From Dehalococcoidia bacterium (lineage in GTDB: Bacteria > Chloroflexota > Dehalococcoidia > SpSt-223): DNA of 64,000 bases. A program made the translations under genes and the position numbers. Location of the stretch: contig JANWZD010000003.1 of the NCBI GenBank assembly GCA_025054935.1, positions 62,001 through 126,000 of the forward strand, written 5' to 3'. Of this stretch, positions 1 through 64,000 are shown in pieces; position 1 is the first letter of the stretch, and each line of letters opens with the position of its first letter. The notes beneath the pieces are model-generated. The model searched no databases. It was not told the DNA's origin and was given only the letters and a program-made list of their open reading frames with translations.

Positions 1-822
1 GTCGATCGCACCGAGGAGGTCAACGTTGGCGATGATCGCCGGCGCATGCTCGCCGACTTCCGCCGAAAGCCGGCGCATGATGCGCTCGATCTCCCGCTCC
101 TCCTCGAGCTGGAGCTCGCGCCAGCGGTTGTTCAGGTCGACGATTTCCAGCGGCTCGAGAAAGACTGTCGCGCCGCTCGCCGACACGTCATGAATGATGC
201 CCCGCACCTGCCCCTTGAAGTCTGCCTTGACGGGAACGACATAGCGTCCTTCCCGAACCGTGACAATGGGCTCTTGGAGCACCATCTTGCCGAGGGGAGA
301 AGCAATGTACTGGTCGAGGCGGGCGCGGAGGTGATCGTGGGCAGCGCGCAATTCCGCCCGAATGCGGGCGAGCGGTGCACTTGCGCTGTCGAGCACCTCA
401 CCGCGCCGGCCGATGCAGCGGGCAATCTCCTCTTCGACTGCGGAGCAGTCGACAAGGTCAGAGGCGAGCTCACCGAGCACTGGCAAGCGGTCGGCGAGCC
501 GCATGAGCGTGGCGCGCAGCTGGCGCGCAGTCTGGAGGGTGGCGGCGATATCGAGGAGGACGAACGGCTCAAGCACGCCGCCGAGGGCGGCCTGACGGGC
601 AGGCGCCCGCACATCGCGGGCGCTTCCAACCGAAATGCCTGGCTTCAGGCGGAGCAGGGCCCGCGCCTCTTCAGTCGCCTGCTGGGCGCGCTCAGCGGCA
701 GGAAGCGTCCTCTCCGGCTGGAGCGCGAGCGCGAGTTCGCGGCTGACGGAGAACGAGGTCTGTCGGGCGAGCTGCTCGCGGATAGTATCAAATTCGAGGA
801 GATGAAAAACGCGCTCCCTCAC
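1..822 (-). CDS. mutS2: Endonuclease MutS2, N-terminal part (cut by window start)
   Basis: The first 274 codons of a MutS2 protein run off the window at base 1. The product starts VRERVFHLLEFDTI, the usual MutS2 opening. It continues through the clamp/core region, with 'SARDVRAPARQAALGG', 'GRYVVPVKAD' and 'GIIHDVSASGATVFLEP' readable, all typical of the family. MutS2 is a MutS-like ATPase with a C-terminal Smr domain that acts on recombination intermediates or collided ribosomes; the ATPase and Smr parts lie outside the window. The GTG start at 822 is chosen because a TACAAT box lies exactly 6 nt upstream, suggesting a leaderless transcript. Confidence 0.93.
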   Translation of the reverse strand, partial: MRERVFHLLEFDTIREQLARQTSFSVSRELALALQPERTLPAAERAQQATEEARALLRLKPGISVGSARDVRAPARQAALGGVLEPFVLLDIAATLQTARQLRATLMRLADRLPVLGELASDLVDCSAVEEEIARCIGRRGEVLDSASAPLARIRAELRAAHDHLRARLDQYIASPLGKMVLQEPIVTVREGRYVVPVKADFKGQVRGIIHDVSASGATVFLEPLEIVDLNNRWRELQLEEEREIERIMRRLSAEVGEHAPAIIANVDLLGAID

Positions 823-828
823 GCTTCG

Positions 829-834
829 ATTGTA
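829..834 (-). promoter_or_regulatory. -10 box of leaderless mutS2 transcript
   Basis: TACAAT on the minus strand followed by 6 nt and the GTG start of mutS2. No good -35 hexamer is visible. The same spacing recurs at nine other genes in the window. Confidence 0.5.
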
Positions 835-858
835 GCGTGAGCGGTCGCCTCGCCTGCG

Positions 859-1005
859 TCAGCGCAAGAAAAGCCGCCCCGCGAGTAAAACGGTGGCCAC
901 GCTTCCGAGGACAGCAGGATCCTCCCGCTGCAGCGCGAGCCCGGTCAGCGCGGCGCAGGCGACGGCTATGGAGGCAAGACCGACTTCAACCAGCGCGATC
1001 CGCAT
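859..1005 (-). CDS. Small two-helix membrane protein, unknown
   Basis: A 48-residue product made almost wholly of two hydrophobic segments (about residues 2-25 and 31-46) joined by a short polar turn QRED. It lies 36 nt upstream of mutS2 on the same strand. The ATG at 1005 is preferred over upstream in-frame ATGs because GAGG lies 9 nt before it. I do not recognise a family. It could be a chance frame, but the two clean membrane segments and the GC-rich third positions argue for a real small gene. Confidence 0.4.
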   Translation of the reverse strand: MRIALVEVGLASIAVACAALTGLALQREDPAVLGSVATVLLAGRLFLR

Positions 1006-1333
1006 GACGCTCATCCTCACGATTGCGTTCGCTGCCATCCTAGGAACGAAAGCGCAAGAGGACGAGCACTTAACTGCGCGCAACGCTGCTTTTATATTGG
1101 ATATTGGTATCCAATTGCCGGGAAAGATAGGGAGCGCTGTATGCCCGGCTCGGCGAGCAGCGCGAGGCCGAATTCGGCTATAGTTTGAGGCGACTTGGAT
1201 CGCCGTGGCGACCGAGATCGACCGAGAGCACGCTCCCTCCTGACCCGCCTCTGGACCGTGCGTGGCCGGAAGGCAGCCCTGATCTCGCGATCCGCCTCGT
1301 CGGGCGTGTCCAGGACTCGGCGTGGAGGATCAC
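1006..1333. other. Divergent intergenic region upstream of panD
   Basis: About 330 bases without a convincing gene. The left part is the most AT-rich spot of the first 10 kb and carries a perfect 8-bp inverted repeat (1096-1115). TATAGT at 1179-1184 could be the -10 box of panD, giving a leader of roughly 145 nt; no good -35 is visible. Short frames across 1185-1330 do not resemble known proteins. Confidence 0.4.
1096..1115. repeat. 8-bp perfect inverted repeat, possible operator
   Basis: ATTGGATA-TTGG-TATCCAAT in an AT-rich patch between divergent genes. No T-run follows, so it is not a terminator. An operator is possible. Confidence 0.4.
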
Positions 1334-1696
1334 ATGTTCCGGCAGATGTTCCGGGGAAAGATTCACCGGGCGACGGTCACGAAGGCCGATGTCGATTACA
1401 TGGGAAGCATCACCATCGACGAGGCGCTGCTTGAGGCAGCCGATATCGCCCCCTACGAGCGGGTGCAAGTCGTTGACATCGACAACGGGGCGCGTCTTGA
1501 GACCTACGCGATCCCCGCGCCGGCCGGCTCTGGCGAAGTGCAGGTCAATGGCGCTGCCGCTCGGCTGGTCAATGTCGGCGACCGCGTCATCATCATTGCC
1601 TACAGCTTTGTGCCGGAGTCCGAAGTCCGGAACATCCGGCCGCGGGTGGTGCACGTCGACGCCCAGAACCGCCTGCTCGCTCCGCTTCCGGTCTAA
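1334..1696 (+). CDS. panD: Aspartate 1-decarboxylase precursor
   Basis: A pyruvoyl enzyme that decarboxylates L-aspartate to beta-alanine for pantothenate and CoA synthesis. The 120-residue product opens [19 protein letters not shown], carries the self-cleavage site Gly-Ser in 'DYMGSITID', and has the family motifs '[14 protein letters not shown]', 'NGAAARLV' and 'GDRVIIIAY'. Cleavage at Gly-Ser gives the beta chain and the pyruvoyl alpha chain. The ATG at 1334 has GGAGG 4 nt upstream, which rules out the in-frame GTG at 1322. Length and motifs fit the family closely. No panB or panC is adjacent. Confidence 0.96.
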
Positions 1697-1758
1697 GGAC
1701 GCCTGCGCTCTCCCGGCGAGGAGAGTACGATCGCGCTACCTTGGCGTCGGAGCGAGCG

Positions 1759-2373
1759 ATGGCCTCTCTTCTTCTGCTTTTGCGGGTCGGCGTGCCGCGC
1801 GGAACTTCGTCTGAAGCGGTCTGGGAGGAGCTGCAGCGTCAGCCGGCGCTCCGGCGCGTGGCCGGCGCGCGGCTGTATCAGCCGTTTCGCGGGGTGTTCG
1901 AGCCGACCGAGTGGCTCTTCTGCGGCGAGGTCGAGGAGGAGATCCCGCCGCCTGCGCTTCCGGCGGAGCGGCTGCCGCTTCGCAAAGTCGAGGTCTATCC
2001 CTTTCGCGCCGAGATCAACCCGCTCGGCCGTCCATTGCTCGGGTCGCCGCTGCCGATCCAGCTGGTGACGATCACGGTCATTGCTCCCATGATCGACCGG
2101 TTCGAAGCGTGGTATGCCGAGCATGCGGAGCTGCTCTGCCGCGCGCCCGGCGCAGTTGGTGCCCGCCGCTACTGGCAGGACGGCGCACCGCGGCGCTACG
2201 CCACCCTGTACTACTACGAGAGCGAGGACGGGATCGAGCGCTACTATGCCAGCGAGGTGCGCGCTGCTGCCGCGGAGTCGCGACTGCCCTTCGACCCCTG
2301 GCTGGTCGACCAGTACCACACCTACTACCGCGATATTACTCCCGCTTCTTCGCGCGCGGTCCATTCCCGGTGA
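1759..2373 (+). CDS. Unknown protein, possible dimeric alpha/beta-barrel fold
   Basis: A product of about 204 residues. The C-terminal half (about 110-175) reads 'APMIDRFEAWYAEHAELL', 'PGAVGARRYW', 'RYATLYYYES'. This is the helix-strand pattern of dimeric alpha/beta-barrel (ferredoxin-like, EthD/antibiotic-monooxygenase-like) proteins. The first half may be a second degenerate copy of that fold; this is inference. ATG at 1759 follows GGAG with 7-nt spacing; an in-frame TTG lies at 1741. Its 3' end overlaps the convergent gene by 49 bp. Function unknown. Confidence 0.75.
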   Translation: MASLLLLLRVGVPRGTSSEAVWEELQRQPALRRVAGARLYQPFRGVFEPTEWLFCGEVEEEIPPPALPAERLPLRKVEVYPFRAEINPLGRPLLGSPLPIQLVTITVIAPMIDRFEAWYAEHAELLCRAPGAVGARRYWQDGAPRRYATLYYYESEDGIERYYASEVRAAAAESRLPFDPWLVDQYHTYYRDITPASSRAVHSR

Positions 2374-3290
2374 AGCAGCGTGAAATAGGTGTAGCGCAGC
2401 GCTTGGACGGGCGTCTGAAACAGCGCCGTCAGCAGCGCTAAGATGAGGATCGCGGCGAAGAGCAGACCGAAAGGCGGCGTCCCCCCCGGCGCGAGCGCGA
2501 GCGGCACAAACAGGATCGCCGTCACGGGAAGCGCTGCAAGCGCGCCGATGATCCCGTTCAGCACGGCAAAGAGAAGCGCGATCACGGCGATCGGGCCAAG
2601 ATGGCGCGTGATCAGCTGCCACGCAGTCCGCAGCGCGGCGCCGGCCCCGCTCCCGGCGACCATCACCTCGATGCTCGCGAGCGTGACGAGCGACTGCAGA
2701 ACAATCGCTCCCGCGATGAAAAGGAAGACCACCGCGACGAGTATCACCAGCAGCACGACAATCAACGCCGCAATGCCGAGAACGACAACGCCGAGCGGCG
2801 GCTCGCGGGTGCCTCCTAAGAGCGCGATCAGGCCGATAGCCGGCGACGCCACGATCGCCCCCACCAGCGCCAGCGCCACGGGAACGATGAGGGTGAGCGC
2901 CTGAATGATCAGCAGCGGACCATAGCGTGCCTGTGCCGCGCGGAAGACGTCGCTGAGCGGCGGGTCTTCCCCTGCTGCGCCGCGCCATGCGCTCCACACG
3001 ATGCCTCCCCGAGCGAGCGGCGCGACGAAGAACGTCGCGATGATCCACAGCCCGAGGATGAAGAGCACAGGAATGAGGGCCAAGATCAGCGTGCGGACAA
3101 CCGCCCCCTCATCGGCCGGCGTGCGCGGCGCGATGTTGAAGTCGAAGATGTTGAAGTCGAAATTGAAGCTCGGGCTCCCGCCAAGCGCGAACGACGGCTC
3201 GACCAGCGCGATGAGGATCGCGAAGAGCCACAGCGTCCGCGTCTGACGGAGGATCGCGATCGCCTGCGAGGCAAGGCCGACGTAATCCAT
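2325..3290 (-). CDS. Polytopic membrane protein, unknown
   Basis: A 321-residue product with about six long hydrophobic segments, for example near residues 18-33, 60-85, 120-150 and 160-185, with two more toward the C-terminus. The layout resembles glycerophosphodiester-phosphodiesterase-type membrane domains and similar integral proteins without a catalytic motif. A short Asn/Phe/Asp repeat (FNFDFNIFDFNI) sits in the first extracellular loop. The start at 3290 is set by GGAGGAG 3 nt upstream; the frame stays open upstream only as antisense of the next gene. No function can be assigned. Confidence 0.8.
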   Translation of the reverse strand: MDYVGLASQAIAILRQTRTLWLFAILIALVEPSFALGGSPSFNFDFNIFDFNIAPRTPADEGAVVRTLILALIPVLFILGLWIIATFFVAPLARGGIVWSAWRGAAGEDPPLSDVFRAAQARYGPLLIIQALTLIVPVALALVGAIVASPAIGLIALLGGTREPPLGVVVLGIAALIVVLLVILVAVVFLFIAGAIVLQSLVTLASIEVMVAGSGAGAALRTAWQLITRHLGPIAVIALLFAVLNGIIGALAALPVTAILFVPLALAPGGTPPFGLLFAAILILALLTALFQTPVQALRYTYFTLLHREWTAREEAGVISR

Positions 3291-3403
3291 CTGCTCCTCC
3301 GCCGGCAATCCTGCCACACCGATCGCCGTGCAGTCTAGCCATCGCCCTCGCTTGCTCCTCCGGTGCCGGCGCCTGATAATCGCGCTGCACAGGGAGCAGA
3401 GCA

Positions 3404-4024
3404 GTGCTGAACGCCATTGAGCGGGGAACGGTCGAGCAGGTGATCCGGTCGCGGCGCTCGGTGCGCCGCTTTCGTCCCGACCCGGTCGCTGACGCCGAGG
3501 TGGAGGCACTGCTCGATGCAGCGCGGTGGGCGCCCTCTCCTCACAACAGCCAGCCGTGGCGGTTCGTCCTCGTTCGTGCCGGCGAAACGCGCCGACGGCT
3601 GGCTGAGGCAATGGCCGACCGCTGGCGGGCGGACCTCGCCGCGCACCGCGAAGCGAGCGAGCCGGTTCTGCAGAAGGTCGAAACGCGGCGCCGCCGCCTG
3701 ATCGAAGCGCCGGTCGCGATCGTCGTCTGCTTGACGGGAGAGCGGCTGGACGTCTATCCGGATGCCGAGCGGCGCGCCGCCGAATGGTTGACCGCTGAGC
3801 ACAGTCTCGGCGCTGCCGTCCAAAACCTGTTGCTGACGGCGCGGGCGCGCGGGCTCGGCGCCTGCTGGATTTGCGCGCCGGCATTCTGTCCGGAGACCGT
3901 TCGTGAGGCGCTCGCGCTGCCTCCGGCGTGGGCGCCGCGCGCGCTCATTCTGGTCGGCTACCCCGCGGCTCCTGCAGCGTCCTCTTCGCGCCTGCCCCTC
4001 GCCGATTTGGTGGTCGTGCGATGA
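3404..4024 (+). CDS. Nitroreductase-family flavoprotein, FbiB C-terminal-like
   Basis: A 206-residue FMN-dependent nitroreductase-fold protein. Seen: 'SRRSVRRFRPDPV' (FMN phosphate-binding start), 'APSPHNSQPWRF', 'LGAAVQNLLLTARARGLGACW' and 'PRALILVGYP'. The last two blocks are closest, from memory, to the C-terminal reductase domain of FbiB, which reduces dehydro-F420-0 in coenzyme F420 synthesis. That role is inference; a generic nitroreductase is the alternative. A GATAAT box (3375-3380) and GGGAG precede the GTG start. It overlaps the next gene by 4 bp (ATGA), implying translational coupling. Confidence 0.85.
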   Translation: MLNAIERGTVEQVIRSRRSVRRFRPDPVADAEVEALLDAARWAPSPHNSQPWRFVLVRAGETRRRLAEAMADRWRADLAAHREASEPVLQKVETRRRRLIEAPVAIVVCLTGERLDVYPDAERRAAEWLTAEHSLGAAVQNLLLTARARGLGACWICAPAFCPETVREALALPPAWAPRALILVGYPAAPAASSSRLPLADLVVVR

Positions 4025-4866
4025 TCCCCCGCTTGCGCATCGGAACGGTGACCGTGCATCTGCTCTCGGCGGGCTGGTATCTGACCGATGGCGGTGTCGC
4101 CTATGGGATCGTCCCGCGGGCGCTGTGGGAGCGTGAAGAGCGGCCCGATGCCGCCAACCGGATCCGGTTCGAGCTGCGCTCGCTCCTCATCGAAGCGAAC
4201 GGCCTGCGCATTCTGGTCGACACAGGCTACGGCGACAAAGTCTCGCCGCGGATGCGGCAGAACCTCGACCTCCACGACGCGCCCGGCTTGCATGACAGCC
4301 TTGCGCTTGCGGGTGTCGAGCCGGCAGACATCGACCTCGTGGTCAACACCCACCTCCACGCCGACCATTGCGGGGGCAATACGGCTGAGCGCGGCGGGAA
4401 GGTCGTTCCTGCATTTCCCCGCGCGCGCTATCTCATTCAGCAAGGCGAATATGCAGCGGCGTGTCGCCCGAATGAGCGCACCCGCGCAACCTATCTTCTC
4501 GAGAACTACTGTCCGCTTGAGGAGGCGGGGGTCGTCGACTTCGTTGCCGGCGACATCGCGGTGACGCCGGCCGTGCGGCTGGAACGGGCGCCCGGTCATA
4601 CGGCCGATCATTGCATCGTCCGCATTCACGATGCCGGCGAAACGGCGCTCTTTCTCGCCGACCTTGCGCAGCGCCCTGTCCAGCTCGAGCGGCTGGCGTG
4701 GGTGGCCGCCTACGATGTCCTCCCCCTCGTTTCGCTGGAGACAAAGCGCGCGGTTGTCAGCGAGGCCGTCCGCGAGGGACATCTGCTCATCTTTCAGCAC
4801 AGCCCGGCGGTCGGGCGACTGACGCGTGCTGAGCGCGGGGTGCGGTTCGAGCCGCGGCCGCTCTGA
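4021..4866 (+). CDS. Metallo-beta-lactamase-fold hydrolase
   Basis: A 281-residue MBL-fold protein with the metal-binding motif 'NTHLHADHCGGN' (HxHxDH), a later metal His in 'APGHTADHC', and Asp in 'LFLADLAQ'. The fold usually hydrolyses lactones, thioesters or phosphodiesters; the substrate is not evident. The ATG overlaps the stop of the nitroreductase gene, so both are translated from one mRNA. Upstream in-frame codons would place the N-terminus inside the neighbour and are rejected. The following 40 bp have GC-rich symmetry but no U-run. Confidence 0.9.
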   Translation: MIPRLRIGTVTVHLLSAGWYLTDGGVAYGIVPRALWEREERPDAANRIRFELRSLLIEANGLRILVDTGYGDKVSPRMRQNLDLHDAPGLHDSLALAGVEPADIDLVVNTHLHADHCGGNTAERGGKVVPAFPRARYLIQQGEYAAACRPNERTRATYLLENYCPLEEAGVVDFVAGDIAVTPAVRLERAPGHTADHCIVRIHDAGETALFLADLAQRPVQLERLAWVAAYDVLPLVSLETKRAVVSEAVREGHLLIFQHSPAVGRLTRAERGVRFEPRPL

Positions 4867-4909
4867 CGGCGGCCGCTCAGGGACGACGCTGCGGGAGCGG
4901 GCGGCCGAG

Positions 4910-5881
4910 TTAGCGCGGCCGTTCGCCGGTGGGGATCGGCGGGGGCGGGAGGGGGGTTGAAGTCGCGGTGGCGAAGACGGCGGGGCCGGGCGTGCCGGCA
5001 GGGCGCGTGGGCGGGGCGCCCCACTCCAGCTCGACGGTCTCTCCGCGGCGGCCGAGTGTCGGGCGCGGCTGGCCGTTGTAGATCACTTCGGTCGCGGCGG
5101 CGTTCGACGTTCGCAGCCGGACGGTCTCGGCTGACCAGTAGCGGCTCTGACCGGCCTCGAGGGTGCCGGAAAAGACGACAGCGTTGTCGAGCGTGACGAG
5201 GAGCGAGATCGGCTCGCGCGCGCGGACGACGAGGTTGACCGGCGGCGTGGGCGTGGGGCTCGGGGTCGGCGGCTGCGCGTCGAGCACGACCGGCGCCGAG
5301 CGCGGGCCGGGCGCATCCAGCACCGACTGGCTCGGCGGCGGCGCAATAGCCTGCAGCGCTGCTTGCAGCGCCAGCCAGCCGACGCACGAGAACAGGATGA
5401 CGCACGCCCCGACGGTGACCCACAGGATGAAGTTCGGCGCTCTCGGCGTCGGCATCGTCGGAAAGTTCCCGGGCGCCCGTTCGGGCAGGCTCGGCAGCAG
5501 CGCAAGGAGGTCGTCCGGGTCGAGCCCGAGATACCTCCCATAGGTGCGGACAAAGGCGCGGGTGTAGGCGCGGCCGGGGAGCGCGCGGAGGTCCCCCGCT
5601 TCCAACGCCGCCAAGTGTTCGACGCGGATCTGGGTCGCCAAAGCCGCAGCAGCGAGCGAGAGATGCCGGTACTCGCGGGCTTCGCGCAGCCGCGCACCGA
5701 GTTCGGCAAGAGCGAGCTGGCGACGGCGCGCCTGCGCCTGCGTGACGGAGGCACGCCGCCCGGGAAGCCCCACGGCGCGGAGCCACGGGCGGGCTGTGAT
5801 CTCCAGCCGAGCTAGGAAGCGAGAGAGCTGGCGACGTATCCGTCGATAGGTCACCGGCGGCGGGAACGAAGTCGTCGTCAC
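4910..5881 (-). CDS. RodZ-like protein (HTH, single membrane helix, DUF4115-like tail)
   Basis: Domain order: basic N-terminus; Cro/C1-type helix-turn-helix of the RodZ type ('LGARLREAREYRHLSL', 'IRVEHLAALEAGDLRALP', 'RAYTRAFVRTYGRYLGLDPDDLL'); one membrane helix around 'FILWVTVGACVILFSCVGWL'; a Pro/Thr linker; an extracytoplasmic beta domain like RodZ's C-terminal DUF4115; and a Pro-rich end. RodZ links MreB to the membrane in rod-shaped cells. The start is uncertain: GTG 5881 fits a promoter at 5919-5947, while GTG 5890 or 5962 are also in frame. Whether the cell has MreB cannot be told here. Confidence 0.8.
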   Translation of the reverse strand: MTTTSFPPPVTYRRIRRQLSRFLARLEITARPWLRAVGLPGRRASVTQAQARRRQLALAELGARLREAREYRHLSLAAAALATQIRVEHLAALEAGDLRALPGRAYTRAFVRTYGRYLGLDPDDLLALLPSLPERAPGNFPTMPTPRAPNFILWVTVGACVILFSCVGWLALQAALQAIAPPPSQSVLDAPGPRSAPVVLDAQPPTPSPTPTPPVNLVVRAREPISLLVTLDNAVVFSGTLEAGQSRYWSAETVRLRTSNAAATEVIYNGQPRPTLGRRGETVELEWGAPPTRPAGTPGPAVFATATSTPLPPPPIPTGERPR

Positions 5882-5918
5882 GATCCTCACAAGAAGCGGC
5901 GACGGCCCAACTGCCGGG

Positions 5919-5947
5919 AGGCTATCGGACGGCGCCCCTTCCGTCAA
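5919..5947 (-). promoter_or_regulatory. Putative promoter of the rodZ-like gene
   Basis: Minus-strand TTGACG (5942-5947), 17-nt spacer, TAGCCT (5919-5924). It would start transcription about 30 nt before GTG 5881, supporting that start over GTG 5962. Confidence 0.4.
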
Positions 5948-6078
5948 CTGTTGCCGGGGCACTGGCTAAAAGATTGCTCAGAAGCGGCCGCGTCGCTTGA
6001 CCTCCGCCCGAGCGCCTTCCTAGGATTCGGCGGCTTGCGCTGGGATCGCGCAAGCGCTCCCGGGTGCTCGGATGCGCC

Positions 6079-7035
6079 ATGATTGATGTCCAAAACTTGA
6101 CGAAGTATTACGCTGACCGCGTTGCGATCGAAAACCTGACGTTCCGCGTTGCCAAGGGCGAAATCCTCGGCTTTCTCGGTCCGAACGGCGCCGGCAAGAG
6201 CACGACGATGCGGATCCTGACGGGCTTCATTCCGCCGAGTTCGGGGACAGCGTCGATCGACGGGTTCGACGTGATGAAGCAGTCGATCGAAGCGCGTCGG
6301 CGCATCGGCTACTTGCCGGAGAACACCCCGCTCTATACCGACCTGACTGTCCGCTCCTATCTCCGCTATATGGCGACCTTGCGCGGCGTTCCGCGCAAGA
6401 CGCTCAACAGCCGCGTCGACGACGTGATGACCAAGTGCCGGATCGACGATGTGGCGAACACGATCATCGGCAAACTGTCGAAAGGGTATCGTCAGCGCGT
6501 CGGGCTGGCGCAAGCGCTCGTTCATGATCCGCCCGTGCTTATCCTCGACGAGCCGACTGCCGGCCTCGACCCGCGCCAGAACAATGAGACGCGCCGCCTC
6601 ATCCGGTCGTTGGCGGGGGAGCACACCATCATCTTGAGCAGCCACATCCTTCCCGAAGTGAGCCAGACGTGTCAGCGCGTTGTCATCATCAACGAAGGAC
6701 GCTTGGTGGCGGAAGACACGCCGGAAGGCCTGACAAACCGGCTGCGCTCGTCCGACCGTCTGCTGATCCACGTTCGGGGCCCGGCGGAGGAGGTGGCGGC
6801 GGTGCTCGGCGCGATGCCGAACGTGCTGGCAGTGATCCCGGACCAGACGGAACGGGGACGGTTCCTCGTGGATACCGCGCCGGAGAGCGACCCGCGGGAA
6901 GAGATCGCGGCCGAGATCGTGCGGCGCGGATGGGGCTTGCGCGAACTGCGTCCCGTCGGGATGAGCCTCGAAGAGATCTTTCTCAAGCTGACCACCGAGG
7001 AAGCGCCTCTTGAGCCGGCGGAGGTGACGGCATGA
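6079..7035 (+). CDS. ABC transporter ATP-binding protein (GldA-like)
   Basis: A 318-residue ATPase with Walker A 'GPNGAGKS', Q-loop region 'YLPENTPLYTDLTV', signature 'LSKGYRQRVGLAQAL', Walker B 'VLILDEP' and H-loop 'ILSSH'. A C-terminal accessory domain of about 90 residues ends 'GMSLEEIFLKLT', as in GldA/CcmA-type exporters. It is first in a four-gene operon with an ABC-2 permease, an ABC-auxiliary protein and a DUF4340 protein. ATG 6079 begins MIDVQNL; an in-frame GTG lies at 6064. It shares ATGA with the next gene. Confidence 0.93.
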   Translation: MIDVQNLTKYYADRVAIENLTFRVAKGEILGFLGPNGAGKSTTMRILTGFIPPSSGTASIDGFDVMKQSIEARRRIGYLPENTPLYTDLTVRSYLRYMATLRGVPRKTLNSRVDDVMTKCRIDDVANTIIGKLSKGYRQRVGLAQALVHDPPVLILDEPTAGLDPRQNNETRRLIRSLAGEHTIILSSHILPEVSQTCQRVVIINEGRLVAEDTPEGLTNRLRSSDRLLIHVRGPAEEVAAVLGAMPNVLAVIPDQTERGRFLVDTAPESDPREEIAAEIVRRGWGLRELRPVGMSLEEIFLKLTTEEAPLEPAEVTA

Positions 7036-7739
7036 CGGTGCTGACCATCGCGGGCAAGGAGCTGCGCACCTATTTCGCCTCGCCGCTTGCCTATGTTGTC
7101 ACCGCAGGCTTCCTCGTGGTGACGGGGATCTTCTTTGCCCTCTCCGTCATCCTGACCAACCAAGCCAGCCTCCGTTTTGCGCTGGACAACTTCCGCGTCA
7201 TCTTCCTGTTCATCACGCCGCTGATCACGATGCGGCTGCTCGCTGAGGAGCAGGCGACGGGCACCATCGAGCTGGTGCTCACCTCGCCCGTGCGCGACTG
7301 GGAACTGGTGCTGGGCAAGTTTTTGGGCGCGCTCGCGCTGCTCGGGGTTATGCTCGGCCTGACGCTCTACTATCCTTTTCTGCTGTTCATCTACGGCAGG
7401 CCCGACCCCGGGCCGATCATCAGCGGCTACCTTGGGCTGATCCTGCTGGGCGCAGGCTTCATCGCCATCGGCTTATTTACCTCCGCCCTCACGAAAAATC
7501 AGATCATTGCGGCCGTGCTCGCCTTCGCGCTGCTGCTGGTCTTCTGGCTGGCGGCGCCGATCGGTGATGTCTTTCAGGGAGTAGTGCGGGACGTGCTGCG
7601 CTATCTCTCCGCGATTGATCACTACACCGACTTCTCGCGCGGCGTCATCGACACGAAGGACATCGTTTACTACCTCTCGCTCACGGCCGCCGCGCTCTTC
7701 GCGACCGTCCAAGTCGTTGGCGCCCGAAGGTGGATATGA
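7032..7739 (+). CDS. ABC-2 type permease (GldF-like)
   Basis: A 235-residue membrane protein with about six transmembrane segments. It opens 'TIAGKELRTYFASPLAYVV', typical of GldF-like permeases, and has the conserved 'TPLITMRLLAEEQATGTIELVLTSPV' stretch between helices 2 and 3. It forms the membrane channel with the ATPase upstream. ATG overlaps the stop of the ATPase gene (ATGA), and its own stop overlaps the next start in the same way, so the three are co-translated. The transported substrate is unknown; in Bacteroidetes the homologous complex serves gliding. Confidence 0.92.
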   Translation: MTVLTIAGKELRTYFASPLAYVVTAGFLVVTGIFFALSVILTNQASLRFALDNFRVIFLFITPLITMRLLAEEQATGTIELVLTSPVRDWELVLGKFLGALALLGVMLGLTLYYPFLLFIYGRPDPGPIISGYLGLILLGAGFIAIGLFTSALTKNQIIAAVLAFALLLVFWLAAPIGDVFQGVVRDVLRYLSAIDHYTDFSRGVIDTKDIVYYLSLTAAALFATVQVVGARRWI

Positions 7740-9268
7740 CGTGGAACGAGCGGCTTGAACGGTTGACGCCTTTTGCCGGCGCCATCGCTGCCGGCTTGCT
7801 GCTGGTCGCAGCGGGATGGTGGCTGGTCACCCGCGACTTTACGGGTCCAGTGCAAATCTTGGTCGCCGTCGGCGCCGCGCTCGCGGTCTTCTGGGCGACC
7901 GGCTCGATCAGCACCATCCGCCAAGCGGCGACGGGGCGCGCGACGCGCTACGGCGCGAACTCGTTGCTCGCCGTGGTCGCCTTCTTTCTCATCCTCGGGC
8001 TCGTTAACTTCCTCTCGACCCGCTACTCGACGCGCTGGGATCTGACGCGCACCAAGCAGTACACCCTCTCGCCCCAAACCCTGCAGGTGCTTCAGCAGTT
8101 GCGCGAGCCGGTCAAGATCACTGCCTTCTACACCGTGACTGACCCGCGGCGCGGCGATACTGAAGACCTGATGAAGGAATACACGGTTCGGACGGACAAG
8201 CTGGCGATCGAATATATCGACCCTGAGACCCAGCCAGCGCTCGTTCGCCAGCTCGGGGTGCGCACTGGCGGCACGCTCGTCTTCGAATCAGGAGGACGCC
8301 GGACCGAGATCACCAGCGTCACCGAAGCGAACGTCACCGGCGCGCTCCTCAAAGTGATGCGCGGCGACCAGAAAAAGGTCTACTTCACCACCGGCAACGG
8401 CGAGCTCGACCCAGCGTCCAGCGACCGGACCGGCCTCAGCCTCGCGAAACAGAACCTCGAGCGTCTCAACTACCTCGTCGAGACGATCACCCTGCTCACC
8501 ACCCCGACAATCCCCGCCGATGCCGCGGTGGTTGTCGTCGCGGGGCCACGCCGTCCTTTCGACGAGAGCGCGCGGCGCGCCCTCCAGAACTATCTCGACG
8601 GCGGCGGCAAGATGTTCCTCCTCATCGACCCGCGGGCGCAGCATGGCCTCGAGCCGCTGCTTGAGAGCTACGGGCTGCGTGTCGGCAACGGCATCATCAT
8701 CGACCCCGCCTCGTCGCTCCCGCAGGATATTGGGGCGCTCGTCATCCAGCGCTATCAGTTCAGCGCGATCACGCGCGACCTTGCGCCGACGGTGTTCCCG
8801 CTCGCCACGGCGGTCCTCCGCCTCGACAACCCGCCGGAGAACCTCTCAATCTTCCCGATCGCGGAGAGCAGCCCCCAAAGCTGGCTGGAGACCAACCCCG
8901 ACCAACTTCAATTCAACGAAGGCCAAGACCTCCGCGGACCGCTTCCCGTCGCGCAGCAGGTGGAGCGGCTGCGCCGCAGCGACCCGCCGCAGCGCCCCGA
9001 CCTGATGCGCCTGCTCGTGATCGGCGACTCCGATTTTGCGTCGAACCAGTTCTTCAATCTGTCGAGCAATGGCGATCTTTTCCTCAATGGCGTCAACTGG
9101 CTGGCGGAGGAAGAAGCGCTGATCGCGATCCCCCCGAAGACGCCTGACCAAGAGCAGCGCTTGCTGCTGACGCCGATGCAGACGAACCTCATCCTCTTCT
9201 CCAGCGTCCTCTTCCTGCCGCTTGTGGTGCTTGGGGCAGGAGCGGCAGTCTGGTGGCAGCGGCGGTGA
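7736..9268 (+). CDS. ABC-type auxiliary transport protein (GldG-like)
   Basis: A 510-residue protein with three N-terminal membrane segments (about 14-35, 42-60 and 82-102). A large periplasmic domain of the ABC_transp_aux/GldG type follows ('YSTRWDLTRTKQYTLSP', 'PVKITAFYT', 'VYFTTGNGELDP'), then one C-terminal membrane helix. The domain resembles an IFT52/GIFT-like Rossmann fold. ATG 7736 overlaps the permease stop; an in-frame GTG at 7730 is two codons upstream. GTGA overlap couples it to the DUF4340 gene. Confidence 0.9.
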   Translation: MTWNERLERLTPFAGAIAAGLLLVAAGWWLVTRDFTGPVQILVAVGAALAVFWATGSISTIRQAATGRATRYGANSLLAVVAFFLILGLVNFLSTRYSTRWDLTRTKQYTLSPQTLQVLQQLREPVKITAFYTVTDPRRGDTEDLMKEYTVRTDKLAIEYIDPETQPALVRQLGVRTGGTLVFESGGRRTEITSVTEANVTGALLKVMRGDQKKVYFTTGNGELDPASSDRTGLSLAKQNLERLNYLVETITLLTTPTIPADAAVVVVAGPRRPFDESARRALQNYLDGGGKMFLLIDPRAQHGLEPLLESYGLRVGNGIIIDPASSLPQDIGALVIQRYQFSAITRDLAPTVFPLATAVLRLDNPPENLSIFPIAESSPQSWLETNPDQLQFNEGQDLRGPLPVAQQVERLRRSDPPQRPDLMRLLVIGDSDFASNQFFNLSSNGDLFLNGVNWLAEEEALIAIPPKTPDQEQRLLLTPMQTNLILFSSVLFLPLVVLGAGAAVWWQRR

Positions 9269-9873
9269 ACCCGCGCCTGACTGTCGCTCTTGTCGCAATC
9301 GCCGCGGTCCTCGGAGCCTACGTCTTCCTGGTGGAGGTCAACCGCGAGCCGCCGCCCGCTCCGGGTGTGACCCCGCGGCCCACGCCGGTCACCCTTCTGA
9401 GCGGCTCGCCGGACGATCTCGCGACGCTTGAGGTGCGCACCGCTGAGGGGCGGGTCCTTCTCAACCGCCCGCCCGGCGGCGACTGGCTGCTCATCGAGCC
9501 GGCGGACGGCGATGCGGACCAAGTGCGCATGCTCAGCATCGCCGGCCGGCTCCTCCCCCTCACCGCAAACCGGGTGCTCACCGATACCTCGCAGTTGGGA
9601 CAGTACGGGCTCGCCAATCCGACCTCAAGCGCGATTGTCACCAAGAAGGACGGCTCTCGCGCCGAGCTCCGGATCGGAGACCAGACCGCGCTTGCCGATG
9701 GCTACTACGTGCGCCTCGGCGACGACGGGCCGATCTATCTTGTCTCGCGCTTTGTCATCGATGAGCTCCGGCGCCTCGTCTCCGACCCGCCGCGCCCCCG
9801 CCCGACCCCAACGCCTGTACCGCCGACGCCGACTGTCACGCCGGTCTCGCCGACCCCGACGCCGACCAGCTGA
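9265..9873 (+). CDS. DUF4340 domain protein of the Gld-like operon
   Basis: A 202-residue protein with one N-terminal membrane helix (about 4-24). A Pro-rich spacer leads to a DUF4340 beta-rich domain ('LEVRTAEGRVLLNRPPGGDWLLIEP', 'NRVLTDTSQLGQYGLANP') and a C-terminal tail of PTPTP repeats that may lie in the cell wall. DUF4340 proteins commonly accompany GldG-like auxiliary proteins. GTG 9265 overlaps the previous stop (GTGA). It is the last gene of the operon; no terminator with a T-run follows. Confidence 0.85.
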   Translation: MNPRLTVALVAIAAVLGAYVFLVEVNREPPPAPGVTPRPTPVTLLSGSPDDLATLEVRTAEGRVLLNRPPGGDWLLIEPADGDADQVRMLSIAGRLLPLTANRVLTDTSQLGQYGLANPTSSAIVTKKDGSRAELRIGDQTALADGYYVRLGDDGPIYLVSRFVIDELRRLVSDPPRPRPTPTPVPPTPTVTPVSPTPTPTS

Positions 9874-10301
9874 CAACAGAACGGCCCAGGGTGCCGCCCG
9901 CGCCCGCTTAGCGCTGGAGCCGCTGCCCCGAGGCGCGCGAGGCGAGGAACCGCTCGAGCGCAGCAGGGTGCTTGTCCGCTGGCCGTGCGCTGATGAGAGA
10001 TGCTCCGGCGCGGCTGGCTGCTTGGCAGCGGCCGATGGAGCAGAGAGGGCGATGGCAGACGCGGGGAAGGCGGCAGCGGCCAGTCGACCGGCCGCGCCGA
10101 CAGGGATGTCGCTCCGCGTTCGACGAAGGCGCGGCCGCGAATGGCGCCCATCGGTCCGCTGCTTGCTACGGAGGCGAGACCGACGAGCGGGGCAGGGTCG
10201 ATGACGGTGAGAAGGTGCGCCAGGGCGTTGCCGGTCGCCGGCCTCTTCCTGCGCTGCCGGGCGGCTGGTTGGGGCGGGCGTCAGGAATCATGGTCGGCGG
10301 C
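9874..10301. other. Gap with possible 3' remnant of a minus-strand gene
   Basis: No intact gene. On the minus strand the last ~20 codons before a TAA at 9908-9910 read KHPAALERFLASRASGQRLQR with almost all third positions G or C. Another frame at about 10115-10225 reads as plausible protein ('LAHLLTVIDPAPLVGLAS'). The frames do not join without shifts, so this may be a decayed gene that I cannot name. A TATACT box at 10302-10307 ends the gap. Confidence 0.3.
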
Positions 10302-10307
10302 TATACT
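10302..10307 (+). promoter_or_regulatory. -10 box for the DUF2085-like gene
   Basis: TATACT 25 nt before ATG 10333, leaving a leader of about 19 nt that contains GAGGAAGAGG as ribosome-binding site. Confidence 0.45.
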
Positions 10308-10332
10308 TGGCGAGGAAGAGGATGAGCTCGGC

Positions 10333-11139
10333 ATGATGGAGCTGGTCGCGGCGGCGCGGGCGCGCGGGCTGCGGTTTTGGGCGCCTCTTGCCCTGCTGGG
10401 GCTGATCGGCGCGGGCTTCGTGTTTCTTCCCCTGCCCTTCTTGGAGAAGCTGCGCATTCTGTCGGCGGGCGTCTGCGCCCAGCGCCCGGGGCATTCGATC
10501 TTCTTCGGGGATGTCCAGCCGCCGCTTGAAGCGCGGATGATCGGCATCTACGGCGGCTTCTTCATCGCCATCCTCACACTCGCGCTCGCTGGACGGGGCA
10601 AATGGACCGGGATGCCGACGGTGCCGGTGATGGCGCTGGCGCTCCTGTTCATCGCCGTCATGGGCTTTGACGGCGTGAACGCGCTCTTCTTCGACCTGAG
10701 GCTGCCGCACGCCTATCCGCCGCAGAACTGGCTGCGGCTGATCACCGGCACGCTCTGCGGGCTGGGCATCGCCCTGCTCGTGCTGCCGATTGTCAACTTT
10801 TCTGTCTGGCGCAATGGGCCTGCGCGTCCGCTCGTCGGGCTGCGCGGGCTAGCGGGCCTGCTCGCTGTCGAGGCGCTCTTCGTCGCGATCGTGCTGACGG
10901 GGTTCTGGCTGCTGCTCTATCCCGTGTCGATCATCTCGGTTGCGGGGATTGGCGGGCTGCTGGTCGCCATCAACCTGCTGATCGTCCTGAGCATAGTGCG
11001 GCGCGAAGGCCAAGCGCGGCGCCTTGCCGACTTGCTCGGCCCCGGCTCGCTCGCGATCACGCTTGCGCTTGCCGAGCTCCTGCTCCTCGCTGGAATACGC
11101 TTCTGGGCCGAGGCAGCGCTCGGCATCACGCCGCTCTGA
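10333..11139 (+). CDS. DUF2085-like integral membrane protein
   Basis: A 268-residue protein with about seven hydrophobic segments. Between helices 1 and 2 it carries 'CAQRPGHSIFF', the C-x-Q-R/I-P-x-x-S motif that marks DUF2085 proteins. No enzymatic function is known for the family. Two adjacent ATG codons (10333, 10336) follow a purine-rich stretch; upstream in-frame codons lie in the poorly coding gap and before the TATACT box, so they are rejected. C-terminal helices are more variable. Confidence 0.8.
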   Translation: MMELVAAARARGLRFWAPLALLGLIGAGFVFLPLPFLEKLRILSAGVCAQRPGHSIFFGDVQPPLEARMIGIYGGFFIAILTLALAGRGKWTGMPTVPVMALALLFIAVMGFDGVNALFFDLRLPHAYPPQNWLRLITGTLCGLGIALLVLPIVNFSVWRNGPARPLVGLRGLAGLLAVEALFVAIVLTGFWLLLYPVSIISVAGIGGLLVAINLLIVLSIVRREGQARRLADLLGPGSLAITLALAELLLLAGIRFWAEAALGITPL

Positions 11140-11254
11140 GCGCACTCTCCTCCTGCTCCTGCTGGTGCTGTCCCTCTGCTCCGTTCGCGCGCCTGCGACG
11201 CCGGTTCGCCCCGCTAAGCGAGCAGCGCAGCGGAGCTGAGAGAAGACGGCGCGC

Positions 11255-12148
11255 CTACGCGGGCGGCAAGGTGGCGAGAATGGCGTCGGCGATGGCGCGG
11301 TGCGACGGGTAGCGCAGCGTCAAGCCAAGCTCGCGCTTCGCTTTCGCGTTTGAGACGTTCATTGCGAGGATGCGCAGCGGCCGCTGCTGCTCGGAGAGAG
11401 CGTCCTCCGGAATAACGGGCGGCGGCGCGACGCCCATCCGCTCCGCCGAGTAGGCCCAGAACTCGCGCGTGGTCATCACCTCGTCGGAGTTCAGGTTGTA
11501 ATAGCTGCCCGGCGTGCCGCGCAGCGCCGCGAGAATGCACGCCTCGGCGAGATCATCGACATGGATCATCGGCGTCACTGCCTCGCCATTGCCGAAGATG
11601 GCGAAGCGGCCTTCGCGAACGAGGAGCCAGAGCGTGGCGCGCTCCGGGGCAGCAATGCCCGGCACGCGCAAGATGACCCACGGGATGCCCCGCTCGCGAC
11701 CGACGTGCTCGATGATCTCCTCCATCTCGCGCGTCGCGGCGCCCATCGCGTTCATCACGTTAATCGGCGCGCTCTCGTCGATCACCTCGCCCGGCCGGTC
11801 GCCGTAGACGGCCGTTGTTCCGGTCCAGACATATTTTTCCAGTTCGGGGCGGGCGACTTCCTCAAGAATGTTGCGGAGCGACGCCGCATACGGGCGGGAG
11901 CCGTCTTCGGCAACTTGGAGCATGCCGCTCGTGCAGTGGAGCGCGTATTGGCAGCCGGCTGCCGAGCCCCGGATCGATTCGCGGTCGTTGATGTCGCCCT
12001 CCACAATCTCTGCGCCCGCCTCCGCCAGCGCTGCCCCCTTCTGCCGATCTCGGGTGACGACCCGCGCCGCGTGTCCTTGCTCGAGCAGGCGCCGGACGAT
12101 CCGCTTGCCAGTGATCCCCGTGCCGCCGTAGACCACAAACTGCGCCAT
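11255..12148 (-). CDS. NAD-dependent epimerase/dehydratase (extended SDR)
   Basis: A 297-residue extended short-chain dehydrogenase. N-terminal 'YGGTGITGKRIV' is the GxxGxxG dinucleotide motif, 'VEGDINDRESI' follows strand 4, and 'GTTAVYGDRPGEVIDES' is the SDR core. The catalytic YxxxK is not obvious, which suggests an atypical SDR of the NmrA/epimerase type. 'MIHVDDLAEACILAALRG' is the conserved substrate-domain block. GGGAGG 4 nt before ATG 12148 fixes the start. The substrate is unknown. Confidence 0.88.
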   Translation of the reverse strand: MAQFVVYGGTGITGKRIVRRLLEQGHAARVVTRDRQKGAALAEAGAEIVEGDINDRESIRGSAAGCQYALHCTSGMLQVAEDGSRPYAASLRNILEEVARPELEKYVWTGTTAVYGDRPGEVIDESAPINVMNAMGAATREMEEIIEHVGRERGIPWVILRVPGIAAPERATLWLLVREGRFAIFGNGEAVTPMIHVDDLAEACILAALRGTPGSYYNLNSDEVMTTREFWAYSAERMGVAPPPVIPEDALSEQQRPLRILAMNVSNAKAKRELGLTLRYPSHRAIADAILATLPPA

Positions 12149-12874
12149 TATGCCTCCCGACCATGCACCGTTTCGCGGGCGCACTCTAGAGGCTGCGGGC
12201 TGCATCGGGCAAGTAGGCACCGCCGCTCGCTGCGCAGGCAGACGGCGCTCTGGCGGTTGCCGCCGCATTCGGCAGCCAGCCGCCGCGCACGTCGCAGACG
12301 CGTGTCCGCGTGCCCCCGTCGTCCACGGGGCGCAGGCGCAATGCAGACCGCGTCCTGCAGTCGGCATTGCAGGCCTTGGGCAGGCCGGTTCCGGTTGCAG
12401 CGACAGCGCAGTGGCGCGGCTGCCGTGGAGCCCATCGGCGAGGAAGGCCCCTCCCGTCCGCCGCCGCAAATCCGGCAGCCATTCGCCAGCCTGCGTGCAG
12501 GACGGCGGCGTGATGGCGGCGCGCGATGACCTCCGGCCGTCGGCTGGCAGCGCCGTGTCGAGCAGCGGCGAAGCCTCGGCGAGCGACAGCGTTTCCGCTG
12601 AGCAGGTCGTGCTGCAGGCCGTCGCGGGGGCGCCGGCGTGCCGACCGCGCCGCGCTCCGATGGCGCCCGAGCCCGGCCGGCAGGAGAATGTTCCGCTCGG
12701 GAGCTGCCGTCGCGTCATCGCGGACTGCTCCTCCTGACAATGGCTGCCTGCGCCGCACTCACGGCCAGAAGCGCAGTCGCAGAGAACGCGCCCAGAGTGC
12801 CGGGCCGGCTGTGCTCTCGCTTCCTCCTCGGCTCCGAGGTGAACCCGAAACGCCGCAGCGGGCCGCATGCGCGC
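12149..12874. other. 726-bp gap without an assignable gene
   Basis: Long frames are open on both strands (plus 12150-12737; minus in two frames). Their products are Arg/Ala/Cys-rich and match nothing I know. One minus frame around 12390-12600 has high G+C at third positions ('AETLSLAEASPLLDTALPADG'), which could be a decayed gene. No promoter, terminator or repeat stands out. Confidence 0.3.
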
Positions 12875-14578
12875 TCAGCAGGGGGCGGCGCGCCGGAGGA
12901 AGACGATGTAGGAGCCGGTCGGCCGCGCCGGCTCGTAGCAGGCGGCGAGCCGGGCGAGCAGGGCGGGGTGATGGAGCAGCGCCGAGTAGCGGCGCTCCTC
13001 TTTCTGGGAGAAGGCAAAGGCTGCCGGCGGGGCGCGGTCGAGCCGATCGAGCAGAGCAGGGAGGCAGTCGGGACAGAGGTAGTCATAGATGAACTGCCCT
13101 TCCCGGCCGGAGGCGTAGACCAGTTCGAGCGGCGCGACGATCTCGCTGCCGGCCGGTGTCCCCGCACGGATGAGCGCACCGGCTTCCCAGCCGCCGCGAC
13201 GCCCGTATTCGTAAATCGTGGCGTACTCAGCAGCGAACTGCGCAACGGAGAGCGCGCTCCAGTAGGCGACGCTGAAGAACAGCGTCGCCGCGAGCAGCGC
13301 TCGGCCGACGCGCCGAAAGCGCGCCAGGGCGGCGGCTAACGTCAGCCCGAACGGGATGACGATCGCGACCAGCGCGATCTCGAGACCGCGGACGAGGCGC
13401 TCCGCCACGGAGTCGGTCATGACGGTGAGCGCGTACTGCGGCGCGAGGGGGTCGCGGACGGCCAGCCAGAAATAGAGGCCGAGCGCCGGCACAGCGGCCG
13501 CCGCGAACTGCCAATCGGGTCGCCACGGTAGGCCGGCGAGCCAGGATGCCGTCACGATCGTTCCCACCCAGACGAGCGGAACCTGATAGCGCGGAAAGCC
13601 CATCGGCAGTTCGTTGCCCAGGGTGAACAGCGCGAAGCCAGCCAGCACCGACAGCGAGCACCACGCCGCGACGGGATGCTCGCGGCGACGGAAAAAGGCG
13701 CGAAGGGTCGCAAGTGTTGCAGTGAGCATCAGCGCGAGGAACGGTAGCCCGATCCAGAACATCTGGATGCCGCCGCCCATCACCGCCCGACTGAAATACT
13801 GCTCGGGCCGAAGCGCTTGGCGGCTGCGGGCGACGGTCGAGAGATAGACCGCGAGGTCACTGCCGCTCGCGGCGAGGAAGATGGCGAAGGAGATCCCGAA
13901 GGCGACCGCGCCGGCCAGCAGGCCGGCGGCGAGCGGGGCCAGCCGTTGGCGGGCGAGACCGAACACGGCGAGCAGCGTCACGACAAAGAGCGCGGGCGCA
14001 GGCAGCAGCTTCGTCCAGAGGAGCAGAGCAAACGTCGCGCCGACAAGGAGCGTCTGCTGCCAGGCTGGCCGGGCGGCGCTCAGGCCGACGGCGGCAATCC
14101 AGCCGAGCAGCGCCGCCGTCATTACAGTGTTGTCGATGTCGAGCAGCAGGCTGCCTTGAAGGATGAGCGGCTGGAGCGCCAGCCCGGCGAGCGCCAGCAG
14201 CGCGGCCCGCCGTGCCCGGTCGGCCCGCTCCGTGATCGCGAGGCAGACCGCCGGGACGAGGAGGAGCGCTGCAAGCGAGGCGATCAATCCAGGGAGCCGC
14301 AGCGCGAGCGTGCCCTCGCCGACGAGGCGGACGCTCAGCCCGCCGAGCGCGGTATAGAGCGGCGGGTGCGGAATGCGGATCGCCTCCCACTGGCCGGCCG
14401 CGATCCGGCGAAAGTCGCGGAAGAACGCGATTTCGTCCGTGTAGATCAGCTTGCTGCCGCTCGCAGCCCAGACCGCACCCGCGACGGCGCTCGCGCCGAG
14501 CAGCGCCAGCAGGACGGCGCGACAGAAGAGGACGGCAGACTCGCTGCTCGGCGTTGCGTTGCTCTTCGCGGTCGGCAT
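12875..14578 (-). CDS. GT-C fold membrane glycosyltransferase (GT39/ArnT-like)
   Basis: A 567-residue polytopic protein with 11-13 hydrophobic segments. The first outer loop holds the Asp-Glu pair 'IYTDEIAFFRDF', the usual metal/polyprenyl-phosphate site of GT-C enzymes, followed by 'HPPLYTALGGLSVRLVGEG'. Such enzymes move sugars from polyprenyl-phosphate carriers to glycans, lipids or proteins outside the membrane. The C-terminal soluble part ends in a beta-rich segment. The start is backed by TACACT exactly 6 nt before ATG 14578. It follows the radical SAM gene by 36 bp. Confidence 0.82.
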   Translation of the reverse strand: MPTAKSNATPSSESAVLFCRAVLLALLGASAVAGAVWAASGSKLIYTDEIAFFRDFRRIAAGQWEAIRIPHPPLYTALGGLSVRLVGEGTLALRLPGLIASLAALLLVPAVCLAITERADRARRAALLALAGLALQPLILQGSLLLDIDNTVMTAALLGWIAAVGLSAARPAWQQTLLVGATFALLLWTKLLPAPALFVVTLLAVFGLARQRLAPLAAGLLAGAVAFGISFAIFLAASGSDLAVYLSTVARSRQALRPEQYFSRAVMGGGIQMFWIGLPFLALMLTATLATLRAFFRRREHPVAAWCSLSVLAGFALFTLGNELPMGFPRYQVPLVWVGTIVTASWLAGLPWRPDWQFAAAAVPALGLYFWLAVRDPLAPQYALTVMTDSVAERLVRGLEIALVAIVIPFGLTLAAALARFRRVGRALLAATLFFSVAYWSALSVAQFAAEYATIYEYGRRGGWEAGALIRAGTPAGSEIVAPLELVYASGREGQFIYDYLCPDCLPALLDRLDRAPPAAFAFSQKEERRYSALLHHPALLARLAACYEPARPTGSYIVFLRRAAPC

Positions 14579-14584
14579 GGTGCC

Positions 14585-14590
14585 AGTGTA
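14585..14590 (-). promoter_or_regulatory. -10 box of leaderless glycosyltransferase transcript
   Basis: Minus-strand TACACT, 6 nt, then ATG 14578. Confidence 0.45.
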
Positions 14591-14614
14591 GAGAACGGCG
14601 CAGCGTGAGGGCAG

Positions 14615-15535
14615 CTACCCAGCGCGCCGAACAGTCGGCTGAAACAGGCTCAATTGGATCGGCTCTGGCGGCGGCGCGGCAGGGACCGGCGGCGCGACCT
14701 CATGCGGCATCCCAATCCGGTCGCGCAGCCGCTGAAGGATCGCAGCAATCTGCAGCTTGAAACGGTCGCTGACGTACGCGCCCGGATACAGCTTGCGGTA
14801 GACCGGCAAGAGGCCGGGGTGCTCGCGGGCGAGATAGGCGAAGAAATGTTCGCGGACGCCAGGGCGCAGATGGAGCACATTGCCGCTAACGAACCGCGCC
14901 CCGTGCGCTTTGGCCGCGCGCATCACGGCGGCGAGCTGATCATCGCGGGTTGTCAGCCCGGGGATGATCGGCGCGAGCAGGACCCCAGCGTGGATCCCCG
15001 CCTGCGTCACCTGCTGAAGCGCGCGCAGCCGCTGCTCCGGGGGCGGCGTGCCGGGCTCGAGGGTGCGCCACAGCCGCCGGTCGAGCGTCGGGATGCTGAA
15101 GCAGACGGTGACCCCCGCGGCGTCGCGCAGCCCTTGGAGAACATCGAGATCGCGGACGATGAGCGTACCCTTGGTGACGATCGTCACGGGGGTGCGCTCC
15201 GCGGCGAACACTTCGAGGCAGCGGCGCGTCAGCCGGTAGCGCCCTTCGATCGGCTGATAGGGGTCGGTGGCGGTGCCGAGGGAAACCCGCTCGCGCCGCC
15301 ACGACGGGCGCCGCAGCTCGTCGCGAAGCACTTCGGGCGCGTTCACCTTCACGAAGACGACCTTCCCAAACTGGCTGCCGTCGAGATCGAGAAACGTGTG
15401 CGTCGCGCGAGCGAAGCAATAGTGGCAGTCGTGAACGCAGCCGCGGTACGGATTGGCGCTCCAGAGGAACGGCATCCCGCTCACCCGATTGATCAGCTGC
15501 TTGCACGGCCGCTCGACGTACTGAACGCGCGCCAT
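14615..15535 (-). CDS. Radical SAM protein, SPL (spore photoproduct lyase)-like family
   Basis: A 306-residue radical SAM enzyme. Cys33, Cys37 and Cys40 in 'RGCVHDCHYCFAR' are the iron-sulfur ligands (CX3CX2C). The surrounding blocks 'PFLWSANPYRGC', 'GTATDPYQPIEGRYRLTR' and 'TVCFSIPTLD' are typical of the SplB-like/Rv2578c-like group. The ATG at 15535 with GGAGGAG 3 nt upstream is chosen. A longer frame to 15616 would read through the promoter and its palindrome. The SOS-type operator upstream suggests damage-induced expression and a DNA-repair-linked role; the actual substrate is unknown. Confidence 0.88.
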   Translation of the reverse strand: MARVQYVERPCKQLINRVSGMPFLWSANPYRGCVHDCHYCFARATHTFLDLDGSQFGKVVFVKVNAPEVLRDELRRPSWRRERVSLGTATDPYQPIEGRYRLTRRCLEVFAAERTPVTIVTKGTLIVRDLDVLQGLRDAAGVTVCFSIPTLDRRLWRTLEPGTPPPEQRLRALQQVTQAGIHAGVLLAPIIPGLTTRDDQLAAVMRAAKAHGARFVSGNVLHLRPGVREHFFAYLAREHPGLLPVYRKLYPGAYVSDRFKLQIAAILQRLRDRIGMPHEVAPPVPAAPPPEPIQLSLFQPTVRRAG

Positions 15536-15552
15536 CGTCTCCTCCTCGAGCA

Positions 15553-15582
15553 AGGATAGAACATTTGTTCTATCACCGGCAA
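15553..15582 (-). promoter_or_regulatory. Promoter of the radical SAM gene with operator in its spacer
   Basis: Minus-strand TTGCCG (15577-15582), 18-nt spacer, TATCCT (15553-15558). The 20-bp palindrome lies across the spacer and the start of the -10, where a bound repressor would block RNA polymerase. Confidence 0.5.
15555..15574. promoter_or_regulatory. SOS-box-like palindrome (GAAC-N4-GTTC)
   Basis: GATAGAACA-TT-TGTTCTATC: two 9-bp arms, perfectly symmetric around TT/AA. The core GAACATTTGTTC fits the LexA site of Gram-positive type. LexA binding is inference. Confidence 0.6.
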
Positions 15583-15629
15583 CAGCGAAGAGCGGCATCG
15601 TTCGGTCTGGCGGCATGCTCCTCGGTATG

Positions 15630-16055
15630 TCACAAAGTCGCGCAGAAGCACGATGTCGAGCCCGGGAAAGCGGGGCAGGGTCGGATCATTCGTGACGAAC
15701 GCGGCCGCGCCGCGTGAGACTGCAGCGGCAAGGTGGATCGCCTCCCGCTGTCTCAGCCCGAAGCGGGCTTGCAGGGCGGCGGCGTGGCGACGCTGTTCAC
15801 TGAGCCTCCAGCTATCATCAACAGAAAGGTGCGGAACCGCGTCATCAGGATGCGATAATCGTGACGCGCTTCTGGGCGGCCAAGGGCAAGAGGACGCACC
15901 TCGATCTCCATCTGGGTCAGGAATGACGTTATCCCGCGAAGACGACCGTGCGCTCTCGCGTCTAAGAGAGTGCCCGCCGGTTTTGCCTCCGCGGAGGAGT
16001 TCTGGAACAGATAGAGAGCGAGGAGTCCAGCGCGACGGTGCTGTGCGCGGTCAGC
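15630..16055 (-). pseudogene. Decayed PIN-domain toxin (VapC-like)
   Basis: Three reading frames joined end to end give one PIN-domain protein. Frame 1 reads LLTAHSTVALDSS. After a shift near 16015-16025, frame 2 reads 'LYLFQNSSAEAKPAGTLLDA', then 'ITSFLTQMEIEVRPLALGRPEA'. After a shift near 15815-15830, frame 3 reads 'QARFGLRQREAIHLAAA' and 'GAAAFVTNDPTLPRFPGLD'. These match the order of acidic PIN blocks (N-terminal D, central E, 'TND' D). The start has become CTG, overlapping the antitoxin TGA where ATG would be expected, and no stop follows the expected C-terminus. At least three lesions make it non-functional. Confidence 0.8.
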
Positions 16056-16382
16056 AGTTCGAGCCGTGCAGCGATCGTCCGCTCGCTGCTGCCGCTGGCC
16101 GTTTCCGCTGCGCCTGCTCCGGCATGGCTGCGGGAGGTCCGCCGAGATGGCGAACGTACTCTTGTGGGGCGATCCCCTCCCAACGGTCGGCATGAAGGCC
16201 ACCAGCCGCCTTACGGGGTCGTCGGGGCGGACAGAGACGAGGATCGCATCGCCACGACGCGGCTCGAGGATAAGCTCATCTCCCTCCTAGACCGAGAAAG
16301 CTCCGCCAATTATCTTCGGCAGGGAGAGGCGCCGGCTTTTGCTCAATCGGAGAGTTCGCCCATAGATCTCATTCCAGAGCAA
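16052..16382 (-). pseudogene. Decayed AbrB/MazE-type antitoxin (VapB-like)
   Basis: Reads 'IYGRTLRLSKSRRLSLPK', then an in-frame TAG (16287-16289), then 'EGDELILEPRRGDAILVSV' and 'DDPVRRLV'. A frameshift near 16180 leads to 'GIAPQEYVRHLGG' and a TGA at 16052-16054. This is the layout of swapped-hairpin AbrB-type antitoxins, placed directly before the PIN-domain remnant as in vapBC operons. The nonsense codon and the shift show that it is dead. A possible original TTG start lies at 16382. Confidence 0.72.
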
Positions 16383-16408
16383 GCGGGAGAGCGCGCAGGC
16401 AATCCCGG

Positions 16409-16414
16409 TATACT
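16409..16414 (+). promoter_or_regulatory. -10 box of leaderless nucleotidyltransferase transcript
   Basis: TATACT, 6 nt, then GTG 16421. There is no Shine-Dalgarno sequence in between. Confidence 0.5.
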
Positions 16415-16420
16415 CCGGCT

Positions 16421-17155
16421 GTGCCGCTGCCTGTTGCTATTCTCGCCGGCGGACTCGCGACCCGCCTGCGGCCGATCACCGAGCGCATCCCCAAGGTGCT
16501 GATCGACGTTGCGGGCCGGCCGTTCGCTGAGCGCCAGATCGCCCTGCTGCGCCAGAACGGCTATACCCGCCTCGTCTATCTCCTCGGCTATTTGGGGGAG
16601 CAGGTCGTTGCCCAGCTTGGCGACGGCAGCCGCTACGGCGTCGCTATCGACTACGTCTTCGATGGGCCGCAGCTTCGCGGAACGGGGGGCGCGATCAAAG
16701 CGGCGCTGCCGGTGCTTGGCGAGCGGTTTTTCACCCTCTATGGCGACTCCTATCTCGACATCGACTACGCTGCCGTCGAGCGAGCGTTTCTCGCCAGCGG
16801 CAAGCCGGCGCTGATGACGGTCTTCCGCAACGCCGGGCGCTGGGATCGCTCGAATGTCGTCTTTCGGGATGGCCGCGTGGTCTGCTACGACAAGCGCGCG
16901 CCAACACCGGAGATGGAGTATCTCGATTACGGCCTCAACGCCTTCGAAGCGCGCGTGTTCGACCGCTACCCTGCCGACCAGCCGTTCGATCTTGCCGACG
17001 TCCAGCATGACCTTGCCGCGCGTGGCGAGCTCGCCGGCTATGAAGTGACGACGCGCTTCTATGAAGTGGGGTCGCCGGCGGGGCTGGAAGAGGCGGTGCG
17101 CTATTTCGAGGCGCTCGACCGACTCAGCGGCCAAACGCCTCGATCATCAGGTTGA
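16421..17155 (+). CDS. Sugar-phosphate nucleotidyltransferase (NTP_transferase family)
   Basis: A 244-residue enzyme of the NTP-transferase fold. Seen: N-terminal 'ILAGGLATRLRPITERIPKVL' (nucleotide-binding G-G-x-x-T-R-L and catalytic K), 'GTGGAIKAAL', and 'YGDSYLDID' with the metal-binding Asp. The size and the lack of a C-terminal beta-helix suggest the HddC/WcbM-like group that makes NDP-sugars. The GTG start is preceded by TATACT at 6 nt and has no ribosome-binding site, indicating a leaderless mRNA. The 3' end overlaps the convergent LLM gene by 32 bp. Confidence 0.88.
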   Translation: MPLPVAILAGGLATRLRPITERIPKVLIDVAGRPFAERQIALLRQNGYTRLVYLLGYLGEQVVAQLGDGSRYGVAIDYVFDGPQLRGTGGAIKAALPVLGERFFTLYGDSYLDIDYAAVERAFLASGKPALMTVFRNAGRWDRSNVVFRDGRVVCYDKRAPTPEMEYLDYGLNAFEARVFDRYPADQPFDLADVQHDLAARGELAGYEVTTRFYEVGSPAGLEEAVRYFEALDRLSGQTPRSSG

Positions 17156-18137
17156 TGTTCTCGCGGATCCGCTCCGGCGACATCAGGAACGACGCGGTAT
17201 AGAACGTCATCGTGGAGACCACCTCCTCATACCGCTTCGCTTGCCGGCGCACGTCGTCGATCGTGCCGAAGATGGCATGCTGTTCGGCAACTTCGTCGGG
17301 AACGGCAGCGATCAGCCGTTCTGGGTCCTCGTTGTGCTGAAAGAACGCCTCTTGGATGGCGTGGCGCACGGATTCGAGCCCTTGCGAGTCAAGGACGATC
17401 GCGTAGGAGCGCGTTGCCATGAAGCGACCCATGTGGAACTTCACTTCGCGCAGCGCCTGTTTCCGGTCGTTGCTGATCGCCGTGATGATCCACGCCTGAT
17501 GGTCAAAGCCGTCACGCGTTCGGCCGGCACGGGCGAGCCCGATGTCGATCGAGGGCCACGCCACCTCCTGAATGAATCGAACCGAGGCGATCGGGTGCCC
17601 GCACAGCCCATCGCACAGCTCCCCCGCGAGCCGGAACATCGCGCGGTTCACGGCCGCAAGGTAGATGGGGGTCAGCGGCACTTCCTGCGGCCGCCGGCGG
17701 GAGGCGCCCATCCCGCTGCCGACATAGCGGTAGTACGTCCCCTCGAAGGTGACCGGTTCGCTGCTTGGCGTTGTCCAAACGAGCCGGAACAGCCGGATCA
17801 GTTCGCGCAGCCGGCTCGCTGGGTGCTCAAACGCCTCGCCCAACTGGTTGATGTTCATCCGCTTGGTCCCGCCGCCGAGGCCGAGGATGAAGCGTCCGCC
17901 CGAGAGAACCTGCAGGTCAACGCAGTGCTGCGCTAACGACCGCGCATCGTGAGCAAAGGCGCGGATCACCCCGCTGCCGATCTTCGCCCGCTTTGTCGTC
18001 AGGCTCATCGCCCCGAACACCGGGATACTCTCTCCCGAGTTCCAGATGTAGTCGAAGCCCGCTTCGTCCGCTTTGCGCGCCAGGTCCGCCTTCTCGGTCA
18101 GCTCGCTGTAGGCGAGCGAAATGCCGCGTCGTGCCAT
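17124..18137 (-). CDS. LLM-class (F420/FMN-dependent) oxidoreductase
   Basis: A 337-residue luciferase-like TIM-barrel oxidoreductase. Seen: 'KADEAGFDYIWNSGESIPVFGAMSL', 'KIGSGVIRAFAHDARSLAQ', 'LSGGRFILGLGGGTKRM' and the substrate-domain stretch ending 'EAFGR'. The glycine-rich 'GLGGGT' and the shape of the barrel fit F420-dependent members more than FMN luciferases; the cofactor is inferred. ATG 18137 has GGAGAGAGCG directly upstream. It is divergent from metF and overlaps the convergent nucleotidyltransferase gene by 32 bp. Confidence 0.88.
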   Translation of the reverse strand: MARRGISLAYSELTEKADLARKADEAGFDYIWNSGESIPVFGAMSLTTKRAKIGSGVIRAFAHDARSLAQHCVDLQVLSGGRFILGLGGGTKRMNINQLGEAFEHPASRLRELIRLFRLVWTTPSSEPVTFEGTYYRYVGSGMGASRRRPQEVPLTPIYLAAVNRAMFRLAGELCDGLCGHPIASVRFIQEVAWPSIDIGLARAGRTRDGFDHQAWIITAISNDRKQALREVKFHMGRFMATRSYAIVLDSQGLESVRHAIQEAFFQHNEDPERLIAAVPDEVAEQHAIFGTIDDVRRQAKRYEEVVSTMTFYTASFLMSPERIRENINLMIEAFGR

Positions 18138-18211
18138 CGCTCTCTCCATCTTCCCGGTGCCTGCCATCATAGATCACCGCCGAACCGCTCTTCGTCGCGG
18201 CCTCGGTTGCG

Positions 18212-18217
18212 TACACT
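18212..18217 (+). promoter_or_regulatory. -10 box of leaderless metF transcript
   Basis: TACACT, 7 nt, then ATG 18225. Confidence 0.5.
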
Positions 18218-18224
18218 CAAAGGG

Positions 18225-19181
18225 ATGAGCGCAGAAGTGGTGAGCCGGTTTGCCTGCCGCCTCAAGGCCGGGGCGTTCGTGGTGACGGGGGAACTCTCTC
18301 CCCCGCGCAGCGGCGACGCAAGCCTGTTTCGCCGCCGCCTTGCTGAGGCGCGAGCGGTGGTCGATGCCGTCAATATCACCGACAACCCCGGCGCCTCCGT
18401 CCATGCCAGCCCGCTCGCCGGCGCGGCGATTGCGCTTCAGGAGGGGGTGGAGCCGATTGTGCAGCTGGTCTGTCGCGACCGCAATCGGCTCGCCCTCCAA
18501 AGCGACCTGATCGGGGCGTGGCTGCTTGGGGTGCGCGCCGTGATGGCGATGACCGGCGACCCGGTGACAGCGGGGGACCACCCGACGGCCAAAGCGGTGT
18601 TCGATCTCGACTCATTCGGGCTCATCCGGCTGATCGCCCGCATGCGCGCGGGCGAACTGGATAACGGCCGCCCTCTTCCCGCTCCGCCCCGCTTTGTCAT
18701 CGGCGGGGCGGAGGCCCCCTTTGCAGGGCCGATCTCCTCGACGGTCGATCGTCTCGAGCGCAAGGTCGAGGCGGGGGTCGAGTTCATCCAAACCCAGTTT
18801 GTGTGGGAGGCCGATCGGTTTGCCGACTGGATGGCGGAAGTCCGGCGGCGTGGCCTCCACCAGCGCGTCGCGATCCTGCCGGGGGTAGGCGTGCTGCGTT
18901 CGGCCGCCTCGGCGCGCTGGCTTGGCGATCACCTCGGCCAGCCGGTTCCCCCCGCGATCATCGGCCAGCTCGAGGCCGCCGGGCCGACGGATGGCGCCCA
19001 GGTGGGCGCCTCCATCGCCGCTGCGTTGATCAACCGCCTGCGCGCGATCGAGGGAGTTGCCGGTGTCCATCTCCTGCCGGTTGCTTGGCCGGCGGGGCTG
19101 CGCGCCGCTGTTGAAGCGGCGGGGCTACTGCCGACACCGTCATCCTCCGCTTCGCTTGACACCCCCCCACGCCGGGGGTGA
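18225..19181 (+). CDS. metF: Methylenetetrahydrofolate reductase (MetF family)
   Basis: A 318-residue TIM-barrel flavoprotein that reduces 5,10-methylene-THF to 5-methyl-THF for methionine synthesis. Family blocks: 'VVTGELSPPRSGD', 'VVDAVNITDNP', 'VQLVCRDRNRLALQSDL', 'VMAMTGDPV' (FAD-binding), 'GVEFIQTQFVWE' and 'ILPGVGVLRS'. The ATG at 18225 lies 7 nt after TACACT; longer in-frame starts would cross the divergent promoter region. The promoter of the next gene (erpA) is embedded in its last codons. Confidence 0.92.
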   Translation: MSAEVVSRFACRLKAGAFVVTGELSPPRSGDASLFRRRLAEARAVVDAVNITDNPGASVHASPLAGAAIALQEGVEPIVQLVCRDRNRLALQSDLIGAWLLGVRAVMAMTGDPVTAGDHPTAKAVFDLDSFGLIRLIARMRAGELDNGRPLPAPPRFVIGGAEAPFAGPISSTVDRLERKVEAGVEFIQTQFVWEADRFADWMAEVRRRGLHQRVAILPGVGVLRSAASARWLGDHLGQPVPPAIIGQLEAAGPTDGAQVGASIAAALINRLRAIEGVAGVHLLPVAWPAGLRAAVEAAGLLPTPSSSASLDTPPRRG

Positions 19182-19185
19182 TACT
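19156..19185 (+). promoter_or_regulatory. Promoter of erpA
   Basis: TTGACA (19156-19161), 18-nt spacer, GATACT (19180-19185). The spacer is C-run/G-run and self-complementary. The box overlaps the metF stop. Confidence 0.6.
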
Positions 19186-19246
19186 TCCGTTGTCACCTTG
19201 TGAGCGCCGGTGTTCCGGCGCAGCTGACACTGGAGGCGGATCGCCA

Positions 19247-19639
19247 ATGATCACGATTACTCCCGATGCAGTGCAGAAGGTCGAGCAGCTTCTCGAGCGC
19301 GAGGGCAAGCAGGGGTACAGCTTGCGCGTCTTTATTGCCGGCGGCGGCTGCTCGGGGTATCAGTACGGCCTCATGTTTGACGATCAGCGCCAAGAAGACG
19401 ACGAGGTCGTGCCGGCGGGCAAGTTCGATATCCTCATCGACGGCGAAAGCGCCATGCTCCTCTATGGTGCCGAGATCGACTACGTCGACAGCCTGATGGG
19501 CTCGGGGTTCACCATCCGCAATCCAAACGCCGTCGCGAGCTGTGCCTGCGGCCAATCGTTTACGGTCAAGCAAGAGAGCGGGCATGCCCACGCTGCCGCA
19601 GGCGGCTGCGGGTCTGGCTGCGGCTGCGGCGGCCACTGA
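19247..19639 (+). CDS. erpA: A-type iron-sulfur carrier (ErpA/IscA family)
   Basis: A 130-residue protein. The core of about 107 residues has the three family cysteines: 'GGGCSGYQYGL' and 'SCACGQSF'. It receives and passes [Fe-S] clusters to apo-enzymes. After the core comes an extra Ser/His/Gly/Cys-rich tail with three more cysteines and three histidines, longer than in E. coli ErpA. GGAGG lies 10 nt before ATG 19247. It has its own promoter and a strong terminator, so it is monocistronic. Confidence 0.93.
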   Translation: MITITPDAVQKVEQLLEREGKQGYSLRVFIAGGGCSGYQYGLMFDDQRQEDDEVVPAGKFDILIDGESAMLLYGAEIDYVDSLMGSGFTIRNPNAVASCACGQSFTVKQESGHAHAAAGGCGSGCGCGGH

Positions 19640-19657
19640 GATCTGCGCAGCATCGGC

Positions 19658-19685
19658 GCGCTGGGAGAGATCCCAGCGCATTTTT
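19658..19685 (+). terminator. Rho-independent terminator after erpA
   Basis: Stem GCGCTGGGA / TCCCAGCGC (9 bp, perfect), GAGA loop, then ATTTTT. Confidence 0.9.
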
Positions 19686-20364
19686 GTTTGCGCTGCCTTC
19701 GGCGCTCGTTGAGGCCGACGGTCTAGCCCGCCGGCAAAACACGCGGCGCTTGTCCCGCTCGGAAGAGCGCGACGGCCTGCCGTCCGGCGAGGCGCCGAGG
19801 CGAGTGCGGCCCAGTGCCGTCTCCGCGTCGCTCCCAACGACGGTCAGTCCTCGGGGCGGTTCCTCCGCAAGGCGCTGCACTGCGTCCCGGCTGAGGCGCG
19901 AAGCGACGCCGTCGAAATGGTTGCGGAGGGCGACCTGTGGCGCGATGCCGAGAGCGGTCGGTCACCGCCTTGCGCCGGCGGAGGGTGCCACCGGAGCAGG
20001 AGAACAGTTGCGCCTTCCCAACCGCGGCGCGCCCCGCTGAAGGGGGCGTTCCGGCGGAGCGGGCGGTCGGGGATGTCGGCGCGGCGCTCCCTGCGCGCAT
20101 TTCAGCGCTCGGGCGAACCAGGTTCGGGCCTGCTCGCAGTCGGCGGCAACGCCGCTTTGGCCCGCGCCGGCAGGGTCGCGAGCAGGGCACGGCCGACATT
20201 GGCGATCACAGCATGTATTCGCCTGAGCCGACCAGCGTGGTCGCGCGCTCGGCCGCTCACTGCCTGTCGCGCGTTCTCCGAGGGCGGCAATGGTATCTGC
20301 GGTGCCTGATGCCTGATACTTGCCGAGACGGCCTTCCGAACGCGAGGCAACGAGAAGGAGCGCA
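19686..20364. other. 679-bp gap without an assignable gene
   Basis: No intact gene is convincing. A minus-strand frame from about 19925 down to 19690 has coding-like third positions ('VALRNHFDGVASRLSRDAV', 'GLTVVGSDAETALG') but merges into unlikely sequence at both ends. This fits a decayed gene of unknown family. The last ~20 bases hold the ribosome-binding site of the MoxR gene. Confidence 0.3.
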
Positions 20365-21360
20365 ATGACAACGACCTCCGACCGTACGCTGACCCCGAGC
20401 GAATTTCGAGCCATTGCCGAGGCGATCCAGCGCGAAGTCGCGAAAGTGATCGTCGGGCAGACCGAGGTAGTTCGTTCTGTGCTCGTCGCGCTGATCTCGG
20501 GAGGCCATGTCTTGCTGGAAGGAGTGCCCGGCCTCGGCAAGACGATGCTGGTCCGCACGCTCGCCGAGACGCTCGACCTCCACTTCAGCCGCATCCAGTT
20601 TACTCCTGACCTGATGCCCTCCGACATCATTGGGACAAACATCATCGTCGAAGACGATCACGGCCGGCGCTCCTTCCGCTTTCAGGCGGGGCCTGTCTTC
20701 GCCAACCTCGTCCTCGCTGACGAGATCAACCGCGCCACCCCGAAGACCCAGAGCGCCTTGCTCGAGGCGATGCAGGAGCATACGGTTACCGTCAGCACTG
20801 CCGTCCATCGGTTGCCCGAGCCGTTCTTTGTCCTCGCTACCCAGAACCCGATCGAGATGGAAGGCACCTATCCCCTGCCGGAGGCACAGCTCGATCGGTT
20901 CTTTTTCAAGCTGCAGGTCAGCTATCCGCCGGCGAACGAGCTTGCCGAGATCCTGGACCGGACCACCTCGGCCGCCCACGTAGTGGTCGAGAAAGTGGCC
21001 AATGGCGCTCTCGTCGAGCAGATGGGGGCGCTGGCGCGCGAGGTGCCGATCGCGCGCCACGTTCGCGAATATGCCGTGCGGCTGGTGCTGGCGACCCATC
21101 CCGACCAGCCGGGCGCGCCGCCCGTCGTTCGCCAGTATGTGCGCTATGGCGCGAGCCCGCGCGGGGCGCAGGCAATGATCCTTGCTGCGAAAGTGCTGGC
21201 GCTGCTCGACGGCCGCTTCAATGTCGCCTTCGACGACCTGCGCCAAGTCGCGCTGCCGGCGCTTCGGCATCGAATAATCCTCAACTTCCAAGCTGAAGCC
21301 GAGGGCCTGACGACCGACCGCGTGCTGGCCGAGATTGTGCGCGCGGTCCCCGAGGAGTAG
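20365..21360 (+). CDS. MoxR-family AAA+ ATPase
   Basis: A 331-residue AAA+ ATPase (AAA_3). Walker A 'GVPGLGKT', MoxR signature 'RIQFTPDLMPSDIIGT', Walker B 'LVLADEINRATPKTQSALLEAM', sensor 1 'FVLATQNPIE' and sensor 2 'YGASPRGAQAM'. MoxR proteins act as chaperones, often next to DUF58 and VWA-domain genes that they help assemble. None of these follow here, so it is an orphan. AAGGAG 4 nt before ATG 20365 fixes the start. It ends 3 bp before the convergent M23 peptidase gene. Confidence 0.93.
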   Translation: MTTTSDRTLTPSEFRAIAEAIQREVAKVIVGQTEVVRSVLVALISGGHVLLEGVPGLGKTMLVRTLAETLDLHFSRIQFTPDLMPSDIIGTNIIVEDDHGRRSFRFQAGPVFANLVLADEINRATPKTQSALLEAMQEHTVTVSTAVHRLPEPFFVLATQNPIEMEGTYPLPEAQLDRFFFKLQVSYPPANELAEILDRTTSAAHVVVEKVANGALVEQMGALAREVPIARHVREYAVRLVLATHPDQPGAPPVVRQYVRYGASPRGAQAMILAAKVLALLDGRFNVAFDDLRQVALPALRHRIILNFQAEAEGLTTDRVLAEIVRAVPEE

Positions 21361-21363
21361 CGC

Positions 21364-22557
21364 CTAGAGAAATCGGGTGCGCAGCCATTCCATCGGCTCG
21401 ACCGCGACCCCAGCGACCCGGATCTCGAAGTGGAGATGCGGGCCGGTCACCATGCCGCTTGCGCCGGAGAGCGCGATCGGCTGCCCGCGATTGACGAGCT
21501 CGCCCGGCCGCACGTCGACCCGCGAGAGATGGTAGTAGGTGCTGTGGACGCCGAGGCCATGGTCAAGGATGACCGCGGTTCCCCGCACGGGCAGTGTCTC
21601 CGCGAAGACGACCCGGCCGCGTGCGACGGCGTTCACCGGCGTCCCGACGGGAACGTCGAAGTCCGTGCCGAGATGGCGGCGCCGCACCTGACCGTTGTAG
21701 GTGCGGTCGACCCCGAAGCCCGAGGAGATGACCCCGCGCACTGGCGGATCGAAGGGGCCGTCCCACAGCTTTTCCGTGCCGCTGCCCGAGTAGTATTCGG
21801 CGAGCTGCTGCAGCTCCAAGTCATACTGCCCTGAAGTGAAGAACCGGAACAGTTCGGGCGCGAGGACGATCTGCTCGGAAAGAAATGACCCTCGCGTGAT
21901 CTGCAGGGGTGCGTCGAGCGTCGCTTCGTTGCCGGCACGATCTTTGGCGACCAGCTTGAGGGTCCGCGTGCCGACCGGGGCGGCCGCGTCGATGCCGACA
22001 AAGGCGACATACGTCCCGTTGGTCTCTGCGAACGTGACCGGGACGGCGTCGTCGAGGGAGACGGCAAGCTGCACCGGCTCGTTCGCCCGCGCTTGCAGCA
22101 GCAGTGTGCGCCCTTGGGCCGCTGTCGGCGCCCGGGGCTCGAGGAGCACCTGGGGCGGAGTGTTGTCGGTCGCGAAGCGCGCCTCGACCCAACGGACGTT
22201 GCGCCGCAGCGAACCGTCGGCAACTGCGACCCGGATCACGTGCTCGCCGTCGCGAAGCTGGCGGGTGTCGATCGCGATGACGCGCGCCGGCTCGATCGGC
22301 CGGCCGTCGAGCGTCGCCTCAAGGAACGACCAGCTCGGCACGGCGCCGACCTCAACGCGGAGGGAGACCGGTCCGCGGCTGACGCCCTCGGGGACGATGA
22401 TCCGTGCCTCCGGCGGCGTGGTTGCGGTCAGCCACCAGCCGATGACACTGAGGACGTCGCGGCCGGGCGGGCTCGCGACGGCGGCCGCGCCAAGGGCGCC
22501 CGCGCTGCCGAGCAGAAATGCCCGGCGAGAGATGCCTCGGGAGCGCCGCCGCCGCAT
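21364..22557 (-). CDS. Exported M23-family metallopeptidase
   Basis: A 397-residue protein. N-terminal 'RGISRRAFLLGSAGALG' looks like a Tat signal. Two Ig-like or beta-sandwich segments follow (about 50-240). A C-terminal LytM/M23 domain holds 'RRRHLGTDFDVPVGTPV' (HxxxD zinc ligands) and 'GPHLHFEI' (HxH). M23 enzymes cut peptidoglycan cross-bridges in the wall; all visible metal ligands are intact, so it is probably active. It lies 1 bp downstream of the small gene at 22559-22762 and is likely co-transcribed. Confidence 0.9.
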   Translation of the reverse strand: MRRRRSRGISRRAFLLGSAGALGAAAVASPPGRDVLSVIGWWLTATTPPEARIIVPEGVSRGPVSLRVEVGAVPSWSFLEATLDGRPIEPARVIAIDTRQLRDGEHVIRVAVADGSLRRNVRWVEARFATDNTPPQVLLEPRAPTAAQGRTLLLQARANEPVQLAVSLDDAVPVTFAETNGTYVAFVGIDAAAPVGTRTLKLVAKDRAGNEATLDAPLQITRGSFLSEQIVLAPELFRFFTSGQYDLELQQLAEYYSGSGTEKLWDGPFDPPVRGVISSGFGVDRTYNGQVRRRHLGTDFDVPVGTPVNAVARGRVVFAETLPVRGTAVILDHGLGVHSTYYHLSRVDVRPGELVNRGQPIALSGASGMVTGPHLHFEIRVAGVAVEPMEWLRTRFL

Positions 22558-22558
22558 C

Positions 22559-22762
22559 TCAGGTCCACGTCACAACAGAGGGGTCGTCGACGAGCCCGCG
22601 CTCGACCGCAAGCTCACGGATGCGGACGAGCGTCATGTTCACCTCGTCGGTCAAAAACTCCCACTCCGGCTTTGCTACTTCGTCTTTGTAGTAGGGAGAG
22701 TTGACCCGCAGCACCTTCTTGGTCGCTTTGTTGAACCAAATGCCATTAATCGGCCGATCCAT
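22559..22762 (-). CDS. 67-residue conserved-looking hypothetical protein
   Basis: A small soluble protein opening MDRPINGIWFNKATKKVLRV, without cysteines or membrane segments. It is unfamiliar to me. It is supported by GGAGG 4 nt before ATG 22762, a perfect TATAAT (22785-22790) upstream, and its position directly before the M23 peptidase gene. Longer in-frame starts (to 22867) would cross that promoter and are rejected. Confidence 0.65.
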   Translation of the reverse strand: MDRPINGIWFNKATKKVLRVNSPYYKDEVAKPEWEFLTDEVNMTLVRIRELAVERGLVDDPSVVTWT

Positions 22763-22784
22763 CGATCCTCCGGGGAGCGGCAGG

Positions 22785-22790
22785 ATTATA
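22785..22790 (-). promoter_or_regulatory. -10 box of the small gene / M23 operon
   Basis: Perfect TATAAT on the minus strand; the -35 is weak. The start would lie about 15 nt before the ribosome-binding site. Confidence 0.5.
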
Positions 22791-22824
22791 CCGAGCGCGC
22801 CGCTCCCGAACCAGACGTGCGCCG

Positions 22825-22854
22825 TTGACAGGCCGTTCAAGCCGTTCGTACCAT
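22825..22854 (+). promoter_or_regulatory. Promoter of fumC
   Basis: TTGACA (22825-22830), 18-nt spacer, TACCAT (22849-22854), about 30 nt before GTG 22884. It is divergent from the TATAAT at 22785-22790. Confidence 0.55.
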
Positions 22855-22883
22855 CCCGTTGAGCCACTCCGAAGGAGCGATGT

Positions 22884-24305
22884 GTGACCAGCCATCCGAC
22901 CCATCGTATCGAGAAGGATTCCCTCGGCCCGATGGAAGTGCCGGCGACGGCCTATTACGGCGCCCAGACGCGCCGCGCCGAACTCAATTTCCCCATCAGC
23001 AATCTGCGCTTGAGCCACCGTTTTCTCCGCGCGCTCGCGCAAATCAAGCGCGCGGCCGCTGAGGTGAACCGCGACCTCGGCCTGCTCGAACCGCGCATTG
23101 CCGACGCGATTGTCAAGGCGGCCGACGAAGTGATCGCGGGCAAGCTCGACTCTCAGTTCGTCGTCGATGTTTTTCAGACTGGCTCCGGCACCTCGACGAA
23201 TATGAACATGAACGAGGTGATCGCGAACCGGGCGATCGAAATGCTCGGCGGGACGATCGGCTCGAAAGACCCCGTTCATCCGAACGACCACGTCAACCTC
23301 GGCCAATCGTCCAACGATACGATCCCTACGGCCATGCAGGTGGCGGCGCTGACAGCGATCAAGGAAGACCTGCTTCCTGCGCTCGAGCAGCTCCGCGCCT
23401 CACTCGACCGCAAGGTCGAAGAGTTCTGGCCGGTGATCAAAACGGGCCGCACCCACCTGCAGGATGCCACTCCGATCCGGCTCGGGCAGGAGTTCCTCGG
23501 CTATCGCGGCCAAGTGGAGCGGGCAATCCGCCTCTGCGGCCACGCGATGGAAGAACTGAGTGAAGTGCCGCTTGGCGGCACCGCGGTGGGGACCGGGGTC
23601 AATACCCACCCCGATTTCGCCCGCCTCGTCTGCGAAAAACTGTCGGCGTGGAATAATGTCACTATCCGCGAGACCACCAATCACTTCCAAGCCCAGTCCA
23701 CGATCGACCCGGTTGTCGAAGCGAGCGGCGTGCTCAATACCATCGCCGTCAGCTTCATGAAGATCGGAAACGATATCCGCTGGCTCGGTTCGGGGCCGCG
23801 GGCGGGGCTGTACGAGATCCAGCTGCCCGAGGTGCAGCCCGGCAGCTCCATCATGCCGGGGAAGGTGAACCCGGTCATCGTCGAAAGCTTGCTGATGGTG
23901 TGCGCCCAAGTGATCGGCAATCACACGACCATCACGATCTGCGGGCAGTGGGGCAACTTCGAGCTGAATGTGATGATGCCCGTCGCGGCGTACAATCTGC
24001 TCCAGTCGATCGAGCTGTTAGCGAGGGCGAGCGAGAACTTCGCCCGTCAGTGCGTCGACGGCCTCAAGGCGACCGAGCGCGGCCCCGAGATGGTCGAAAA
24101 AGGGTTAGCGATCTGCACGGGGCTTGCGCCGCGGATCGGCTACGATGCTGCTGCCGAGATTTCGAAGGAGGCGTTTCGCACCGGGCGAACCATCCGCGAG
24201 GTTGCGCGCGAGCGGACGACCTTGACCGAAGCCGAGCTCGACGAACTGCTGGACCCGGTCGCCATGACCAAGCCGGGGCTCGGTTCCGGCATCTCTGTCG
24301 GCTAA
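22884..24305 (+). CDS. fumC: Class II fumarate hydratase
   Basis: A 473-residue TCA-cycle enzyme that interconverts fumarate and malate without an iron-sulfur cluster. The superfamily signature 'GSSIMPGKVNP' carries the catalytic serine loop. 'SGTSTNMNMNEV', 'HPNDHVNLGQSSND' and 'KTGRTHLQDATPI' are the other active-site regions. Full length for the family. AAGGAG 6 nt before GTG 22884 sets the start. The end 'TKPGLGSG' is as expected. Confidence 0.96.
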   Translation: MTSHPTHRIEKDSLGPMEVPATAYYGAQTRRAELNFPISNLRLSHRFLRALAQIKRAAAEVNRDLGLLEPRIADAIVKAADEVIAGKLDSQFVVDVFQTGSGTSTNMNMNEVIANRAIEMLGGTIGSKDPVHPNDHVNLGQSSNDTIPTAMQVAALTAIKEDLLPALEQLRASLDRKVEEFWPVIKTGRTHLQDATPIRLGQEFLGYRGQVERAIRLCGHAMEELSEVPLGGTAVGTGVNTHPDFARLVCEKLSAWNNVTIRETTNHFQAQSTIDPVVEASGVLNTIAVSFMKIGNDIRWLGSGPRAGLYEIQLPEVQPGSSIMPGKVNPVIVESLLMVCAQVIGNHTTITICGQWGNFELNVMMPVAAYNLLQSIELLARASENFARQCVDGLKATERGPEMVEKGLAICTGLAPRIGYDAAAEISKEAFRTGRTIREVARERTTLTEAELDELLDPVAMTKPGLGSGISVG

Positions 24306-24358
24306 GAAGCGCGCGGCGGCGCACCGCCGCTCCGGATCCTTCTGACGAGGAGGGGATG

Positions 24359-25408
24359 ATGCCAGAGCAATGGGGCACGACCCCCGCGGCCGCAGAGCGC
24401 GAGGACGAAAGCTACCTCTACTTTGCCGAGGGGCTGCGCGCCTTCACGCAGACGCACGTCGCGCCAGTGATGACGAAGATCGCGGAAGCGGCGCTGGCTG
24501 CCTCCCCGCCCTCGTCGCTTGCTGAGGTGAAGCGCCGGCTCGACCCGCTGCCGATTGTCGCCTCGCGCAATCGGCTGATGCGGTCGACGCAGGAGATGAA
24601 ATGGGTCGGCATCAATGCCACCTATCGCAAGCGGGAGGCCGAGCTGCTGGCGGCACTCGATGCGGCCGATCGCAGCGGCCCCGGCTCCGTGCGGTATGAC
24701 CCCAACTTTGTCTATCCCGCCTATTTTCGCGACAGCCGCTTTCACCTCCAGCCCGGCGGCTACTGGGCCGACCCGCTCGCCGGCTTTTTCTATCACTACG
24801 GAACGAAGGTGTTCTTCACCGGCCGCAACAACGACGATGACATCCAGCGCGAACTCGTAGCGCTGATCCCGCTGCCGGCCGATGGACACGTGCGTCGCGT
24901 CCTCGATCTCGGGTGCTCTGCCGGCCAGAGCACAACTGCCCTCAAGGAACGGTTCCCCCAGGCCGAGGTGTGGGGGATCGATATTGCAGCGCCGATGGTG
25001 CGCTATGCCCACTATCGCGCGGTCAGGATGAACCTCGATGTCCATTTCGCCCAGATGAAGGCCGAGGCGCTGGAGTTCCCTGACGAGAGCATGGATATCG
25101 TCTGGGCGTTCATCCTGTTTCACGAGGTGCCAGTCGAGATCGGGCAGCAGATCGTCCGCGAGGTCTACCGGGTCTTGCGGCGCGGGGGAGTGTTCGCCTT
25201 GGCGGACTTCCCGAACCGCCCGCCGGAGCAGGCGGCGACGGTCGCGGGCTACATCCGCGACTTTGACACCCATCACAACGGCGAGCGCTTCGGCAGCGAC
25301 TTCGTCTATTCCGACTTTGTCGGGACGATGCGCCGGGCGGGGTTTTCATCGGTCACGCCGGATGCCGCTCCGGGCAACTGGATCCCAGTGCGGGTCTGCG
25401 TCAAGTAG
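24359..25408 (+). CDS. SAM-dependent methyltransferase
   Basis: A 349-residue protein. An all-alpha N-terminal half of about 170 residues is followed by a class I methyltransferase domain: motif I 'VLDLGCSAGQS', motif II acid in 'EVWGIDIAAPMV', motif IV 'MDIVWAFILFHEV' and 'VLRRGGVFALADF'. The acceptor is unknown. Two adjacent ATGs (24356, 24359) follow AGGAGGGG; 24359 has the better spacing. It lies 53 bp after fumC on the same strand and may be read through from it. Confidence 0.85.
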   Translation: MPEQWGTTPAAAEREDESYLYFAEGLRAFTQTHVAPVMTKIAEAALAASPPSSLAEVKRRLDPLPIVASRNRLMRSTQEMKWVGINATYRKREAELLAALDAADRSGPGSVRYDPNFVYPAYFRDSRFHLQPGGYWADPLAGFFYHYGTKVFFTGRNNDDDIQRELVALIPLPADGHVRRVLDLGCSAGQSTTALKERFPQAEVWGIDIAAPMVRYAHYRAVRMNLDVHFAQMKAEALEFPDESMDIVWAFILFHEVPVEIGQQIVREVYRVLRRGGVFALADFPNRPPEQAATVAGYIRDFDTHHNGERFGSDFVYSDFVGTMRRAGFSSVTPDAAPGNWIPVRVCVK

Positions 25409-25415
25409 CGGGCAG

Positions 25416-25808
25416 CTAAAAGTTCTTCTCGAACATCAGCCACGAGGCGTATTGGTTCGTCGGGTTAATCCACCCATTCTTCAGATTGACGAACCACTCC
25501 GCGCCGATCCAGACGCCATTTTCGCGCAGCGCGAAATGGACGAGAAAGCGGCGGTCGCCGAGGTCCTTCGCGCTCCAGCCGACCACCTCTTGGCTGTGGC
25601 CTGCTCGCCGGGAGTTCTCAATCACCACAGTGATCCGGTCATCGATCGTCTGAGGGCGGCCGGGGACCGGCTCGAACTTCCGCACCAGCTGGATCGCTGC
25701 TTGATCGTCGGGGAGCTCTGAGGCGCCGGAGACAGGGGAGAGCCCGCCGCTGCGGAGCACGAGGACGACAAGGAGGACGATAGTGGCGCCCAGGATGCCA
25801 CCGCGCAT
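25416..25808 (-). CDS. Exported or anchored hypothetical protein
   Basis: A 130-residue protein with an N-terminal hydrophobic helix (about 4-19) that may be a signal anchor. A compact domain follows ('LVRKFEPVP', 'EVVGWSAKDLGDRRFLVHFAL', 'WFVNLKNGWINPTN') that looks like a small mixed alpha/beta sensor or NTF2-like domain. No family is recognised. TACAAT lies about 36 nt upstream. It ends 7 bp from the convergent methyltransferase gene. Confidence 0.65.
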   Translation of the reverse strand: MRGGILGATIVLLVVLVLRSGGLSPVSGASELPDDQAAIQLVRKFEPVPGRPQTIDDRITVVIENSRRAGHSQEVVGWSAKDLGDRRFLVHFALRENGVWIGAEWFVNLKNGWINPTNQYASWLMFEKNF

Positions 25809-25861
25809 TGCGCACCGCCCGCCTGAGGAGAGATGTCAGGGGACGATTGTACCAAAGAGCG

Positions 25862-26677
25862 CTAGGGACGATCGTCGGCGAACAGCTGACTGAGCGTTAC
25901 GATGGTGAACCCGCGCGCCTGCAGGCGCTGGATGATCTGGGGCAGGACGGCTGCTGTCTGCGCCGAGTCGAGATGCTGCACAACGATTGCGCCGCCGCTC
26001 GCCCGGTTCGCCACAGTATTGAGCACGTCGGCGTTCGAGTAGTCGGTGCGCCAGTCGCCCGAATCGAGCGTCCAGTAGACCGAGTAATAGCCCAAGCTGC
26101 CGATCACCGACAGGACCCGGGCGTCGCGGTTGCCGAAAGGCGGCCGAAACCACGGCTTCGTCGACATCCCAGTGAGGGAGACGATGATCTCTTCCGTGCG
26201 CTGAATCTCGGCGACGATCTCTGGCGAACTGAGCGTGGTGAAGCGGGGATGGGAATAGCTGTGGTTCGCCAGTTCATGGCCGTCGGCGACGATCCGCCTA
26301 GTCAGCTCCGGATTCCGCTCTGCCCACTGCCCGGTGAGAAACATCGTCACGCGGAGGTTGGCGGCTTTCAAGGTATCGAGGATAGCCGGCGTGTGGCGCG
26401 AGCCGGCGCCGGCGTCGAAGGTGAGGGCGACCATCGACGATTGAGGGTCGCCGCGAACGATCTCTGGGGCACTCGCCGGGGGCGGCAGCCGGAGCCGAGG
26501 GGACGGAGGAGGGGTCGGCGTCGGCGGCTCAGGTGTTGGGGTCGGAAGCGGCGTCGGAGTGGCGGTCGGTGGGACGATGGCGGTGGGGCTCGGCACCGGC
26601 GTTGGAAACGAGGGCGGCACGCCGCTGCCGCCGCACTGGATGAGAAAGCCGAGCAGCGCGCAGATCAGCCACTCCAT
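25862..26677 (-). CDS. Polysaccharide deacetylase (NodB domain), exported
   Basis: A 271-residue protein. A short hydrophobic N-terminus with Cys15 ('LGFLIQCGG') could be a lipobox, though Gln at -1 is unusual. A PTPTP linker (about 24-65) precedes a NodB deacetylase domain with 'TFDAGAGSRHTPAILD' (metal Asp), 'NHSYSHP' (HxxxH) and 'WFRPPFGNRD'. Such enzymes remove N- or O-acetyl groups from wall glycans. GGGAGGG lies 5 nt before ATG 26677. It overlaps the end of cinA by 13 bp, so the two form an operon. Confidence 0.9.
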   Translation of the reverse strand: MEWLICALLGFLIQCGGSGVPPSFPTPVPSPTAIVPPTATPTPLPTPTPEPPTPTPPPSPRLRLPPPASAPEIVRGDPQSSMVALTFDAGAGSRHTPAILDTLKAANLRVTMFLTGQWAERNPELTRRIVADGHELANHSYSHPRFTTLSSPEIVAEIQRTEEIIVSLTGMSTKPWFRPPFGNRDARVLSVIGSLGYYSVYWTLDSGDWRTDYSNADVLNTVANRASGGAIVVQHLDSAQTAAVLPQIIQRLQARGFTIVTLSQLFADDRP

Positions 26678-27213
26678 CGCTTCCCTCCCGCGACGTTCCT
26701 GTTTTCCAATCGTAGCGAGCGTGATCGCCGCAGCGCAACGCTCTCGCTCTCCTCAAGCGCGGCGGCGAGGAACTGCGCGGCCGCGCGCGCAAAGCCCCGC
26801 ATGTTGGCGCGGCGGCCTTGGTCGGGCAGCTGAACTGTCGCGCTGCGCCGCATGGCGGGACCGACAAGCGCGAGGCAGGTGAGGCCGGCCGGCTTCGATG
26901 ACTGACGGCCGGTCTGGGGGCCGGCGATCCCGGTCTCGGCGACCGCCCAGTCGGCGCCGAGGCGCTGGCGCGCGGCGTCCGCGAGCCGGAGCGCCGCCTC
27001 CTCGCTCACCGCGCCCGCCGCGCCGAGGTCCTCTACCCCGAGGAGCGCTCGTCGCGCCGATGCGCTGTAGGGCACAACGCCGCCGACCAGCCACGCTGAC
27101 GCACCGGGGACCTGAAGCAGAGCGGCAAGAAGCAGCCCGCCGGCGGAGGTTTCGACCACGGCGAGGGTCTCGCCTCGCCGCCGCAGCGCCCGTCCAATTC
27201 TGGTTGCGCTCAT
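26665..27213 (-). CDS. cinA: CinA-family nicotinamide-nucleotide amidohydrolase (PncC type)
   Basis: A 182-residue protein that is a stand-alone CinA C-terminal domain. It opens 'LRRRGETLAVVETSAGGLL' (the usual 'AESCTGG' region reads 'VETSAGG') and continues 'VVPYSASARRALLGV', 'SEEAALRLADAAR' and 'ADWAVAETGIAGP'. Members deamidate NMN to NaMN in NAD salvage. GGGAG lies 6 nt before ATG 27213. The last ~25 residues are basic and overlap the deacetylase start. Confidence 0.85.
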   Translation of the reverse strand: MSATRIGRALRRRGETLAVVETSAGGLLLAALLQVPGASAWLVGGVVPYSASARRALLGVEDLGAAGAVSEEAALRLADAARQRLGADWAVAETGIAGPQTGRQSSKPAGLTCLALVGPAMRRSATVQLPDQGRRANMRGFARAAAQFLAAALEESESVALRRSRSLRLENRNVAGGKRWSG

Positions 27214-27244
27214 TCTTGCTCCCGCCCGCGCAGGCCGGGCTTGC

Positions 27245-27250
27245 TACAAT
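27245..27250 (+). promoter_or_regulatory. -10 box of a leaderless transcript
   Basis: TACAAT, 6 nt, then ATG 27257. Confidence 0.5.
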
Positions 27251-27256
27251 CGGCTC

Positions 27257-27565
27257 ATGGAGCCGCGCTGGGACATTGAGGCGACCGGGACGATCATCGC
27301 CGTTGACCGCGAGCAGCCGGCAGCGCGTGTCCGCTGCCAGATCTGGATTATTCCCCCGACCGAGGCCTTGCCGGGGAAGTGGGGCGGACGGATGGAAGTG
27401 ATCGAGCGGATTGACCTGCGCGCCTCGGACTTCATGTTCCGGCTGGTGCTCGACGATGGGCGGACGGCAGACTGCTTCGCCGAGTTCGATCTCCAGCGCG
27501 GCATCGGCCGGATTGATGGCAATGGTCCTCCGCCGCTCAGCGAGACACCGGCCAGAGATTCTTGA
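27257..27565 (+). CDS. 102-residue hypothetical protein
   Basis: A small acidic, beta-rich protein ('TGTIIAVDREQPAARVRCQI', 'FMFRLVLDDGRTADCFAEFDL') with no signal or membrane segment. I do not recognise it. Support for the gene is the TACAAT box 6 nt before ATG 27257, matching the leaderless pattern, and good codon use. Its 3' end overlaps the convergent gene by 29 bp. Confidence 0.65.
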   Translation: MEPRWDIEATGTIIAVDREQPAARVRCQIWIIPPTEALPGKWGGRMEVIERIDLRASDFMFRLVLDDGRTADCFAEFDLQRGIGRIDGNGPPPLSETPARDS

Positions 27566-27974
27566 ACCCGCGGCCGGTGATCGCCGAGAGGATGGTGGCG
27601 CGCTCGAACGCCCGCAATTCCTCCAGCGCGCGTTCGGCGTCGGCAAGGCTCTGGCGAAACCCGCCCCGCTCGAGACGGCGGACCAGCCGGTCCCACAGCC
27701 CAAGCCGGACAAGCGTCTCGACATACTTTGGCCACGGCACAAAGGCGATACGATTGGGCTGCGGGAATTGCGGGCGCAGGCGCCGCAGGCTCCGGTAGCG
27801 CTCCTGCAGCGAACTGGCCATCGGCATCACCCGAATGAGCGGCTCTGAGGTCGCGTCGGTCCGCATGTCGACGACCAAAGTCCGGGCGAATAAGGGAAAA
27901 TAAACCGAGAGCACCTCGGCATCCTCGAAGTTCCGCTCGATCTCGTGGAAATCGAGACCAAATTCGTAGTCCAT
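27537..27974 (-). CDS. 145-residue hypothetical protein
   Basis: A soluble alpha/beta protein opening MDYEFGLDFHEIERNF, with 'VLSVYFPLFARTLVVDMR' and 'RIAFVPWPKYVETLVRLGLWDRL' as its most ordered stretches. No known family comes to mind. ATG 27974 is preferred to GTG 27980. It overlaps the convergent 27257-27565 gene by 29 bp and is divergent from the glycosylase gene. Confidence 0.65.
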   Translation of the reverse strand: MDYEFGLDFHEIERNFEDAEVLSVYFPLFARTLVVDMRTDATSEPLIRVMPMASSLQERYRSLRRLRPQFPQPNRIAFVPWPKYVETLVRLGLWDRLVRRLERGGFRQSLADAERALEELRAFERATILSAITGRGFKNLWPVSR

Positions 27975-28025
27975 CGCCACTTTCCGACCGGTTCCCTCCT
28001 GCCCTGCGCATTGCCGGAGCCCGTC

Positions 28026-28031
28026 TATGAT
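28026..28031 (+). promoter_or_regulatory. -10 box of leaderless glycosylase transcript
   Basis: TATGAT, 7 nt, then GTG 28039. It overlaps the alternative ATG at 28027, arguing against that start. Confidence 0.5.
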
Positions 28032-28038
28032 TGGGGAA

Positions 28039-28593
28039 GTGCTGCCGCGCGCATTTTACGATCGGCCGACCTTGGAGGTCGCTCAGGACCTTCTCGGCAA
28101 ATACGTCGTCCACCTCCACGCCGGGGTGCCGCGTGCCGGCAAGATTGTCGAGGTGGAAGCGTATATCGGCGAAGAGGACCGCGCCTGCCACTGCCGCTTC
28201 GGCCGGACCGCGCGGACAGCGCCGATGTACGGGCCGCCGGGCCATGCCTACCTCTACCTGATCTACGGCACCTCGACGATGCTCAATGTTGTGACCGAAG
28301 GGGTCGACCGTCCCGCGGCGGTCCTGATCCGGGCGCTTGAACCGGCAGAGCACGTTCTCGGCCGCACCGATGGACCGGGCCGGCTCACCGCTGCGCTCGC
28401 TATCCCTCGCTCGCTGAACGGCCACGATCTGCTCCAGCCGCCGCTGCTGCTCGTCGATCGCGGCGATCGTCCCGCCCGGGTTGTCGCGACTGAGCGGGTC
28501 AACATCGACTACGCGGGCGAGTGGCGCGCCATGCCGTGGCGGTTTCTCGACCCTGACAGCCGCTTTCTCTCGGTCCGCCCCCGTAAGATATAG
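28039..28593 (+). CDS. mpg: 3-methyladenine DNA glycosylase (Mpg/AAG family)
   Basis: A 184-residue base-excision-repair enzyme that removes alkylated purines. It opens 'LPRAFYDRPTLEVAQDLLGK'; 'KIVEVEAYIGEEDRACH' holds the catalytic Glu, and 'MYGPPGHAYLYLIYG' and 'PAAVLIRALEP' are family blocks. Near-complete for the bacterial AAG family. GTG 28039 is preferred because TATGAT sits 7 nt upstream; ATG 28027 is the alternative. A perfect 8-bp inverted repeat covers the stop codon. Confidence 0.93.
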   Translation: MLPRAFYDRPTLEVAQDLLGKYVVHLHAGVPRAGKIVEVEAYIGEEDRACHCRFGRTARTAPMYGPPGHAYLYLIYGTSTMLNVVTEGVDRPAAVLIRALEPAEHVLGRTDGPGRLTAALAIPRSLNGHDLLQPPLLLVDRGDRPARVVATERVNIDYAGEWRAMPWRFLDPDSRFLSVRPRKI

Positions 28594-28607
28594 ACAGCAT
28601 CTATATC
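28587..28607. repeat. Perfect 8-bp inverted repeat between mpg and the next gene
   Basis: GATATAGA-CAGCA-TCTATATC, overlapping the mpg stop. It is AT-rich and has no T-run, so an operator for the downstream gene is more likely than a terminator. Confidence 0.45.
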
Positions 28608-28684
28608 AAAGCCGGAGAACGTCAATCAGCATTGAGCTTACACGGCGTTAACATAGCAGCGCAAGGCATCTCGGAGGAACAACG

Positions 28685-29212
28685 ATGCTCGTCAATGACT
28701 CTCTCACCGGTCTTGAACGCATGACCATCAGCGCGGCGCGGTTCTACGGCGTGGAGAGTTCGGCGGGCGTTGTTGCGTCGCCGGCCAATGGCCGGTGCTC
28801 CGCGGAGGCGCCGCTTCCCGACATCGCCAGCCGGCTCGGGGCGCGCCGCGGCCAGACGTTTTGCGCCTATGGACCAGGCGACCAGCAGATCCTCGACGTT
28901 CTCGCCGAGGCGTGCCGTGCGCGTGCGGCACAGCTCGAGGAGGCGGACCTCGTGCTCTACTGGCCCGTCAGCCGCGAGGCACTCCAGCGCGATCTCCCGG
29001 CGCTCGTTGAGCGGCTGCAGCCCCAGAGCGACCTCTGGATTATTGTCCCCGGTCCAGGCCGCCTTGATGGCGCTGGAGCGTCGCTCCCTCAAGGCGAGGT
29101 GCTCGCTCTCGCCCGTCAGGCAGGCTTGATCGACAACCGCGTCGCCTTCCTGTCGGAGCGCGAGTTCGGCTATCGCTTCCGTCGCGCGCTCCAGAATGGG
29201 AACGGCCACTAA
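28685..29212 (+). CDS. DUF3052-like protein
   Basis: A 175-residue soluble protein. The C-terminal ~110 residues read 'ADLVLYWPVSREALQRDLPAL', 'SDLWIIVPGPGR' and 'ALARQAGLIDNRVAFLSE'. This is the order of blocks seen in DUF3052 proteins (a helix-strand unit ending 'GLVDxKVVxFSxTxT'). The match is from memory and moderate. DUF3052 has no settled function. GGAGG lies about 9 nt before the ATG. Confidence 0.7.
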   Translation: MLVNDSLTGLERMTISAARFYGVESSAGVVASPANGRCSAEAPLPDIASRLGARRGQTFCAYGPGDQQILDVLAEACRARAAQLEEADLVLYWPVSREALQRDLPALVERLQPQSDLWIIVPGPGRLDGAGASLPQGEVLALARQAGLIDNRVAFLSEREFGYRFRRALQNGNGH

Positions 29213-29242
29213 AGCGCCGGCCGCGCGCTGAGAGAACGTCCG

Positions 29243-30100
29243 TCAGCCCCCGGCGCTCTCGTCGCCGCGGAGGAACGGCAAGATAGCGTCGGCGAAAGCG
29301 CGAGGGGCAGTGAACGGCGCGACGTGGCTGATCTCGGGCACGACGAGGCTGCGGCCATTGGGCAGCAAGGCCGTCAACCGCTCGCGGTCGACCCGCGGGT
29401 CAGCTCCGCTGCGCAGTACCCCTTGGCCCGCGCAGAGGATGAGCGTCGGGGCGGTGATCTTAGGAAGCCGGTCAACAAGCGGCTGCCGTTCGATCGTGTA
29501 GGGTGCGGCGGTCGCCCAGCCGCCCGGGCCGTAGATCTCGCCCCCCGCCTTCGGGCCTTTGTAAACCGCTTGGAAGAGCACATAGAAGCGGCGCTGGACG
29601 TCGTCGAGGCGCACCTCCCCCAGCATCCCGCTATATTGGTTCCACAGCGCAAGCAGATGGCTGCCGTCCGGCTGCGGGTCAGGGGCGGGGAAGCGGGTGG
29701 CATGCACCCCGCGCAGCTCGGGGCGCGATCCCCAGTCGAACAGCTCGGAGAGGACCAGCCGCTCAATCCGCTCTGGAGCCATGGCCGCAACTTCCGCCGC
29801 GAGGTTCGCCCCCGTCATATGGCCGAGGAGGGAGAAGCGCGCGAAGCGGAGCGCATCCACCGCGCGCAGGATCGCCGCCGCAAACTGCTCGGCGGTCGTG
29901 TAGGGCGTTGGCGGTCGGTCGGAGTCGCCGTAGCCCGGCAGGTCGAGCGCGACAACGCGGAACTCCGGGCTGAGAAGCGGAATCAATCGTTCGAACGACC
30001 GGGGGTCGGGCGTCATGTGGAGCAGGACGAGGGGCGGTCCCTCTCCCTCGGTCCAATAGTGAAGCTGCCCGTCGACGGTGTCGATGAACCCGCGTTTCAT
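29243..30100 (-). CDS. Alpha/beta hydrolase-fold protein with altered nucleophile elbow
   Basis: A 285-residue alpha/beta hydrolase. 'PPLVLLHMTPDPRSFERLIPLL' is the oxyanion region, 'VVALDLPGYGDSDRP' follows, and 'VVPEISHVAPFTAP' holds the C-terminal His. The nucleophile elbow reads 'LLGHMTGANLA', so Met takes the place of Ser in GxSxG. The protein may be non-hydrolytic or use another residue. Its ATG overlaps the stop of the aminopeptidase-like gene (ATGA), so the two are translationally coupled. Confidence 0.85.
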   Translation of the reverse strand: MKRGFIDTVDGQLHYWTEGEGPPLVLLHMTPDPRSFERLIPLLSPEFRVVALDLPGYGDSDRPPTPYTTAEQFAAAILRAVDALRFARFSLLGHMTGANLAAEVAAMAPERIERLVLSELFDWGSRPELRGVHATRFPAPDPQPDGSHLLALWNQYSGMLGEVRLDDVQRRFYVLFQAVYKGPKAGGEIYGPGGWATAAPYTIERQPLVDRLPKITAPTLILCAGQGVLRSGADPRVDRERLTALLPNGRSLVVPEISHVAPFTAPRAFADAILPFLRGDESAGG

Positions 30101-31068
30101 ACGAGAAGCTGCCCCTCGCGGACGATCAGGTGGCCGTCGGCCCAGACAGTGGGGCGCACGATCAAGCCGTCGATGTGGAGCGGGCTGAAGGTGCGCCCGC
30201 GCAGCCCCGTGCTGTTGCCTAGGCCGACATGGACGGTGCCCCACCGCTTTTTCGCCTCTTGGATGTCGCCGGCGAGGTTGGCCTTGGGGTTTGTCCCGAT
30301 CGACACCTCGGCAACGACATCGGCGTTCTCGACGCCACCGATCAACGCGCGGAGCTGGTCGGCTTCAGCTCCTCCTTCAATGGCAGTGACGCGGCCGTCG
30401 CGGACCGTAAGCCGGATCGGCGCGGTCAAGTGGCCGATGCTATGAACCGGGCCGTCGTAGACAACGACCCCATTCATCGACCCTTCGATAGGAGCGTGAG
30501 GCACTTCGCCAAACGGGAATGTGCCGATGCGGCCGGGTTCCCGCGCTCTGCCGATCGACAGGTTGGGCAGTCGGTCGGCGACGCTGCAGGTAAAGTCTGT
30601 CCCATTCGCTGACCAGACCCGCAGCTCCCGCGCCGGCGCAAGCACCTCATACAGCCGGGTCGTGATTGCGGCGACCTCGTCCGGGTCAGCCGCCGCCGCG
30701 CCGTGGGTCATCGTCTCACGGTCGATCGAAATCGAGATCAGCCGGATGCGCTTCTCGTCGAGCGCTTGGCGGATGCGGGGGCTGAAGTGAATAACGGTGG
30801 TCGTTGGGCAGATCACAAGCGTTGCCCCGTCGACGGCATGCTGGACGATCGCCGTCGCTGGGGCGCCGGCGACCGGACGGGCGGGCATAACCGCTACTGT
30901 TGGCTCGGCACCGACCGCTGCGACCGCGGCCGTCAGTGCCTGGACTACCGCTGGGTCGGACCGATGGTCCGCGACAATCAGCACCTGTTCGCCGGGCTGA
31001 GTTGCTGCGGCTTCGTTGACCACCCAGCTCGCCGTCTTGGCAAGCGCGATTGCTGCCCAGTCCATCAT
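30097..31068 (-). CDS. Aminopeptidase T (M29)/NicX-like metalloprotein
   Basis: A 323-residue protein. The N-terminal Rossmann-like half ('EQVLIVADHRSDPAVVQAL') and C-terminal half ('PIEGSMNGVVVYDGPVHSIG', 'VVAEVSIGTNPKANLAGD', 'KKRWGTVHVGLGNS') match the fold shared by M29 aminopeptidases and the ring-cleaving dioxygenase NicX. The Glu and His blocks that bind metal are present. Which activity it has cannot be decided. The start is backed by TAGAAT 6 nt before ATG 31068 (leaderless). It is coupled to the downstream hydrolase. Confidence 0.8.
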   Translation of the reverse strand: MMDWAAIALAKTASWVVNEAAATQPGEQVLIVADHRSDPAVVQALTAAVAAVGAEPTVAVMPARPVAGAPATAIVQHAVDGATLVICPTTTVIHFSPRIRQALDEKRIRLISISIDRETMTHGAAAADPDEVAAITTRLYEVLAPARELRVWSANGTDFTCSVADRLPNLSIGRAREPGRIGTFPFGEVPHAPIEGSMNGVVVYDGPVHSIGHLTAPIRLTVRDGRVTAIEGGAEADQLRALIGGVENADVVAEVSIGTNPKANLAGDIQEAKKRWGTVHVGLGNSTGLRGRTFSPLHIDGLIVRPTVWADGHLIVREGQLLV

Positions 31069-31074
31069 GGGGCC

Positions 31075-31080
31075 ATTCTA
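31075..31080 (-). promoter_or_regulatory. -10 box of leaderless M29-like transcript
   Basis: Minus-strand TAGAAT, 6 nt, then ATG 31068. Confidence 0.45.
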
Positions 31081-31194
31081 GCCGAGCAGCGGAGGCACAG
31101 CGCAACGACCGAATGATGGCGTCGTGCCATCTCTCACTCTCTTTATGGTACGTTTTTCTCAGCTTTTCCTCAGATGAACGGAGGTCATGCAGGA

Positions 31195-32763
31195 ATGCGT
31201 CCGCAGCTGCTCTTGGTCGCGTTCCTCCTCTCTGCCTGCGCTCCGGCAGTATCGAATGCCCCGACGGCGCCCGACCTCCCGCCTGAGGTCCCGCAACTGC
31301 TCCGCGTGATCACCAGTTCTGTTCCGACCTCGCTGACGCCCGCGGCGGGCACGGCAGGCCATTTCATGGTGTGGACGCTCTACGACAGCGTAACCCAGTT
31401 TGGCCCGAACTTCGAGGTGCGCCCTTCGGTTGCGGAGCGATGGGTGGTGTCGCCCGACGGCATGACCTGGGTGCTCACCCTGCGCGGGGATCTCCGATGG
31501 CCGGACGGAACCGCCCTGACGGCCGCCGACGTCGTCTTCAGCCTCGACCAAATCCGGCTTCGACGCTGGCCACAGGCGTCCTTGTTCTCCTCGATCGCCG
31601 CGGCGCGCGCCGTCGATCCGCTCACCGTCGAGTTGGCGATGCGGTTGCCGGACATGACGCTTCCCAATCATCTGCCGTATCTCTGGGTGTTGCCTCAGGC
31701 GCATCTTGACCGCATCGGGATCGATCAGTTCGCGCTGCGGCCCATCGGCTCTGGCCCCTACGAGGTGGCAGAATTTCGGCCGGGGGTATCGCTCGTTGTG
31801 CGCAAGCGCGCCATCGCCGACGGGGGGACACTCCATCCGTTCCGCCGACCGATTGCCGACGAGATCCGGTTCACCGCGGTGATAGACCCTCTCCAAGCGG
31901 TCGCCGCCCTCCGCAACAACGAAGCCGATATCGCCGCCGTGCATGCCTTCAGCGCAAGCCACATCGACCAGTTGCGTGCCGCTAAGATGACAGTGCTGGT
32001 CTTCCCGCTGGCGACAACCGCTCTCGCCTTCCCTGACGGCGCCCTTCAGCTGCGCGCCTCGCCGCTTCGCGACAAGCGGGTCCGCCTTGCGCTCAATTAC
32101 GCAGTCGACAAGACGGCGCTCGCCGCCCTCTTCTACGGCGCGGAGCCGGTCGGGCAGTATGCCTCCCCGGGCAGCGTGTACTGGGACCCCAGCGCGGCGC
32201 CGTATCCCTACGATCCGGCGCGTGCGAGACAGCTCCTCGCTGAAGCTGGCTTCCCGAATGGAGTGCGGATCGAGAGCGGGATCGAGTATCAGCCGAGCCT
32301 CCTCCCGACGGAGATTGCGCTCATCGTCCAAGGCGCTCTCGCTGAAGTTGGGGTCGAAGCCCCCTTGGTTCCGCTTGAGGCGACCGCCTACCTCGAAAAA
32401 GCGTATGGCCGCAATGGGCAGCTGAAGGCAGAACTGTTCGGCGCGACGGTCCTCGATTCAACCGGCGTTGCCACCGGGATGCGGACTTTCCTCGGCTGCG
32501 CAAGCCCGGCCGGGAGCGGCATCGTCGGGCGCTGGTACTGCAATCGGGAGTGGGACCGCCTGATCAGCGAGGCGATCGCCGAGCGCGACCCCGAGCGGCG
32601 CCGCTTCCTGATGCGCGAAGCAAACCGGATCCAGCGCGAGGATGTGCCCTTCCTCTTCCTCATCGTTCAGCCGGGCTACACGGTGCTCGCGCCCCACGTG
32701 CGCGGCCTCCACATAGACTATTTGAGAATTTTTTCGCTCGACCCTGCCTATCGGGTACGATAG
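31195..32763 (+). CDS. Peptide/nickel ABC transporter substrate-binding lipoprotein
   Basis: A 522-residue family-5 binding protein (SBP_bac_5). The lipoprotein signal ends 'LLSAC' near residue 15. Domain motifs: 'TLYDSVTQFGPNFEVRPSVAERWVVSPDGMTW', 'RWPDGTALTAADVVFS', 'IGSGPYEVAEFRPG' and 'RLALNYAVDKTALAALFY'. It would bind oligopeptides or other small ligands outside the membrane. No permease or ATPase is in the window, so it is an orphan. The next gene is a close paralogue, 28 bp downstream. Confidence 0.92.
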   Translation: MRPQLLLVAFLLSACAPAVSNAPTAPDLPPEVPQLLRVITSSVPTSLTPAAGTAGHFMVWTLYDSVTQFGPNFEVRPSVAERWVVSPDGMTWVLTLRGDLRWPDGTALTAADVVFSLDQIRLRRWPQASLFSSIAAARAVDPLTVELAMRLPDMTLPNHLPYLWVLPQAHLDRIGIDQFALRPIGSGPYEVAEFRPGVSLVVRKRAIADGGTLHPFRRPIADEIRFTAVIDPLQAVAALRNNEADIAAVHAFSASHIDQLRAAKMTVLVFPLATTALAFPDGALQLRASPLRDKRVRLALNYAVDKTALAALFYGAEPVGQYASPGSVYWDPSAAPYPYDPARARQLLAEAGFPNGVRIESGIEYQPSLLPTEIALIVQGALAEVGVEAPLVPLEATAYLEKAYGRNGQLKAELFGATVLDSTGVATGMRTFLGCASPAGSGIVGRWYCNREWDRLISEAIAERDPERRRFLMREANRIQREDVPFLFLIVQPGYTVLAPHVRGLHIDYLRIFSLDPAYRVR

Positions 32764-32791
32764 AGGCCGAGAAGAGGCCGAGGAGGGGTCG

Positions 32792-34363
32792 ATGAGAGGA
32801 TCGATTCGCTGCGCTGCGCTGCTCATCTCAGTCGCCTTTGTCGCGTGCGCGCCCGCCGCTCCGACCGCTGCGCCGGCTGCCCCCGCTGAGCAGCGCGACG
32901 AACGGCAGGTGCTCAATGTTGCTGTCGGGTCGATCACGGCGAACATGACCCCGGCGGCCGCAGGGGGCCATTGGATCCGCTGGCATCTCTACGACACGCT
33001 GACCAAGTTCGGCCCGAAGTTCTCCGTCGAGCCCCAAGTTGCAACGCGGTGGGATCTGTCGGCCGACGGCCTGAACTGGCGCTGGACAATCCGCTCCGAC
33101 ATGACGTTCAGCAACGGCGACAGGCTGACCGCTGACGATGTCGCCTTTTCCTTCACCGAGATGTTCGCGCGCAACTGGCCAGGACGCGCCAACTTCATCA
33201 ACGTTGTCCCCGAGAGCGTCAGGGCGGTCGACGCGACGACAGTCGAGTTCAGCACGCGCGTGCCCGATGTCACGGTCCTCGCCTCGACTCCGCTCGTCTT
33301 TATCATCCCGAAGAAGTACTACGAGTCGGTGGGGTTTGACGGCTTTCTCCAGAAGCCGATCGGCTCCTCGCCGTATGAGATGGTGGACTACCGTGCCGAC
33401 GCTTCGGTGACGTTCCGCAAGCGGGCTGCTCCCCATCCCTTCCGGACCCCGCAGAATACCGAGATCACTTTCCGGGTGGTGCCCGATACCGGCCAGCAGA
33501 TCAACGGCCTGCGGACGGGCGAACTGGACATCCTGACTGTCAACACCTTTACTCCCGACCAGCTCGACGCGATCCAGCGTGCAGGCGGCACCACTCAGTT
33601 CTTCAAGGTCTCGACCCTCGCGTTCTTCTTCCCGCAGGGAACGCTCGAGGCGAAGAACTCACCGCTGCGCGATAAGCGCGTCCGCCAAGCGCTCAATTAC
33701 GCCATCGACCGCGAGGCGATTACCAAGCTGTTCCGCGAGGCGGAGGTCGCCAGCCAATTCGCCATTCCGGACAGCCCCTACTTCAATCCGGCGATCCGGC
33801 CCTATCCCTACGACCCGAACCGGGCGCGCCAGCTGCTCGCCGAAGCGGGATATCCGAACGGGTTCCGCGTTGAGACTGGGATGGAGTTCCCCTCCTTCAC
33901 CATCAAGCAGGAGATCGCCCTTGCGGTCCAAGCAAACCTGAAGGCGATTGGGGTCGAGGCCGAACTGATCCCGCTTGACTTTGTGCAAGCTGCCACCAAA
34001 GGCGCGGGGCGCGGCAACGAGCTGAAGGCGGAGATCTTCGGCACGGTCGCCGGCGACTCCAACGGCTTTATCTCGGGCATCCGGCAGAACATCGGCTGCG
34101 GCAAGCCGGTCGGCTCGCCGCCGACTGCGCTGTGGTGGTGCAACCAGCAGTGGGACCGGCTGCTCGACCAAGCCTACACTGAGCGCGACCCCGCGAAGCG
34201 GGCGCCGCTCTTCCACCAGGCCGCGCTGATCATGGCTGAGGACGTGCCCGTCATGCCGCTCATCGTCCAGCCGAGCCATTCGTCTTGGTCGAGCAAGGTG
34301 CGCGGCGTCGAAATGCCGTACTTCTTCTACTTCACCCTCGACAGCGCCTATAAGGTGAAATAG
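32792..34363 (+). CDS. Second peptide-type substrate-binding lipoprotein (tandem paralogue)
   Basis: A 523-residue SBP_bac_5 lipoprotein (lipobox 'FVAC'). It is collinear with the upstream gene: 'HLYDTLTKFGPKFSVEPQVATRWDLSADGLNW', 'FSNGDRLTADDVAFSF', 'IGSSPYEMVDYRAD' and 'RVRQALNYAIDREAITKLF'. The pair probably arose by tandem duplication and has since diverged widely. GAGGAGGGG precedes ATG 32792. The cognate transporter is not in the window. Confidence 0.92.
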   Translation: MRGSIRCAALLISVAFVACAPAAPTAAPAAPAEQRDERQVLNVAVGSITANMTPAAAGGHWIRWHLYDTLTKFGPKFSVEPQVATRWDLSADGLNWRWTIRSDMTFSNGDRLTADDVAFSFTEMFARNWPGRANFINVVPESVRAVDATTVEFSTRVPDVTVLASTPLVFIIPKKYYESVGFDGFLQKPIGSSPYEMVDYRADASVTFRKRAAPHPFRTPQNTEITFRVVPDTGQQINGLRTGELDILTVNTFTPDQLDAIQRAGGTTQFFKVSTLAFFFPQGTLEAKNSPLRDKRVRQALNYAIDREAITKLFREAEVASQFAIPDSPYFNPAIRPYPYDPNRARQLLAEAGYPNGFRVETGMEFPSFTIKQEIALAVQANLKAIGVEAELIPLDFVQAATKGAGRGNELKAEIFGTVAGDSNGFISGIRQNIGCGKPVGSPPTALWWCNQQWDRLLDQAYTERDPAKRAPLFHQAALIMAEDVPVMPLIVQPSHSSWSSKVRGVEMPYFFYFTLDSAYKVK

Positions 34364-34417
34364 GCGCCGCCGCCGCGCTCACCCCTCCCGCCGAGGGGGG
34401 GGAAGCGTGCGGCGGGG

Positions 34418-35158
34418 TTACGTTCCGAAGACGGCGTCGAAGATCCCGTTGGTCGTCTCCCAGCCGACGACCGCGGCCATGATCTTCGAGGCGACGGACT
34501 CGTAGTCTGAGCGTTTGTACGCCCCGCGGATCAGCTGGTTGCGGCGGGCGTTGTAGTGCTCGCGCTCCGCTTCGGGAACGGGCTCGGCCTTCTCCCAGAC
34601 ATCGAGCCACACCTTCACCGCCTCGCGTTGGAAGGCGAGCGCCGTCTCAAGCCCTTCATAGCGAAGCGGCAAGTGGAGGGCGAGGCACGAGCCAAGCTGG
34701 TTCGTGAAATACGCCGGAGGCGGCGGCTCAGGCTGCACGCGGTGCTCGATCAGTTTCGGCCACCAGCTGTAGATCAGCTCTTTGTAGCCCGAGAGGTAGC
34801 GGTCGTAGTAGTCGCGGTGGTAGGCGATATCCTGCATCGGCAGGAAGTCGGCCGTCATATTGAAGTGATCGGGCCGCTCGTAGAGGTCGATCCCGAGCCC
34901 GGGGAAGTCGTAATCCTCCGCCGGCCAGCCGAGGCAGAGATGCTCGCGCACCCGGCCGAGCGCAAAGAACCGATGGACGGTGATGCGCTCGATCTTGGGC
35001 GCGCGGAAAACGGCGAGGTCTTCCCACCCGCGGTCGGTTTCCGTGCGGCGGACATAGTCGGGAACCGGGAGCGGCTCAAGCGGGAGCCGCTCCTTCAGCA
35101 AGGCGAGATAGGCGTCTGCTTGTTTGAGGTCATCATCCCACAGTTCGGTTCGATTCAT
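34418..35158 (-). CDS. Ferredoxin-dependent bilin reductase (PcyA)-like protein
   Basis: A 246-residue protein, almost the length of cyanobacterial PcyA (about 248). Its layout follows the bilin-reductase fold: 'PKIERITVHRFFALGR' (compare 'FRKMHLELAKVGKG'), 'DFPGLGIDLYERP' (compare 'GLPLFGCDIVAGP') and 'NMTADFLPMQD' (compare 'AIADLSPTQ'). Asp104 falls where PcyA has its catalytic Asp105; Glu81 may match Glu76. A helical C-terminus ends 'IFDAVFGT' (compare 'VLFDVIQ'). The comparison is from memory. PcyA reduces biliverdin to phycocyanobilin. No heme oxygenase or phycobiliprotein gene is nearby. The alternative is a red-chlorophyll-catabolite-reductase-type relative. GGAGGGGGAGCG precedes ATG 35158. 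Confidence 0.6.
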   Translation of the reverse strand: MNRTELWDDDLKQADAYLALLKERLPLEPLPVPDYVRRTETDRGWEDLAVFRAPKIERITVHRFFALGRVREHLCLGWPAEDYDFPGLGIDLYERPDHFNMTADFLPMQDIAYHRDYYDRYLSGYKELIYSWWPKLIEHRVQPEPPPPAYFTNQLGSCLALHLPLRYEGLETALAFQREAVKVWLDVWEKAEPVPEAEREHYNARRNQLIRGAYKRSDYESVASKIMAAVVGWETTNGIFDAVFGT

Positions 35159-35279
35159 CGCTCCCCCTCCTGTCGGTATGCGCCCCTTCTACCATTATCG
35201 AGCTGAGTCAGTCAATCCGACTGGCCGACCGCCGAACCGCTTGGATACAATCGCTTCCAGCCAGCCACCGGAGGAATGG

Positions 35280-36131
35280 GTGAGGGCAGACCTAACGCCG
35301 CGCCACGGCCATGTCATCGTCGATGGCCTGCGGCTTCATTATCTTGCCTGGGGCGACCCGGCGAACCCCCCGATGCTCCTGCTCCATGGGGTCGGGCAGC
35401 AGGCGCACAGCTGGGACTTTGTCGCGATGGACCTCGGCCAGGACCATTACGTCATCTCGCTTGATCAGCGCGGGCATGGCGAGAGCGATTGGGCGCCTGA
35501 CCGAGATTATTCCCCAGAGGCGTTCCAGCGCGATCTGGATGGCGTCGTCGATCACCTTGGGCTGAAGCAGTTCGTGCTCGTCGGGCTGTCGATGGGGGGG
35601 ATGAATGCGATCCGCTTCGCGGCGCGCCGGCAGCATGAGCTGCGCGGCCTCGTCGTCGTCGATATCGGTCCCGAGGTGATCGAGCGCGGGGGGCGCGAGA
35701 TCCGCGCCTTCATGGAGATGGACGACGAGCTCGACACGTTCGAGGAATTTGTCGAGCGGGCGGCGCGGTTCAATCCGCTCCGCCCGAAAGAGAGCTTTCG
35801 CGGCAGCCTCCAACATAACCTGAAGCAACTGCCCTCGGGCAAGTGGACATGGAAGTACGACAAATACTTCCGTGATCCCACGGTCGAGCGGAAACGCCCC
35901 GATCTCTGGCCGGATGTGCGGCAGCTTCGCCTGCCAGTCCTCGTTGTGCGCGGCGAGTACAGCCATGTGCTCGGCGAAGAGCAAGCCCGGGTGTTCGTCG
36001 AGGCGCTGCCAGATGCGTCGTACGTCGTCATTCCGGGCGCAGGCCATCTCGTGCCCGGCGACCAACCGGATCGCTTCAGTGACGCCTTGCGCGCCTGGCT
36101 GCGGACGCGCAGGCCGGAGGGAATTCGATGA
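35280..36131 (+). CDS. Alpha/beta hydrolase
   Basis: A 283-residue alpha/beta hydrolase with an intact catalytic apparatus: 'PPMLLLHGVGQQAHSWDF' (oxyanion loop), 'LDQRGHGESDW', nucleophile elbow 'VGLSMGGMNAI', a late Asp in 'LVVRGEYSHV' and His in 'GAGHLVPGDQP'. The substrate is unknown. GTG 35280 has GGAGG 5 nt upstream, and TACAAT (35246-35251) lies about 30 nt before it, so longer in-frame starts are rejected. It overlaps the rhodanese gene by 4 bp (ATGA). Confidence 0.9.
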   Translation: MRADLTPRHGHVIVDGLRLHYLAWGDPANPPMLLLHGVGQQAHSWDFVAMDLGQDHYVISLDQRGHGESDWAPDRDYSPEAFQRDLDGVVDHLGLKQFVLVGLSMGGMNAIRFAARRQHELRGLVVVDIGPEVIERGGREIRAFMEMDDELDTFEEFVERAARFNPLRPKESFRGSLQHNLKQLPSGKWTWKYDKYFRDPTVERKRPDLWPDVRQLRLPVLVVRGEYSHVLGEEQARVFVEALPDASYVVIPGAGHLVPGDQPDRFSDALRAWLRTRRPEGIR

Positions 36132-36964
36132 CCGATCCTCGCGGAATGCTGGTCGATGTCAGTTGGGTGCGCGAGCGGCTGCACGATCCGCAGCTGCGCC
36201 TGCTCGATGTCCGGAAACCGGCCGAGTTCGAGGCAGGCCATCTGCCCGGCGCGGTCAACGTCGATATCTACGACCTGCACTGGTGGGACTCGTCACCCGA
36301 GGGGCTGCCCGGCTTCCGCCGCCAGCACGAGCAGGCGTTCGGTGCCGCGGGACTGAGCCGCGACCACACGATTGTCGTCTACGGCCAGACTACAGACATG
36401 CTCGCGGCGCGGGCACTGTGGGTGCTCAAGCTGTTCGGTCATCCCCGGGCGTATCTCCTCGATGGGGGAATTGCTGCCTGGCAGGAGAGCGGAGGCGCGC
36501 TCGAGCGCGGTCCAGTCGTTCCCGCGCCCGCCGACTATCGCTCCGAGTGGCATCCTGAGATCCTCGCCGGCTGGCCCGAGGTGCGCGCCGCCATCGGGAA
36601 GCCGGGCACAGTTCTGCTCGACACGCGGTCGCGCGAGGAGTACACCGGCACCCTGGTCCGCTCCAAACATGGAGGCGCGATCCCCGGCGCGATCCACCTC
36701 GAATTCAGCAACAACATCGGTCCCGACGGCCGCCTCAAATCCCCCGACGAGCTGGCGGCTCTGTACCGGGCGCGCGGTGTCACCCCCGACAAAGAGGTGA
36801 TCGCCTACTGTCACGGCGGCTACCGGGCAGCGCATACTTGGCTTGCCCTCACCGTTGCCGGCTATCCGCGCGTAAAAAATTATGTCAGCTCATGGGGCGA
36901 GTGGGGCAATCGCGATGATCTGCCCATTGAGCGCCCGAGCGCGCAGGATGACCCCGTCGCGTAG
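36128..36964 (+). CDS. Thiosulfate/3-mercaptopyruvate sulfurtransferase (tandem rhodanese)
   Basis: A 278-residue protein with two rhodanese domains. The first is inactive ('LLDVRKPAEFEAGHLPGAVNVD', no loop Cys). The second carries the catalytic Cys in 'VIAYCHGGYRAAHTWLAL'. It transfers sulfane sulfur to cyanide or thiols. The loop C-H-G-G-Y-R is closer to TSTs than to the CG[S/T]GVT of mercaptopyruvate enzymes. Its ATG overlaps the hydrolase stop, so the two are co-expressed. Confidence 0.92.
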   Translation: MTDPRGMLVDVSWVRERLHDPQLRLLDVRKPAEFEAGHLPGAVNVDIYDLHWWDSSPEGLPGFRRQHEQAFGAAGLSRDHTIVVYGQTTDMLAARALWVLKLFGHPRAYLLDGGIAAWQESGGALERGPVVPAPADYRSEWHPEILAGWPEVRAAIGKPGTVLLDTRSREEYTGTLVRSKHGGAIPGAIHLEFSNNIGPDGRLKSPDELAALYRARGVTPDKEVIAYCHGGYRAAHTWLALTVAGYPRVKNYVSSWGEWGNRDDLPIERPSAQDDPVA

Positions 36965-36967
36965 CGA

Positions 36968-37162
36968 TTAGCGGCGCGGCGGGGTGAGATAGATGACGGT
37001 CGGGGTCGGGGGCGGCAGCGTCGGAGAGCCCGCCGGCGAGGGATAGACGCGCACCCCTTGGGGCTGAGTAGGAACCGGCGTCGTCGCCCCAGCTTGGCAC
37101 GCTGTGGCCACGCCGAGGGCGAGAAACGCCACTCCGGCGAACCGCCAGATGTAGCGGTGCAT
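36968..37162 (-). CDS. Small Pro/Thr-rich lipoprotein
   Basis: A 64-residue product: signal peptide with lipobox 'ATAC' near residue 22, then about 40 residues of low-complexity Pro/Thr/Val sequence. It resembles many wall-spanning Pro/Thr tails of this phylum but lacks a domain. GGAG 7 nt before ATG 37162 supports the gene. It ends 4 bp from the convergent rhodanese gene. Function unknown. Confidence 0.6.
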   Translation of the reverse strand: MHRYIWRFAGVAFLALGVATACQAGATTPVPTQPQGVRVYPSPAGSPTLPPPTPTVIYLTPPRR

Positions 37163-37335
37163 GCGGCTGCTCCAGTAGTTCAGACGTCTCGGTCGCTGTC
37201 GCGGGAACTGTACCAGTCTCGGCAGGATGCTGCCACCGGTCGACGGGCCGGTTCAGCGTCTCACTCGCTGCAGCACTATACTAGGGGCGCAGCAGGGGAG
37301 CGCATCGGAGCGCCGCGCGCCCGCAGGAGGCTGAA

Positions 37336-38943
37336 GTGGCCGACCTTCGGCCCGGGTCGCGTCTCGGGCAATACACGATCGTCGACCAGATCGGGCAAGG
37401 CGGGATGGCGACGATCTTCCGCGCTCGTCAGGAAGCGCTTGGCCGCGATGTCGCTATCAAGGTGCTGCCGGCCTATCTCGCCAGCGACCCTGAATATCTC
37501 GCCCGGTTCCGGCGCGAAGCGACCGCCATCGCCCAGCTTCAGCACCCCAACATTCTGCCCGTCTTCGACTTCGGCGAACAGGACGGCCTGACCTATATCG
37601 TCATGCTCCTTGCGCCGAGCGGGCAGACCTTGCGCGACCGCCTTGGCGCGCCGATGCCGCTTGCGAGCGCGCTCCCGATGATCACCCAGGTGGGGAGCGC
37701 GCTCCAGTATGCGCATGAGCAGGGGATTGTCCATCGCGATGTCAAGCCGTCGAACGTCCTGCTGGGGGAGCGCGATTGGGCGCTCCTTTCTGATTTCGGC
37801 ATCGCTCGGATGGTGCAAGGCGCAACCCACCTCACCCGAACCGGGGTCGGGATCGGCACGCCCGAATATATGAGCCCGGAGCAGGCGCAGGGGCTCCCCG
37901 TCGATGGCCGCGCCGACCAGTATTCTCTCGCCGTCATTCTCTACCAGATGCTGACGGGGCACTTGCCCTTTGTCGCCGAAACGCCTGTCGGCATCGTCCT
38001 CCAGCACATCACCAAGCCGCCCCCGCCGCCGCGGTCGCTCAATCCCGACATACCTCCCCAAGTCGAAGCGGTGCTGCTGCGGGCGCTCAGCAAAGATCCC
38101 GAGCAGCGCTATCCGACCGTCGCAGACTTTCTCGACGCGCTGAACGCCGCTGCCCAGCCCTCTCTCCGCACCTCGCCGCGCAGCGTTCCGCTGGCGACCA
38201 CGCCGCGCTCTGCCGCGTCGCTGCCTGCCGCAGCAACCCGGCCGGCGGTCACGCCGGTCGTCTCTCCGCCGGAGGAGCCGCAGACCGAGCGGCAGATCAT
38301 GCCGAGCCGCAGGAGAGGCAGTCGGCTGTTCGTGGCGCTGGCGGTCGGCGGCGTCGTCTGCGCCGCGCTCGCCATCGGCGGAGGGGCGGTCGGGGTGGCG
38401 GCGCTCAACGGCACGTTCGGCGGCTTCGCCGCTCTCGCGAACCCCACTCCTACCCCGACCCTCCCGCCGGCGACCGCGGCGCCGACGCGGCAGCCGGGCA
38501 CGGTCGCCGGCACCGATGCCGAACCAACGCCGACGCCAACTCCGGAACCGACGGCAACGCCGACCCCAGAGCCGACGCCGACACCCGTTCCAACGAACAC
38601 GCCGCCGCCACGTCCGACCAACACGCCCGCGCCGCCACCGCCGACGCCTCCTCCGCCCGCGCCCACCAGCCCGCCGCCGCAGCCGCCGCCACAGCCTGGT
38701 GGTGGCGGCGCGGGCATCGGCACGATCACGGTCCGCAACACCAGCGCGACCGAAGTCCTCATCTGCGCCTACAACGGGCCGGAGGCGAGCACTCGCCTTG
38801 AGATCCCGCCCGGCGGGTCCGGCTCAACCTCGGTGCCCGCCGGCGTTTACACCGAACGCTGCGTCACAGAAAGCGGCGCCGGCCCCGGCACCCGCTCGGT
38901 GACCGTGCCCGCGGGAGGAACAGTCACCCGCGCCGCGCCCTGA
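37336..38943 (+). CDS. Transmembrane Ser/Thr protein kinase (PknB-like)
   Basis: A 535-residue protein. The kinase domain (about 11-270) has 'IGQGGMATIFRA', Lys in 'VAIKVLP', 'HRDVKPSNVLL', 'DFGIA' and 'GTPEYMSPEQ', all intact. A basic and Pro-rich juxtamembrane part follows, then one membrane helix near residues 330-355, a long PTPTP linker, and a small beta-sandwich outside the membrane ending 'VTRAAP' with two cysteines. AGGAGG 5 nt before GTG 37336 sets the start; TATACT lies at 37277-37282. The outer domain presumably senses a wall ligand. Confidence 0.92.
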   Translation: MADLRPGSRLGQYTIVDQIGQGGMATIFRARQEALGRDVAIKVLPAYLASDPEYLARFRREATAIAQLQHPNILPVFDFGEQDGLTYIVMLLAPSGQTLRDRLGAPMPLASALPMITQVGSALQYAHEQGIVHRDVKPSNVLLGERDWALLSDFGIARMVQGATHLTRTGVGIGTPEYMSPEQAQGLPVDGRADQYSLAVILYQMLTGHLPFVAETPVGIVLQHITKPPPPPRSLNPDIPPQVEAVLLRALSKDPEQRYPTVADFLDALNAAAQPSLRTSPRSVPLATTPRSAASLPAAATRPAVTPVVSPPEEPQTERQIMPSRRRGSRLFVALAVGGVVCAALAIGGGAVGVAALNGTFGGFAALANPTPTPTLPPATAAPTRQPGTVAGTDAEPTPTPTPEPTATPTPEPTPTPVPTNTPPPRPTNTPAPPPPTPPPPAPTSPPPQPPPQPGGGGAGIGTITVRNTSATEVLICAYNGPEASTRLEIPPGGSGSTSVPAGVYTERCVTESGAGPGTRSVTVPAGGTVTRAAP

Positions 38944-38946
38944 TAC

Positions 38947-40461
38947 TCAGGTGCCCGTCTCCGCTCGGTGCAGCAGGTCGAGGCGAAGGGCGCGGTCGGG
39001 GGCAAAGAGCAGCCCCTTGATCTCGGCGCGCGCGGCAAGGAACACTGCCGGCTGCGCGAGAGGCACATTGGGGGCGTCGGCGGCGATGATCGCTTGCGCT
39101 TCGCGCAGAAGAGCGGCCCGCGCTTCCCAGCGCGGCTCATTCTCGATCAGCCGGATGAGCGCCGCGATCCGGTCATTGCGATACTGGCCGCAGTTAATGA
39201 GGCCGAGCCGGCCGGGATCGTAGTCGTGAACAAGCGCGTAGTACGGGTCTGGCACCTGATGCCAATCTTCCCAGATCAGCATCGGGTAGGCGCGCAGGTA
39301 GCGCCCCCCGTACCAGAACGTCGCCGGGTCGAGCCGCTCGATAGCGACGTCGATCCCGATCGTCCGCAGGGACTGGGCGACGATCTCGGCGCAGGCCTGA
39401 TGCTCCCGGTTCGCGGCATCGACGAAGAGTTCGCTCGCGAAACCCGCGCCATAGCCCGCTTCGGCGAGGGCGGCAGCGGCGCGCGCCGGATCGTAGTCGT
39501 ACTCCCAGAACTGTTCGGTCATCCCCGGGGTCGGCCAGGGAAACGGGCTGCGCCAAGGCGCGGCCGTCCCGCCATACACCTCGTCGAGAATGCGCTGCGC
39601 CGGGATCGCCCACGCAATCGCGCGCCGAACGAGCGGATTGTCAAAGGGCGGCTGCTGGCAGTTGAGCATCAGCGCGACATGGCTGCCGGACCGCGAGCGA
39701 TAGACCCGCACGCCCGCACTCGCATGCAGCGCCTGCGCCTCGGCGGGCGTAAGGTCAGGCAGGAGGTCGATGGCGCCTTCGCGCAGGAGGTCCAGCCGTC
39801 TCCGCCGCCCCGGCACGATAAGGAAGCGGACACGCTCAAATGCGGGCCGAATGGAGGCAGCGGGGGAGGCCTCGAAGACCGTCTCTTTCCACGGCTCGGC
39901 GGAGACGAGGGCGTAGGGGCCGTATCCTGCCGGGTGGGCGGCAAGCCATTCCCGTGCCCACGGGTCAGCGGCAGTGGCGTGGCGGCGCGCTTCGGTTGAG
40001 TCGTAGATCGTCGGCGTCGACCGCGTCAGTTGCTGCAGCAGCGTCGGGTTGGCGGCGCGCAAGCGGAATTCGACGGTATAGCGGTCGACCGGAACGACCG
40101 CCTCGGGACCGGGAACCGACCCCACGAGCGCCACCCACTTGCCGACATCGCGCAGTGCGAACGCGCGCTCCCATCCCCACCGCACATCCTCGGCCGTCAG
40201 TTCGTTGCCGAACGGGGAGAGGATGCCGCGGCGGAGCGTCACCCGGTAGACCCGCCCATCGGGGCTCACTTCCCATCCTTCGGCGAGCTGCCCCTCGAGG
40301 CGAGAGACATCGCCGATCAGGGCGCCGGTCTCGGCGTCGATTGTGGGCGGATAGACGAAAAGCCGAGCGTAGGCGAGGCGATGGAAATCGCTGTTGCCGC
40401 CCGCCTGCTCCACATCGAAGCCGCTGCGGCCAGGCGGGATCGCAAGGCGAAGTTCGTTCAT
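38947..40461 (-). CDS. SBP_bac_5-like protein without signal peptide
   Basis: A 504-residue protein with the full family-5 binding-protein fold ('LAEGWEVSPDGRVYRVTLRRG', 'LTAEDVRWGWERAFALRD', 'NPLVRRAIAWAIPAQRIL', 'YDYDPARAAAALAEAGYG'). The fold starts right at the N-terminus, with no signal peptide, lipobox or Tat motif. The start is firmly placed: TAGAAT lies 6 nt before ATG 40461 and no in-frame codon upstream is usable. It may be a cytoplasmic ligand-binding or regulatory protein, like SgrR-type domains but without an HTH. It is 4 bp from the convergent kinase gene. Confidence 0.88.
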   Translation of the reverse strand: MNELRLAIPPGRSGFDVEQAGGNSDFHRLAYARLFVYPPTIDAETGALIGDVSRLEGQLAEGWEVSPDGRVYRVTLRRGILSPFGNELTAEDVRWGWERAFALRDVGKWVALVGSVPGPEAVVPVDRYTVEFRLRAANPTLLQQLTRSTPTIYDSTEARRHATAADPWAREWLAAHPAGYGPYALVSAEPWKETVFEASPAASIRPAFERVRFLIVPGRRRRLDLLREGAIDLLPDLTPAEAQALHASAGVRVYRSRSGSHVALMLNCQQPPFDNPLVRRAIAWAIPAQRILDEVYGGTAAPWRSPFPWPTPGMTEQFWEYDYDPARAAAALAEAGYGAGFASELFVDAANREHQACAEIVAQSLRTIGIDVAIERLDPATFWYGGRYLRAYPMLIWEDWHQVPDPYYALVHDYDPGRLGLINCGQYRNDRIAALIRLIENEPRWEARAALLREAQAIIAADAPNVPLAQPAVFLAARAEIKGLLFAPDRALRLDLLHRAETGT

Positions 40462-40467
40462 GGAGCC

Positions 40468-40473
40468 ATTCTA
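40468..40473 (-). promoter_or_regulatory. -10 box built on the Nudix stop codon
   Basis: Minus-strand TAGAAT, 6 nt, then ATG 40461. The TAG of the box is the stop codon of the upstream Nudix gene. Confidence 0.5.
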
Positions 40474-40920
40474 GCCGCTGAGGCGGACAAGGCGAGCGCC
40501 CGCCCGGACATCGGCAAGAATGGCGGCGTGGTCAAAGGCAAGAGGAGGCAAGTTGTCGAGCGGTGCCCAGAGGATGCTCGCGGCGTCGTCGCCGGCGCGG
40601 GCGGCGGCGTCCTCAGCGGTGCGGACACGATAGGCAACGGTGACAGTGTGGCGGGCGGGGTCGCGGGTCGCCTCCGCATACACGCCGATGAGCGCTTCGA
40701 TCGTCCCTTCAAGACCGCATTCCTCGCGCAGTTCGCGCAACGCGCACGCTGCAGGGGTCTCGTCAGGGTCGACAAACCCGCCGGGCAGCGCGTACGCGCC
40801 GGCGAACGGCTCGTTGCGGCGCTGGATTAGCAGAACGCGGCCGTCGCGGATGACGACGGCATCGGCGGTGACGGGGCGGCAGGGCGGGCGTCCGCAGCAG
40901 GGACAGGGGTCGGTAGGCAT
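40471..40920 (-). CDS. Nudix hydrolase with N-terminal Cys cluster
   Basis: A 149-residue Nudix enzyme. The Nudix box is complete: 'GGFVDPDETPAACALRELRE' followed by ECGLEG. N-terminal 'DPCPCCGRPPC' is a short cysteine cluster that may bind zinc, as in ADP-ribose pyrophosphatase-like and NadR-type relatives. Substrates are nucleoside diphosphates linked to another group; which one is unknown. TATGAT lies 6 nt before ATG 40920 (leaderless). Its stop codon serves as part of the next gene's -10 box. Confidence 0.93.
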   Translation of the reverse strand: MPTDPCPCCGRPPCRPVTADAVVIRDGRVLLIQRRNEPFAGAYALPGGFVDPDETPAACALRELREECGLEGTIEALIGVYAEATRDPARHTVTVAYRVRTAEDAAARAGDDAASILWAPLDNLPPLAFDHAAILADVRAGARLVRLSG

Positions 40921-40926
40921 GACACG

Positions 40927-40932
40927 ATCATA
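40927..40932 (-). promoter_or_regulatory. -10 box of leaderless Nudix transcript
   Basis: Minus-strand TATGAT, 6 nt, then ATG 40920. Confidence 0.5.
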
Positions 40933-40946
40933 GCGACCGACAACAA

Positions 40947-40999
40947 AGCTGGGCCAGGGATTCCCCCCAGCTTCTCCCCGCCGCGCCCCTGGCCCAGCT
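40947..40999. repeat. 13-bp perfect inverted repeat, 27-nt loop
   Basis: AGCTGGGCCAGGG (40947-40959) and CCCTGGCCCAGCT (40987-40999). There is no T-run on either side. Confidence 0.6.
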
Positions 41000-41109
41000 C
41001 TGACTGGAGGCAGGGATCAGCCCGCGCCGTCGGCCTCGGAGCGAACTTGACTTCTCCCGCCTCGAACGTGCAGTCTACTTTTTGCAAAGGCTCGCAACAG
41101 TGGTTCAGA

Positions 41110-41141
41110 TCACAGCAGCATCATGATCTTGGTCACAGCAG
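41110..41141 (+). repeat. Direct repeat TCACAGCAG, 23-nt period
   Basis: Copies at 41110-41118 and 41133-41141, two helical turns apart, just upstream of the likely -10 box of the Fur-family gene. A regulator could bind both on one face of the DNA. Confidence 0.45.
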
Positions 41142-41235
41142 ATCAGCGGATACTGCGATAAAGTAGTACAATTTTGTGAGGCGATACCGTATGCTCGTGC
41201 AGGCGGTTTGCACGCAACGTCGTCGGGGTGACTCG

Positions 41236-41724
41236 ATGGAAACAATGACCGATCCACTTGCCAGCCGAGTGCGCGCCGAGCATGCTGCGCTCCTGCGGAG
41301 CCGGGGCCTTCGGGTCACCCCGCAGCGCATCGTCATCCTTGGCGCGATCGCTGGTGCCCATGACCATTTTTCCGCCGAGGATATCCACTCAGCGATCGCG
41401 GAAGACAACCCGGGCATCAACCTCTCGACGGTGTACCGGACGCTCGAGACCTTTGAGCGGCATCACTTAGTGCGGCGGACTGACCTCGGGCTTGGCCGGA
41501 TCGTCTATCACTGGTCGGGACGTCTCTCTCACCATCATCTGGTCTGTCACGCCTGCGGCCGTATCGTCGAGATCGAGGACGACGCCCTCGACCCGCTCAA
41601 GCGCGAGCTGGAGCGGCGCTACGCCTTTCACGCCGATCTTAACCACCAGTCGATCTTTGGACATTGCGCCGACTGTCTCAATCATGACGACGCCGAGGAA
41701 GGCTTGCCGAGCGAAAAACCTTAA
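41236..41724 (+). CDS. Fur-family transcriptional regulator
   Basis: A 162-residue Fur/PerR/Zur-type repressor. The winged helix reads 'LRSRGLRVTPQRIVIL' and 'EDNPGINLSTVYRTLETFE'. The His-rich metal region reads 'RLSHHHLVCHACGRIVEI' (first CxxC) and a second pair 'CADC' lies near the C-terminus, so the structural zinc site is present. Which metal or signal it senses cannot be told. ATG 41236 follows GGGGTGA; an in-frame GTG at 41176 is only 3 nt after the TACAAT box and is less likely. The promoter of the next gene overlaps its last codons. Confidence 0.92.
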   Translation: METMTDPLASRVRAEHAALLRSRGLRVTPQRIVILGAIAGAHDHFSAEDIHSAIAEDNPGINLSTVYRTLETFERHHLVRRTDLGLGRIVYHWSGRLSHHHLVCHACGRIVEIEDDALDPLKRELERRYAFHADLNHQSIFGHCADCLNHDDAEEGLPSEKP

Positions 41725-41732
41725 GCTATACT
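41704..41732 (+). promoter_or_regulatory. Promoter of the carH-like gene
   Basis: TTGCCG (41704-41709), 17-nt spacer, TATACT (41727-41732). The ATG follows after 10 nt, so the leader is at most a few bases. Confidence 0.65.
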
Positions 41733-41738
41733 TCACGT

Positions 41739-41748
41739 TACCATGGTA
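41739..41748. promoter_or_regulatory. Palindrome TACCATGGTA over the carH start
   Basis: Ten-base perfect palindrome covering the predicted transcription start and the ATG; a candidate site for autoregulation. Confidence 0.35.
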
Positions 41749-42675
41749 TCGGCAAGCACGAATGGTCTCCAGCCGCCGCGCGCGCGCACCTTCGGCATCG
41801 GCGAGGCGGTCGAACGCCTTCGTGCCGAGTTTCCCGACGTCAGCATCAGCAGCCTTCGCTTTCTCGAGCGCGAAGGGCTGCTCGGCCCGCGCCGCACCGC
41901 CGGCGGTCACCGGCTCTTTTCCGAGGAAGACCTCGAGCGCGTCCGGCTTATCAAGCGTCAGCAACAGCAGCACCGGTCGCTTGCCGAGATCCGCGAACTG
42001 CTTGCTCGGCGCGACCGCCTCGGCACCCCTGCCGAGCTTGCCGACCGCTTTGTCGACGCCATCGCCGCCCGCGACGTGCGTCGCGCCTACGACTTGATCG
42101 ACGAGGCGGGCCGCGTCGGGGTGTCGATGCGGACGATCTGTCTTGAGATCCTGACCCCGGCGCTGGTGAAGATCGGCGACCTATGGGCACGGGGCGAGCT
42201 TGATGTCGCGCACGAACATCTCGCCAGCGCCGTCGTGCGCGATCTCCTCTCCGCTCTTCGTGCCTATCAGCTGCCGGTTCGGCCGAATGGACGCGTTGCA
42301 GTCGCTGCCTGCGCTGCTCACGAGCGGCACGAGCTTGGGCTGCGCATGGTCGCTGCCCTGCTCGAGCAGGAAGGCTGGACGGTGCACTTCCTCGGCGCCG
42401 ACACTCCGCTGGCCAGCACGCTGCAGATGGTGGCGGACAATCAGGCCGACCTGCTCTTGATCTCGGTCGGCGAGCCGTCCAGCCGGGCATTCGTCGAAGC
42501 GGTCGCCCATGAGATCGCCTCCTGGTCTCCAAGCAAACGGCCAAAACTGGTCATCGGCGGACGCGCCGCCGCTGAGGCCGCGGCCGGCCTGCCGGTCGAC
42601 TTCGTCGCCACCAGCGCCGAGCACCTGCTCGCTTGGCCTGAGCTTCGCGCCTCGCGTCGCCCTCAGCCGTCATAA
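41743..42675 (+). CDS. carH: CarH-type MerR regulator with B12-binding photosensor domain
   Basis: A 310-residue protein. A MerR helix-turn-helix (about 15-85, 'SISSLRFLEREGLLGPRRTA') is followed by a four-helix cap (about 95-175) and a cobalamin-binding Rossmann domain (about 183-300). The cap has the W-x9-E-H motif (Trp148, Glu158, His159) specific to CarH photoreceptors. The B12 domain has E-x-H-x-x-G (Glu194, His196, Gly199), with His196 as the expected cobalt ligand. CarH tetramers with adenosylcobalamin repress carotenoid genes in the dark and fall apart in light. Here the next gene is a carotenoid-type oxidoreductase with zero spacing. LitR is the close alternative name. Confidence 0.88.
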   Translation: MVSASTNGLQPPRARTFGIGEAVERLRAEFPDVSISSLRFLEREGLLGPRRTAGGHRLFSEEDLERVRLIKRQQQQHRSLAEIRELLARRDRLGTPAELADRFVDAIAARDVRRAYDLIDEAGRVGVSMRTICLEILTPALVKIGDLWARGELDVAHEHLASAVVRDLLSALRAYQLPVRPNGRVAVAACAAHERHELGLRMVAALLEQEGWTVHFLGADTPLASTLQMVADNQADLLLISVGEPSSRAFVEAVAHEIASWSPSKRPKLVIGGRAAAEAAAGLPVDFVATSAEHLLAWPELRASRRPQPS

Positions 42676-44271
42676 ATGGCGCGCATCGTTGTCATCGGCG
42701 CCGGGATCGGCGGGCTGACCGCTGCGGCGCTCCTCGCTCGGCGCGGACATGACGTCACCGTCCTCGAGCGCCATGTCGATGCCGGCGGCTGCGCGGCGAC
42801 ATTCTTTTACCAGCGCTTTCTGTTCGATTGCGGGGCGACCCTTGCCGGCGGCTTCCGCGAGGGCGGTCCGCACCAGCAGGTCGCGGCGGCCCTCGCGATC
42901 CGCTGGCCAGTCCGCCCGGTCGACCCCGCGATGATCGTCCAGATCGGTGACGACCGGATCACGCGCTGGGCCGACCCCGCTGCTTGGCGCGACGAGCGGC
43001 GGCGTGCCTTCCCCTCGCCTGCTGCCGAGCGCTTCTGGCAGGCCCAGGAGGCGCTCGCGGATCAGCTCTGGGCGCTGGCGGCGCGGCGCCCGCCTTGGCC
43101 GCCGGCCGGGCTTGCCGACCTGCTCGCCCTTGCAGGCTGTCTTCGCCTTGGCGATGTGCGCCTGCTGCCGGCGCTCGGGCGCACTGCTCGCGAGATGCTT
43201 CCGCCTGACCTGCCCTTGCTTGCGGCGTTTGTCGATGCGCAGCTGCTCATCTCGGCGCAAACGCTCGCCGCGGAGACAGTGTGGCCGTATGCTGCTGTCG
43301 CCCTCGACCTTGCGCGCCAAGGTGTTGTCGAAGTGGAAGGCGGCATCGGCGCTCTTGCCCGCACCGTGGCAGCGGCGCTCCGCCGCGATGGCGGGCGGCT
43401 GTTGACGAAGCGTGAAGTCACGGCGCTCAGTTGGCGCGGCGACCGGGTCGATGGCGTCATCACGCAGCGGGGGGAGCGGTATCCGGCCGAGGTCGTCATC
43501 GCCAATCTGACGCCGTGGAATCTTGTCCAGCTGCTGGGCGACCGCGCGCCAGCGCGCCTGCGCCGGCGCATCGCTGCCCTCCCCGTCGGCTGGGGCGCCT
43601 TCACGCTCTATCTCGGTGTTCCCGCGGACGCAGTTCCGCCCGGCACGCCGACCCATTACCAGCTTGTGGTCGACCCGAGCGCGCCGTTAGGCGAGGGCAA
43701 CAGCCTCTTCATCTCGCTCTCCCCCGAGTGGGACCACAGGCGCGCGCCCGCCGGCTTTCGGACGGTGACGATCTCAACCCACACTGCGGTCGCCCCCTGG
43801 TGGTCGCTTGATCGCGCAGCCTATCTTGAGCGGCGCGCCCGCTACACGGAGCGGCTCCTTGCCGCTGCGGCCCAGGTGCTGCCCGCCGTCCGCGCCGCCA
43901 CCCTCGTCCTGCCGGGCACGCCGCGGACCTTCGAGCGATTCACCCGGCGCTACCGCGGTCTCGTCGGCGGGTTCGGCCAGCGCAGCCTGTGGAGCAGCCT
44001 CTCGCCGCGCACCGGGGTGCCGAACGTAGTGCTTGTCGGCGACTCGATCTTCCCCGGGCAGAGCACGGCCGCGGTCTCACTCGGCGCGCTGCGCGTCGCC
44101 GACCTTGTCGATGCGCTCGTCGGCAGCGCGACCTCGCGGCGCGTTGAGAACCGGCGCCCAGTTCGTTATACTTCTCAGCAGCCTGTGCCTGTAGCTCAGT
44201 GGATAGAGCGCTACCCTGCGGAGGTAGAGGCCGTGGGTTCGACCCCCGCCAGGCACGCCGAGTTTTCTTGA
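42676..44271 (+). CDS. CrtI-like carotenoid desaturase/isomerase-family oxidoreductase
   Basis: A FAD flavoprotein of the phytoene-desaturase superfamily. N-terminal 'VVIGAGIGGLTAAALLARRG' is the dinucleotide motif; 'VLERHVDAGGCA', 'VEGGIGALARTVAAAL' and C-terminal 'VLVGDSIFPGQSTAAVSLGALRVAD' (FAD motif) fit CrtI/CrtO/CrtISO types; the substrate is not evident. It starts 1 bp after the CarH-like gene and should be co-regulated. The frame has no stop where the family ends (about 44130). It runs through the whole tRNA-Arg gene on the same strand and stops at 44269-44271 inside the next promoter, so the last ~45 residues are tRNA-derived read-through. Confidence 0.88.
   Translation: MARIVVIGAGIGGLTAAALLARRGHDVTVLERHVDAGGCAATFFYQRFLFDCGATLAGGFREGGPHQQVAAALAIRWPVRPVDPAMIVQIGDDRITRWADPAAWRDERRRAFPSPAAERFWQAQEALADQLWALAARRPPWPPAGLADLLALAGCLRLGDVRLLPALGRTAREMLPPDLPLLAAFVDAQLLISAQTLAAETVWPYAAVALDLARQGVVEVEGGIGALARTVAAALRRDGGRLLTKREVTALSWRGDRVDGVITQRGERYPAEVVIANLTPWNLVQLLGDRAPARLRRRIAALPVGWGAFTLYLGVPADAVPPGTPTHYQLVVDPSAPLGEGNSLFISLSPEWDHRRAPAGFRTVTISTHTAVAPWWSLDRAAYLERRARYTERLLAAAAQVLPAVRAATLVLPGTPRTFERFTRRYRGLVGGFGQRSLWSSLSPRTGVPNVVLVGDSIFPGQSTAAVSLGALRVADLVDALVGSATSRRVENRRPVRYTSQQPVPVAQWIERYPAEVEAVGSTPARHAEFS
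44144..44172 (+). promoter_or_regulatory. Promoter of tRNA-Arg
   Basis: TTGAGA (44144-44149), 17-nt spacer, TATACT (44167-44172), 12 nt before the mature tRNA end. It lies inside the 3' end of the crtI-like frame. Confidence 0.75.
44185..44257 (+). tRNA. tRNA-Arg, anticodon GCG
   Basis: Complete cloverleaf, 73 nt. Acceptor GTGCCTG/CAGGCAC (7 bp), D stem GCTC/GAGC, anticodon stem CTACC/GGTAG with loop CTGCGGA (anticodon GCG), T stem GTGGG/CCCGC with loop TTCGACC, discriminator G. The next bases are CCG, so the CCA end is not encoded. GCG reads CGC and CGU; bacteria usually use ACG (inosine) for these codons. Confidence 0.95.
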
Positions 44272-44296
44272 CAAGCAGCGCAAAGATCGGTAGGCT
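44268..44296 (+). promoter_or_regulatory. Promoter of the T-box leader / ilv-leu operon
   Basis: TTGACA (44268-44273, consensus), 17-nt spacer, TAGGCT (44291-44296). The TGA of the -35 is also the stop codon of the crtI-like frame. Confidence 0.75.
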
Positions 44297-44520
44297 GCTC
44301 TGCAGTCAGACAATATCTGGCGACGACGGGGAGTAGTACGCGCCCGCGTGGATGCCAGCGAGTTGGGGAGCGGTGCGAGCCCAACCTTCCAGCGGCGCGG
44401 AACTCGCCCCAGAGCTGTTTGTGCCAACCGCGCAACGCTGCGCGTAGTAGTGCAAGCCGGGTGCGCCCGATAGCGCGCAGTGAGTGGGTGCTTCGGCATC
44501 AACAAGGGTGGTACCGCGGG

Positions 44521-44554
44521 AACGCTCCCGTCCCTTTGGACGAGGAGCGTTTTT
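44521..44554 (+). terminator. T-box terminator 1
   Basis: AACGCTCC-CGTCC, CTTT loop, GGACG-A-GGAGCGTT, then TTT. It competes with the first antiterminator. Confidence 0.88.
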
Positions 44555-44602
44555 CGATCGGGCCGCCGCCGAGCGCCAATGAGGGTGGTACCGCGGGGCT
44601 GT

Positions 44603-44635
44603 GCTCTCGTCCCTCCGGGGACGAGAGCTTTTTTT
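44603..44635 (+). terminator. T-box terminator 2
   Basis: GCTCTCGTCCC, TCCG loop, GGGACGAGAGC (11 bp, perfect), then seven T. It is stronger than terminator 1. Confidence 0.92.
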
Positions 44636-44726
44636 CTGTCGCCGGCAACGACGCCGGATCGTTTCCCAACGACGGAACGCACGGAAATAGCGGGCGCACT
44701 CCGCCGCAGGGGCGAGGCGCCACAGC

Positions 44727-44751
44727 CCGGCTGCGCTCCAAGCGCAGCCGG
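44727..44751 (+). promoter_or_regulatory. Hairpin abutting the ilvN ribosome-binding site
   Basis: CCGGCTGCGCT, CCA loop, AGCGCAGCCGG (11 bp, perfect), ending 1 nt before the AAGGAGG of ilvN. It may hold the ribosome-binding site open or protect the 5' end of a processed mRNA. Confidence 0.5.
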
Positions 44752-44766
44752 CAAGGAGGCAGACGC

Positions 44767-46313
<1,547 letters not shown>

Positions 46314-46326
46314 GCAGGAGGGGAAG

Positions 46327-47874
46327 ATGGATCGAGTCTTGATATTCGACACGACGCTGCGCGATGGCGAGCAATCGCCGGGCTGCACGCTCAATGTCGA
46401 GGAGAAGCTGGAGATCGCCCACGCCCTCGCCCGCCTCGGCGTCGACATCATCGAAGGCGGCTTTCCGATCAGCTCGCCGGGCGACTTCGAAGCCGTCCGC
46501 CTGATGGCGGAGCAGATCCGCGATGTCCAGATCTGCGGGCTGGCGCGCGCGCTGCCGGCCGATATCGATCGCGCGGCCGAAGCGCTCAAGTCCGCTGCGA
46601 ACGGCCGGATTCATGTGTTCATCTCTTCCTCCGATATCCATCTGATGCACCAGATGCGTAAGGGGCGAGAGGAGGTCCTCGAGCAGACGCGCGCGATGGT
46701 CCGGCGGGCGCGCAACTACACCGACAACGTCGAGTTCAGCCCCATGGACGCCACCCGCTCTGACCCCGACTATGTCGTCGAACTGCTGAACGTGGCGGTC
46801 GAAGAAGGGGCGACAACACTCAACATCCCGGATACCGTCGGCTACGCCACGCCGGAGGAGTACTTCGCCCTGATCCAGAAAATCATGAACGAGGTCAAGG
46901 GGATCGAGAAGTGCATCGTCAGCACCCACACCCACAACGACCTCGGCCTTGCAGTCGCCAACGCCCTCGCGGGGATCCGGGCGGGAGCGCGTCAGGTCGA
47001 ATGCACCATCAACGGCATCGGCGAGCGGGCTGGCAACGCAGCGCTGGAAGAGATCGTGATGGCGCTGCGGACGCGGCGCGACTTTTACCGCATCGACACC
47101 AAGATCGACACCACCCAGATCTACCGGGTCAGCCGGCTTGTCGCTGACCGCACGGGGATGGTGGTGCAGGCCAACAAGGCGATCGTCGGCCTCAACGCGT
47201 TCCGCCACGAGTCTGGCATCCATCAGGACGGCATCCTGAAGGAGCGCTCGACTTATGAGATTATGGACCCGGCCTCTATCGGCTGGCCGGCAAGCCAGCT
47301 CGTGCTCGGCAAGCACTCCGGCCGCCATGCGCTCAAGCAGCGGCTCCTGGAGCTGGGCTACGAGCTGAGCGAGGAGGACCTGAACCGCACCTTTGTCCGC
47401 TTCAAGGAGCTTGCCGACCAGAAAAAGGAAGTGTCCGACCGTGACCTCGAGGCGCTGGTTGCCGAAGAGCATCGTATCCAGTCGGAGACGTGGAAACTCG
47501 ATCACGTCCAAGTGACGTGCGGCGACCACAGCATCGCGACAGCAACGGTGCGGCTGATCGACCCCGAAGGACGCATGATCACCGACGCGGATACGGGCAC
47601 CGGGCCGGTCGACGCCGTCTACCGCGCTATCAATCGGATCATCGGCGTGCCGAACGTACTCTCAGAGTTTTCCGTCAAGTCGGTGACGGAGGGGATCGAT
47701 GCCATCGGCGAAGTGACCATCCGGATCGACCATGATGGGCAGTCGTACATTGGCCGCGGCGCGAGCACCGATATTATCGTTGCCTCCGCGCGCGCGTATA
47801 TGAACGCGCTCAACCGCCTCTTGTCGAACCGCGAGGTGTCGACGGCGAAGATTGTCCGCACGGTGACCCCGTGA
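46327..47874 (+). CDS. leuA: 2-isopropylmalate synthase
   Basis: A 515-residue enzyme for the first leucine-specific step. The catalytic TIM barrel has '[17 protein letters not shown]', metal-binding HxH in '[16 protein letters not shown]', and '[20 protein letters not shown]'. A linker follows, then a C-terminal LeuA dimer domain (about 390-515, '[20 protein letters not shown]') that gives leucine feedback inhibition. It follows ilvC by 13 bp, with GAGGGG before the ATG, and overlaps leuB by 4 bp (GTGA). Confidence 0.96.
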
Positions 47875-48968
47875 GAGCGACAATCGCCCTCCTGCCAGGT
47901 GACGGCATCGGCCCCGATGTTGTCCGCCAAGCTGTCGCCGCGCTCGACGCGATTGCCTTGCGCTTTGGGCATACGTTTGAGTATCGGACGGCCCTCATCG
48001 GCGGCTGCGCGCTCGACGAGACCGGCAACTCCTTCCCACCGGAGACGGAGCGGATCGTGCTCGAGGCCGATGCTGTGCTCCTCGGCGCGGTTGGCGGGCC
48101 GAAGTGGGACGACCCGAAAGCGGCCGACCGGCCCGAACGAGGGCTGCTCGCCCTGCGCAAAGCGCTTGGGGTGTTTGCCAATATTCGCCCGGTCAAGCCG
48201 CATCCGGTGGTCCGCGAGGCGACCCCGCTCAAGCCGCATCTCTTGGAGGGCGTGGACCTGCTCGTCATCCGCGAATTGCTCGGCGGGTTGTACTTTGGGC
48301 AGCCGAGTGAGCGTCGCGTTGGAGCGGCAGGCCGGGAAGCCGTTGACACGATGTTCTACTCCGAACCCGAGATCGTCCGGATCCTGCGGGTCGGCTTTGA
48401 GCTGGCGCGCTCGCGCAAGAAACGGCTCACTTCGGTCGACAAAGCGAATATTCTGGCGACGTCACGCCTCTGGCGCGAACTGGCAAGCGAACTGGCCGCG
48501 GACTACCCGGACGTAACGCTGGAGCATGTGCTCGTCGATGCGGCGGCGATGTATCTCATCCAGCGTCCCGCTCGCTTCGATGTCATCGTCACCGAGAATA
48601 TGTTCGGCGACATTCTGACCGACGAAGCGTCGGTGCTGGCCGGGTCGATGGGGATGATGCCCTCAGCCAGCCTCGGCGACCGGACCGAGGGCGGCATCCG
48701 GCGCGGATTGTACGAGCCGATCCACGGCTCAGCGCCCGACATCGCCGGCCAGAACAAGGCCAATCCGATCGCCACGATCTTGAGCGCGGCGCTGCTGCTG
48801 CGCTACTCCTTCGGCCTAGAAGCGGAGGCCTGCGCGATCGAAGAGGCGGTTGACCGCGTTCTTGCCGAAGGCGCCCGAACGGCCGACCTGGCCACGCCGG
48901 GCGAGCCCGTGATCGGCACAGACGCCATGGGCGCGCGCATCGCCGAAGCGATTATTCGCGCGCGCTGA
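47871..48968 (+). CDS. leuB: 3-isopropylmalate dehydrogenase
   Basis: A 365-residue beta-decarboxylating dehydrogenase. '[18 protein letters not shown]' opens it, '[13 protein letters not shown]' and 'NIRPVKPHP' are leuB-specific, '[14 protein letters not shown]' is substrate-binding, and the signature '[30 protein letters not shown]' runs through the metal-binding Asp residues. '[13 protein letters not shown]' binds NAD. The GTG start overlaps the leuA stop (GTGA), implying coupling. Genes for the leuCD isomerase are not in the window. Confidence 0.96.
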
Positions 48969-48971
48969 CCC

Positions 48972-49023
48972 CTGGGGCGGACGCTGGTGACCGCCCCAGC
49001 GGGGCGGTCCCGGAGACCGTCCC
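48972..49023 (+). other. Two strong hairpins between leuB and cimA
   Basis: CTGGGGCGG/CCGCCCCAG (48972-48980 with 48991-48999) and GGGGCGGTC/GACCGTCCC (49001-49009 with 49015-49023, one G-U). No T-run follows, so read-through is expected. They may mark an mRNA processing or stability element that sets cimA level apart from leuB. Confidence 0.5.
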
Positions 49024-49101
49024 GCCCCGCCCACTGGACCGGGCGGACCGTGCGCCACGGCGGCGCGTGGAACGTGACAGGTGAAGAGAGGAGCCCCGGT
49101 C

Positions 49102-50694
49102 ATGAGGGTAGAGATTTACGATACGACGCTGCGGGACGGCGCTCAAATGGAAGGGCTGTCCCTTTCTGTGGCCGATAAGCTCGAAATTGCGCGCCTGCTC
49201 GACGAACTCGGCGTTGATTACATCGAGGGAGGCTGGCCCGGCGCTAACCCGAAGGATACCGAGTTCTTTCAGCGCGCAAAGGCGCTGCCGTTCCAGCACG
49301 CGACGCTCTGCGCGTTCGGGAGCACGCGCCGAGCGGGGGTCCCAGCAGAGCAAGACCCCCAGCTGCGCGCGCTGCTCGATGCAGAGACGCCGGTTGTCAC
49401 GATCGTCGGCAAGTCGTGGGATCTTCACGTCACCGACGTGCTAGAGACGACGCTCGAAGAGAACCTCGCGATGATCCGCGATAGCGTCCGCTATCTGCGG
49501 GAGCAGGGCCGTCGGGTTTTCTATGACGCAGAGCATTTCTTTGACGGCTATCGTGCGAACCCGGAATTCGCCCTTCAGACCATCGCGACCGCTGCTCGCG
49601 CCGGTGCCGAGCGCATCATCCTGTGCGATACCAATGGGGGGAGCCTTCCCGCGTGGATCCGCGAGGTGGTGAGCGCTGTTCGGGCGCGCGTGCCCAACGT
49701 CGCGCTCGGCATCCATACCCACAATGACGGCGACTTAGCGGTGGCGAACAGCCTCGCCGCGGTTGAGGCTGGCGCGATCCAGGTCCAAGGCTGCATCAAC
49801 GGGTACGGCGAGCGTGTGGGGAACGCGAACCTCTGCTCGGTCATTCCGAACTTAGCGCTCAAGCTCGGCTATGAGGTGCTCCGTCCCGGCGCGCTCGAGC
49901 GGCTGACCGAAGTGAGCCATCTCGTCAGCGAGATCGCCAATCTTGCCCCGAATGCGCATCAGCCGTTTGTCGGTCGCAGCGCGTTCGCGCATAAAGGCGG
50001 CTTGCACGTTTCCGCCTTCATGAAGGTGGCGGAGAGCTATCAGCACATCGACCCCGCCGTGGTTGGCAATCGCCCGCGGGTCGTCGTTTCGGAGCTGTCG
50101 GGGCGCGGAAACATTCTCTACAAGCTGCAAGAGCGCGGCTTGGATATCGAGGCGACAAGCGGCGAGGTGCGGCGCATTCTCGAGCGCGTCAAGCAGCTCG
50201 AGCATCAAGGGTTCGAGTTTGAGTCGGCAGAGGCCTCCTTCGAGCTGCTGGTGCGGCGAAGCCGGCCGGGATATCGCGCTCCGTTCGAACTGGTCGACTG
50301 GCTCGTCATCGTCGAGCGCCGCCGGCGCGCGCCCGGCGAGTCCGACGAGGACGGCCTGCTCTCGGAAGCGACCGTAAAGGTGCGGGTCAACGGCGAGTTG
50401 GTCCACACCGCCGCCGAGGGAAATGGGCCGGTAAATGCGCTTGATCAGGCACTTCGCAAAGGACTGACGGCGTTCTACCCCCAGATCGAGCGTATCCGCC
50501 TAGTTGACTATAAAGTGCGGATTCTCGATGGCGGAAGCGGCACGGGCTCGACGGTGCGCGTTCTGATCGAATCGTCCGATGGCCAGCGCGAGTGGCGCAC
50601 TGTCGGCTGCTCGACGAATATCATCGAAGCAAGCTGGCAGGCGCTTGCGGACAGTCTCGAATACTGGCTGACGCTGGACGGGATGGCGGGCTGA
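49102..50694 (+). CDS. cimA: (R)-citramalate synthase
   Basis: A 530-residue LeuA-superfamily enzyme. It condenses pyruvate and acetyl-CoA to citramalate, the threonine-independent entry to isoleucine. 'YDTTLRDGAQMEGLSLSV', 'HTHNDGDLAVANSLAAVEAGA' and 'INGYGERVGNANLCSVIPNLA' are typical of CimA (TIGR00977 type) rather than LeuA. The C-terminal regulatory domain ends 'SWQALADSLEYWL'. ATG 49102 has GGAG about 8 nt upstream. It lies 133 bp after leuB across two hairpins and is probably the last gene of the T-box operon. Confidence 0.94.
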   Translation: MRVEIYDTTLRDGAQMEGLSLSVADKLEIARLLDELGVDYIEGGWPGANPKDTEFFQRAKALPFQHATLCAFGSTRRAGVPAEQDPQLRALLDAETPVVTIVGKSWDLHVTDVLETTLEENLAMIRDSVRYLREQGRRVFYDAEHFFDGYRANPEFALQTIATAARAGAERIILCDTNGGSLPAWIREVVSAVRARVPNVALGIHTHNDGDLAVANSLAAVEAGAIQVQGCINGYGERVGNANLCSVIPNLALKLGYEVLRPGALERLTEVSHLVSEIANLAPNAHQPFVGRSAFAHKGGLHVSAFMKVAESYQHIDPAVVGNRPRVVVSELSGRGNILYKLQERGLDIEATSGEVRRILERVKQLEHQGFEFESAEASFELLVRRSRPGYRAPFELVDWLVIVERRRRAPGESDEDGLLSEATVKVRVNGELVHTAAEGNGPVNALDQALRKGLTAFYPQIERIRLVDYKVRILDGGSGTGSTVRVLIESSDGQREWRTVGCSTNIIEASWQALADSLEYWLTLDGMAG

Positions 50695-50696
50695 TT

Positions 50697-52298
50697 GTGC
50701 CGGCGGCGCGGCAGCTTCGCGCGCTTGCGCCGCTTGTGATCGTCACGCTGCTCTGGGCCGGCGGCGCTCTGCTGACGCAGCCGTGGGGCGAATTTCCGCT
50801 CAACGACGATTGGGATTACGCGAAGTCGGCACGCGCGCTTGCCGAGCGGGGGGCGGTTGAGATCTCTCCCGAAGCGCGAGTGACGCTTGTGGCGCAGGCG
50901 GCGTGGGGAGCGCTGTTCTCGCTCCCCTTCGGCTGGTCGTTCTTCGCCCTTCGCCTTTCGACGCTGACTGCCGGGCTGCTCGGCGTTCTGGCGACCTATG
51001 GCCTCGCGCGGCTTGTCGGCGCGGCGCGTCCGCTTGCGGCGGTCGCGGCGCTCTCGGTTGCCTTCTGTCCGCTCTATTTCGGGCTGGCGTTCACCTTCAT
51101 GACCGACGTCCCGAGCACGGCCGTTCTCGCGCTCGGGCTGCTCGCGCTCGGCAGGTGGCTCCGGCAGGGGAGGTGGTCGGCGCTTCTCGCGGGCACCGCA
51201 TGGTCGGCGGTCGCAGTGCTCATCCGGCCGACAGGGCTGGCCATGCCGGCCGCCTTTGCGCTGGCGGCGCTGCGCTCCGCCCTTCGCCGCTCGCGCCGTC
51301 TCGTCGGGCTGATCCCCCTTGCCGCCGCCGCCGGCGCGCTCGCACTCTGGCAGCTGTGGGCGCTCGCTGTCGGCCTGAGCGGGCTCGCCAACCTGCAGGC
51401 CGGTGAGCTGCGCGATGCGCTTGCGCGCGGTCCGCTCTTCCTCGCTCTAGAAACGCTCCGCAACAGCGCGGCCGCAGCGCTCTACCTCGGCCTCTTCCTC
51501 TTCCCGCTTGCCGTTGCCGGCGGAGCGGTGCAGGGACGCGCCGCCGTGCTGTCTGCGCTTGGCGGGCTCGCCGGCCTCGGCCTCGCGCTTGCCGGCGTTC
51601 GGTTTCCCCTTGCCGAAAATGTGTTCTACGATCTCGGCCTCGGACCGCTGACCCTGCGCGACTCCTTTTTCGGCACCGTGCCGGCGTGGGCTCGCGGTCC
51701 AGAGTGGGTTCCGGTGGCGGCGACGACCCTCGCCGGTGCCGGCGCGGCGGCGCTCGGAGTGCTCATGGCGCGGGGAGCACGTCGCCTTCGGCAGTGCGGC
51801 GGGGAACCGCTCCTTGCTCTTGCCGCGGCAACGATTGCGCTCTCATTCGCGCCGCTGGCGGTGGCCGGCTTTCTGGACCGCTACCTGATCGCGCTGCTGC
51901 CGCCAGTCGTCCTGCTCGCGGCGGCTGGAGGACGAGAGGTCAGGAGAGGGGCGCTGATCGCGGCGGCGGCCGTGCTGCTTCTCTTCGCCGGCTTTGGGGT
52001 CGCCGCGACCCGAGACTACTTCAGCTGGAACCGAGCGCGCTGGCTTGCGCTCGAGCGGCTGCTGGAGCGCGGCGTCCCCCCCACGGAGATCGACGGCGGG
52101 TTCGAATTCAATGGCTGGTTCACTTACGATCCGGTCTACCGTCGTGACCCGGCGAAAAGCTGGTGGTGGGTGGTGAACGACCGCTACATCGTGGCCTTCG
52201 ACCGGCTGCCCGGCTACCGCGAGGTCGACCGCGAGCCGTTTCTGCGGCTGCTGCCGCCGGCGGCTGGCGCGGTCGTCGTGCTGGAGCGGGAGCAGTGA
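50697..52298 (+). CDS. GT-C fold membrane glycosyltransferase
   Basis: A 533-residue protein with about 11 membrane helices. The first outer loop has 'FPLNDDWDYAKSARALAERG', the acidic pair of GT39-like enzymes, and 'FTFMTDVPSTAVLALGLLALG' follows. The C-terminal outer segment ('EFNGWFTYDP', 'SWWWVVNDRYIVAFD') is soluble. It probably uses a polyprenyl-phosphate sugar. GTG 50697 begins 3 bp after cimA without a clear ribosome-binding site, so it may be read through from the operon. It shares GTGA with the next gene. Confidence 0.8.
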   Translation: MPAARQLRALAPLVIVTLLWAGGALLTQPWGEFPLNDDWDYAKSARALAERGAVEISPEARVTLVAQAAWGALFSLPFGWSFFALRLSTLTAGLLGVLATYGLARLVGAARPLAAVAALSVAFCPLYFGLAFTFMTDVPSTAVLALGLLALGRWLRQGRWSALLAGTAWSAVAVLIRPTGLAMPAAFALAALRSALRRSRRLVGLIPLAAAAGALALWQLWALAVGLSGLANLQAGELRDALARGPLFLALETLRNSAAAALYLGLFLFPLAVAGGAVQGRAAVLSALGGLAGLGLALAGVRFPLAENVFYDLGLGPLTLRDSFFGTVPAWARGPEWVPVAATTLAGAGAAALGVLMARGARRLRQCGGEPLLALAAATIALSFAPLAVAGFLDRYLIALLPPVVLLAAAGGREVRRGALIAAAAVLLLFAGFGVAATRDYFSWNRARWLALERLLERGVPPTEIDGGFEFNGWFTYDPVYRRDPAKSWWWVVNDRYIVAFDRLPGYREVDREPFLRLLPPAAGAVVVLEREQ

Positions 52299-53722
52299 CC
52301 CAGCTGGCAGCGCGCGCCGTGCGTCCCGGCGAGGCAGCGCGCCCGTCCCCGCGGCCGAGGCGGTGGTGGCCGGTCGGTCTTCTTCTCGGGCTGCTCGCTT
52401 TCAGCCATGCGGCGCTGTATGCGGCGCTGGTCCCGCCGTGGCAGGCGCCGGATGAGCCGGCGCAAGTCGAATATGTGCTGCTTGTCGCTCAGCGGGGCCG
52501 CCCAACCGAGGACCTCGACCCGGGCATCCAACGCCGCATCGTCGAAGATCTCGTTGCGCGGGATTTCTTCCGCTTTGCGGGAGGACAGCGCCCGCCGGCG
52601 GATGACTTGTCGTTCGAGGCAGTCTGGCCCGGCCAAGCGCGCTACGCCGGCCGGCAGCCGGCCTATTTCTTGGCTGCAGCGCTTATCGTCCGCCTCTTTC
52701 CCGAAGCCCCGATCGCCTTCCAGGTCTCTCTCCTCCGCGCTTTCTCGGCGTTCCTCTTCGGGCTCACGGTCGCGGCGATCTTCGCCACTGCTCGCCTCAT
52801 CTTTCCCGAGCGGCCGCTTCTGGCAGTCGGCGCGGCGCTCGCCGCGGCGCTGCTGCCGATGGCTGCCGCGCTCGGCGGAGCAGTGAATAACGACAATCTG
52901 GCAAACCTCGTCGGCGCTGCCACGTTCCTCGGCATCGCGCTCGTTGAGCGCCGCGGCTACCGGCCGGAATGGGTGCTCGCGCTGATCGGTCTTGCTGTCG
53001 TTGCGCTCTACACCAAGCGGACCACGCTTATCCTTATCCCCCTAGTCGGCCTTGTCCTTGCGCTTGCCATCTGGCGGCAAGGCTGGCGGGCGCGCGTGGC
53101 GGCCGCCACCATCGCTTTCTTCGCGCTGGTGGCGGCAGTTGCCGCCATCGAGACGTTTCCTCCGCTGCGCAACGCTGTTGCCTACACCGCCGACCGCTAT
53201 TTCGCCAATGCCTCGGTCGAGTCGAACCTCGCTGCAATCGAAGGGATCTCGCCGGCATGGCAGAACCTTCTGCGCAGTTTTGTCCTCTATTCCGGCCTGT
53301 TCTTTCAGTCGAGCATCGGGCTCTTCGGGTGGGTCGATGTCGCGCTTCTCCCCGTGTGGTATCTGCTGGCGGGGTTTGCCCTGCTGAGCGCTCTGCTTGG
53401 CGCCGTGCTCTTCGCGATCCGCACCTTCCCGACAATGGATGCGCCCGGGCGCGCCGCGTTGCGCTGGCTGCTTGTCGGTCTCCTCTTCTCCGTCGGCTTA
53501 GTTTTCATCTACGCCCTCTACTTTTCGCAGGACGGCACCGCGCCGCAAGGCCGCTATCTCTTCGTCTCGCTCTCGCCGCTGCTGATCGTGCTGACGGCGG
53601 GGCTTGCCGAGCTGTTCCCGCGGCGCGCTCGCCGGCTCGCGGCGATTGGGGGAGCGTGGCTGCTGCTGCTCTTCGATGCGGTCGTGATCGTCGGCACGCT
53701 CCTGCCGGAGTATTACGGCTGA
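52295..53722 (+). CDS. GT-C-like integral membrane protein
   Basis: A 475-residue protein with about 11 hydrophobic segments. The first outer loop reads 'PPWQAPDEPAQVEYVLLVAQRG', with the D-E pair seen in oligosaccharyl-/polyprenyl-sugar transferases. It is followed by 'YAGRQPAYFLAAALIVRLFPEAP' and 'GAVNNDNLANLVGAATFLGIAL', common in Chloroflexota GT-C proteins (DUF2142-like). GTG 52295 overlaps the previous stop, so the two genes are coupled. The 3' end overlaps the convergent DUF2298 gene by 10 bp. Confidence 0.78.
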   Translation: MTQLAARAVRPGEAARPSPRPRRWWPVGLLLGLLAFSHAALYAALVPPWQAPDEPAQVEYVLLVAQRGRPTEDLDPGIQRRIVEDLVARDFFRFAGGQRPPADDLSFEAVWPGQARYAGRQPAYFLAAALIVRLFPEAPIAFQVSLLRAFSAFLFGLTVAAIFATARLIFPERPLLAVGAALAAALLPMAAALGGAVNNDNLANLVGAATFLGIALVERRGYRPEWVLALIGLAVVALYTKRTTLILIPLVGLVLALAIWRQGWRARVAAATIAFFALVAAVAAIETFPPLRNAVAYTADRYFANASVESNLAAIEGISPAWQNLLRSFVLYSGLFFQSSIGLFGWVDVALLPVWYLLAGFALLSALLGAVLFAIRTFPTMDAPGRAALRWLLVGLLFSVGLVFIYALYFSQDGTAPQGRYLFVSLSPLLIVLTAGLAELFPRRARRLAAIGGAWLLLLFDAVVIVGTLLPEYYG

Positions 53723-56700
53723 TCTTCCCGCAGGCGGTAGATCGTCACCGTGGGATTGCGGTAGGCCACCTCGAGGACCGACCCCTCGAGTGAGCGGATC
53801 GCCTCGAGACCGCTTGCTGGATAGCGGCGCGCTTCCAGCTCGCCCACAGCGATGAACGCCGGCCGGTAGCGCGCGAGCACGTCGCGCACGGTCGCCGGGT
53901 CGCCGCTCGCGTAGAAGCGGTTGACATCCCGCGCCCGTGCGGCGACCAGCGCCCGGTAGCCGTACCGCTGCTGCGTCTGGTGGAACTCCCAGCCGAGCAC
54001 CGCCGGCATGCCGGTGTGGACCGAGAACCGCGCTCCCCATGCGCCGGCCGGCGTCTGCCCCTCGAGGATGCTGGCGAGCCCGCCATGCAGCCGCAGCCAC
54101 TCGATCGCCTCGCGCTCGGCGCGGAGGTCGACCGGGCCGCGCTCATCGTGATAGGTGGCGCTCCAGTGATAAGCGAGCCCGTCGAGGGTGGGCGGCAGCA
54201 GGACAAAGCGCTGCGCGATCCGCGCGGGTGTCGCTGCGATCGGCCAGAGGAGGGCAGCGCCAAAGAGGAGCCCGCCGAGCGCTGCCCACGCAGCGCGAAG
54301 CGGCGTTCGCGCCTTGAGCAGCAGGGGGAGGGTGAGCGCTGTCGCTTGGCCGGCTCCGAGCGCAAGGAGCGTCCACGCTTGGAAGAGGAACTTGAAGACG
54401 GTGTTGGTGCGCGTCGGGTCGCCGGCGAGCGTGAGAAGATCGACTGCGGCGCTGAGCACCAACCCGACGAGGCCGATCAGCGCGAGCATCGCCCGCCCCG
54501 CCCGCTGTTCCCCGGTTCCGGCGTGATGTCCCCAATACCAAAGCCACCCTGCCGCGAGCAGAAGGACAAAAACCGCTGTCGCAAAGCCCGCTGCCGCCGC
54601 GCAGCCCAGCCCGATGCCGGCGATGAGCAGTCCCCTGCGCCACGCCCACATCGCGCGGGCGCGGTCGCGCAGCCCGAAGAAGAGGAGCGTGACGAACGCG
54701 AAGACAAAGAGCCCATGGATCGCGAGGTACTGGCGCAGAGGGGTGGTCTCGGTCGAGGCCACAACCCAGCGGTAGAACAGCTCGAACGAGTCGGTAAACG
54801 GCCGGAACGCGATCCAGCCGGCGGCAGCGACAAGCAGGGCAAGCAGAGCAGCCCGGACAAGAGCGCGGACGCTCGCGTCCCGGAGGAGTGGGATGAACGC
54901 CGCGCTCACGCTGATCCCGAGCGATGTCGGGTAGTCCCAGCCGTTTGTTGCGCGCAGCGCCCCGACGACGAGGCCAGCCGCGCTGGCCGTTGCCACGCCG
55001 CCGCCGCAGGCAAGCGCGGTGGCCAGTCCCAGCACCACAAGGGTCAGCGGCAGCGCGATCACGTGGGCGTGGAGGTCAGCGAAAAGAAAGGAGAAAAACG
55101 GAAACTCGGTGATCGTGTTCTGCTCCGGCATCATCCGCGAGCTGTTCCAGTAGTCAAAAGCGAGCCCTTCCCCGCGTGCCAGCCCGCTGAGCAGCTGGAT
55201 GGGGAGGTCAAGATTGCCCACGACGGCGACGAAAAGCGCGGACAGGAGCGCGGCGGGACGGCGGCCGCGTGGCCAGCCTCCCAGCGCGGCGAGGTTGCTG
55301 CCGAGCGAGGCGGCACCCGTCACGGTCATCGCGAAGAGGGTTGCGATCGCGAGGTTGTACGCAACCTCGGGAGCAATGCCGGTAAGCCGGGCGACTGTTC
55401 CGACCAGCAGCTGGCCGAAGTAGTAGTAGTTCAGGGTTCCGCCGGCAAACCAGGGGTCGGTCGGCGGGAAATACGTCGAGCGCGTTACCGCCGTCAGGAT
55501 CGCGAGGTCCATCGGCTTCTCGCCGCCGTAGAGGGGAAACCAAAGGTCGGGATTCAGCGCCCGAATCCCGACAAACCCCAAAAAGCTGACGCTGAAGATC
55601 AGTTCCCAGCCGACAAGCTGACGCCAGCGCTCCTGCACGCCGCTGCGTAGATCGCGTCGAGCGATCAGCACGGCGAGCGAGAGCACAGCCGTTCCAGCTG
55701 CTGCGCCGAGGATTGTTAGCCGGTCAAACGGCGCGATTGGAATGCTCGCCGCAAGCCAGGCGAGCCAGCCGCAAAGCAGCAAGCCGAAGGGCCGCGCAAG
55801 AGCGAAGCCCCAGTCGGGCAGCGGCCGCGCGGCGAGCGCCACGAGCGGAAGCGCAGCGGCCGCCATTCCCGCAAGAGCGGCATACCAGACGAGGACAACG
55901 AGGGGGCCATCCTGCCATGGGAGATCGAACACAACGTTCCACGGCAGAGCGCTCGCGTTTGCTGCCAGCCGTTCGGCCGATTGGAGGAGCCCGCTGGCCG
56001 GATGGGAGTCCGATGCTGCGAGCGGTCCTGCGGGGAACGCGATCCGCGGGCTGCCGAGGGTGAGGAGCGCCGCTCCGCCAAAGGCTGCGGTCGCCAGCGC
56101 CAGCCGTCGCCTCTTCGCGAAGGAGAGCGCGAGTGCGTGTCCGACCGGGCCGGCGAGCGCGGCAATGACGACCAGCATCCCATTCTCGACTTGGCGCGCC
56201 GGTCCGCAGAGCACGACGGCGGGAAGCAGGAGGAGCAGAGCGCCCGCCTTTCTCCACGCCTCAGCACGGCGCCACCACTGCGCCGCGACGAAGAGGCCCA
56301 CCGCCAGCCAGCCGGCCAATCCCAGCGGTGCCGGCGCCGCCTCGGGGGCCGGCGCAACGCCTTGGAGCTGCAGCAGCTCGAGGGCGACCCGACGAGCAAG
56401 CGCTTCCCGACTTCCGACCAGCACGGTTGCGACCGCGATGAAGCTGAGGATGGCGGCGCCGCTTGAGACAACGATCCCAAGCACGGCATCGTCGAGCGCG
56501 CGACGGCGGTCGCGCTGCGCTGCCAAGCCGGCGCCCCGCGCGAGGACGATTGCGGCGGGAAGAAGCAGCAGCGCTGCGAGTGTGCTGGCGACTGTGCTGC
56601 CGAGCGCGATGCCGAGCGCCAGCGCAGAGGTCGTTGTCCAGCGGCCGGCGGCGAGCATTGCGCTGGCGACCGCCGGTCCGGCGAGAAGAGCGATCGTGCC

Positions 56701-56967
56701 TGCCTCAGCGCGGATGCCGACGGCGAGCGCCGTCACGCTGAGCCCAGCAAGCCAGCACGCCGGCCCTGCTCCCGCAGCGGCCCGCAGGGTGAGGAGGAGG
56801 CACGCTCCGCCCACGGCGCTTGCCGCCGCGCTCTGCGCCTCGGGAGCGTGGGTGAGGCCGAGCCCCAGGGCGCCGCTGCCAGCGAGGCCGAGCCAGGGCC
56901 ACGGCAGCGTGAGACGCGCCGCCTCGCCGATTTTGGAGAGACATCCTCGGAAGCGGCGAGAAGTCAC
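53713..56967 (-). CDS. Chlor_Arch_YYY (DUF2298) giant membrane protein
   Basis: About 1084 residues with more than 20 hydrophobic segments. The central part holds the DUF2298 hallmark: 'GGEKPMDLAILTAVTRSTYFPPTDPWFAGG', then the Tyr run 'LNYYYFGQLLVGTVARLTG', and later 'NTITEFPFFSFLFADLHAHVIALPL'. The N-terminal third is an extra membrane region. The C-terminal soluble part ends 'PTVTIYRLREDQP'. These proteins are GT-C relatives of Chloroflexota and archaea with unknown acceptor. The start is uncertain: GTG 56967 follows the end of the GT2 gene by 25 bp; the frame stays open to 57174. Confidence 0.85.
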   Translation of the reverse strand: MTSRRFRGCLSKIGEAARLTLPWPWLGLAGSGALGLGLTHAPEAQSAAASAVGGACLLLTLRAAAGAGPACWLAGLSVTALAVGIRAEAGTIALLAGPAVASAMLAAGRWTTTSALALGIALGSTVASTLAALLLLPAAIVLARGAGLAAQRDRRRALDDAVLGIVVSSGAAILSFIAVATVLVGSREALARRVALELLQLQGVAPAPEAAPAPLGLAGWLAVGLFVAAQWWRRAEAWRKAGALLLLLPAVVLCGPARQVENGMLVVIAALAGPVGHALALSFAKRRRLALATAAFGGAALLTLGSPRIAFPAGPLAASDSHPASGLLQSAERLAANASALPWNVVFDLPWQDGPLVVLVWYAALAGMAAAALPLVALAARPLPDWGFALARPFGLLLCGWLAWLAASIPIAPFDRLTILGAAAGTAVLSLAVLIARRDLRSGVQERWRQLVGWELIFSVSFLGFVGIRALNPDLWFPLYGGEKPMDLAILTAVTRSTYFPPTDPWFAGGTLNYYYFGQLLVGTVARLTGIAPEVAYNLAIATLFAMTVTGAASLGSNLAALGGWPRGRRPAALLSALFVAVVGNLDLPIQLLSGLARGEGLAFDYWNSSRMMPEQNTITEFPFFSFLFADLHAHVIALPLTLVVLGLATALACGGGVATASAAGLVVGALRATNGWDYPTSLGISVSAAFIPLLRDASVRALVRAALLALLVAAAGWIAFRPFTDSFELFYRWVVASTETTPLRQYLAIHGLFVFAFVTLLFFGLRDRARAMWAWRRGLLIAGIGLGCAAAAGFATAVFVLLLAAGWLWYWGHHAGTGEQRAGRAMLALIGLVGLVLSAAVDLLTLAGDPTRTNTVFKFLFQAWTLLALGAGQATALTLPLLLKARTPLRAAWAALGGLLFGAALLWPIAATPARIAQRFVLLPPTLDGLAYHWSATYHDERGPVDLRAEREAIEWLRLHGGLASILEGQTPAGAWGARFSVHTGMPAVLGWEFHQTQQRYGYRALVAARARDVNRFYASGDPATVRDVLARYRPAFIAVGELEARRYPASGLEAIRSLEGSVLEVAYRNPTVTIYRLREDQP

Positions 56968-56992
56968 GAGAGCAGGCGCTCCGCTGAGGGAA

Positions 56993-57991
56993 TTAGCGGC
57001 GGAGGCGCGCAAGGCGGTGGGCAACCCCCACCGCAATCCCAACCGCCTGGCTGAACGCCCGCACCGCGGTGAGCAGCGGGGCGACAGCGGCGACGCCCGG
57101 GTCGGTGCTCGCTGCCCGTCGGACCAGCGGAAAGCTCGACGCCAGCAGCGCGCCGCCGGCTGCAGCAGAGACAAGCCGGGCTGGACGCGCGATCACGCCA
57201 GCGGCCCCGAACCCCAAGACAATACCCGCAAGCCCGATTTGGATGAGGACAAGCCACGGCCGCCGGCTGTCGTGGCCCAGTTTCTGCGGATGCGCGCGAT
57301 ACACGTCGACCCACAGCCGCGCCGCGCGCGCTTTTGTCCGCGCAAACTCCAGCACGGTTTCGCGGTGCCGATGATAGACAATCGCGTCGTCGGCAAAAGC
57401 GAGACGGTAGCCGTGTCGCGCTGCGCGAAACGACAGTTCAATATCTTCAACCGGGGCGTAGCGGGGGTCGAAGCCGCCGAGCGCGAGAAACGCCTCGCGC
57501 CGATAGGCAGCGGCATAACCGTCGATGAAGTCGAGCTGCGTGGCGCGGGAGAGCTGCGCATATTTCTGCTCGAACTCGTGCTGGATGAAGCGAGGGACGA
57601 GGCCGGTCTGCTTCGTGCGGTATCGTCCCTTGACGCCGGCGATCGCCGGGTCGGCGAACGGGGCGAGCATCCGCTCCACCCAGTCGGGCGCTGGCTCACA
57701 GTCGGCGTCGGTGAAGAGGAGGATCGCCCCGCTCGTCGCCTGCGCGCCACGGTTGCGCGCTGCGGCTTGGTTCTCGTGACGCTGCCGGATAAGACGGACC
57801 CCGAACGCCTCCGGGATAGCCGCGGTGCCGTCCTCAGAGCCGTCGTCAACCACAACGATCTCGTGCGGGGCGAGCGGCACGGTTTGGCGGCGCAGGGCGG
57901 CAAGGCAAGCGGGCAGCGTCTCCGCGGCGTTGTAGGCCGGAATGACGACAGAGACGCTGGGGGCGTGCCGCTCACCGCCGAAGCGTGACAT
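56993..57991 (-). CDS. Family 2 glycosyltransferase, membrane-anchored
   Basis: A 332-residue GT2. 'VSVVIPAYNAAETLPACLAAL', 'EIVVVDDGSEDGT', the DxD site in 'LLFTDADCEPAPDW' and 'GFDPRYAPVEDIELSFRAARHGY' (catalytic E-D) are intact. Two C-terminal membrane helices (about 255-300) anchor it. It would transfer a sugar to a lipid or polyprenyl acceptor on the inner face. The start overlaps the upstream glycoside-hydrolase-like gene by 20 bp, and the DUF2298 gene follows by 25 bp: one operon. Confidence 0.9.
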   Translation of the reverse strand: MSRFGGERHAPSVSVVIPAYNAAETLPACLAALRRQTVPLAPHEIVVVDDGSEDGTAAIPEAFGVRLIRQRHENQAAARNRGAQATSGAILLFTDADCEPAPDWVERMLAPFADPAIAGVKGRYRTKQTGLVPRFIQHEFEQKYAQLSRATQLDFIDGYAAAYRREAFLALGGFDPRYAPVEDIELSFRAARHGYRLAFADDAIVYHRHRETVLEFARTKARAARLWVDVYRAHPQKLGHDSRRPWLVLIQIGLAGIVLGFGAAGVIARPARLVSAAAGGALLASSFPLVRRAASTDPGVAAVAPLLTAVRAFSQAVGIAVGVAHRLARLRR

Positions 57992-60098
57992 AGACCGGGC
58001 TTTCGGTTACTGTCAAGATGGCGGTAGCGCCGCGGCGCGTCACTGGCAGGAGCCCCCCCATCATATCGCGGACGACGACGAGCCGGTCAGCGGGCAGCTC
58101 CACCGTGCGCGTCGCGTCGGTGCGGTAGCGGTCGCCGTGACGCTGGGGGCCGCTGTCGATCCAGAGCACCCATTTCTCCTCGTCGCCGACAGCGAAGACG
58201 TATTTTTGCAGCGCGTCGCAGAAGAAGGGACCGGTATCGCAGCGCCGCGCCGGGCTGTTGCCGTAGGTCGGCTCGCTCTCGTTCCGCAGCAGCCGCGCTC
58301 CGGCCAATTCTTTGACCCACGTCTGGAAGACACGGAATGACGGCTTGATCTCGCCGCGCGGAGTGAGCAGTCCCCAGCGGTCATTCGGGTCGTCGCTGTC
58401 GCGCAGGGTGAACCAGACTGCGATCTGAACGCCATTGCCGTCGCCCCGTCCGTTATCGGCGAGGGCGAGGGTGAGCGCTTGGGCGACGTAGTTCGCCTGC
58501 GCTTGCTCGGTCGCGGGAGTTCCGTCAAGAACAATGCCGGTTTCGGCAACGATGATCGGCTTGACCGTGCCGAATTCGGCCATCGTGCGGCGGAACCCTT
58601 CCGCTTTGCCGAGCAGCGATGTCCCGAACTGCTCCCAATTGCGGCGGTAAAACGGAAAGTAGTTGAACGAGACCATGTCGAAGCTGCCGGCAGCGTTGCC
58701 TTTCGCCGGGTCGAGCACTTCGCGCAAGAAAGCGCAATTGAAGCTCGGCTCGCAGCCGTCAGCGGCAAGGGGTCCCATGACAACGATCGCTTGGGGGTCG
58801 GCGGCCTTGATCACGGGATAGGTCGCGCGCAGCAGAGCGCCGTATTCGGCAGCGTGATTGCCCCAGCAGCCGCCGCCCCAGCCGCCTCCGAACTTGTCGT
58901 TCGGGTTCTGAATGCGGAAGTCGGGCTCGTTGTACAACACCCAGTAGCGGACATTGTACGGCGGCTGCTTGTACCGTTCGACTGCGGCGCGAACGAACTG
59001 AAGCCAGCGGTTCTGCATCGCCGCGGTGCGGAAGGGACCGCACGTCGGGAAGGCGGCCCATGTCGGCGGGTCGACAATGTTGACGAGCGGATTGACCCCC
59101 TGTTCCCGCAGCAGCCGGATCGCCTGGTCAGCGCTCGCCCAGTTGTAGGTGGGGGGAGAGGTTTGGACCGGCTCGATCTCCTCCCAAGTCAGAAAAGTCC
59201 GGACCCACCCCGCTCCGCTCTCCCCGATCCGCGTCATAAAGAGGTCGTTGACGAGCGGTTTATGCCAAAGCCCCGCGATCAGCGACTTCTGAGTGGGCGG
59301 TCCAGGCGGCAGCGGCCCGGCGAGACTTGAGACAGCAGGCGAGGAAGCCGGCGGCAAGTGGGGACTGCGCGGGAGATCGCCTGCGGGGGTCCGCGGAACA
59401 AGCGCCTGCGCCGGATACAGTCCGGCCTCTTTGCCGACATCGCCGCCGTTCGCGACGACGACTTGGCCGGCGCGCGCCCACGGAACATCCACTTTCCATT
59501 GTTGGAAAACTTTGCGCTGAGCGCGCACAACGATCACGTTCGGCAGCTCGTGGACGCCCATCGGCAGACCGTTCAGCGCGATCGGGTCGGGCGCGGCGAA
59601 GTAGGCCGCTCGGAGGGCGGGGTAGGGATCGAGAAGGGCTAGATGCGCGGCAACGATCTGCTCCCACCCTTTGCCGCGGTCGCTCGACCAGTCCTGCGAC
59701 CGTGGCACCTGACGCACGGTCAGCAGCCAGTCATCCTTTCCGGCGGCACTCAGCTCGTCGAAAACGTTGACGATCGCCATGGTCCTGCTTTCCGGACGCC
59801 ATTGAAGCACGACCTTCTGAAACGCCTGCACGGTGAACCCGTTCCAGAGAAAGCGCTCCGAGATCGGATAGCCGACATTGGGAACCCCGCCGTAGCGGTT
59901 GAACCACTCCCAGAACGGAATGCCTCCCTCATTGGTGACGCGAAAGCCGAGGTCGCCGCCGCCGCCCTTCCCGTTGGCTTGGCTGTAAAACCATCCGCCA
60001 GGGATGGGGAAGTCATCGCGGCTCTGCGCTCGGGTTGGAAGCAGCCCAAAAAGCAGGAGCAGCGAAAGCGCGAGAAGCAGGGATCGCCGCATGAGCAT
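57972..60098 (-). CDS. Secreted glycoside-hydrolase-like protein (clan A TIM barrel)
   Basis: A 708-residue protein. A signal peptide (about 4-24) precedes an N-terminal domain with 'FWEWFNRYGGVPNVGYPISE' and 'WNGFTVQAFQKVVLQWRPE', a module common in Chloroflexota exported proteins. After a Pro-rich linker comes a TIM-barrel like GH39/GH10 relatives. 'YWVLYNEPDF' gives the acid/base Glu after Asn, and 'IIVAETGIV' the likely nucleophile Glu. The C-terminal beta domain ends 'VTESPVYVTLRR'. It probably cuts a surface or environmental glycan. AGAGGAACG precedes the start. Head of the operon with the GT2 and DUF2298 genes. Confidence 0.85.
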   Translation of the reverse strand: MLMRRSLLLALSLLLLFGLLPTRAQSRDDFPIPGGWFYSQANGKGGGGDLGFRVTNEGGIPFWEWFNRYGGVPNVGYPISERFLWNGFTVQAFQKVVLQWRPESRTMAIVNVFDELSAAGKDDWLLTVRQVPRSQDWSSDRGKGWEQIVAAHLALLDPYPALRAAYFAAPDPIALNGLPMGVHELPNVIVVRAQRKVFQQWKVDVPWARAGQVVVANGGDVGKEAGLYPAQALVPRTPAGDLPRSPHLPPASSPAVSSLAGPLPPGPPTQKSLIAGLWHKPLVNDLFMTRIGESGAGWVRTFLTWEEIEPVQTSPPTYNWASADQAIRLLREQGVNPLVNIVDPPTWAAFPTCGPFRTAAMQNRWLQFVRAAVERYKQPPYNVRYWVLYNEPDFRIQNPNDKFGGGWGGGCWGNHAAEYGALLRATYPVIKAADPQAIVVMGPLAADGCEPSFNCAFLREVLDPAKGNAAGSFDMVSFNYFPFYRRNWEQFGTSLLGKAEGFRRTMAEFGTVKPIIVAETGIVLDGTPATEQAQANYVAQALTLALADNGRGDGNGVQIAVWFTLRDSDDPNDRWGLLTPRGEIKPSFRVFQTWVKELAGARLLRNESEPTYGNSPARRCDTGPFFCDALQKYVFAVGDEEKWVLWIDSGPQRHGDRYRTDATRTVELPADRLVVVRDMMGGLLPVTRRGATAILTVTESPVYVTLRR

Positions 60099-60218
60099 CG
60101 TTCCTCTGGCAACATGCTGGAACTGCGACTGGCGTGGCTCGCGGAGAAGACGCTACGGTTGACGCGGCAGTTCTCCAGGCGCACAAAATGACAGGCGAAA
60201 GCGTAACGGTTGGGCACG

Positions 60219-60986
60219 ATGGCAACAACAGCAGCGGGCACGGCAGCGCGCCTGATCCGGCTAGGGGTCGGTCTTGGGAGCATGCTTCTCTGCGCGGGCT
60301 GCATTTGGATGGAAGACGAGGGCCGCGGGGGAGCAGCGGCGGAGTGTCTTCTCGCAAGCCGCTTGGCGGCGGCAGTGGGAACGCAGTGGGTGGAAGCGGT
60401 GTACGCCGCGGTTGAGGGCATGGCGCGGCCGGCACCGACGGGGCCGTGGGACCTCCGTTCATTCGGCGTGCCGGCTGCGCGCCAAGTTCGCACTGTCGTC
60501 GCGGTTGCGGATACGCCGCACGCGGCCGCCTTTCCGACAGCGTCCTTCGCGGTCCAAACCGAAATCGAGGGAGCGGCAAGCGCACCGATGTTCCGGTTTT
60601 ACGAGGAACGCGACGACGGGTGGTACTGGCTCGGCGACGGCGACCGAACGCTCCCAGTGCTGATCCTGCCGCCCCAACGGGTCTTGCCGCGAGTTCTCCG
60701 CGTAGGGCAGCGATGGGAGCAGCGCTATCGCGACTCGCGCTTTGCCATCGAGATGACGGCAGAGCACGAAGTGGTCGGCTGCGGCGATGTGCGCGTTCCT
60801 GCCGGCCAGTTCTCTAACGCCTTGCTCGTGCGCTCAACGTATCGCTCTCCCGATAGTCCGGCCTTCTCCGTCGTCCATGCTTGGCATGCGCCGGCGATCG
60901 GCATTGTCGCGACGACGACCGCGTCCAGTTTCGTTGAGTCGACGGCGACCGTGACCGTGCTCGTCGAGTATCGGCCGGTCGGGTGA
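60219..60986 (+). CDS. Lipoprotein of unknown function
   Basis: A 255-residue protein with a lipoprotein signal ending 'LLCAGC' near residue 28. A beta-rich domain follows ('FRFYEERDDGWYWLGDGD', 'VLRVGQRWEQRYRDS', 'EHEVVGCGDVRVPAGQFSNALLV') that resembles outer-surface DUF3108-like or lipocalin-type folds in which a 'V..G.F.A..V' strand is conserved. No function can be named. ATG 60219 is chosen over TTG 60210. Followed 6 bp later by a receiver-like gene on the same strand. Confidence 0.7.
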   Translation: MATTAAGTAARLIRLGVGLGSMLLCAGCIWMEDEGRGGAAAECLLASRLAAAVGTQWVEAVYAAVEGMARPAPTGPWDLRSFGVPAARQVRTVVAVADTPHAAAFPTASFAVQTEIEGAASAPMFRFYEERDDGWYWLGDGDRTLPVLILPPQRVLPRVLRVGQRWEQRYRDSRFAIEMTAEHEVVGCGDVRVPAGQFSNALLVRSTYRSPDSPAFSVVHAWHAPAIGIVATTTASSFVESTATVTVLVEYRPVG

Positions 60987-60992
60987 GCGGCG

Positions 60993-61355
60993 ATGAGCGA
61001 GCTGTTGTTCGTTCCGCCGGAATGGGTCCTTCTTGTCGGCGATCCGGCGAGCATTGCTCCCCTTGAGCGCGCGCTCACCGCCGAAAGCGTCACCGTGCGG
61101 GTCGCCAGCGAGCGCGCCCGGTTTGACCGGCTGCTTCAGCTCGGCCGGCCCGCTGCCGCTGCGGTCGACCTCGACCATCCCCTCGGCGCTGAGGCGGCGT
61201 CCGACCTCGCGGCGCAAGGGGTCCTTCTGGTCGTCCTGAGCAGTGAGTTGAACCACTTGCGGCGCTTCAAGCAGGTCGCGCCGATCGCCATGCACAAGCC
61301 GGTCACCCCGCGCGCGTTTCTCCGCGCTGTCGACAGCCTGCTCGGCCGGCGCTGA
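60993..61355 (+). CDS. Response-regulator receiver-like protein (single domain)
   Basis: A 120-residue CheY-like fold. 'WVLLVGDPASIAPLERALT' is strand 1/helix 1 but lacks the usual acidic pair. 'AAAVDLDHPLG' holds the Asp at the phosphorylation site, 'LLVVLSSELN' has the Ser of strand 4, and 'PIAMHKPVTPRAFLRAVDSLL' has the conserved Lys-Pro. The missing acidic pair suggests a pseudo-receiver that may not be phosphorylated. No histidine kinase is adjacent. Confidence 0.75.
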   Translation: MSELLFVPPEWVLLVGDPASIAPLERALTAESVTVRVASERARFDRLLQLGRPAAAAVDLDHPLGAEAASDLAAQGVLLVVLSSELNHLRRFKQVAPIAMHKPVTPRAFLRAVDSLLGRR

Positions 61356-61432
61356 GGGGTGCTGCCGCCAGCAGCGCGGCACCAATCTGGTACGATGCGC
61401 CCATCCTCAGCAGCACGAGGCGGGCGTCCGGA

Positions 61433-63625
61433 ATGGCGGGAGCGGCTGGCTTGCCGATGGGACGGGCGGGTGTCCACGGTCTTGATGGCGGCGCGCTGCC
61501 TCCGGCTGCGGCGGTCGGGGCCGTTGCTGCGGTCGTCGGGGCGGCGCTCGCAAGCTGGGCAGCTGTTGCGCTTGTCGCCGGCCTCCTTGCGGCAGTGGGG
61601 ATAGGCAGCCTCGCCCTCCCGCTGCGCCGCCAGGTGGTCGCGTTGGTAGCGATTGCGCTCCTCTTTCTCGCTGCTGGCCATCTGCGCGCGCAGTCGGCCC
61701 GAGCAGTCGGGCACGACGATATCAGTCGGTTCAACGGCCAGCAGACCCTCGTGAAAGGCGTTGTTGCCGAGCTGGGCGACCGGCGGGAGCGGTTTCGGCG
61801 GGTGGTTGTCGACGTGTTCGAGGCAGGGTCGCCGCTCGCGCCCGCCTCCGGCCGCATGCAGGTGGACCTCGGCCCGGACGAGCAGGTGCTGCCGGGCGAG
61901 GTCGTCCTTCTCCACGGGGTGGTTGCGGCGCCGCCCGCCTTCGCCGGATTTGACTATCGCGCGGTGCTCGAGCGCCAAGGCATCCGCTCGACGATGCGCT
62001 TTCCTTCGCTGCACCAGACGGGGGAGCGCGCGGGAGCGCCGATCGTCGGCGTGCTGGCGGCAGTTCGCGAGCATCTGCGTGCCAGTCTGAGCCGTTCGCT
62101 TCCTCAGCCCCAAGCGGCGATCGCGGCGGGGCTCGTGATCGGCGGCCGAGAGGAGTTGCCGGCGGCTGTTCGCGATGCCTTCGCGCGCACTGGCACGAGC
62201 CATCTGCTCGCTGTCTCCGGCTTCAATATGATGCTGGTTGGCGCCGGCGCGCTCGGCGTGCTTCTCCCGCTTGTCGGGCGGCGGCGTGCCGCACTCGGCG
62301 CGCTGGTTGCCATCTGGCTCTTCGCTGGGGTGACGACGGGAACCCCCGCGGTGCTGCGCGCTGCAGTGATGGCGTCGCTGGGGTTGGTCGGGCTGCTGTT
62401 CGGTCGGCAGCGAAACGGGCTCCTTCTTCTCGCGCTCGCTTCTGCAGCCCTTGCGCTCGTCGATCCGCGGGTGGTCGACGATGTCGGATTTCAGTTGAGC
62501 GTGGCAGCGACCGCGGGGCTGCTTATCGCTGCCGGTCCGATCGAGGCGGTGCTGCGGCGCGCTGCGCTGCTCCGCGCCGAGGTGCTCGCGCCGCTGCGCG
62601 AGGCGGCTGCGTCGACCCTCGCGGCGGTGCTGGCGACCCTCCCGATCGTCGCGCTGACGTTTGCGACAGTGTCGCTCGTCGCGGTGCCGGTCAATGTCAT
62701 TGTTGCGCCGCTCATCGCTCCGGCGATGGCAACGGCCGCGCTCTGCGGGCTGGCGGGGCTTCTCCACCCGCTGCTCGGTCACCTCACCGCGCTGCCGGCA
62801 TGGCTGTTCACCAGTGCCATTCTGGCGGCTGTCGAAGCGGCTGCCGCTATTCCGGGTGCCGCCGTCGCGGTCGCGCCGCCGCCCGGCTGGGCGACGCTGG
62901 CGGTCTATCTAGGGCTTGGCGCGGCGCTGTTCCCGCCGGTCCGACGCGCGGTGGGCAGCGTCGCTGCCGGCGCGCGGGGGAGAGCGCTCCTTGCGCTCGC
63001 AGGGCTCGCCGCTGCCGCAAGCTGGACGGCGGTTGTCGCGACGCCCGAAACGCGCCAGGGGACCGTTGTCTTCATCGAAGGAGGCGCAGTAGCGCGGACG
63101 CCCGGCGGGCGCATCATCGTCGTGGATGGCGGGTCGCAGGCCGCTCGGCTGCTGGCTGAGCTGGACCGGCTGCTGCCTCTCTGGGATCGGCGAGTTGACC
63201 TTTACGTTGCGAGCAGCTGGCGGACGGAGCACGCCGCAGCGCTCAACGACGTTGCGCGCCGCGTGCCCGTCGACCGCGTTCTCGGCCCGCCGCTGCCCGA
63301 CGATGATCGCCGGTGGTCGGCCGTGCTCGGCGAACGCCGCTTGTCCTTCATCGAAATCGACCGTCCTGTCGATATCGCCCTTGGCGATGGCTCCCGCCTC
63401 TGGGTCGAACCAGCGACGCCCCTTGCTGTCCGCCTCGCTCTGCCGGCAGCGACGGTCGCACTGAATGAGGCGGGGCGCCGCCGCGGCGCCGCTCTTGGCG
63501 CAGCCTATGACTCTGCCCGCCGGCCAACGGTCGAGGTCGCTGGGGAGCGCTATGGGCTCGCCCGGCATGGCGCAGTTCGGCTGGTAATCGGAACCGAGCT
63601 GCGGGTCGATGTCGCGCAGCGCTGA
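61433..63625 (+). CDS. comEC: ComEC/Rec2-family DNA-uptake channel with degenerate MBL domain
   Basis: About 730 residues. An N-terminal membrane region and DUF4131/OB part ('LVKGVVAELGDRRERFRRVVV', 'FAGFDYRAVLERQGIRST') are followed by the Competence domain with 'AIAAGLVIGGREELPAAVRDAFARTGTSHLLAVSGFNMMLV', 'GTPAVLRAAVMASL' and 'VDDVGFQLSVAATAGLL'. The C-terminal metallo-beta-lactamase-like part keeps 'IIVVDGG' but lacks the GQGD start and the HxHxDH motif ('YVASSWRTEH' stands there). It could pass DNA without degrading a strand. The start is uncertain; TACGAT lies at 61393-61398. Confidence 0.9.
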   Translation: MAGAAGLPMGRAGVHGLDGGALPPAAAVGAVAAVVGAALASWAAVALVAGLLAAVGIGSLALPLRRQVVALVAIALLFLAAGHLRAQSARAVGHDDISRFNGQQTLVKGVVAELGDRRERFRRVVVDVFEAGSPLAPASGRMQVDLGPDEQVLPGEVVLLHGVVAAPPAFAGFDYRAVLERQGIRSTMRFPSLHQTGERAGAPIVGVLAAVREHLRASLSRSLPQPQAAIAAGLVIGGREELPAAVRDAFARTGTSHLLAVSGFNMMLVGAGALGVLLPLVGRRRAALGALVAIWLFAGVTTGTPAVLRAAVMASLGLVGLLFGRQRNGLLLLALASAALALVDPRVVDDVGFQLSVAATAGLLIAAGPIEAVLRRAALLRAEVLAPLREAAASTLAAVLATLPIVALTFATVSLVAVPVNVIVAPLIAPAMATAALCGLAGLLHPLLGHLTALPAWLFTSAILAAVEAAAAIPGAAVAVAPPPGWATLAVYLGLGAALFPPVRRAVGSVAAGARGRALLALAGLAAAASWTAVVATPETRQGTVVFIEGGAVARTPGGRIIVVDGGSQAARLLAELDRLLPLWDRRVDLYVASSWRTEHAAALNDVARRVPVDRVLGPPLPDDDRRWSAVLGERRLSFIEIDRPVDIALGDGSRLWVEPATPLAVRLALPAATVALNEAGRRRGAALGAAYDSARRPTVEVAGERYGLARHGAVRLVIGTELRVDVAQR

Positions 63626-63676
63626 GCAGTCCGCTGCCGATCGTCTGGTATCATTGCGAGGAAGGGAGCGGGACCG

Positions 63677-64000
63677 ATGATGTGCCCATCCTGCGGCGCA
63701 GAGCTGCTCGAAGAAGCCGAAGCGTGTCTTTCCTGCAGGGCGTCCTCTTCGCCCACGCTCCCGGCGGTAGTCTCCTCTCCTGCTCTCCCGGCGCGGGTCG
63801 AGCGTTCGGCCTGGCCAACGCTGCTGCGGCCTCTTTTGCCGATTGCAGGCGGGGTCGCTGCCGTTGCAGTGACTGCGAGCCTCGCGGTCGCCGGCCTGCG
63901 GCGCTGGCCCGGCTTCCTCCTCTCGCGTGGGCGCACGCCGCGCGACGACGTGCCGCTCATTGAGATCGACGAGGCGATCGTGATCCGCGCTCGGTCAACG
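63677..64000 (+). CDS. Zinc-ribbon membrane protein, N-terminal part (cut by window end)
   Basis: The first 108 codons. N-terminal zinc ribbon MMCPSCGAELLEEAEACLSC (two CxxC pairs), an Ala/Pro/Ser-rich spacer, one membrane helix (about 52-72, 'LLPIAGGVAAVAVTASLAVAG'), then the start of an extracytoplasmic region ('DVPLIEIDEAIVIRARST') that leaves the window. TATCAT (63649-63654) and GGGAGCGGG precede two adjacent ATGs. The family cannot be named from this part. Confidence 0.75.
   Translation, partial: MMCPSCGAELLEEAEACLSCRASSSPTLPAVVSSPALPARVERSAWPTLLRPLLPIAGGVAAVAVTASLAVAGLRRWPGFLLSRGRTPRDDVPLIEIDEAIVIRARST

Follow-up and report, generated by a model that had tools for sequence, protein, structure and literature searches.

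A predicted LexA operator and a candidate sliding-clamp peptide in a radical SAM gene of a Dehalococcoidia bacterium

A gene for a radical SAM protein that resembles spore photoproduct lyase (SPL) carries a palindrome across its promoter. The window, i.e. the whole 64-kb stretch of Dehalococcoidia DNA that was analysed, contains the gene on the minus strand, and the palindrome is very probably the site of the bacterium's own LexA (SOS) repressor, judging by its sequence and surroundings. The control region has the following features.

15577–15582, minus strand: −35-like hexamer TTGCCG, by resemblance to the consensus only
15555–15574, no strand assigned: predicted LexA operator (SOS box), GATAGAAC-ATTT-GTTCTATC, from the sequence, a genome search and conservation before orthologues and before lexA of relatives
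15557–15572: operator core TAGAACN4GTTCTA
15553–15558, minus strand: −10-like hexamer TATCCT, which overlaps the operator, from the window sequence and the TANNNT that follows the box in orthologues
15539–15547, minus strand: ribosome-binding-site-like GAGGAGGAG, from the window sequence

The letters at positions 15554–15582 are GGATAGAACATTTGTTCTATCACCGGCAA. As read from the window sequence, TTGCCG (15582–15577) and TATCCT (15558–15553) are separated on the minus strand by an 18-nt spacer, and the ATG of the radical SAM gene is at 15535, 19 nt downstream of the palindrome. A sequence-only reading had placed a palindrome across this promoter at 15553–15582, and it is there. The repeat was also said to be a perfect 20-bp palindrome, but only nine of its ten pairs match, the two central T residues being the break in symmetry. 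It was further said to fill the spacer between the two hexamers; it does occupy the spacer region, but it extends over the first bases of the −10 hexamer as well, with which it shares 4 nt. Farther upstream on the minus strand (15575–16420), no intact gene is found between the operator and a nucleotidyltransferase-like gene. Fragments in two frames of this region were considered as a broken AbrB/VapC pair, and this was dropped as they have no Pfam match.

The 12-bp core GAAC-N4-GTTC is not significant by itself. It is found once in the window, where 0.91 is expected, and it is not enriched across the 3.57-Mb genome, with 55 occurrences versus 58 for a reversed control pattern. Fifty of these 55 sites were inspected, the recA site included, and 28 of 40 retrieved core sites fall within open reading frames that are coding-like by a crude codon score, so that most of the sites are probably chance occurrences. 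The extended form is different: exact TAGAAC-N4-GTTCTA is present at only two places in the 3.57 Mb, the radical SAM promoter and the recA promoter. With up to two mismatches allowed, the window has one such site (with no mismatch) against 0.24 expected, and the genome-wide two-mismatch list is not enriched (32 versus 103 in the reversed control). Support for the site thus comes from the 16-bp form, the recA match and the conservation between species, and not from the 12-bp core.

The sequence-only reading had proposed a search for the same palindrome before recA and lexA, and had called GAAC-N4-GTTC the LexA box of Gram-positive type. The search supports that assignment. The recA gene has an exact TAGAAC-N4-GTTCTA (TAGAACTCTTGTTCTA), the core of which ends 21 nt before the ATG; lexA has a GAAC-N4-GTTC core 17 nt before its ATG (GAACGTCTGTTC/GCGAACGTCTGTTCCGAAC); and ruvC has a core 28 nt before its start (GAACGAACGTTC/TAGAACGAACGTTCCG). 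The LexA encoded by the genome matches PF01726 (LexA_DNA_bind) at 70.7 bits, and both PF01726 and PF00717 (Peptidase_S24) are over the Pfam cut-off. An exact core also lies 102 nt upstream of ssb, and radA and dnaX have box-like sites two mismatches off the 16-bp form, which are weak on their own in view of the genome-wide counts of the core and of the two-mismatch form. Weaker or more distant box-like sites are upstream in the polA region and before a NurA-like gene (NurA 16.4 bits, cut-off 21). The recA, ruvC, radA, dnaX, polA and ssb genes were identified from translated sequence and not by family search, and the regulon evidence in the genome leans on recA, lexA and ruvC only.

Five box-like sites of the genome are at C1:543503, C6:67207, C8:57361, C5:8318 and C10:12564 (contig and position). 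The genes behind these encode a sigma-70 region 4 protein, an unknown 192-aa protein, a small DUF2267-like protein (a weak match), an Ala-rich protein and the NurA-like protein. By their sites, these genes are possible members of the SOS regulon.

An exact GAACN4GTTC is present within 250 nt upstream of 49 of 79 orthologues, and 56 of the 79 have it with at most one mismatch; the count covers 79 of 80 loci, L075 being left out as it has only 55 nt of upstream sequence. In the same 79 upstream stretches the reversed pattern occurs once, and five rearranged patterns do not occur. Other windows of the orthologue loci have the box in six of 1415 cases, and the interior of the orthologue genes in none of 237. 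By taxonomic group, as assigned from record titles, the exact box precedes 22 of 23 orthologues in Actinomycetota, 20 of 28 in Chloroflexota, five of eight in Bacillota and two of four in others. It precedes none of the 11 in Acidobacteriota and none of the five in Rokubacteria; gene starts were taken from homology, and some upstream windows are misplaced, chiefly among Acidobacteriota with longer N-termini. The 31 loci that lack an exact box were searched again, to 200 nt upstream of the most distant in-frame start, and no exact box was found.

Among the 11 orthologous loci of related genomes (L034–L044), five have the exact box and three more have it with one mismatch. No box, exact or with one mismatch, is found before the orthologues at L037, L039 and L041, and genome G034 has no GAACN4GTTC before its orthologue. 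L037 belongs to a genome of the same genus (G001), which has GAGAACTGTTCTC instead of GAACN4GTTC before the orthologue; the sequence there, GCGAGAACTGTTCTCGC, consists of the half-sites with a 1-nt spacer in place of the box.

The position of the box is conserved together with promoter motifs. Of the 49 boxed orthologues, 44 have TANNNT after the box, where random windows taken from these loci predict 1.85, and ten have TTGAC no more than 27 nt upstream of it, where 0.67 is expected. By these motifs the box is integrated in the promoter of the orthologues, and its conservation between species, at the sequence level, puts it beyond chance. The box is also present before lexA in a set of 30 loci, i.e. 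the present genome and 29 relatives: 21 have it exactly and 28 with at most one mismatch.

A further line of evidence comes from relatives that have another operator. Plasmid-borne PA0069-type genes of alphaproteobacteria have GTTC-N7-GTTC upstream in ten of 12 cases, versus one of 196 control windows, although three are from Paracoccus and three from Azospirillum. This is presumably the alphaproteobacterial form of the LexA site. A relative in Aeromonas has CTGTATATATAAACAG upstream, which we take to be the gammaproteobacterial form. A relative in Legionella has none of the three operator motifs upstream. The operator thus seems to change with the LexA of the lineage while the gene remains under LexA.

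The likeness to an SOS box might instead be a coincidence, the palindrome serving a different dimeric repressor that has a similar half-site, or forming a hairpin element. The core is not rare, as single-stranded DNA the arms can pair into a hairpin of −5.3 kcal/mol (z −3.77), and the genome has a second LexA_DNA_bind match, weak and below the cut-off. However, coincidence would have to explain the same motif before recA, lexA and ruvC of this genome, the box before lexA in most of the 30 loci and the substitution of the GTTC-N7-GTTC form in alphaproteobacteria, and this explanation is very improbable. Recognition by LexA finds strong support in the motif, the genome context and the conservation, and the radical SAM gene would then be induced by DNA damage.

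The product of the gene has the following features.

14615–15535, minus strand: SPL-like radical SAM gene, 306 aa with the stop codon included, from NCBIfam, Pfam and a predicted model
15416–15439, minus strand: CX3CX2C radical SAM cluster motif (C33, C37, C40), unchanged in all 65 sequences of the alignment
14642–14656, minus strand: QLSLF, predicted beta-sliding-clamp-binding pentapeptide (residues 294–298), from the conserved tail and a low-confidence segment of the model

The protein belongs to the radical SAM superfamily, with a Pfam Radical_SAM score of 59.7 bits (cut-off 29.5). The best NCBIfam model is NF038135, the Rv2578c family, at 311 bits over residues 4–276, which is below the cut-off of 430; NF033668, the PA0069 family, scores 239 bits, below its cut-off of 360. 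We know of no established substrate for radical SAM proteins of the Rv2578c/PA0069 type. The predicted model, built on an alignment of 65 sequences, has a pLDDT of 94 (about 97 in the core and about 71 in the last 26 residues), and its best fold match is to SPL chains, with Z 21.1–21.3 and an rmsd of 2.8–3.0 over 258–261 residues; the next family has 16.4.

This fold match, together with a weak sequence similarity that spans the radical SAM core, might indicate a bona fide SPL under LexA control that acts on the SP lesion. Several properties make this doubtful, and we hold it to be improbable. Scores for the SPL families are below cut-off (PF20903, 22.0 versus 27 bits; TIGR04070, 30.6 versus 400 bits), and to our knowledge spores are not known in most of the groups that carry orthologues. 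In addition, the only invariant cysteines among the 65 sequences are C33, C37 and C40 (the next is C11, in 47 of 65), and the alignment of these sequences has no conserved counterpart of Cys140, the hydrogen donor of SPL. SPL requires a further cysteine; titles of its structures in the PDB name C140 mutants, and an abstract mentions a radical transfer route that includes a cysteine (PMC5368176). Since only the cluster-ligand cysteines are invariant, a reaction chemistry unlike that of SPL is to be expected. The fold is probably that of SPL and the chemistry probably is not.

The C-terminus of the protein provides a second signature. The tail ends ...PEPIQLSLFQPTVRRAG, and in the predicted model it shows no secondary structure, a pLDDT of about 71 and eight residues after QLSLF. 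QLxLF and QLxLxL are the two named forms of the clamp-binding motif (PMC4564189), and clamp-binding peptides that have been tested include QLPLWG of ImuB (PMC10421592) and QLSLPL of Hda (PMC3836487). By sequence the window protein thus has a QLxLF-type peptide, situated in a segment predicted to be flexible.

Of 79 complete orthologues, 52 have QLxL within their 45 C-terminal residues; L128 is left out as a contig end cuts it. Shuffled tails give a mean of 1.8 and at most 8. Q[LMFI]x[LMFI] is present in the last 20 aa of 63 of the 79 (shuffled mean 1.7), and addition of the acidobacterial form Qxx[LMFI]x?[FW] brings the count to 72 (shuffled mean 2.0). These data had a part in shaping the patterns, and the result is that there is an excess, not how large exactly it is. 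Q294 is nearly invariant and is among the most constant residues of the alignment. Alanine is the commonest residue at tail position 5 (20 of 52) and phenylalanine is there in just five of 52, so that many tails match the hexamer form only. The present genome offers no ImuB or DinB control for the motif, as a PF00817 search of this genome (96.8% complete) found no Y-family polymerase, although boxed lexA and recA genes are present.

The tail extends to more distant relatives. In a plasmid set of 21 relatives, of Rv2578c/PA0069 type or from Gemmatirosa or clostridia, 17 have a tail of the Q[LMFI]x[LMFI] type and the remaining four end in QESLF, QEPLF, QYSLF and QGELF (Qxx-L-F). Proteobacterial tails end in QLSLF, QLRLF and QLTMF, and the Legionella relative keeps a QLDLF tail though no box is seen before its gene. 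Neither of two mobile-pair B paralogues examined has a clamp-type tail. The clamp-type tail is thus common to the Rv2578c and PA0069 types.

In the neighbourhood of the orthologues, two of 209 open reading frames have a QLxL tail. Both are exonuclease-like genes near the radical SAM gene (L072:4210-5307 and L083:1454-2542) that end in the clamp-type DQLRLF. The L072 copy, from which the score comes, resembles the ligase-associated DNA damage response exonuclease (TIGR04122, 219.5 bits, below the cut-off of 325).

Eight acidobacterial orthologues (L070, L074, L076, L079, L081, L098, L101 and L129) are longer at the N-terminus, and the extra segment has LLFDL-, QSSLFPL- or QLTFLGF-like stretches. 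Their C-termini mostly have Qxx[FL]x[WF] and not QLxL, and exact GAACN4GTTC is absent before all eight. By their sequence, the N-terminal stretches may be an additional clamp peptide or one that has been displaced.

The tail might also be read in another way, with the operator still a LexA box: the C-terminal QLxLx(L/V/I/M) would be a C-degron of the ClpXP type, through which the enzyme is removed once the SOS response is over. Many SOS proteins are short-lived, and 47 of the 52 QLxL tails end one to three residues past QLxL, often as LAV, LAI, LAM or LAL. Such a signal does not fit well with the near invariance of Q294, or with tails in which the motif is internal, as it is here and in three orthologues with 11–15 residues beyond QLxL; the proteobacterial tails are unlike LAA-type tags. 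A degron is therefore an unlikely reading, if slightly less so than a true SPL.

The clamp-type tail together with the SOS box suggests an undescribed damage-repair enzyme that is recruited to replication sites. We regard it as quite likely that the gene encodes a LexA-repressed, clamp-tethered radical SAM enzyme that reverses lesions by a chemistry unlike that of SPL. In the undamaged cell LexA would be bound on the −35 and −10 hexamers and in the space that separates them, and the gene would be off. RecA filaments on damaged DNA would trigger LexA self-cleavage and the gene would be transcribed, co-induced with recA, lexA and ruvC, and probably with ssb and radA. The flexible C-terminus (QLSLF) would most likely dock the enzyme on the sliding clamp when this is loaded on DNA, at forks that have stalled or been repaired, as the conserved short peptide suggests. 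Most likely the docked enzyme would then reverse a lesion, or resolve an intrastrand link, by 5′-deoxyadenosyl-radical chemistry; direct reversal is proposed from the fold and the cluster.

Proteins of the Rv2578c/PA0069 type are widespread, and in the present analysis they are found in Chloroflexota, Actinomycetota, Bacillota, Acidobacteriota and Proteobacteria. There is perhaps an even chance that across bacteria they are an unrecognised class of SOS-induced, clamp-tethered enzymes that carry out direct reversal by non-SPL radical chemistry at fork lesions, either beside translesion synthesis or, where no Y-family polymerase is detectable, in its place. It is speculation that the radical SAM enzyme matters more in the present genome, where no such polymerase is seen. 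Damage control and the predicted clamp peptide are two independent handles, one on when the enzyme would act (after SOS) and one on where (at DnaN), and they make the lesion question directly testable.

Rv2578c of Mycobacterium tuberculosis is probably a LexA target; no paper that joins Rv2578c and LexA was found in the open literature searched. Among the open-access papers listed there was likewise none on a beta-clamp peptide in a SplB-like protein of bacteria. SOS control of splB-like genes is on record for Alpha- and Betaproteobacteria (PMC3323433) and for Bacteroidetes, the latter with earlier citations (PMC8565304), and an SOS-controlled radical SAM protein for Gram-positives and Balneolaeota (PMC7739468). 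The sequence-only reading took the box to link a poorly known radical SAM family to DNA damage; the LexA box supports this link, but the link to SOS had already been published in these papers.

Comparison with known systems shows what is shared and what differs. As in the Gram-positive LexA regulon, GAAC-N4-GTTC is situated at the promoter and is found before recA and lexA. The LexA table of Streptomyces venezuelae includes a radical SAM gene, and the box given there is tCGAAC-N4-GNNCGa, with flanks CG...CG versus TA...TA in the present Chloroflexota-related genome (PMC9380542). The published SOS-regulated splB/COG1533 genes (Alpha- and Betaproteobacteria, Bacteroidetes, Balneolaeota and Gram-positives) are of the same enzyme group with lineage-specific LexA motifs; the passages that treat them make no mention of a C-terminal clamp-type peptide, and the present taxon is new to this set. 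With the Rv2578c family (NF038135) the protein shares the aligned region, and the conserved QLxL tail lies past the model match. The PA0069 family (NF033668) has the same radical SAM core and a terminal QLxLF of the same type (in Paracoccus, over the cut-off), but differs in the C-terminal region before the tail and in its GTTC-N7-GTTC operator. SPL has the same fold and CX3CX2C cluster, whereas the window protein lacks a conserved fourth cysteine and scores under the SPL cut-offs. ImuB, Hda and the E. coli polymerases have the same QLxLF or QLxLxL peptides (PMC10421592, PMC3836487, PMC4564189); these are polymerases, a polymerase-like hub and a replication regulator, and none is a radical SAM enzyme. 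Comparable too are the archaeal SplB-like genes beside NreB, about which a review of PCNA partners asks what they repair (PMC4929162). These also have a sliding-clamp link, through an NreB motif described there as a less clear-cut PIP, but the link is in a separate neighbouring protein, whereas in the bacterium described here it is predicted to be in the enzyme itself.

Follow-up and report, generated by a model that had tools for sequence, protein, structure and literature searches.

The ilv-leu leader of B. subtilis is a transcriptional T-box with a CUC specifier. A T-box class with duplicated terminator-antiterminator elements was reportedly named by Vitreschak et al. in 2008, and we take the layout described here to be that class. 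The tRNA-charging sensor of a T-box consists of Stem III and the antiterminator, flanked by the RRRxG and AA motifs, and the antiterminator alone binds tRNA poorly (PMC7583486). Partially tandem T-boxes carry one specifier domain followed by at least two antiterminator/terminator units, with a mode of action given as unknown in a 2020 review (PMC7583486). Every unit of a fully tandem T-box, as in the trp, ilv and thrS leaders of Bacillota, comes with a separate Stem I and requires a separate tRNA (PMC12452182), and T-boxes placed in series give sharper control (PMC12452182; PMC9413887). The T-box(Leu)/ppGpp tandem riboswitch has two expression platforms per leader, one of them that of a Leu T-box, served by two different sensors (PMC9481103).

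The leader that heads ilvN-ilvC-leuA-leuB-cimA in the window, i.e. the whole 64,000-nucleotide stretch of DNA analysed here (source genome of 3.57 Mb in 93 contigs), is a leucine T-box with one Stem I and two antiterminator/terminator modules, and tRNA-dependent antitermination is predicted for it (Table 1). It resembles the standard transcriptional T-box (RF00230, e.g. B. subtilis ilv-leu) in Stem I, Stem II, IIA/B, Stem III, antiterminator and terminator as well as in its Leu specifier and branched-chain amino-acid operon, but it has an extra discriminator/terminator module without a Stem I or a Stem III 5' strand of its own. With the fully tandem leaders it has in common serial termination decisions by like-ligand switches, and with the T-box(Leu)/ppGpp riboswitch the two platforms in one leader. 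The layout is that of the partially tandem T-boxes. What sets this leader apart from their published description is a Stem III strand shared by both modules, which was not found described in the literature searched, Vitreschak et al. 2008 being outside the reach of that search.

Table 1. Features of the two-module leader and its operon, in positions of the window
Feature	Position	Strand	Evidence
tRNA-Arg(GCG) gene, directly upstream of the leader, not in the switch	44185..44257	+	cmscan RF00005 67.1 bits; aragorn anticodon gcg (L157)
Likely promoter TTGACA, 17 nt, TAGGCT	44268..44296	+	conserved TTGACA-17-TAnnnT in both congeners
Stem I (decoding domain)	44314..44417	+	Rfam T-box alignment
Specifier CUC (Leu)	44403..44405	+	alignment; invariant in congeners; tRNA-Leu(GAG) in genome
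Stem II and Stem IIA/B region	44418..44481	+	Rfam alignment; CCGGGTGCGCCCGATAGCGCGC invariant across three species
Purine string GAGUG ahead of Stem III	44482..44486	+	fits RRRxG motif of PMC7583486
Shared Stem III 5' strand	44487..44497	+	GGUGC 44487-44491 with GCAUC 44496-44500 (module 1); GGUGCUUCGGC with 44568-44577 (module 2)
Antiterminator 1	44504..44536	+	A1 44504-44508/44532-44536, bulge UGGUACC 44509-44515, A2 44516-44520/44527-44531
Terminator 1 and T-run	44520..44554	+	stem 44520-44552, T-run 44550-44554; near-invariant in congeners
Second Stem III 3' strand GCCGAGCGCC	44568..44577	+	pairs with 44487-44497, 10 bp, one bulge; covariation
Conserved AA after Stem III, second copy	44578..44579	+	in nearly all tandem loci
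Antiterminator 2	44581..44615	+	A1 44581-44585/44611-44615, bulge UGGUACC 44586-44592, A2 44593-44597/44606-44610
Terminator 2 and T-run	44603..44635	+	stem 44603-44628, perfect 11 bp; T-run 44629-44635
ilvN, acetolactate synthase small subunit	44767..45300	+	NF008864 188.9 bits, cutoff 119
ilvC, ketol-acid reductoisomerase	45312..46313	+	NF004017 575.7 bits
leuA, 2-isopropylmalate synthase	46327..47874	+	NF002086 804.9 bits
leuB, 3-isopropylmalate dehydrogenase	47871..48968	+	TIGR00169 472.6 bits
cimA, citramalate synthase	49105..50694	+	TIGR00977 771.1 bits

The T-box identity of the leader rests on a single Rfam RF00230 match at 44314-44538, which at 98.8 bits exceeds the gathering score of 93 and spans model positions 1-219, the full model (cmscan). 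The specifier lies just 3' of GGAA in the Rfam alignment. It is matched by the function of the genes in the operon and by a cognate tRNA-Leu(GAG) encoded elsewhere in the genome than the leader (L177, aragorn); the discriminator base of this tRNA is A, and the UGGU of the T-box bulge, present in both modules, is complementary to the tRNA 3' end. The only two copies of GGGTGGTACCGCGG within the window begin at positions 44506 and 44583, a spacing of exactly 77 nt. Only 23 nt separate T-run 1 from the conserved AA ahead of module 2, and a permissive cmscan of 44260-44780 found neither a second T-box nor a second Stem I, so that the leader is partially and not fully tandem. These results bear out the reading made from the sequence alone, which had described one Stem I with a CUC specifier, two copies of the motif 77 nt apart and no room for a second Stem I, and which had proposed the covariance-model search. 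It had also called both terminators perfect, which holds for terminator 2; the stem of terminator 1 has one bulged A.

Module 1 is complete, reading GAGUG, GGUGC-UUCG-GCAUC and AA in succession. Module 2 (44578-44635, counted from its AA) is preceded by a 3' strand, and it has neither a Stem III of its own nor an RRRxG-5' strand. All pairs of both antiterminators are canonical; the fold computation gives -18.3 kcal/mol for antiterminator 1 together with its Stem III and -11.3 kcal/mol for antiterminator 2, compared with -22.6 kcal/mol for terminator 1 and -24.5 kcal/mol for terminator 2 (over 44598-44632). At the level of the fold, antiterminator and terminator are mutually exclusive in each module, competing for 44520-44536 and for 44603-44615. 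Both modules look functional, since each can form an antiterminator with the UGGUACC bulge and a competing terminator. The predicted RNA start is likely a few nucleotides past 44300, judging from the promoter in Table 1; it should be mentioned that a consensus promoter scanner did not pick up the box at 44268-44296.

Several observations concern the surroundings of the leader. Directly upstream are a CarH-like regulator (41743-42675) and a carotenoid desaturase-like gene (42676-44268), both below the curated cut-offs. A tRNA gene of unrelated specificity stands directly ahead of three T-boxes in this genus (Arg, Val and one further tRNA; window 44185-44257, L002 1725-1798 and L029 1406-1478). 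The source genome of the window carries single-module T-boxes ahead of thrS (specifier likely ACC) and of a TrpB-like gene (likely UGG; loci L002 and L004). The ilvB gene lies outside the ilvN operon, behind a separate single-module T-box with the specifier GUC (Val; L003, G000:C3:161945-162188), and therefore different amino acids appear to control the two subunits of acetolactate synthase.

The two-module layout is present in both sequenced congeners, the MAG Dehalococcoidia bacterium KatS3mg060 (L102) and a Chloroflexi MAG (L065), at loci G002/L006 and G001/L007. Across the congeners GAGGGTGGTACCGCGGG of module 2 and the core of antiterminator 2 are invariant, and the UGGUACC bulge of module 2 is intact in all three species. 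The stem of terminator 2 shows compensated substitutions among them (CTCTCGTCC/GGACGAGAG, CTCCCGTCC/GGACGGGAG and TGCCCGTCC/GGACGGGCA), and there is little conservation from the end of terminator 2 to ilvN. In G001, GAUGCCUUGG and CCGAGGCAUC form a helix of 10 bp. Both modules of G001 and of G002 contain GGCATCAA, i.e. the second 3' strand resembles the first there.

A pattern scan of a species-genome collection for two modules spaced too closely for a second Stem I returned 89 stretches; given its spacing limits and exact motifs, this number is a lower bound for the layout and not a prevalence. The layout is known and common, not unique to this genome, so the sequence-only reading overstated its rarity, and the search in related genomes that it had suggested succeeded in both congeners and far beyond. 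Together with the conservation in the congeners, the scan rules out that module 2 is a chance repeat. The carriers belong to Negativicutes, Clostridia, Bacilli and Chloroflexota as the larger groups, with Veillonella, Megasphaera, Dialister, Pelosinus, Phascolarctobacterium, Clostridium, Paenibacillus, Alicyclobacillus, Acholeplasmataceae and Sumerlaeota among the taxa. In the representatives examined the genes 3' of the layout include those for sodium/solute symporters, Asp-tRNA(Asn) ligase, TrpX, SerC, TrpE, TrpD, LysA and DAHP synthase; the Chloroflexota genes are ilvB, ilvD, ilvN and ileS, and a CTC specifier is visible in the other Chloroflexota carriers (ilvB, ilvD and ileS leaders) where the leader is complete. 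With a looser pattern, 10 of 400 Chloroflexota genomes gave matches with gaps of 75-105, of which one or more (L128) is apparently a coding false match.

Variants of the layout were also noted. Three modules behind one Stem I occur at five loci (L043, L077, L080, L099 and L112), upstream of NSS-type transporters (L043, L077) and of DAHP synthase (L112). In the triple-module L043, UCUUCAC stands alike ahead of modules 2 and 3, facing a single GUGAAGA. Module 2 of L053 is without CGTCCC, and its bulge GGGUGG itself seemingly pairs with CCACCC in a different terminator style.

In the tandem loci the 3' strand of module 2 is complementary to the Stem III 5' strand of module 1, and in many cases also to the loop of Stem III. 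The duplex of the two strands in the window amounts to -17.8 kcal/mol, and the longest such helices reach 14 bp (L093 and L103). Over 44 loci less than 60% identical, which were counted as independent although some relatedness is left, the anchored helix score averages 16.7, compared with 9.75±0.54 when the partners are permuted (0 of 5000 permutations). This score peaks at the Stem III register (register 0) and drops on either side. Pairing is weak or out of register at L049, L051, L053 and L098; the automated register assignment is imperfect, and several loci were mis-set. Unanchored duplex energies reached p<=0.05 against shuffles at only 21 of 82 loci, probably due to dominant GC-rich decoys, and the anchored score was used instead. 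Extension of the helix into the loop gave mixed results, with 0/5000 in one test and a marginal 270/10000 in the other.

The 3' strands of modules 1 and 2 are homologous, and part of the complementarity is inherited. Of the positions at which they differ, 35 of 83 still pair, compared with 20.3 expected (p=3e-4), and among 13 Chloroflexota 21 of 27 changes keep the pairing, compared with 10.3 expected (p=3e-5). Tested in trans, the second strand pairs better with the 5' strand and loop than the module-1 strand does at 29 of 43 untied loci, and worse at 14 (sign p=0.016, Wilcoxon p=0.0016), and therefore it is not just a decaying copy. A second strand that is a passive copy of the first is thus not supported. 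In an ungapped alignment of the 13 Chloroflexota, 92.3% of cells are paired, 13 cells are doubly changed in a compensatory manner versus 4.5±2.3 after shuffling, and covariation is 0.545 versus 0.318±0.049 (0/500). When the partner is shifted by 1-3 columns, the pairing falls to 17-49%, a control that somewhat favours the tested structure, which was proposed after several of these sequences had been inspected. A further seven loci from Chloroflexota, not among the 44 and with wider spacing (172 nt between the modules of one of them, L008), six of the seven chosen once the idea had formed, average 20.7 versus 15.2 with swapped partners (exact permutation p=0.006).

The computed energies point in the same direction. 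The rebuilt Stem III combined with terminator 1 and antiterminator 2 gives -46.4 kcal/mol, versus -40.6 kcal/mol when the original Stem III is kept; these are energies of the RNA alone, with tRNA, kinetics and tertiary contacts ignored. A local Stem III for module 2 could form but would be weak in the window, and it was not adopted. The linker in the three congeners could fold as a weak local hairpin of -4.5 to -6.0 kcal/mol; in the window this hairpin has -6.0 kcal/mol, and the shared duplex computed over that stretch has -16.6 kcal/mol. Such a stem is also hard to fit into linkers of 7-12 nt, and 13 of 42 linkers have 15 nt or fewer. The pairing of the module 2 strand with the Stem III 5' strand of module 1 is well supported by comparative sequence evidence. 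It was absent from the sequence-only reading and is new here.

How two modules would be served by one Stem I can be explained in several ways. Module 2 might, without Stem I, capture only the 3' end of a second uncharged tRNA, so that two tRNAs are needed and the second step is not codon-specific, an option already raised by the sequence-only reading. A tRNA has a single 3' end that cannot fill both bulges simultaneously, and the bulge of module 2 is preserved in all three congeners, as this explanation would expect. However, discriminators need Stem III, without which the antiterminator bound tRNA poorly (PMC7583486), and module 2 lacks a good Stem III yet keeps a conserved complement to the upstream strand, with which Stem III would be rebuilt on the module 1 5' strand. 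A second step that does not select by codon would also react to every uncharged tRNA whose discriminator base is A. We consider this capture quite unlikely. The second module could instead be a recent partial duplication that acts as a back-up terminator only, with its antiterminator and Stem III remnant as relics. The likeness of the two 3' strands in G001 and G002 would agree with such an origin; but a second terminator without a working antiterminator would shut the operon permanently, and conservation across phyla extends to antiterminator 2, the AA and the partner strand of Stem III. The differing positions that still pair in Chloroflexota and the majority of untied loci with a better second strand, as counted above, also argue against relics, and the explanation appears unlikely.

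A further view takes the shared-strand pairing as a switch between the modules that inactivates module 1, so that only one site is used, e.g. depending on transcription speed. The invading helix often covers the loop, as is typical of one-way displacement, and it exceeds the Stem III of module 1 in length at 39 of 44 loci, where the comparison has a bias in favour of the less constrained search for the shared helix. Since the pairing can form only after terminator 1 has been passed, it cannot alter the first decision, which makes a switch of this kind a rather remote prospect. Two independent full T-boxes in tandem are common in Bacillota (PMC12452182); here the missing second Stem I and the 23-nt linker refute that arrangement on sequence grounds, and we give it practically no credence.

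We regard as fairly probable that this Leu T-box checks aminoacylation twice in succession with a single decoding domain, by a swap of the Stem III partner strand. We infer this mechanism from the pairing, passive-copy, covariation, extra-locus and energy tests, combined with the published T-box structure. Uncharged tRNA-Leu(GAG) would dock on Stem I at the CUC specifier, and its 3' end would stabilize antiterminator 1, built with Stem III (44487-44491 with 44496-44500), so that the polymerase clears terminator 1. After this passage module 1 would be free to fold harmlessly as terminator 1. The newly made strand 44568-44577 could then invade Stem III from its loop and pair with 44487-44497, a displacement of the first 3' strand that would be downhill and possible only once the polymerase is past terminator 1. 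Stem III would thereby be rebuilt beside antiterminator 2 with terminator 1 looped out, and discriminator 2 would be placed at the distance of discriminator 1 from Stem I. The Stem III 5' strand and the purine string would stay attached to the tRNA-holding Stem I/II, with successive modules donating the 3' strands. Bulge 2 may then receive the 3' end of the same or a fresh tRNA, so that terminator 2 would be avoided. With charged tRNA, RNA leaking past terminator 1 would be stopped at terminator 2. Leucine starvation would in this way be confirmed twice before transcription of the operon, with a lower basal level and a steeper response of ilvN-ilvC-leuA-leuB-cimA as the expected outcome. The strand invasion, the hand-off or exchange of tRNA and the regulatory gain are the inferred parts of this scheme.

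The sequence-only reading is thus partly supported. Its view that one sensor must clear two termination decisions agrees with the anatomy and the conservation of the leader and fits the published view of serial T-boxes; its option of a second tRNA bound without codon selection is disfavoured.

On the wider proposal we are evenly balanced: that there is a widespread T-box subclass in which a single decoder carries out serial proofreading of tRNA charging, the 3' strand of each added module displacing the previous one by loop invasion, so that discriminator and tRNA 3' end move on to the next module, up to three times. Sharing of a Stem III strand would explain how a single tRNA sensor drives several antiterminators, and would offer a workable explanation for a known, so far unexplained T-box class. 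Sharp predictions for mutants and for compensatory mutants follow from the model, which also suggests a design rule by which expression platforms stacked behind one aptamer may give tighter and steeper RNA switches.
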